14,323 nt of DNA from an archaeon (GTDB lineage Archaea; Thermoproteota; Bathyarchaeia; TCS64): contig JAHLLU010000017.1 of NCBI GenBank assembly GCA_020444005.1, forward strand, positions 1 to 14,323. The letters are read 5' to 3'. The notes under the pieces are model-generated. The model was not told the DNA's origin. It worked only from the letters and a program-made list of their open reading frames with translations, and did no database searches. Positions 1 to 14,323 of the stretch are shown here, piece after piece. Position numbers and translations under genes: made by a program. Within the stretch, counting starts at the first letter, position 1. Each line of letters begins with the position of its first letter.

Positions 1-581
1 TTACGGTCAACAACATCAACCTTCTCAGGAACAATCAGCTTTTCTTGGATATGCCCAATCAATCCGTCACTCATCAACATAACCGGGGTCCTGTAGGTCT
101 CGGCTAGATTGAATGCACGTACAGTGAGATCAAACATCTCCTGCACACTCCAAGGAGAGATGGCTATAACCTCATAATCGCCATGACTACCATACTTTGC
201 CTGATAGATGTCTTGTTGGCTTGGGTCTGTGGATTGTCCTGTGCTTGGTCCGCTACGCTGAACGTTAACAAGCACCAAGGGCGTCTCGGTCATATGAGCG
301 TAACCAACGTTCTCCATCATCAAGTCATAGCCGGGTCCACTTGTAGCTGTCATGGACTTTGCTCCCGCCCATGAGGCCCCGATTATACTTGCGATACTGG
401 CTATCTCATCCTCCATCTGCATGAAGATCCCGCCTACCTTGGGGAGTTCCCCTGAGATGTGGTGGCTTATCTCACTAGCCGGAGTAATAGGGTAACCCGC
501 GAAGAATTTACAACCTGCTCTTATGGCGCCCTCTGCACAGGCGATGTTACCCAAAACTAGGTGTCTTCCGGGTTTAAGCAT
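1..581 (-). CDS. korA: 2-oxoacid:ferredoxin oxidoreductase, alpha subunit (KorA-like), C-terminus cut by window edge
   Basis: This is the first 193 codons of the alpha subunit of a thiamine-diphosphate enzyme that oxidatively decarboxylates a 2-oxoacid, probably 2-oxoglutarate, to an acyl-CoA while reducing ferredoxin in the cytoplasm. Translating the minus strand from the ATG at 581 gives an intact frame to the edge. Family marks are AGYPITPASEI (residues 28-38), GASWAGAKSMTATSGPGYD and NVQRSGPSTGQSTDPSQQD, the conserved KorA/PorA-type pyrimidine-binding domain. The start overlaps the stop of the upstream ferredoxin gene by 8 nt, so the two are surely co-transcribed and translationally coupled. 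The KorA form is favoured over pyruvate or indolepyruvate enzymes by the VQRSGPSTG segment and the separate small ferredoxin subunit, but substrate identity is inference. The beta subunit would be expected just beyond position 1. Confidence 0.9.
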   Translation of the reverse strand, partial: MLKPGRHLVLGNIACAEGAIRAGCKFFAGYPITPASEISHHISGELPKVGGIFMQMEDEIASIASIIGASWAGAKSMTATSGPGYDLMMENVGYAHMTETPLVLVNVQRSGPSTGQSTDPSQQDIYQAKYGSHGDYEVIAISPWSVQEMFDLTVRAFNLAETYRTPVMLMSDGLIGHIQEKLIVPEKVDVVDR

Positions 582-806
582 CTGTTATCTCCTCCACATT
601 GATGGCAAAGTCTGGGCAGTATCTTTCGCACCATCTGCAGCCGATACAGTCTCCCTCGACTACTGGCTGAGTGCCGCCCAGCGCGGTTTTTTTCTCTGAT
701 TCTTTCAGAACCTTTCCTCCTCGTGTATTGCATACGTGAACGCATAGAAGGCAACCTTTGCAGTGTTCCGTGTCTATGGTTACTTTGAATTTTTTTGGCG
801 TTTCAT
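574..806 (-). CDS. korD: 2x[4Fe-4S] ferredoxin subunit of 2-oxoacid oxidoreductase (KorD-like), start region disrupted
   Basis: This small ferredoxin probably passes electrons from the 2-oxoacid oxidoreductase to the soluble ferredoxin pool. Two cluster motifs are visible: CKGCLLCVHVC, a Cx2Cx2Cx3C without the usual trailing proline, and CIGCRWCERYCP, the canonical form. They are separated by a loop with GGTQPVVEGD. The C-terminal frame ends at TAA 576-574, inside the korA start. The N-terminus is problematic. The open frame runs to an ATG at 915, but that extension (MVVLATRVVLATPLPR) is only translated palindromic repeat DNA. A GAGGTG followed closely by ATG at 806-804 gives MKRQK and then falls out of frame at an A7 tract (796-790). 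One extra A would give a natural MKRQKKFKVTIDTEHCKGC start. An in-frame ACG at 801-799, or slippage, are alternatives. The product is secure; the start is not. Confidence 0.85.
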
Positions 807-880
807 TGCACCTCGAAACGATGAATCTGTGATCAATATCGTTTCTGGGATAAAACAATGCGGGTACCCGGGGGAGGGGA

Positions 881-896
881 GTAGCCAATACTACCC
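881..896. repeat. Palindromic repeat copy 1, GTAG-CCAATA-CTAC
   Basis: GTAGCCAATACTACCC at this position is the exact reverse complement of 1194-1209. The core is itself a dyad: GTAG and CTAC arms around the 6-nt spacer CCAATA. With the next copy it forms an 18-nt tandem repeat (881-898 and 899-916). It lies just downstream of the Cas2-like gene as transcribed. Directly before it is a GC-rich stretch containing the palindrome GGGTACCC (862-869). Confidence 0.8.
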
Positions 897-897
897 G

Positions 898-913
898 GGT
901 AGCTAATACTACC
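898..913. repeat. Palindromic repeat copy 2, GGTAG-CTAATA-CTACC
   Basis: A second copy of the dyad with 5-bp arms GGTAG and CTACC around CTAATA. It differs from copy 1 by one base in the spacer (C to T). It overlaps the stop codon of the Cas2-like gene (911-909), so part of the repeat is coding. Confidence 0.75.
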
Positions 914-1190
914 ACCCTCTGAAACGATCTCCATGAAAAACCTCAACTAACCCATTATAGTGTTCGACAAGTTGTGCAGCCAACAACGCATCTCTCATGT
1001 TCTCCGCTATCAAAACACTGTATTGAATACGTGAAACTGTTGAGATGCTCATCATCTTTTCAAGATTCTTCCAAAACTTTGGAGGTGGTTTTTTCTCGAT
1101 GAAATCATAAGCAATCAGCCATAAAAACGAGTCATCATCCTTCTGATATTCCCCTAAAAACTGCTCAGCAAGACTCAGATTATGTTCCAT
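909..1190 (-). CDS. Small Cas2-like ferredoxin-fold protein, solitary, 93 aa
   Basis: The protein is not recognised with certainty. Its order of predicted elements suggests a Cas2/VapD-type ferredoxin fold: strand FLWLIAYDF (22-30) ending in an aspartate (D29) where Cas2 has its YD, helix PPKFWKNLEKMM (36-47), strand RIQYSVLIAEN (54-64) resembling the Cas2 R-V-Q-x-S-V-F strand, helix RDALLAAQLVEHYN (66-79), and final strand LVEVFHGD (81-88). An acidic segment of about 20 residues precedes the first strand, which is longer than in typical Cas2. No cas1, effector gene or CRISPR array is in the window. The ATG at 1190 has no Shine-Dalgarno sequence; instead a perfect hairpin-forming palindrome ends 1 nt upstream, and two more copies sit at its 3' end. 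Possible roles are a toxin-like nuclease, a nucleic-acid-binding protein, or the passenger of a small repeat element. The fold is inference from pattern only. Confidence 0.5.
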   Translation of the reverse strand: MEHNLSLAEQFLGEYQKDDDSFLWLIAYDFIEKKPPPKFWKNLEKMMSISTVSRIQYSVLIAENMRDALLAAQLVEHYNGLVEVFHGDRFRGW

Positions 1191-1191
1191 A

Positions 1192-1213
1192 GGGGGTAGT
1201 ATTGGCTACCCCC
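1192..1213. repeat. Palindromic repeat copy 3, perfect 8-bp stem abutting a start codon
   Basis: GGGGGTAG (1192-1199) and CTACCCCC (1206-1213) are perfect reverse complements around TATTGG, the reverse complement of the CCAATA spacer in copy 1. It ends one base upstream of the Cas2-like ATG (1190-1188). It could be an operator for a dimeric regulator, an RNA hairpin that controls initiation, or the terminal repeat of a small element. Confidence 0.85.
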
Positions 1214-1264
1214 CCTTAGCATCACTGTAAACAATCAAAACTGAACTAGGTTACAGGTGAAAAA

Positions 1265-2215
1265 CTAGTAACCCAGTTTCCTGAGTACCAGATTCGAGAC
1301 ACTGCTATCCTGAATCGCGATCCCTACCGACTTGAAAACAGTGACCGTGTCCTCTGGTGTGCGTCCTTTTTTCTGTCCCGAGACCAGTTCCTTCAACTCG
1401 GCGTGCACATGATCCCAAGTAATAGCCCCTTCCTCTATGGGTATGAGTATGTCTCCGGCCTCTAACTCGATGCCTTCCATGTCGTCAATAACCAGTTTGC
1501 TCTCAGCGACAGTAGCAGTATCAAGTTCTCTCCAGTCAGGATAAAATGCTCCGATGGCGCTAACATGCACCTTATCTTTTAGCCATTCTCGCTTCAATAC
1601 AGGTTTTGGGCTAGTAGTTGCCGTTAACACGATATCCGCGTCTCTGCATGCTTCCTCGCCTGATGTTGCTGGGATGACTTCTATTCCCAGCTTTTTTGAC
1701 ATGTCTTCTGAGAATTTTTTCCGTGCCTCAGGGTATAGATCAAAGACGAAAACTTTTTCGATGTCTCTTACTGTGCATGCTGCCCATGTCTGTGTTCTTC
1801 CCTGTACCCCTGCCCCGAATATTGCCACGGTCTTGGCGTCTTTTGGTGCGAGGTATTTGGCGGCTACGCCTGTGATGGCGCCTGTTCTCATTGCTGTGAG
1901 GTATGTGGCGTCCATGAATGCTTTTACCATGCCTGTCTCGGGGTCGTTTACCACGATCCATGCCACTGTTGTGGGTAGTCCTTTCTTTCTGTTGTCTGGG
2001 TATATGCTGATGATCTTTGTTGCCTGTGCATCTAGTCCTGTAAGGTAGCTGGGCATGAAGCTTATTGAGCCATTGTACTTGGGTACCATTATGGTGCTTC
2101 GTGTTGGTAGCACGACGTTTCCTTTGGCGTACTCCTTGAAGGCTTGTTCAACTGTCTCGATGGTCTCATCCATTGTCAAAAGTTTCTCGATATCCGCGTC
2201 ACTGAGGAAAAGCAT
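1265..2215 (-). CDS. Ornithine cyclodeaminase / mu-crystallin family NAD(P)-dependent enzyme (alanine dehydrogenase or ketimine reductase type)
   Basis: This 316-residue protein has the full family length. Visible are the substrate-binding lysine in QATKIIS (K67), R110 in TAMRTGAITG, and a Rossmann fold with GAGVQGRTQ (134-142). Archaeal members are known as alanine dehydrogenases, while mu-crystallin relatives reduce cyclic ketimines. Here the segment around the catalytic aspartate of true ornithine cyclodeaminase (GGD-x-PG) reads GAFYPDWRELD (222-232), matching the PDWRELD pattern of mu-crystallin. Ornithine cyclodeamination is therefore unlikely and imine or 2-oxoacid reduction more likely. 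The ATG at 2215 has no ribosome-binding sequence. A minus-strand TATA-like TTTTTATT (2254-2247) would give a leader of roughly 10 nt. The gene stands 74 nt upstream of the Cas2-like gene on the same strand, with no clear functional link. Confidence 0.85.
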   Translation of the reverse strand: MLFLSDADIEKLLTMDETIETVEQAFKEYAKGNVVLPTRSTIMVPKYNGSISFMPSYLTGLDAQATKIISIYPDNRKKGLPTTVAWIVVNDPETGMVKAFMDATYLTAMRTGAITGVAAKYLAPKDAKTVAIFGAGVQGRTQTWAACTVRDIEKVFVFDLYPEARKKFSEDMSKKLGIEVIPATSGEEACRDADIVLTATTSPKPVLKREWLKDKVHVSAIGAFYPDWRELDTATVAESKLVIDDMEGIELEAGDILIPIEEGAITWDHVHAELKELVSGQKKGRTPEDTVTVFKSVGIAIQDSSVSNLVLRKLGY

Positions 2216-2340
2216 GGTTGTTTCAACCTTGAAACGCCTTTACGGTAATAAAAATCCTATTAGAAAACGTACTTTCTGTTCAATGTATGGGATAATAATA
2301 TAAGCCCAGAACAGGAAACATCTATACGAAGTCCATCAAT

Positions 2341-2350
2341 TATATATAAA
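2341..2350 (+). promoter_or_regulatory. TATA box of sepF
   Basis: TATATATAAA is the strongest TATA-like sequence in the window, centred about 23 nt before the sepF ATG. It predicts transcription starting at or within a few bases of the ATG. A GGTG (2354-2357) lies between, too far from the ATG for an ideal ribosome site, so a leaderless mRNA is more likely. Confidence 0.6.
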
Positions 2351-2367
2351 GAAGGTGTGGGGTCAAA

Positions 2368-2679
2368 ATGAGTGGATTGTTAGATCGGCTGGTAGGGAAG
2401 AACGGGGAGGAGAAAGAGCTCCAAGACGTAAGATACATTAAAGCAATACCACTACGCGCCTACGAAGATATTGATATCATAAAGGCTGAGGTCCGTGCAG
2501 GCAACATTGTCATCTGTAACGTGGCTCCACTAGCAAAAACCAACATCGAGGATGTAAAACGGGGTATCAACGAGCTTAACGAGTACGCTAACCTGATTGA
2601 AGGTGATATTGCTCGTCTGGGCGAAGAAAGGGTAATAATTACTCCGAAGAATATCCAGATCTGGAGAAACCGGGACTAG
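2368..2679 (+). CDS. sepF: Archaeal cell division protein SepF
   Basis: SepF anchors FtsZ filaments to the membrane at mid-cell in archaea that divide with FtsZ. The 103-residue protein has a short amphipathic N-terminus (MSGLLDRLVGK) fit for membrane targeting, then a charged linker and a single SepF/DUF552 domain from about residue 22 to 100. Recognisable parts are YIKAIPLRAYEDIDIIKAEV, the central NIVICNVAPLA strand (46-56), a helix DVKRGINELNEYANLIEGD and the final strand RVIITPKNIQIW. Archaeal SepF is usually about this short. FtsZ itself is not in the window. The stop codon (2677-2679) overlaps that of convergent fttA in a shared CTAG, so transcription must run into the neighbour unless terminated very close to the stop. 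Confidence 0.9.
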   Translation: MSGLLDRLVGKNGEEKELQDVRYIKAIPLRAYEDIDIIKAEVRAGNIVICNVAPLAKTNIEDVKRGINELNEYANLIEGDIARLGEERVIITPKNIQIWRNRD

Positions 2680-4589
2680 GCAAGAGCTACTGTATCCAGT
2701 AGTCTTGGGCTGTGTCCTCTTATTCCACGTAGTCTTGAGACGCTACGGGCAAGGTTGTTGCATTTGCTTTCCTCGCCGTGTACCACGTAGACGTTTCTTG
2801 GGCTTGGTCTGAGGCGTTTCACATAGTTCATGAGTTGTCTTCTATCGCTGTGTCCGCTGAATCCATGTACTGTGAAGTTTGGCATTGCGATATTGATGAT
2901 CTCCATCTTGCCGTCGTTACCATAGAGCTGGGCTGAGCCCATGCCTGATTGAACGCGGTTACCCATGGTGCCTGCTACCTGGTATGATACGAATATCAAT
3001 CCATTGTTTTCGTCTGGAGCTAGTCGTTTGAAGTACTCTAGTACTGGTCCGCCTTCCATCATGCCCGCTGTTGCCATGATTATACATGGTCCACCTTCGA
3101 CTATCTCGTCACGCATATCGTGTTGTTTTACGACTGTGAAGTAGTCGCTCTCAAAGGGGTTGATGCCTTCCTTGAGTATCTGGTCTCTAATCTCGTGGCT
3201 CAGATAGTCTGGGTATGCGGTGTGTATGCCTGTGGCTTCGCTGATCATGCCTTCTATGTAGACTGGTACTTGTAGTAAGTCGCCGCTGTTCATGTACTGG
3301 TTGATTACCATGAGTATCTCTTGGGCTCTGCCTACCGCTGGTACAGGTATCAATACCTTGCCTTTCTTGAGTATCTTGTTGCATATTTCCACGAACATGG
3401 TCTCTGTTTCGTCGCGGCTGGGGGTATTGTTGTCTGGTCCGCCGTAGGTTGACTCCATGATGAGGGTCTCTACTCTTGGGAAGTAGTTGCTTGCGGGTTG
3501 TAGCAGGGCTGTTGGCCCGTATTTGAAGTCGCCTGTGTAGACTACGTTGTGTAGGCCTTTGCCTATGTGGAGGTGGCTGATTGATGATCCTAGTATGTGT
3601 CCAGCGTTGTGGAGTGTGAGTCTAACGTCTGGTGAGATGTCTGTTACATCGCCATATGATAATGGAATGGTGTGTAGGATGGCTTCGCTGATGTCCTCTG
3701 GGCTGTATGGTGGTACTTTTCCCTCCTTGTTTGTGACATCAATATAATCGCTTTGTAGGAGAGTCATGACGCTTGCGGTTGGCTCACTGCAATATACTGG
3801 TCCCTGGTATCCATATTTGTACAAATATGGTAGGAATCCGCAGTGGTCAAGGTGAGCGTGGCTAATCACCACAGCGTCCAGTCGGTTTAGGTCAAATTCC
3901 TCAACATCCAGTCTTGGATATGTGCCTATGGCGTTTCTGCTGCCCGGGTTGATTCCACAGTCCATGAGTACCTCGCTTTCTCGGGTTTTCACCAGTATAG
4001 CTGATCGTCCTACCTGTCTACTGCTTCCGAGGAAGGTTATTCGTACGTCTCCGGTCTGTTGATAGATGGGTCTGAATATGGACTCGCCTGTTTCTCTGAG
4101 AACTCTTTCCCTTTCTTTGCTCTTACTGTATAGGAATCCTCTGATCTGTCTGATGGTCATGGAGGGAATTGGTGGGCTTCGCTTGAAGTTGGGGCTCCAG
4201 TGGGTTCGCTTTACTATCTCAAGTACATTTGCACCGTTTTTACCGATGGCTACCCCGGGTTTCTCGACTTCGAGAACAACTTCTCCTAGTGCAGGGTCAA
4301 AATATGCTTGAACGAGACCGGCTTCTTCTAGTAAGTCTTCGATTATATGCTCTGCCTGTAGTTCTTGCATTCGGACTGATGGGTCGCTGCGTATCACTAT
4401 TCTTTTCTTGATTGTTCCCGCTATTTCGCCGACTATGTGGCTGTTTTCCTGTAGTATCTCTGGTTTTTGGCAGTAGATGGCAAGTCTTGGTCCCTCGAAC
4501 TCGATTCTGGTTATACCTACTTGTGCTGGTATCTTGTCCAGTATCGCTTGCCTTATCTCGCTGTAAGTTAGGCCCTGCTGGTTTTCCAT
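2676..4589 (-). CDS. fttA: FttA / aCPSF1, KH-domain beta-CASP ribonuclease and transcription termination factor
   Basis: This is the archaeal CPSF73-like factor that cleaves nascent RNA and ends transcription, associated with RNA polymerase; it also has 5'-3' exonuclease activity in some archaea. From the ATG at 4589 it has 637 residues, the usual size. N-terminal KH domains carry a GxxG-type loop GVAIGKNG (112-119). The metallo-beta-lactamase core has HAHLDH (244-249), H331 in NAGHILGS and D354 in YTGDFKYGP. The beta-CASP motifs are E379 in MESTYGG, H580 in GFSGHSDRR and H604 in VVHGEE, so all metal and catalytic residues are present. A TTG at 4601 could add four residues but overlaps the psmB stop; neither start has a ribosome site. 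Its position right behind psmB is a conserved archaeal arrangement (as with MJ1236/MJ1237) and suggests co-transcription. Confidence 0.96.
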   Translation of the reverse strand: MENQQGLTYSEIRQAILDKIPAQVGITRIEFEGPRLAIYCQKPEILQENSHIVGEIAGTIKKRIVIRSDPSVRMQELQAEHIIEDLLEEAGLVQAYFDPALGEVVLEVEKPGVAIGKNGANVLEIVKRTHWSPNFKRSPPIPSMTIRQIRGFLYSKSKERERVLRETGESIFRPIYQQTGDVRITFLGSSRQVGRSAILVKTRESEVLMDCGINPGSRNAIGTYPRLDVEEFDLNRLDAVVISHAHLDHCGFLPYLYKYGYQGPVYCSEPTASVMTLLQSDYIDVTNKEGKVPPYSPEDISEAILHTIPLSYGDVTDISPDVRLTLHNAGHILGSSISHLHIGKGLHNVVYTGDFKYGPTALLQPASNYFPRVETLIMESTYGGPDNNTPSRDETETMFVEICNKILKKGKVLIPVPAVGRAQEILMVINQYMNSGDLLQVPVYIEGMISEATGIHTAYPDYLSHEIRDQILKEGINPFESDYFTVVKQHDMRDEIVEGGPCIIMATAGMMEGGPVLEYFKRLAPDENNGLIFVSYQVAGTMGNRVQSGMGSAQLYGNDGKMEIINIAMPNFTVHGFSGHSDRRQLMNYVKRLRPSPRNVYVVHGEESKCNNLARSVSRLRGIRGHSPRLLDTVALA

Positions 4590-4597
4590 TTTAATAT

Positions 4598-5245
4598 TCA
4601 ACTATTCAAAATCTGTTTTTTCTCTTCTGGAGGAAGCTCTCTAAAACCTTCACCATTGATGACTGCTACATCAAAGCTGTCACCGCTTGCGACGTCACGC
4701 TTCATGGCGCTGTCAACTGCTTTGACTACAACACGGAGCATCTCGTCTACTTTGCTGTTTTCCTTGAATTGTGCCTCAAGTACACCATAGGCGTATGGAC
4801 TACCTGAGCCCGTTGAGATCATCACTTCCTCGGTCAAGCTGCCATAGGGGTCTAGGTTATAGACGTGTGGTCCTGTCTCGTCGTGTCCTCCGACGATTGC
4901 TTGCATTGGTAGTGGTGCACCAACCTCCCTGTTGCTGAAAAGTAGTGTTTGTACGAGTCTTGCTGCGCTTTGTACCGGCATTGGTCTGTTTTTCTCTAAT
5001 TCGTAGAGGCTTGCATTGACCTTGAGTATCTCGACTACTCGTTGGGCTACTGCTACTCCGCCCGCTATTGTCATTGCTAGTCTGTTAGTGATCTGGTATA
5101 CTTTTTTAGCGTGTTTACTCGCGATGAAGTTTCCCATAGTTGCACGTGTGTCTGTGGCTAGTATTACGCCGTCGTTGCATACGACTCCAACAGTTGTTGT
5201 GCCTTTAAGGATTCCAAGTTCCTTTGACATTGATTTATTCTCCAT
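4598..5245 (-). CDS. psmB: 20S proteasome beta subunit
   Basis: This is the catalytic subunit of the archaeal 20S core, an N-terminal-nucleophile threonine protease for ATP-dependent protein turnover. The 215-residue precursor has a 15-residue propeptide ending LKG, then the mature TTTVGVV with T16 as nucleophile. D32 in ATDTRAT and K48 in HAKKVYQI correspond to mature D17 and K33. GSGSPYAYG and SGDSFDVAVI complete the active site and fold. The start is ambiguous: a second ATG (5230-5228, giving MSKELG) has GGAG nine bases upstream, lying inside the first ATG's codons, and would shorten the propeptide to 10 residues. The mature enzyme is the same either way. Only 8 nt separate its stop from the fttA ATG. 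The Cdc48 ATPase encoded further right is a plausible unfoldase partner, by general knowledge of archaeal VAT. Confidence 0.96.
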   Translation of the reverse strand: MENKSMSKELGILKGTTTVGVVCNDGVILATDTRATMGNFIASKHAKKVYQITNRLAMTIAGGVAVAQRVVEILKVNASLYELEKNRPMPVQSAARLVQTLLFSNREVGAPLPMQAIVGGHDETGPHVYNLDPYGSLTEEVMISTGSGSPYAYGVLEAQFKENSKVDEMLRVVVKAVDSAMKRDVASGDSFDVAVINGEGFRELPPEEKKQILNS

Positions 5246-5286
5246 ATAATAATACGAGAGGTATCCTTAGAAGGAAGTCCAAGTAC

Positions 5287-5340
5287 CTTAAAAACCTCAC
5301 TTTTTTAAAAACATTCCTCAAAATACCAAACATATTTGTA
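5287..5340. promoter_or_regulatory. Divergent promoter region between psmB and egsA
   Basis: This AT-rich stretch lies between the two outward-facing genes. On the minus strand TTTTTAAGG (5295-5287) could serve psmB with a leader of about 20 nt. On the plus strand TTTTTTAAAA (5301-5310) or CATATTTGTA (5331-5340) could serve egsA. Because the boxes lie within about 50 nt, binding at one side may affect the other. Assigned by sequence appearance only. Confidence 0.4.
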
Positions 5341-5385
5341 TGCCAGAAAGTGAATAAACGGTATCAACAGAGGGTCTACAAAGGT

Positions 5386-6450
5386 TTGACTAAGCCAAAG
5401 AAGAATTCGATCCATAGAATTGGTTTACCTAGGGTGGTTATCGTAGGTGAGACCGTTCTCAATCAACTTGGCTCAATTTGTAGAGAATTCGATTATAACA
5501 GTGCATTGATTGTCACCGGGAAGAGGACCTATAATATTGCTGGGAAACAATCAGAGATGATTCTTGAAGATGAAGGATTAAACGTCTGTACCATAAAGGT
5601 GTCTGAGGCTACTAGGGAAACCGTTGATTCGGTTAAGGAGAAGATAACTGATTCTGGAGCTGATGTGGTTCTCGGTATAGGTGGCGGTAGAAACATAGAC
5701 ATAGCAAAGTTGTCCAGTTGCGAGACTGATCGCTTCTTCATCAGTGTACCCACTGTAGCCAGTCATGACGGTATAGCCAGCAGTCTTGCCAGTATCAAAG
5801 GTACAGAGCGACCATATACTGTTGAGGCTTCTTCGCCTATCGCTGTGGTGATGGATAGCAAGATCATTCAGGAGTCTCCTTACAGGTTTACTGCCTCTGG
5901 GTGTGGGGATATGATCTGTAAGGCTGTTGAGGTTCGTGATTGGAGGCTTGCCCATCGTGAAAACAATGATTATTATGGTGTATATGCCGGTAGCCTGAGT
6001 CTCATGAGCAGTCAGCATGTAATAGAGAACGCTCGAATAATCAGGGAACGTACCGAGGAAGGCATAAGGACTCTTCTTGAGGCGCTTGTTAGCTGTGGAG
6101 TGGCAATGAGTATCGCTGGAAGTAGTAGACCAACAAGTGGCTCAGCACATCTCTTCAGTCATGCTTTAGACCAGATAGCAGAGGCTCCCGCGCTTCATGG
6201 TGAGCAGTGTGGTGTAGGCTGTATTATGATGGCTAAGCTTCATGGTTTGAACTGGCAGGGTCTGCGGGAGGGTTTGAGGACTATTGGTGCGCCTACAACT
6301 GCTGAAGAGCTTGGTATTCCCGATAAGACGATTATCAAGGCATTACGTTTGGCTAAATCGATTAGACCTAATCGTTATACCATTCTCAATAAAATCAATC
6401 TTGATGAAAAACTGGCTATTGATTTAGCTGAATCCACTGGTGTAATATAG
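5386..6450 (+). CDS. egsA: sn-Glycerol-1-phosphate dehydrogenase
   Basis: It reduces dihydroxyacetone phosphate to sn-glycerol-1-phosphate, the backbone that gives archaeal ether lipids their stereochemistry. From the TTG at 5386 the protein has 354 residues, near the family's 335-355. Motifs are IGLPRVVIVGE (12-22) at the N-terminus, the nucleotide-binding GIGGGRNIDIAK (97-108), VPTVASHDGIASS (121-133), SGCGDMICK (171-179), and the metal-site segments GSAHLFSHALD (252-262) and LHGEQCGVG (270-278). The open frame extends back to an ATG at 5224 inside psmB, but that adds 54 residues of low-complexity, lysine-rich sequence and crosses both promoters, so it was not used. A GTG at 5350 is the main alternative. 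GAGGG at 5370-5374 lies upstream of the TTG at somewhat long spacing. The gene is complete, with all family motifs. Confidence 0.93.
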   Translation: MTKPKKNSIHRIGLPRVVIVGETVLNQLGSICREFDYNSALIVTGKRTYNIAGKQSEMILEDEGLNVCTIKVSEATRETVDSVKEKITDSGADVVLGIGGGRNIDIAKLSSCETDRFFISVPTVASHDGIASSLASIKGTERPYTVEASSPIAVVMDSKIIQESPYRFTASGCGDMICKAVEVRDWRLAHRENNDYYGVYAGSLSLMSSQHVIENARIIRERTEEGIRTLLEALVSCGVAMSIAGSSRPTSGSAHLFSHALDQIAEAPALHGEQCGVGCIMMAKLHGLNWQGLREGLRTIGAPTTAEELGIPDKTIIKALRLAKSIRPNRYTILNKINLDEKLAIDLAESTGVI

Positions 6451-6500
6451 AAAAACTTACGATTTAGTGGCTCTTTACAGTTTTATTCAGAATTGTAACC

Positions 6501-6506
6501 TTTTTT
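6501..6506 (+). terminator. Possible oligo-T terminator after egsA
   Basis: A TTTTTT run sits 50 nt past the egsA stop in an AT-rich gap (6451-6596) with no gene. Archaeal RNA polymerase can end at such T-tracts without a hairpin. The same gap must also hold the cdc48 promoter; TTAAATAAT around 6535-6543 is a candidate box. Confidence 0.3.
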
Positions 6507-6585
6507 GTTATTAATCCGCCGTTGCTTAATTTGGTTAAATAATCTTTTTATTAACCACCGTGTCCATGAAAGTGATATTCATCAA

Positions 6586-6590
6586 GGTGA
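6586..6590 (+). promoter_or_regulatory. GGTGA ribosome-binding site deciding the TTG start of cdc48
   Basis: GGTGA matches the anti-Shine-Dalgarno end of 16S rRNA and lies exactly 6 nt before TTG 6597. There is no ATG in the right frame nearby. The same motif and spacing precede the GTG of fen1. Confidence 0.75.
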
Positions 6591-6596
6591 CCATCA

Positions 6597-8768
6597 TTGA
6601 CTAGCGTCCAACTAAAAGTACAAGAAGCAAAACAGCAACGAGACGTAGGCAGAAGCATAGCCAGAATGGACTCAGACACCATGAAAACCTTAGGCGTCAC
6701 CGTGGGAGACGTTGTCCAGATAGAGGGCAAGAAACCCACAGCAGCCAAGGCATGGCCCGCATACCCAGAAGACCAAGGACAAGGACTCATCAGGGTTGAC
6801 GGCTTCATAAGGAAGAACTGCAGTGCTGCCATAAACGAGTTCGTAACCGTCTCAAAGGTAGACGCAGAGTACGCTACCAGCGTTAAATTGGCGCCAGTCG
6901 ATATCAGAATCAGCGTAGACAACGACTTCATCAGATTCGTAAAGGACAGACTCGTTGACCGCCCAGCTACAAGAGGCGATACACTGCTGATCATGATGCT
7001 TGGTCACAGCGTACCATTCATGGTGGTAAACACCAGGCCCAACGGGATAGTGAAGATCGCTCCAACAACCGAGATCAGTATCATGAGCGAGCCAGTCCCA
7101 GAGCTTGAGATGCCCAGTAGAACCACCTACGAGGACATAGGTGGATTAGAGGAGGAGATCAGGCGAATCAGGGAGATGGTTGAGCTTCCCCTTCGACACC
7201 CCGAGATATTCCAGAGGCTTGGCATTGATCCGCCCAAAGGCGTACTTCTTCACGGTCCACCCGGCTGCGGTAAGACATTGCTAGCTCGAGCCGTTGCTAA
7301 CGAGTCAGAGGCTAACTTCTACGCCATCAATGGACCCGAGATCATGAGCAAGTTCTACGGCGAATCTGAGGCAAGAATGCGTAAAATGTTCGAGGACGCA
7401 GAGAAAAACTCACCAAGTATATTATTCATAGACGAGATCGACGCCATCGCACCCAAACGAAGCGAGGTAACAGGTGAAGTTGAGCGCAGAGTAGTCGCAC
7501 AATTACTCGCATCAATGGACGGCTTGAAGGGAAGAGGACACATCATCGTTATCGGCGCTACCAACAGACCAGACGCCATAGACGAAGCCCTAAGACGCCC
7601 CGGCAGATTCGACAGAGAAGTAGAAATAGGCATTCCTGCCCGTGAGGGAAGAACCGAGATACTCCAAATCCATACACGTGGAATGCCACTAGATGAATCA
7701 GTTGACCTAGCCAGAGTAGCTGACATCACCCACGGATATACAGGTGCAGACCTAGAAGCATTGAGCCGTGAATCTGCTATGAAAGCACTCAGACGTTACC
7801 TGCCCCAGATTGATCTTGAGGAAAAACGAATCCCCCACGAGGTACTGGATGTGATGGTGGTTACACAGCAAGACATCAGGGACGCGTTCAGAGAAGTCAC
7901 ACCAACAGCCATGCGTGAAGTCTACATAGAGTCACCAAACATCCACTGGGACGCAGTAGGCGGACTAGAATCCGTAAAGGAAAACCTACGGGAAGCAGTT
8001 GAATGGCCGCTCAAAACACCAGAAAGATTCACAAGACTAGGTATAAACCCGCCTAAGGGAATATTGCTCCACGGACCACCTGGCTGCGGAAAGACGTTGC
8101 TTGCACGTGTAGTGGCAACAGAGTCTGAGGCGAACTTTATCAGCGTCAGAGGTCCGGAGATATTCAGTAAATGGGTCGGTGAGTCCGAGAAAGCCATTAG
8201 GGAGATATTCAGGAAAGCCCGTATGGCGGCGCCAAGTATCATTTTCTTCGACGAGTTTGATGCGTTGGTACCTTCTAGAGGCTCGGCAGCTGATAGCAGA
8301 GTAACTGAACGAGTCATCAGTCAACTCTTGACGGAGATAGACGGCTTGGTAAGTCTCCAGAACGTCGTTGTCTTGGCGGCGACAAACCGACCAGATATTA
8401 TCGATCCCGCTGTACTCAGACCCGGCAGATTCGATAGACGCGTGTATGTTCCTCCACCAGACGAAGAGGCAAGACTAAAGATAATAAAAATCAAGACCGA
8501 AAATATGCCTCTAACAGAAGGCTTAAACTTAGAAACCATTTCACGTAGAATGGATGGCTACAGCGGCGCAGACATCGACAGTGTTGTCCGTGAGGCTGGA
8601 CTTAACGCTTTAAGACGAGACACAGAGACAAAGATAGTTACCATGGATGACTTTGAAGCAGCTTTGAAGGAGATTGCTCCAAGCATAACACCTGAGATGA
8701 TCAACTGGTATGAGAACACTCAGCAACGTTTCAGGGAGCAGACAAAGCCACCAATAGACATCGCGTAG
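6597..8768 (+). CDS. cdc48: Cdc48/VAT-type two-domain AAA+ ATPase
   Basis: This is a hexameric protein unfoldase related to eukaryotic p97, likely feeding substrates to the proteasome or remodelling complexes in the cytoplasm. The 723 residues contain a Cdc48 N-domain (about 5-165, double-psi barrel beginning [18 protein letters not shown]), D1 ATPase with Walker A GPPGCGKT (220-227), Walker B ILFIDEID (275-282) and RRPGRFDR (333-340), and D2 with GPPGCGKT (493-500), IIFFDEFD (548-555) and LRPGRFDRR (607-615). All ATPase motifs are intact in both rings. The C-terminus ends PPIDIA and shows no clear HbYX proteasome-docking tail. Translation starts at TTG, supported by GGTGA 6 nt upstream. It is followed after 9 nt by the winged-helix gene and then fen1, suggesting one transcript. 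Confidence 0.97.
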
Positions 8769-8777
8769 TGAAAAAAA

Positions 8778-8987
8778 ATGGATACAAAACTGATACCCCC
8801 AAAGATTATTGAACTACTGGAGCGCAACGGCGCCCTCAAGTTCGATGATCTATACAAACGCGTCAAGAAGTTTAACAGTGAATTCAACGAGAACGATCTC
8901 AACAACCAGCTCATGAAGATGGAGATACAGGGATTAGTCAAGGTCTACAGGATACCTCGCGGAAAACGCAGGGTAGAACTAGCCTAG
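8778..8987 (+). CDS. Small winged-helix-like DNA-binding protein, 69 aa
   Basis: The family is not recognised by name. The sequence reads as a compact winged helix: helix PPKIIELLERNG (8-19), helix KFDDLYKRVKKF (21-32), recognition-type helix ENDLNNQLMKMEIQG (38-52) and a basic wing LVKVYRIPRGKRRVEL (53-68). The basic hairpin and lack of any other domain suggest a DNA-binding or adaptor role. It starts at ATG 8778 with GTGA 6 nt upstream, formed partly by the cdc48 stop, and its own stop TAG overlaps the fen1 GGTGA site. The tight packing cdc48-wHTH-fen1 argues for co-expression, but what it regulates cannot be told from sequence. Confidence 0.75.
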   Translation: MDTKLIPPKIIELLERNGALKFDDLYKRVKKFNSEFNENDLNNQLMKMEIQGLVKVYRIPRGKRRVELA

Positions 8988-8991
8988 GTGA
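8987..8991 (+). promoter_or_regulatory. GGTGA ribosome-binding site deciding the GTG start of fen1
   Basis: GGTGA begins at the last base of the winged-helix stop codon and lies 6 nt before GTG 8998. The downstream GVQLGDIV matches the expected FEN1 N-terminus, confirming the GTG. Confidence 0.75.
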
Positions 8992-8997
8992 CCCACT

Positions 8998-10032
8998 GTG
9001 GGTGTCCAACTAGGCGACATAGTTGACGCACGTAAGCTCAGTATACCCGAGCTTCAGGGAAGAGCGGTTGCCTTCGACGGTAACAACATTCTCTATCAAT
9101 TCTTATCGATTATACGTGGACGAGACGGGCAGCCTCTCAAGGACCGTCAAGGCCGAATAACAAGCCACCTAAGCGGACTACTCTACCGAAACAGTAACCT
9201 GATGGAAGAAGGTGTAAAGATCGTCTATGTTTTTGACGGCACTCCCCACAAGTTCAAACGAACCGTACTAAAAAGACGCCAAGAAACCCGACGAGCAGCC
9301 AAAAAAGAATACGAGAAAGCAGTCGAGACAGGCGACCAAGCGAAGGCAAGACGATACGGTCAACAATCCGTGGTAGCAACCACTGATATCATTTCAGAGG
9401 CAAAAGAACTCCTAACCCTAATGGGAATCCCATGGGTGCAAGCGCCCGGAGAAGGTGAGGCTCAGACTGCCTATATGGCTGCAAAAGAAGATGTCTGGGG
9501 CGCCGCAAGTCAGGACTTTGATAGTCTCCTCTATGGAGCGCCTCGACATATACGTAACCTGAGTATTACGGGACGACGTAAACTTCCGAGAAAGAACGTC
9601 TACATCAAGATCGAACCAGAACTACTTGAGTTAGAGAAGATAAAACGAGCTCTCGGGCTAACCCAAGACCAGCTTATTGATCTTGGTATTCTCGTTGGAA
9701 CTGATTACAACCCGGACGGCATCAAAGGCATAGGACCAAAAACTGCCCTTAAACTCATCACCAAGCACGGCAGCCTTGAAGCGTCGCTGCCTTATATCAA
9801 GAACGCGGAGTTTCCCCACCCTGTTGAGGAGATCAAGGAGCTTTTCTTAAAGCCACGAACCACAGACGATTATAATCTTGAGTGGAATAGACCAGATGTA
9901 GCTGGTTTAGTGGGTTTCCTCTGTGCTGAGCATAATTTTAGCCAAAGTCGTGTAATGAGTGCGGTTAAGAAGATGCAGAAAGGCATGGAGGAGAAAGCAG
10001 CACGAACCACACTTGACAAGTTTTTCGGTTAG
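8998..10032 (+). CDS. fen: Flap endonuclease FEN1
   Basis: This structure-specific nuclease removes 5' flaps during Okazaki fragment maturation and base excision repair. The 344 residues are of standard archaeal length. The acidic metal-binding residues are all present: D27 (AFDGNN), D80 (VFDGTPHKFK), E152 and E154 (APGEGEAQ), D173 and D175 (SQDFDSLL) and D236 (GTDYN). The helix-hairpin DNA-binding element is GIKGIGPKTALKLI (241-254). The basic arch region (about 85-125) carries the helical gateway. The tail RTTLDKFFG (336-344) is a PCNA-interacting motif with arginine where glutamine is usual. GTG is the start, supported by GGTGA. It is the third gene of the compact cdc48 run. Confidence 0.97.
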   Translation: MGVQLGDIVDARKLSIPELQGRAVAFDGNNILYQFLSIIRGRDGQPLKDRQGRITSHLSGLLYRNSNLMEEGVKIVYVFDGTPHKFKRTVLKRRQETRRAAKKEYEKAVETGDQAKARRYGQQSVVATTDIISEAKELLTLMGIPWVQAPGEGEAQTAYMAAKEDVWGAASQDFDSLLYGAPRHIRNLSITGRRKLPRKNVYIKIEPELLELEKIKRALGLTQDQLIDLGILVGTDYNPDGIKGIGPKTALKLITKHGSLEASLPYIKNAEFPHPVEEIKELFLKPRTTDDYNLEWNRPDVAGLVGFLCAEHNFSQSRVMSAVKKMQKGMEEKAARTTLDKFFG

Positions 10033-10041
10033 CGGTAACCG

Positions 10042-10049
10042 TAAATATC
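10042..10049 (+). promoter_or_regulatory. TATA-like box for the cysteine desulfidase gene
   Basis: TAAATATC is centred 26-27 nt before ATG 10072, the ideal distance for a leaderless transcript. It lies in the 39-nt gap after fen1, so this gene probably has its own promoter. Confidence 0.5.
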
Positions 10050-10071
10050 TCTAACTCCTACTTTGGAGGAT

Positions 10072-11334
10072 ATGAACCTCAAAGAATTTTTCTTAAACGA
10101 GGTAAAACCCGCCCTCGGCTGTACCGAGCCCGGGGCAGTAGCACTCGCAGCAGCGTCCGCTGCAAAATATATGAATAAAGAACCAGAAAAGATTCACCTA
10201 GAGTTATCAGGAAACATATACAAGAATGGAGCAAACGTTGGTGTACCCGGAACCAATGGGGGTACAGGAAACCCCCTAGCTTCTGTATTAGGTGTTTTAG
10301 CTGGTGACCCTGAGAAGGGGCTCAAGGCTCTTGAAGACATTACCATGGATGATGTTGTGAAGGCTCAGGCGTTTGTTGATGCTGGTAATGTGACACAGGA
10401 AGTGGCTGTTGATGTTCCTAATGTTTATGCTCGGGTCACTCTGAATGCTGGTGACGAGAAGACGGTAGCCGTATTGTCTGGGCGTCACGATAACGTAGTG
10501 GAAGTATCTCGTAACGGTGAGGTGGTTTATAGCGGTGAATCCCCTGTTGGTGGGAAGAAAAACTCAGGCCATATAGCAGGATTAAAGGATCAGAACATGG
10601 CTAGCCTCTGGGAACTATCATCAGGTATCTCCGATGAAGTAGCTGAATACCTCCTAGAAGGATCAGTCATGAACTTGGAGATCGCTGGACACGGCTTAGA
10701 AGAGCCATGGGGACTGGGCGTAGGCTACTATATCAATAAGATAAACGGGGATGATCTTCTCTACAAGATCAAGGCATACGCGGGAGCAGCTGCAGATGCG
10801 AGAATGGGTGGAGGACCGTGGCCTGTGATGAGTAGCGCTGGAAGCGGGAACCATGGAATCACGGCAATACTTCCCCCAACTCTATACGCCAAGGCGCACG
10901 GCAAATCTGAGCGAGAACTCGCTGAAGCATTAGCCCTCAGTCACCTTGTTACACGTTATATCAAGGTCTATACCGGTTTGTTGACACCTATTTGTGGATG
11001 CGCGGTTGCGGCTGGAGCAGGAGCTACGGCAGCTATAACTAAACTAGCTGGTGGAACCCCTAAGCAGGCTGAGGTGGCTGTAGCTGGTTTGATGGCTAGT
11101 TTGATGGGTATGACATGTGATGGCGGTAAGGGTAGCTGTGCATTCAAGGTGTCTACTGCTGCTGGTGAGGCGTATCTTTTCGCATTGATCGCGTTGATGG
11201 GTGGTGGTGTAAACCAGACCCAGGGTATTTTGAAGCCTGACTTGGTTTACGTCTCTAAGGTGCTTGGCGAGATCAGTGACAAGGGTATGACCGGTATGGA
11301 TGAGACTATTCTCAAGGTCATTCAGCGGGAGTAA
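10072..11334 (+). CDS. cyuA: L-cysteine desulfidase (CyuA/UPF0597 family, serine dehydratase alpha-like)
   Basis: The archaeal relative from Methanocaldococcus is an iron-sulfur enzyme that breaks L-cysteine to pyruvate, ammonia and sulfide; bacterial relatives act in cysteine catabolism. The 420-residue protein begins with the signature EVKPALGCTEPGAVALA (10-26; C17). It continues with GVPGTNGGTGNPLA (57-70), SAGSGNHGITA (255-265), and the cysteine-rich half TPICGCAVAAGAG (305-317; C308, C310) and MGMTCDGGKGSCAFK (345-359; C349, C356), which would hold the [4Fe-4S] cluster. The ATG at 10072 was chosen over an in-frame TTG at 10063 because a TATA-like box is placed for it; GGAGG at 10065-10069 is only 2 nt from the ATG. 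Sulfide release could feed cluster assembly. Third-codon base use changes sharply along the gene. Confidence 0.88.
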   Translation: MNLKEFFLNEVKPALGCTEPGAVALAAASAAKYMNKEPEKIHLELSGNIYKNGANVGVPGTNGGTGNPLASVLGVLAGDPEKGLKALEDITMDDVVKAQAFVDAGNVTQEVAVDVPNVYARVTLNAGDEKTVAVLSGRHDNVVEVSRNGEVVYSGESPVGGKKNSGHIAGLKDQNMASLWELSSGISDEVAEYLLEGSVMNLEIAGHGLEEPWGLGVGYYINKINGDDLLYKIKAYAGAAADARMGGGPWPVMSSAGSGNHGITAILPPTLYAKAHGKSERELAEALALSHLVTRYIKVYTGLLTPICGCAVAAGAGATAAITKLAGGTPKQAEVAVAGLMASLMGMTCDGGKGSCAFKVSTAAGEAYLFALIALMGGGVNQTQGILKPDLVYVSKVLGEISDKGMTGMDETILKVIQRE

Positions 11335-11379
11335 CCATTCAGGTTATACCTCGCCCCTCCCAAGTTTTTATTGAGTATT

Positions 11380-11919
11380 ATGAAAGTAGTTGCTATTCAG
11401 ACAAGCCCAAACCATGATGGATTAACAGCCGAGACCGCGAAAAGAGTAATCAAAGGACTGGAATCCGCTGGGCATGAAGCCGAGTTGTATAACCTGAATG
11501 ACCTGATTATCAAGAAGTGTAAGGCATGTGAGACCGGCTGGGGACAGTGCCGCAAAGATGGTACCTGTATTCTTGAGGATGATTTCGCTATGCTTGTGGA
11601 TAAGCTGGTTGAGGCTGATGGCTTGGTGTTCACCACCCCTGTTTACTGGTGGGATATCAGTGAGTCGGCCAAAACGTTCCTCGACAGGTTGAGGCGTTGC
11701 GAGACTTATCATGGGTTTAAACGCTTTAATGAAAAACGGTACATTGGTATCGCTTGTGCTGGTGGTTCTGGTAATGGTTCGACTCGTGCGTTGAACCTGC
11801 TTGAGGAGTATTTGAAGCGGATAGGTTTCAAATTGTATGATCATGTTACTGTTACTCAGTGGAACAAGGCTCACAAGTTGCCCATGCTTGAGGAAGCAGG
11901 CAAGGGTTTCTTCCCTTAG
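11380..11919 (+). CDS. NAD(P)H-dependent FMN reductase / iron-sulfur-flavoprotein-like, flavodoxin fold
   Basis: This is a 179-residue flavodoxin-fold protein likely to bind FMN and act as a cytoplasmic reductase or electron carrier. The phosphate loop is SPNHDGLTAET (9-19). The loop TPVYWWDISESAKTFLDR (86-103) is the family's FMN and dimer contact, and CAGGSGNGSTRALN (126-139) is the second flavin loop. Between them is a cysteine group C47, C50, C57 and C63, with spacing Cx2Cx6Cx5C. It lies where iron-sulfur flavoproteins bind a [4Fe-4S] cluster, although their usual spacing is Cx2Cx2Cx4-7C. Whether a cluster is bound is uncertain. The start is ATG 11380; an in-frame TTG at 11371 is possible. 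A TATA-like GGTTATACC (11342-11350) is upstream. Partner proteins are unknown. Confidence 0.85.
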   Translation: MKVVAIQTSPNHDGLTAETAKRVIKGLESAGHEAELYNLNDLIIKKCKACETGWGQCRKDGTCILEDDFAMLVDKLVEADGLVFTTPVYWWDISESAKTFLDRLRRCETYHGFKRFNEKRYIGIACAGGSGNGSTRALNLLEEYLKRIGFKLYDHVTVTQWNKAHKLPMLEEAGKGFFP

Positions 11920-11970
11920 ACTCATTTTATCCTATTGTTTTAATAATCGTGGAGGCTTCTTTGAACCGGT

Positions 11971-12336
11971 ATGCCCATCGAGAACTATTTGTTGCCTGGA
12001 GAGAAGATACTTTTCTGGAGCGATTTTCTGGTAACTCATGGAGATGGAAAGTACAAGATATACATCACAAATCTACGGTTATTATTGTATAACGAGTCAG
12101 GGCTACTCTTTAAGAAGGAAGAGATAATCACAGAGGCTTTTCAGCAGATCACAGGGCTTCAGTTTACAGAACAGGGTACCCTCAGTAAACGGGGTATACT
12201 GAAGTTCGCTAGTAACAAAGGTGAGGTGTTATTGGAGGGTCCTGTGAATGGGATGCGTGGGTTATTCAAGGCGATACAGAAACAGACTATTGATCCTTAT
12301 CCTACGCATCGTCTGGATGAGTCTGAGTATAAGTAG
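11971..12336 (+). CDS. Small soluble PH-like domain protein (bacterial-type PH family)
   Basis: This 121-residue protein has no membrane segment. It shows the start of a bacterial/archaeal PH-like domain: LLPGEKILFWSDF (7-19), the ITNLRLLLY strand (32-40; the T-N-x-R-L turn is typical of this superfamily), the hydrophobic/basic LLFKKEEIITEAF, and a closing helix GMRGLFKAIQKQ (94-105). In relatives this domain often sits next to membrane helices or in short stand-alone proteins of unknown role. ATG 11971 lacks a close ribosome site. GGAGG at 11951 is too far, while TTTAATAA (11938-11945) is placed for a nearly leaderless mRNA. No function can be assigned beyond the fold. Confidence 0.65.
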   Translation: MPIENYLLPGEKILFWSDFLVTHGDGKYKIYITNLRLLLYNESGLLFKKEEIITEAFQQITGLQFTEQGTLSKRGILKFASNKGEVLLEGPVNGMRGLFKAIQKQTIDPYPTHRLDESEYK

Positions 12337-12339
12337 TCT

Positions 12340-12347
12340 CATAAATA
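12340..12347 (+). promoter_or_regulatory. TATA-like box for the M55 peptidase gene
   Basis: CATAAATA is centred 23-24 nt before ATG 12367, and there is no Shine-Dalgarno sequence, which points to a leaderless transcript. Confidence 0.45.
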
Positions 12348-12366
12348 GCCTACACTATGTATTCTT

Positions 12367-13203
12367 ATGGTAAAACCTGAACGTGTTTTTATCTCCATTG
12401 ATATGGAGGGAATTAGTACAATCGTAGACTGGGAGGAAGTTGGGAAAGATTCCAGCGAGTACCCGTTTGCTCGAAAGATTATGGTACAGGACTTAAACGC
12501 AGCCATCGAGGGTGCTTTGGATGCTGGTGCTAAGGAGATTCTGGTCTCTGATGCTCATGGTAGAATGAGGAATCTGCGTCCTGAGGATGTTCATGAGGCT
12601 GCTGTGCTTGCACGTGGTTCTCCGAAGCCTGATAGTATGATGGAGGGTATCTCTGAGGGTCATGATGCCGCTATGTATGTTGGGTATCATAGCATGAAGG
12701 GTACATTGAATGGTATTTGTGCGCACACCATCAGCGGTAGCACTGTGCAGCGTGTCTGGTTCAATGGACGAGAGACCGGGGAGTTCGGTATGAACAGTGC
12801 ACTAGCAGGATACTATGGTGTACCGTCTGTGATGCTTGCAGGTGATTATGCTGCTACACAGGAGGCAGAGGTATTTGTTCCCGGAATAACAACTGCTACT
12901 GTAAAATGGGCTAATGGACGGTACGGCGCAAAGTGTCTTCACCCAAAGAATGCCGCTAAACTCATTAGAGCTAAGGCGAAGGAGGCGCTTACTAAAAAGT
13001 TCCCAGAGCCTAGAGTGGTTAATGAGCCTGTTGAGATTAAGCTAGAGTTGACGAACGCGGCTATGGCTGATTTGGTTATGTTGATTCCGGGTTACGAGCG
13101 GGTGGATGGTGTTACTGTTAAAGCGGTACATGATGAATTCCCTGTTGCCTTGAATGCGCTACGTGCTGGAATCTATCTAGCTGGTAACATTCTGCGTCGA
13201 TAA
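12367..13203 (+). CDS. M55 family D-aminopeptidase (DppA-like)
   Basis: This is a zinc aminopeptidase of the DppA family, which forms ring-shaped decamers and removes N-terminal D-residues or acts on small peptides. The 278 residues match family length. Metal and catalytic motifs seen are SIDMEGIS (10-17; D12, E14), VSDAHGRM (60-67; D62, H64), [10 protein letters not shown] (103-112; H108) and [15 protein letters not shown] (134-148; E139). The C-terminal half (about 160-278) is the less conserved family tail. It is a soluble cytoplasmic protein without signal peptide. It is not in an oligopeptide-transport operon here, unlike B. subtilis dppA; neighbours are the PH-like protein and MsrB, each with its own apparent promoter. 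Substrate preference cannot be told from sequence. Confidence 0.9.
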
Positions 13204-13207
13204 ACCC

Positions 13208-13213
13208 TTTTTT
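13208..13213 (+). terminator. Possible oligo-T terminator after the M55 gene
   Basis: A TTTTTT run starts 4 nt after the stop TAA and before the msrB TATA-like box. It is consistent with T-tract termination in archaea. Confidence 0.35.
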
Positions 13214-13220
13214 ATCATAT

Positions 13221-13228
13221 CCTATAAG
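13221..13228 (+). promoter_or_regulatory. TATA-like box for msrB
   Basis: CCTATAAG is centred about 25 nt before ATG 13250. No ribosome-binding sequence precedes the ATG, so a leaderless mRNA is likely. Confidence 0.5.
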
Positions 13229-13249
13229 CCGCGGTTACGCGATTATTTT

Positions 13250-13684
13250 ATGCCGAAACCTTCAGAAAAGGAGCTACGCGAGAAACTTACCTCAATACAA
13301 TATGAAGTTACCCAGAAAAACGGTACAGAGCCACCTTTCAAAAACCCATACTGGGACAACAAGAAGGAGGGCATCTATGTTGATGTGATCTCAGGTAAGC
13401 CTTTGTTTACTAGTTTGGATAAGTTTGAGTCTGGCTGTGGTTGGCCTAGCTTCACGAAGCCCATTGATGAGGAGAATATTGAGCGTAAGACTGATTTGAG
13501 TCATTTTATGGTGCGTACTGAGGTGCGTAGTAGTGACTCTGATAGTCATCTGGGTCATGTTTTCCGTGATGGCCCTAAGCCGACTGGGTTAAGATACTGT
13601 ATCAATAGTGCAGCGTTGGAGTTTATCCCAAAGGAAAAACTAGAAGAACGTGGATACGGTGAGTATCTACGGTTATTTAAGTAG
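13250..13684 (+). CDS. msrB: Peptide methionine-R-sulfoxide reductase MsrB
   Basis: It reduces the R-epimer of methionine sulfoxide in proteins. The 144 residues cover a single MsrB domain: [16 protein letters not shown] (31-46), ESGCGWPSF (60-68; C63, resolving cysteine), [19 protein letters not shown] (99-117; H100, H103, catalytic C117) and INSAALEF (118-125). The two zinc-binding CxxC pairs found in many MsrB proteins are absent, their sites reading VDVISG and SSDSDS; zinc-free MsrB forms are known. There is no signal peptide, so it acts in the cytoplasm. The C63-C117 disulfide needs a thioredoxin-type reductant. A membrane thioredoxin and CcdA follow directly, which may be related, but their soluble side would normally be outside the cell. 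Confidence 0.95.
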
Positions 13685-13713
13685 TGCAAAGAAGGTAAAC
13701 ACCTTACACCATC

Positions 13714-13722
13714 TTTTTTAAT
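13714..13722 (+). promoter_or_regulatory. TATA-like box for the tlpA-like gene
   Basis: TTTTTTAAT is centred about 28 nt before ATG 13747, with no Shine-Dalgarno sequence. The same T-rich run could also terminate msrB transcripts. Confidence 0.4.
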
Positions 13723-13746
13723 CGGGGTCTCCCGAAACCTTGTAGA

Positions 13747-14274
13747 ATGCAAGGTCAACGAAAACCAGTATTATATGTTGGATTACTGATTGTGGCACTT
13801 GTTGCAGGTTACTTAGTCTATGATAACTTCTTCAAACCATCCTCACCAAAGGGAGATATAGGAATTCAAACTGGAAACATGCTTCTTGATGAGACAATAC
13901 CCAACATTGATGGAAGTAGTAGTGTCAAGTTTAGCGATTATCGGGGGAAGATACTTGTGATTGACTTTATGGCGCCTTGGTGTGAGCCCTGTAAGGCTCA
14001 GATCGATATTCTCAATTTGGTTGACTCTGTTGAGGGCGTTGAGGTGATGAGCATAAATATTGACCCCAACTACGATATGGAGTTCCTCTACGGTTTCGGT
14101 GAAGAAGAGGGAATTACTTGGTTTTTCGGTTCAAGCCCAGACAGTGCCGTTGATTTTGAGGTCTCAGCAATCCCTACAATAATCATTGTTGATCAGGAAG
14201 GCTCGATTGCTTACCGAGGATATTATACAACAGTAAACCAGTTTGATACCATACTATCCGAGTTGGTCAACTGA
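13747..14274 (+). CDS. Membrane-anchored TlpA/ResA-like thioredoxin-fold protein
   Basis: This 175-residue thiol-disulfide oxidoreductase is held outside the membrane by an uncleaved N-terminal anchor: basic MQGQRK, then a hydrophobic helix at about 8-25. The thioredoxin domain follows at about 43-172. It has the TlpA-type insertion start LLDETIPNIDG, then FMAPWCEPCKAQ (74-85) with active-site C79 and C82, and the cis-proline loop SAIPTII (140-146; P143). The stop TGA overlaps the ATG of a ccdA gene by one base, so the pair are translationally coupled. CcdA carries electrons across the membrane to proteins of this kind, which reduce disulfides outside the cell, for example in cytochrome c maturation or metal-site assembly. 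No cytochrome genes are seen in the window. Confidence 0.9.
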   Translation: MQGQRKPVLYVGLLIVALVAGYLVYDNFFKPSSPKGDIGIQTGNMLLDETIPNIDGSSSVKFSDYRGKILVIDFMAPWCEPCKAQIDILNLVDSVEGVEVMSINIDPNYDMEFLYGFGEEEGITWFFGSSPDSAVDFEVSAIPTIIIVDQEGSIAYRGYYTTVNQFDTILSELVN

Positions 14275-14323
14275 TGGAGATTGCTAGCCTTAGCCTAGCC
14301 TTTAGCGCGGGACTATTAGCAGT
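14274..14323 (+). CDS. ccdA: CcdA-like membrane electron transporter, first 16 codons only
   Basis: Translation from ATG 14274 gives MEIASLSLAFSAGLLA before the window ends. The hydrophobic start with F-x-A-G-L-L is the beginning expected for CcdA/DsbD-type transporters, in which a Cys-Pro follows shortly after. The one-base overlap with the thioredoxin gene supports this. Only about 16 residues are visible, so the call leans on context. Confidence 0.65.
   Translation, partial: MEIASLSLAFSAGLLA

What the first reader, a model, noticed from the sequence alone, without database searches (positions are those of the whole stretch)
881..1213. Small Cas2-like gene bracketed by three copies of a palindrome GTAG-N6-CTAC
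A 93-aa ORF lies between repeats in inverted arrangement: 881-896 is the exact reverse complement of 1194-1209, and a third copy with one changed base lies at 898-913. Each copy is itself a hairpin with conserved spacer CCAATA/CTAATA/TATTGG. The unit of about 330 bp looks like a miniature element with terminal inverted repeats, or a REP-like palindrome family tied to a nuclease-like protein, sitting between a ferredoxin gene and a dehydrogenase gene. No transposase is present. A repeat family with its own Cas2-fold partner would be new to me.
Basis: partly seen in the sequence, partly recalled or inferred. Interest (0 to 1): 0.75.

Follow-up and report, generated by a model that had tools for sequence, protein, structure and literature searches.

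The report
Palindrome-bracketed Cas2-like mobile gene
A tiny archaeal gene for a Cas2-fold protein travels as a roughly 340-base unit with its own palindromes, and it has been inserted, flipped and lost to leave palindrome-only scars, so it looks like a very small mobile element built on a CRISPR-type protein without CRISPR.

Summary
A 93-aa ORF (909-1190, -) is bracketed by three palindromes (881-894, 899-912, 1196-1209). Their outer arms (876-896/1194-1214) head the list of inverted repeats in the window. The same unit lies at the same site in a Bathyarchaeota contig with flanks 95-97% identical, but inverted end for end. Relatives are rare (7 of 256 genomes of that class) and mostly sit at different sites. 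In 8 loci the flanks carry matching palindromes on both sides, differing by clade. Two sites are empty in relatives: ferredoxin/OCD in G003 and G246, and Zn-cluster/GNAT in 6 of 10 genomes. A third site keeps palindromes only (G249). G255 holds a palindrome followed by a truncated gene start. Palindrome arms covary, the gene is under purifying selection, and cas1 was found in none of 7 carrier genomes. Best reading: a new kind of minimal mobile element, REPtron-like in layout, whose only protein is a Cas2/VapD-superfamily relative acting on its own palindromes. Element status is well supported; that the protein does the moving is inferred. A sister clade sits beside ORB-like origin boxes.

The parts
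876..1214 (.). the whole unit, between outer inverted repeats; inverted relative to L001
   Evidence: blastn: window 876-1214 matches L001 1149-811 on the minus strand at 94.7%, flanks match on plus at 95.0 and 96.6%
876..896 (+). outer palindrome 1 (GTAGCCAATACTAC core at 881-894), arm of the inverted repeat
897..916 (+). inner palindrome 2 (GTAGCTAATACTAC core at 899-912); contains the stop codon of the gene
909..1190 (-). gene for the 93-aa Cas2/VapD-superfamily relative
   Evidence: dN 0.0225, dS 0.239 against L001
1194..1214 (-). palindrome 3 (core 1196-1209), just upstream of the start codon (extended palindrome 1192-1213)
574..789 (-). flanking 4Fe-4S ferredoxin gene (the ORF can be extended to 915; the part conserved in relatives starts near 789)
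1265..2215 (-). flanking ornithine cyclodeaminase/mu-crystallin family gene; used to find the empty sites
   Evidence: Pfam PF02423 1.8e-86

Best explanation
The unit is a minimal mobile element of Bathyarchaeota-type archaea: one gene for a small Cas2/VapD-superfamily relative, bracketed by one to several copies of a palindrome whose sequence goes with the protein clade. I propose that the protein, as a symmetric dimer (as Cas2 is known to be), recognises the palindrome, probably as an extruded hairpin or cruciform, and cuts or nicks it. Repair or strand exchange between palindromes then inverts the unit, deletes the gene leaving palindromes behind, or lets the unit insert elsewhere. SHOWN: the unit, its presence at sites that are empty in relatives, one inversion, a palindrome-only site, a truncated remnant, arm covariation, purifying selection, no cas1 found in carrier genomes. 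INFERRED: dimer binding, cleavage, and that this protein rather than host recombination drives the movement. The upstream palindrome, close before the start codon, may also serve autoregulation.
For: Same site, opposite orientation in L001. Ferredoxin/OCD site without the unit in G003 and G246 (gaps of about 148 and 95 bp instead of about 475). Zn-cluster/GNAT site: unit in G249 (gap 478 bp), while in 6 of 10 other genomes the pair is adjacent with no palindromes. Dipeptidase site: unit in G002 and G003, palindromes without gene in G249, nothing in G001. Truncated copy in G255: palindrome followed by ATG, MTRRSLA... and an early stop (sequence, translated by eye). Flank-shared words of 11-22 nt in 8 of 9 family loci against at most 12 in 136 controls. 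Motif tied to the gene: 10 of 12 GTAGTATTVRCTAC sites in 16 genomes flank it, reversed-pattern control 6; 3 of 7 places of the G255 type, control 0. Arm covariation: 81.0% of cells paired against 68.3% shuffled, 0 of 500 shuffles as high. Asp of the YDF motif at least 90% conserved. [quoted passage not shown] cas1 in 0 of 7 carrier genomes.
Confidence: 0.5

Rival explanations
1. Autoregulated gene: the Cas2-fold dimer is a DNA-binding repressor and the palindromes are its operators; the gene spreads only by ordinary gene transfer and the inversion is host recombination.
For: In 8 loci the upstream palindrome ends 1-25 nt before the start codon, where an operator over an archaeal leaderless promoter would lie; palindromes differ by protein clade as cognate sites would.
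Against: Palindromes also lie at the 3' end and overlap the stop codon in window, L001, L002 and L021; gain, gene loss with palindromes kept, and inversion are not expected of an operator pair.
Confidence: 0.2
2. Selfish toxin-antitoxin-like module: a Cas2/VapD-type RNase whose hairpin repeats, as RNA, act as inhibitor or substrate; it spreads by addiction.
For: VapD chains (6zi1, 3ui3) are among the Foldseek hits; the hairpin stems covary; patchy spread; repeats kept after gene loss.
Against: No recognised antitoxin gene beside it; no Rfam match in the window; palindromes on both sides and in both orientations. Nothing about RNA was testable here.
Confidence: 0.17
3. Chromosomal replication-type factor: the family works at origins, as its Thermoproteota clade beside ORB-like boxes suggests, and Bathyarchaeal copies are origin-like or ex-plasmid pieces.
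For: 9 of 13 loci of that clade have ORB-like boxes within 700 bp upstream; one relative is fused to a Cdc6 C-terminal winged helix (PF09079, 2.3e-17).
Against: 0 ORB-like boxes in 127.6 kb of Bathyarchaeal loci; these copies sit between unrelated genes at varying sites.
Confidence: 0.08
4. Ordinary small gene with chance or terminator-like palindromes; the inversion is an assembly artefact.
For: MAG contigs; short repeats can confuse assemblers.
Against: The motif-gene link recurs in distant relatives; the inverted copies also differ by point mutations inside and outside; empty sites.
Confidence: 0.05

Closest known systems
REPtrons: RAYT (REP-associated tyrosine transposase) genes flanked by GTAG REPs; IS200/IS605 elements
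   Same: One small gene flanked by short palindromes in varied number and orientation; repeat type goes with the protein; hairpin-forming ends.
   Different: RAYTs are tyrosine transposases; here a Cas2-type fold, no Y1 transposase Pfam match and no invariant HxH. In REPs the GTAG tag is not base-paired (PMC3733652, passages read); here GTAG is part of the stem. No large dispersed repeat family.
Cas2 (CRISPR adaptation) and VapD interferases
   Same: Predicted fold, Asp after strand 1, sequence matches of relatives (P0051 PF09827 25.4 bits; PADLOC Cas2 2.4e-7).
   Different: No cas1 found in 7 carrier genomes; own conserved N-terminal RKSLA-type stretch; flanked by private palindromes.
Cas2-like endonuclease of Bathyarchaeia virus family Chiyouviridae (PMC10848311, passages read)
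   Same: Cas2 homologue in the same archaeal class, on a mobile replicon with two mini-CRISPR arrays.
   Different: That is a virus gene with CRISPR-type arrays. Its sequence was not compared here; my four viral-contig scans found no relative of the present family.
Casposons
   Same: Cas-type protein on a self-contained unit with inverted repeats (PMC6452270, passages read).
   Different: Casposons use Cas1, and known ones lack Cas2; here there is a Cas2-type protein and no Cas1.
Sulfolobus UBP (ucm-binding protein at origins; PMC12141716, sections 7-8 and passages read)
   Same: Small archaeal protein linked to ORB origins, as may hold for the Thermoproteota clade.
   Different: UBP dimerises by a C-terminal strand swap and binds an 11-bp motif; a PDB search with the clade profile gave no match named so (3 weak hits).

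Membership tests
Cas2 (PF09827) | Pfam gathering score | tested here: not met
   Window protein 13.2 bits against 23.8; relatives P0051 25.4 and P0062 24.2 pass
Cas2 (PF09827) | ferredoxin-like fold with acidic residue after beta 1 | tested here: met
   [quoted passage not shown] Cas2 entries top Foldseek, best E 1.3e-3, none under 1e-3; D29 at least 90% conserved. Predicted, not solved
Cas2 (PF09827) | works with Cas1 at a CRISPR array | tested here: not met
   PF01867 in 0 of 7 carrier genomes (may be incomplete); it rings in 9 of 14 control genomes
RAYT / IS200-IS605 TnpA | HUH and catalytic Tyr (Y1 transposase domain) | tested here: not met
   No Y1 transposase Pfam match up to E=1; no HxH among invariant columns of A3 or A4
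RAYT / IS200-IS605 TnpA | gene bracketed by hairpin-forming palindromes | tested here: met
Casposon | Cas1 integrase | tested here: not met
Mobile genetic element (generic) | occupied and empty orthologous sites | tested here: met
Mobile genetic element (generic) | target-site duplication | tested here: inconclusive
   Filled and empty sites too diverged to read a junction
Type III toxin-antitoxin | repeat RNA neutralises the protein | not testable with these tools
   needs expression assays

The most novel reading that the evidence does not exclude
A Cas2-fold protein that mobilises its own palindromes without Cas1: among the smallest autonomous elements, and a possible living picture of how a Cas2/VapD protein and short palindromic repeats were paired before or outside CRISPR; its sister clade is tied to replication-origin boxes and, once, fused to the Cdc6 DNA-binding domain.
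Probability: 0.35. Interest if true: 0.95.

Novelty: categorically new. Interest (0 to 1): 0.8.

Why it matters
Cas2 is thought to come from a VapD-type toxin, perhaps by way of a casposon that once carried a Cas2 homologue; [quoted passage not shown] A free-living Cas2-fold gene that moves with its own palindromes makes that question testable by biochemistry. If the protein is the recombinase, it is a new recombination chemistry in about 340 bp. The origin-linked sister clade adds a candidate factor at archaeal replication origins.

Tried and rejected

In print: searches listed no paper whose title or shown abstract describes a Cas2-fold gene bracketed by palindromes or fused to Cdc6_C (two returned no paper at all). 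The library is open-access PMC only and I saw listings, so this is weak evidence of absence.

Full report
WHAT IS THERE. The window is an archaeal contig; its nearest relative L001 is titled Candidatus Bathyarchaeota. No whole genome is held for the window. Between a ferredoxin gene and an OCD-family gene lies a 93-aa ORF on the minus strand (909-1190). Three palindromes bracket it: 881-894 and 899-912 on one side, 1196-1209 on the other. The outer arms, 876-896 and 1194-1214, are 95% complementary over 21 nt and head the list of inverted repeats. The stop codon lies inside palindrome 899-912, and the start codon is one base from the extended palindrome 1192-1213.

THE PROTEIN FAMILY. A first search of 5.8 billion proteins gave 8 rows, the window's own protein included. 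With a wider profile (A3) 307 proteins reached E of 0.01 or better, 120 of them listed. The window protein alone is a weak Cas2 match, but two relatives pass the PF09827 cut-off (P0051 25.4 and P0062 24.2 bits against 23.8), and P0051 matches PADLOC Cas2 at 2.4e-7. Eight of 36 members of A4 match TIGR01573 cas2 at E up to 1 (best 1.5e-5). [quoted passage not shown] Foldseek ranks Cas2 entries first (8d3l_E, E 1.3e-3, probability 1.00) with VapD further down, but none reaches E 0.001. Sequence search of the PDB with the A3 profile gave only weak hits, among them the Cas2 SSO1404 at E 0.29. The Asp of the YDF motif is at least 90% conserved; L029 has Arg there.

PALINDROMES GO WITH THE GENE. Among 256 genomes of the class of G003 the profile finds 7 genomes and 9 loci. 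(Some loci were fetched twice: L003=L070, L026=L065, L027=L066, L028=L069, L029=L068, L033=L067.) Reading them shows palindromes next to the gene, with sequences that differ by clade. They are GTAGTATT(G/C)ACTAC types (window, L001, L002, L021, L003, L026, with G in place of the last-but-four A in window and L001), GGTACGTAATTACGTACC types (L027) and ACGAAATTATTTCGT types (L033). In L028 the gene is cut by the contig end and two partly palindromic copies lie downstream; L029 shows only weak repeats. The longest word shared by the two flanks was 11-22 nt in 8 of 9 loci tested (7 of 9 at least 14) and 7 nt in L068. Among 137 control ORFs the maximum was 12, not counting one row that is the L003 family gene fetched again. 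Some control ORFs come from overlapping loci. Across 16 chosen genomes GTAGTATTVRCTAC occurs 12 times. Ten copies flank the gene and two are elsewhere (G003:C82, G250:C245); both of those genomes carry the family, and the 9 genomes without a family hit have none. The reversed-pattern control gives 6. The G255-type pattern (1 mismatch) has 7 places: 3 at the gene, 3 elsewhere in G255, 1 in G238, control 0. The G002:C198-type pattern (1 mismatch) has 4 places: 3 at the gene, 1 in G240; its control has 4 places, so that test is weak.

STEM COVARIATION. For 24 GTAG-type palindromes (23 distinct), 81.0% of cells pair in an 11-bp stem against 68.3% in shuffles (0 of 500 as high); the covariation score is 0.355 against 0.201 (0 of 500); cells changed on both sides are 38 against 22.4 (0 of 500). 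Slid controls pair 26-56%. Two other measures (pairs with a change on both sides, 6 against 6.3; further pair types, 15 against 18.5) were below the shuffle means. The copies are related and were picked by a motif that fixes the inner part, so the shuffles are not independent trials. Outer arms vary (GGGG/CCCC, AGGC/GCCT, AACC/GGTT) but mostly stay complementary, and the centre is asymmetric. This fits selection for a hairpin, or for a two-fold symmetric site.

IT BEHAVES AS AN ELEMENT. (1) Inversion: window 876-1214 matches L001 1149-811 in reverse at 94.7%, while the flanks match forward at 95.0 and 96.6%. (2) Ferredoxin/OCD site: the pair is close together without the unit in G003 (L074, which carries family copies elsewhere) and G246 (L076); G248 (L073) has a different gene there, by eye DedA-like. 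(3) Zn-cluster/GNAT site: the unit is in G249; the pair is adjacent without palindromes in 6 of 10 other genomes (L146, L147, L150-L153). In the other 4 (L148, L149, L154, L155) no GNAT neighbour was found on the stretch. (4) Dipeptidase site: unit in G002 and G003; two palindromes without gene in G249 (L118); nothing in G001 (L116). G248, G250 and G256 (L115, L117, L119) also lack it, but their next genes differ. The left palindrome has opposite orientation in L002 and L021. (5) A remnant in G255:C76: a palindrome, then ATG and MTRRSLA followed soon by a stop (sequence printed, translated by eye). (6) The gene is under purifying selection: dN 0.0225, dS 0.239 between window and L001, from 16 differences in 282 bases.

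NOT CRISPR. Cas1 (PF01867) was found in 0 of 7 carrier genomes, while the control rings in 9 of 14 named genomes. The genomes may be incomplete.

SISTER CLADE AT ORIGIN-LIKE BOXES. Of 398 genomes of the phylum, 14 match, one of them G003 itself; the other 13 gave loci L052-L064. I call them Thermoproteota from names such as Thermoprotei or Thermoproteales archaeon among close relatives; the genomes themselves are unnamed. ORB-like boxes (TCCANNNGAA-N5-GGGGT; the ORB sequence is recalled, not quoted from a paper) lie within 700 bp upstream of the gene start in 9 of 13 loci (22 of 28 boxes). L056 and L063 have none, and L062 and L064 have boxes only on the other side. None occurs in 127.6 kb of Bathyarchaeal loci. 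Inverted ORB pairs flanking an AT-rich stretch are the described layout of Sulfolobus oriC1 (PMC12141716, passages read). One relative, P0164, is fused to a Cdc6 C-terminal winged helix (PF09079, 2.3e-17). The tree sets this clade apart with weak support (59/79).

MECHANISM. My best reading is a palindrome-bracketed element whose Cas2-type dimer acts on its own palindromes. Filled and empty sites, inversion, gene loss and decay are shown by comparison. Binding, cutting and protein-driven movement are inferred. Autoregulation and a VapD-like toxin with hairpin RNA remain live rivals.

Noticed in passing
   Followed up: partly
protein P0164 (179 aa): A relative of that clade is fused to a Cdc6 C-terminal winged-helix domain (PF09079, E 2.3e-17).
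   Followed up: partly
L073 2445-3228: In G248 the ferredoxin/OCD junction holds a different gene (by eye a DedA-like membrane protein), so this junction may be insertion-prone.
   Followed up: no
L104 1495-1600 (G250:C245): A GTAG-type palindrome with what look like two degenerate copies and no gene, between a transporter-like gene and a FEN1-like gene (by eye).
   Followed up: partly
L067 2150-2310 (G002:C198): An array of about five degenerate palindromes, period near 27 bp by eye, on one side of the gene.
   Followed up: no
P0031: A close relative of the L002 protein is labelled Anaerolineae bacterium in one source; misbinning or transfer was not checked.
   Followed up: no
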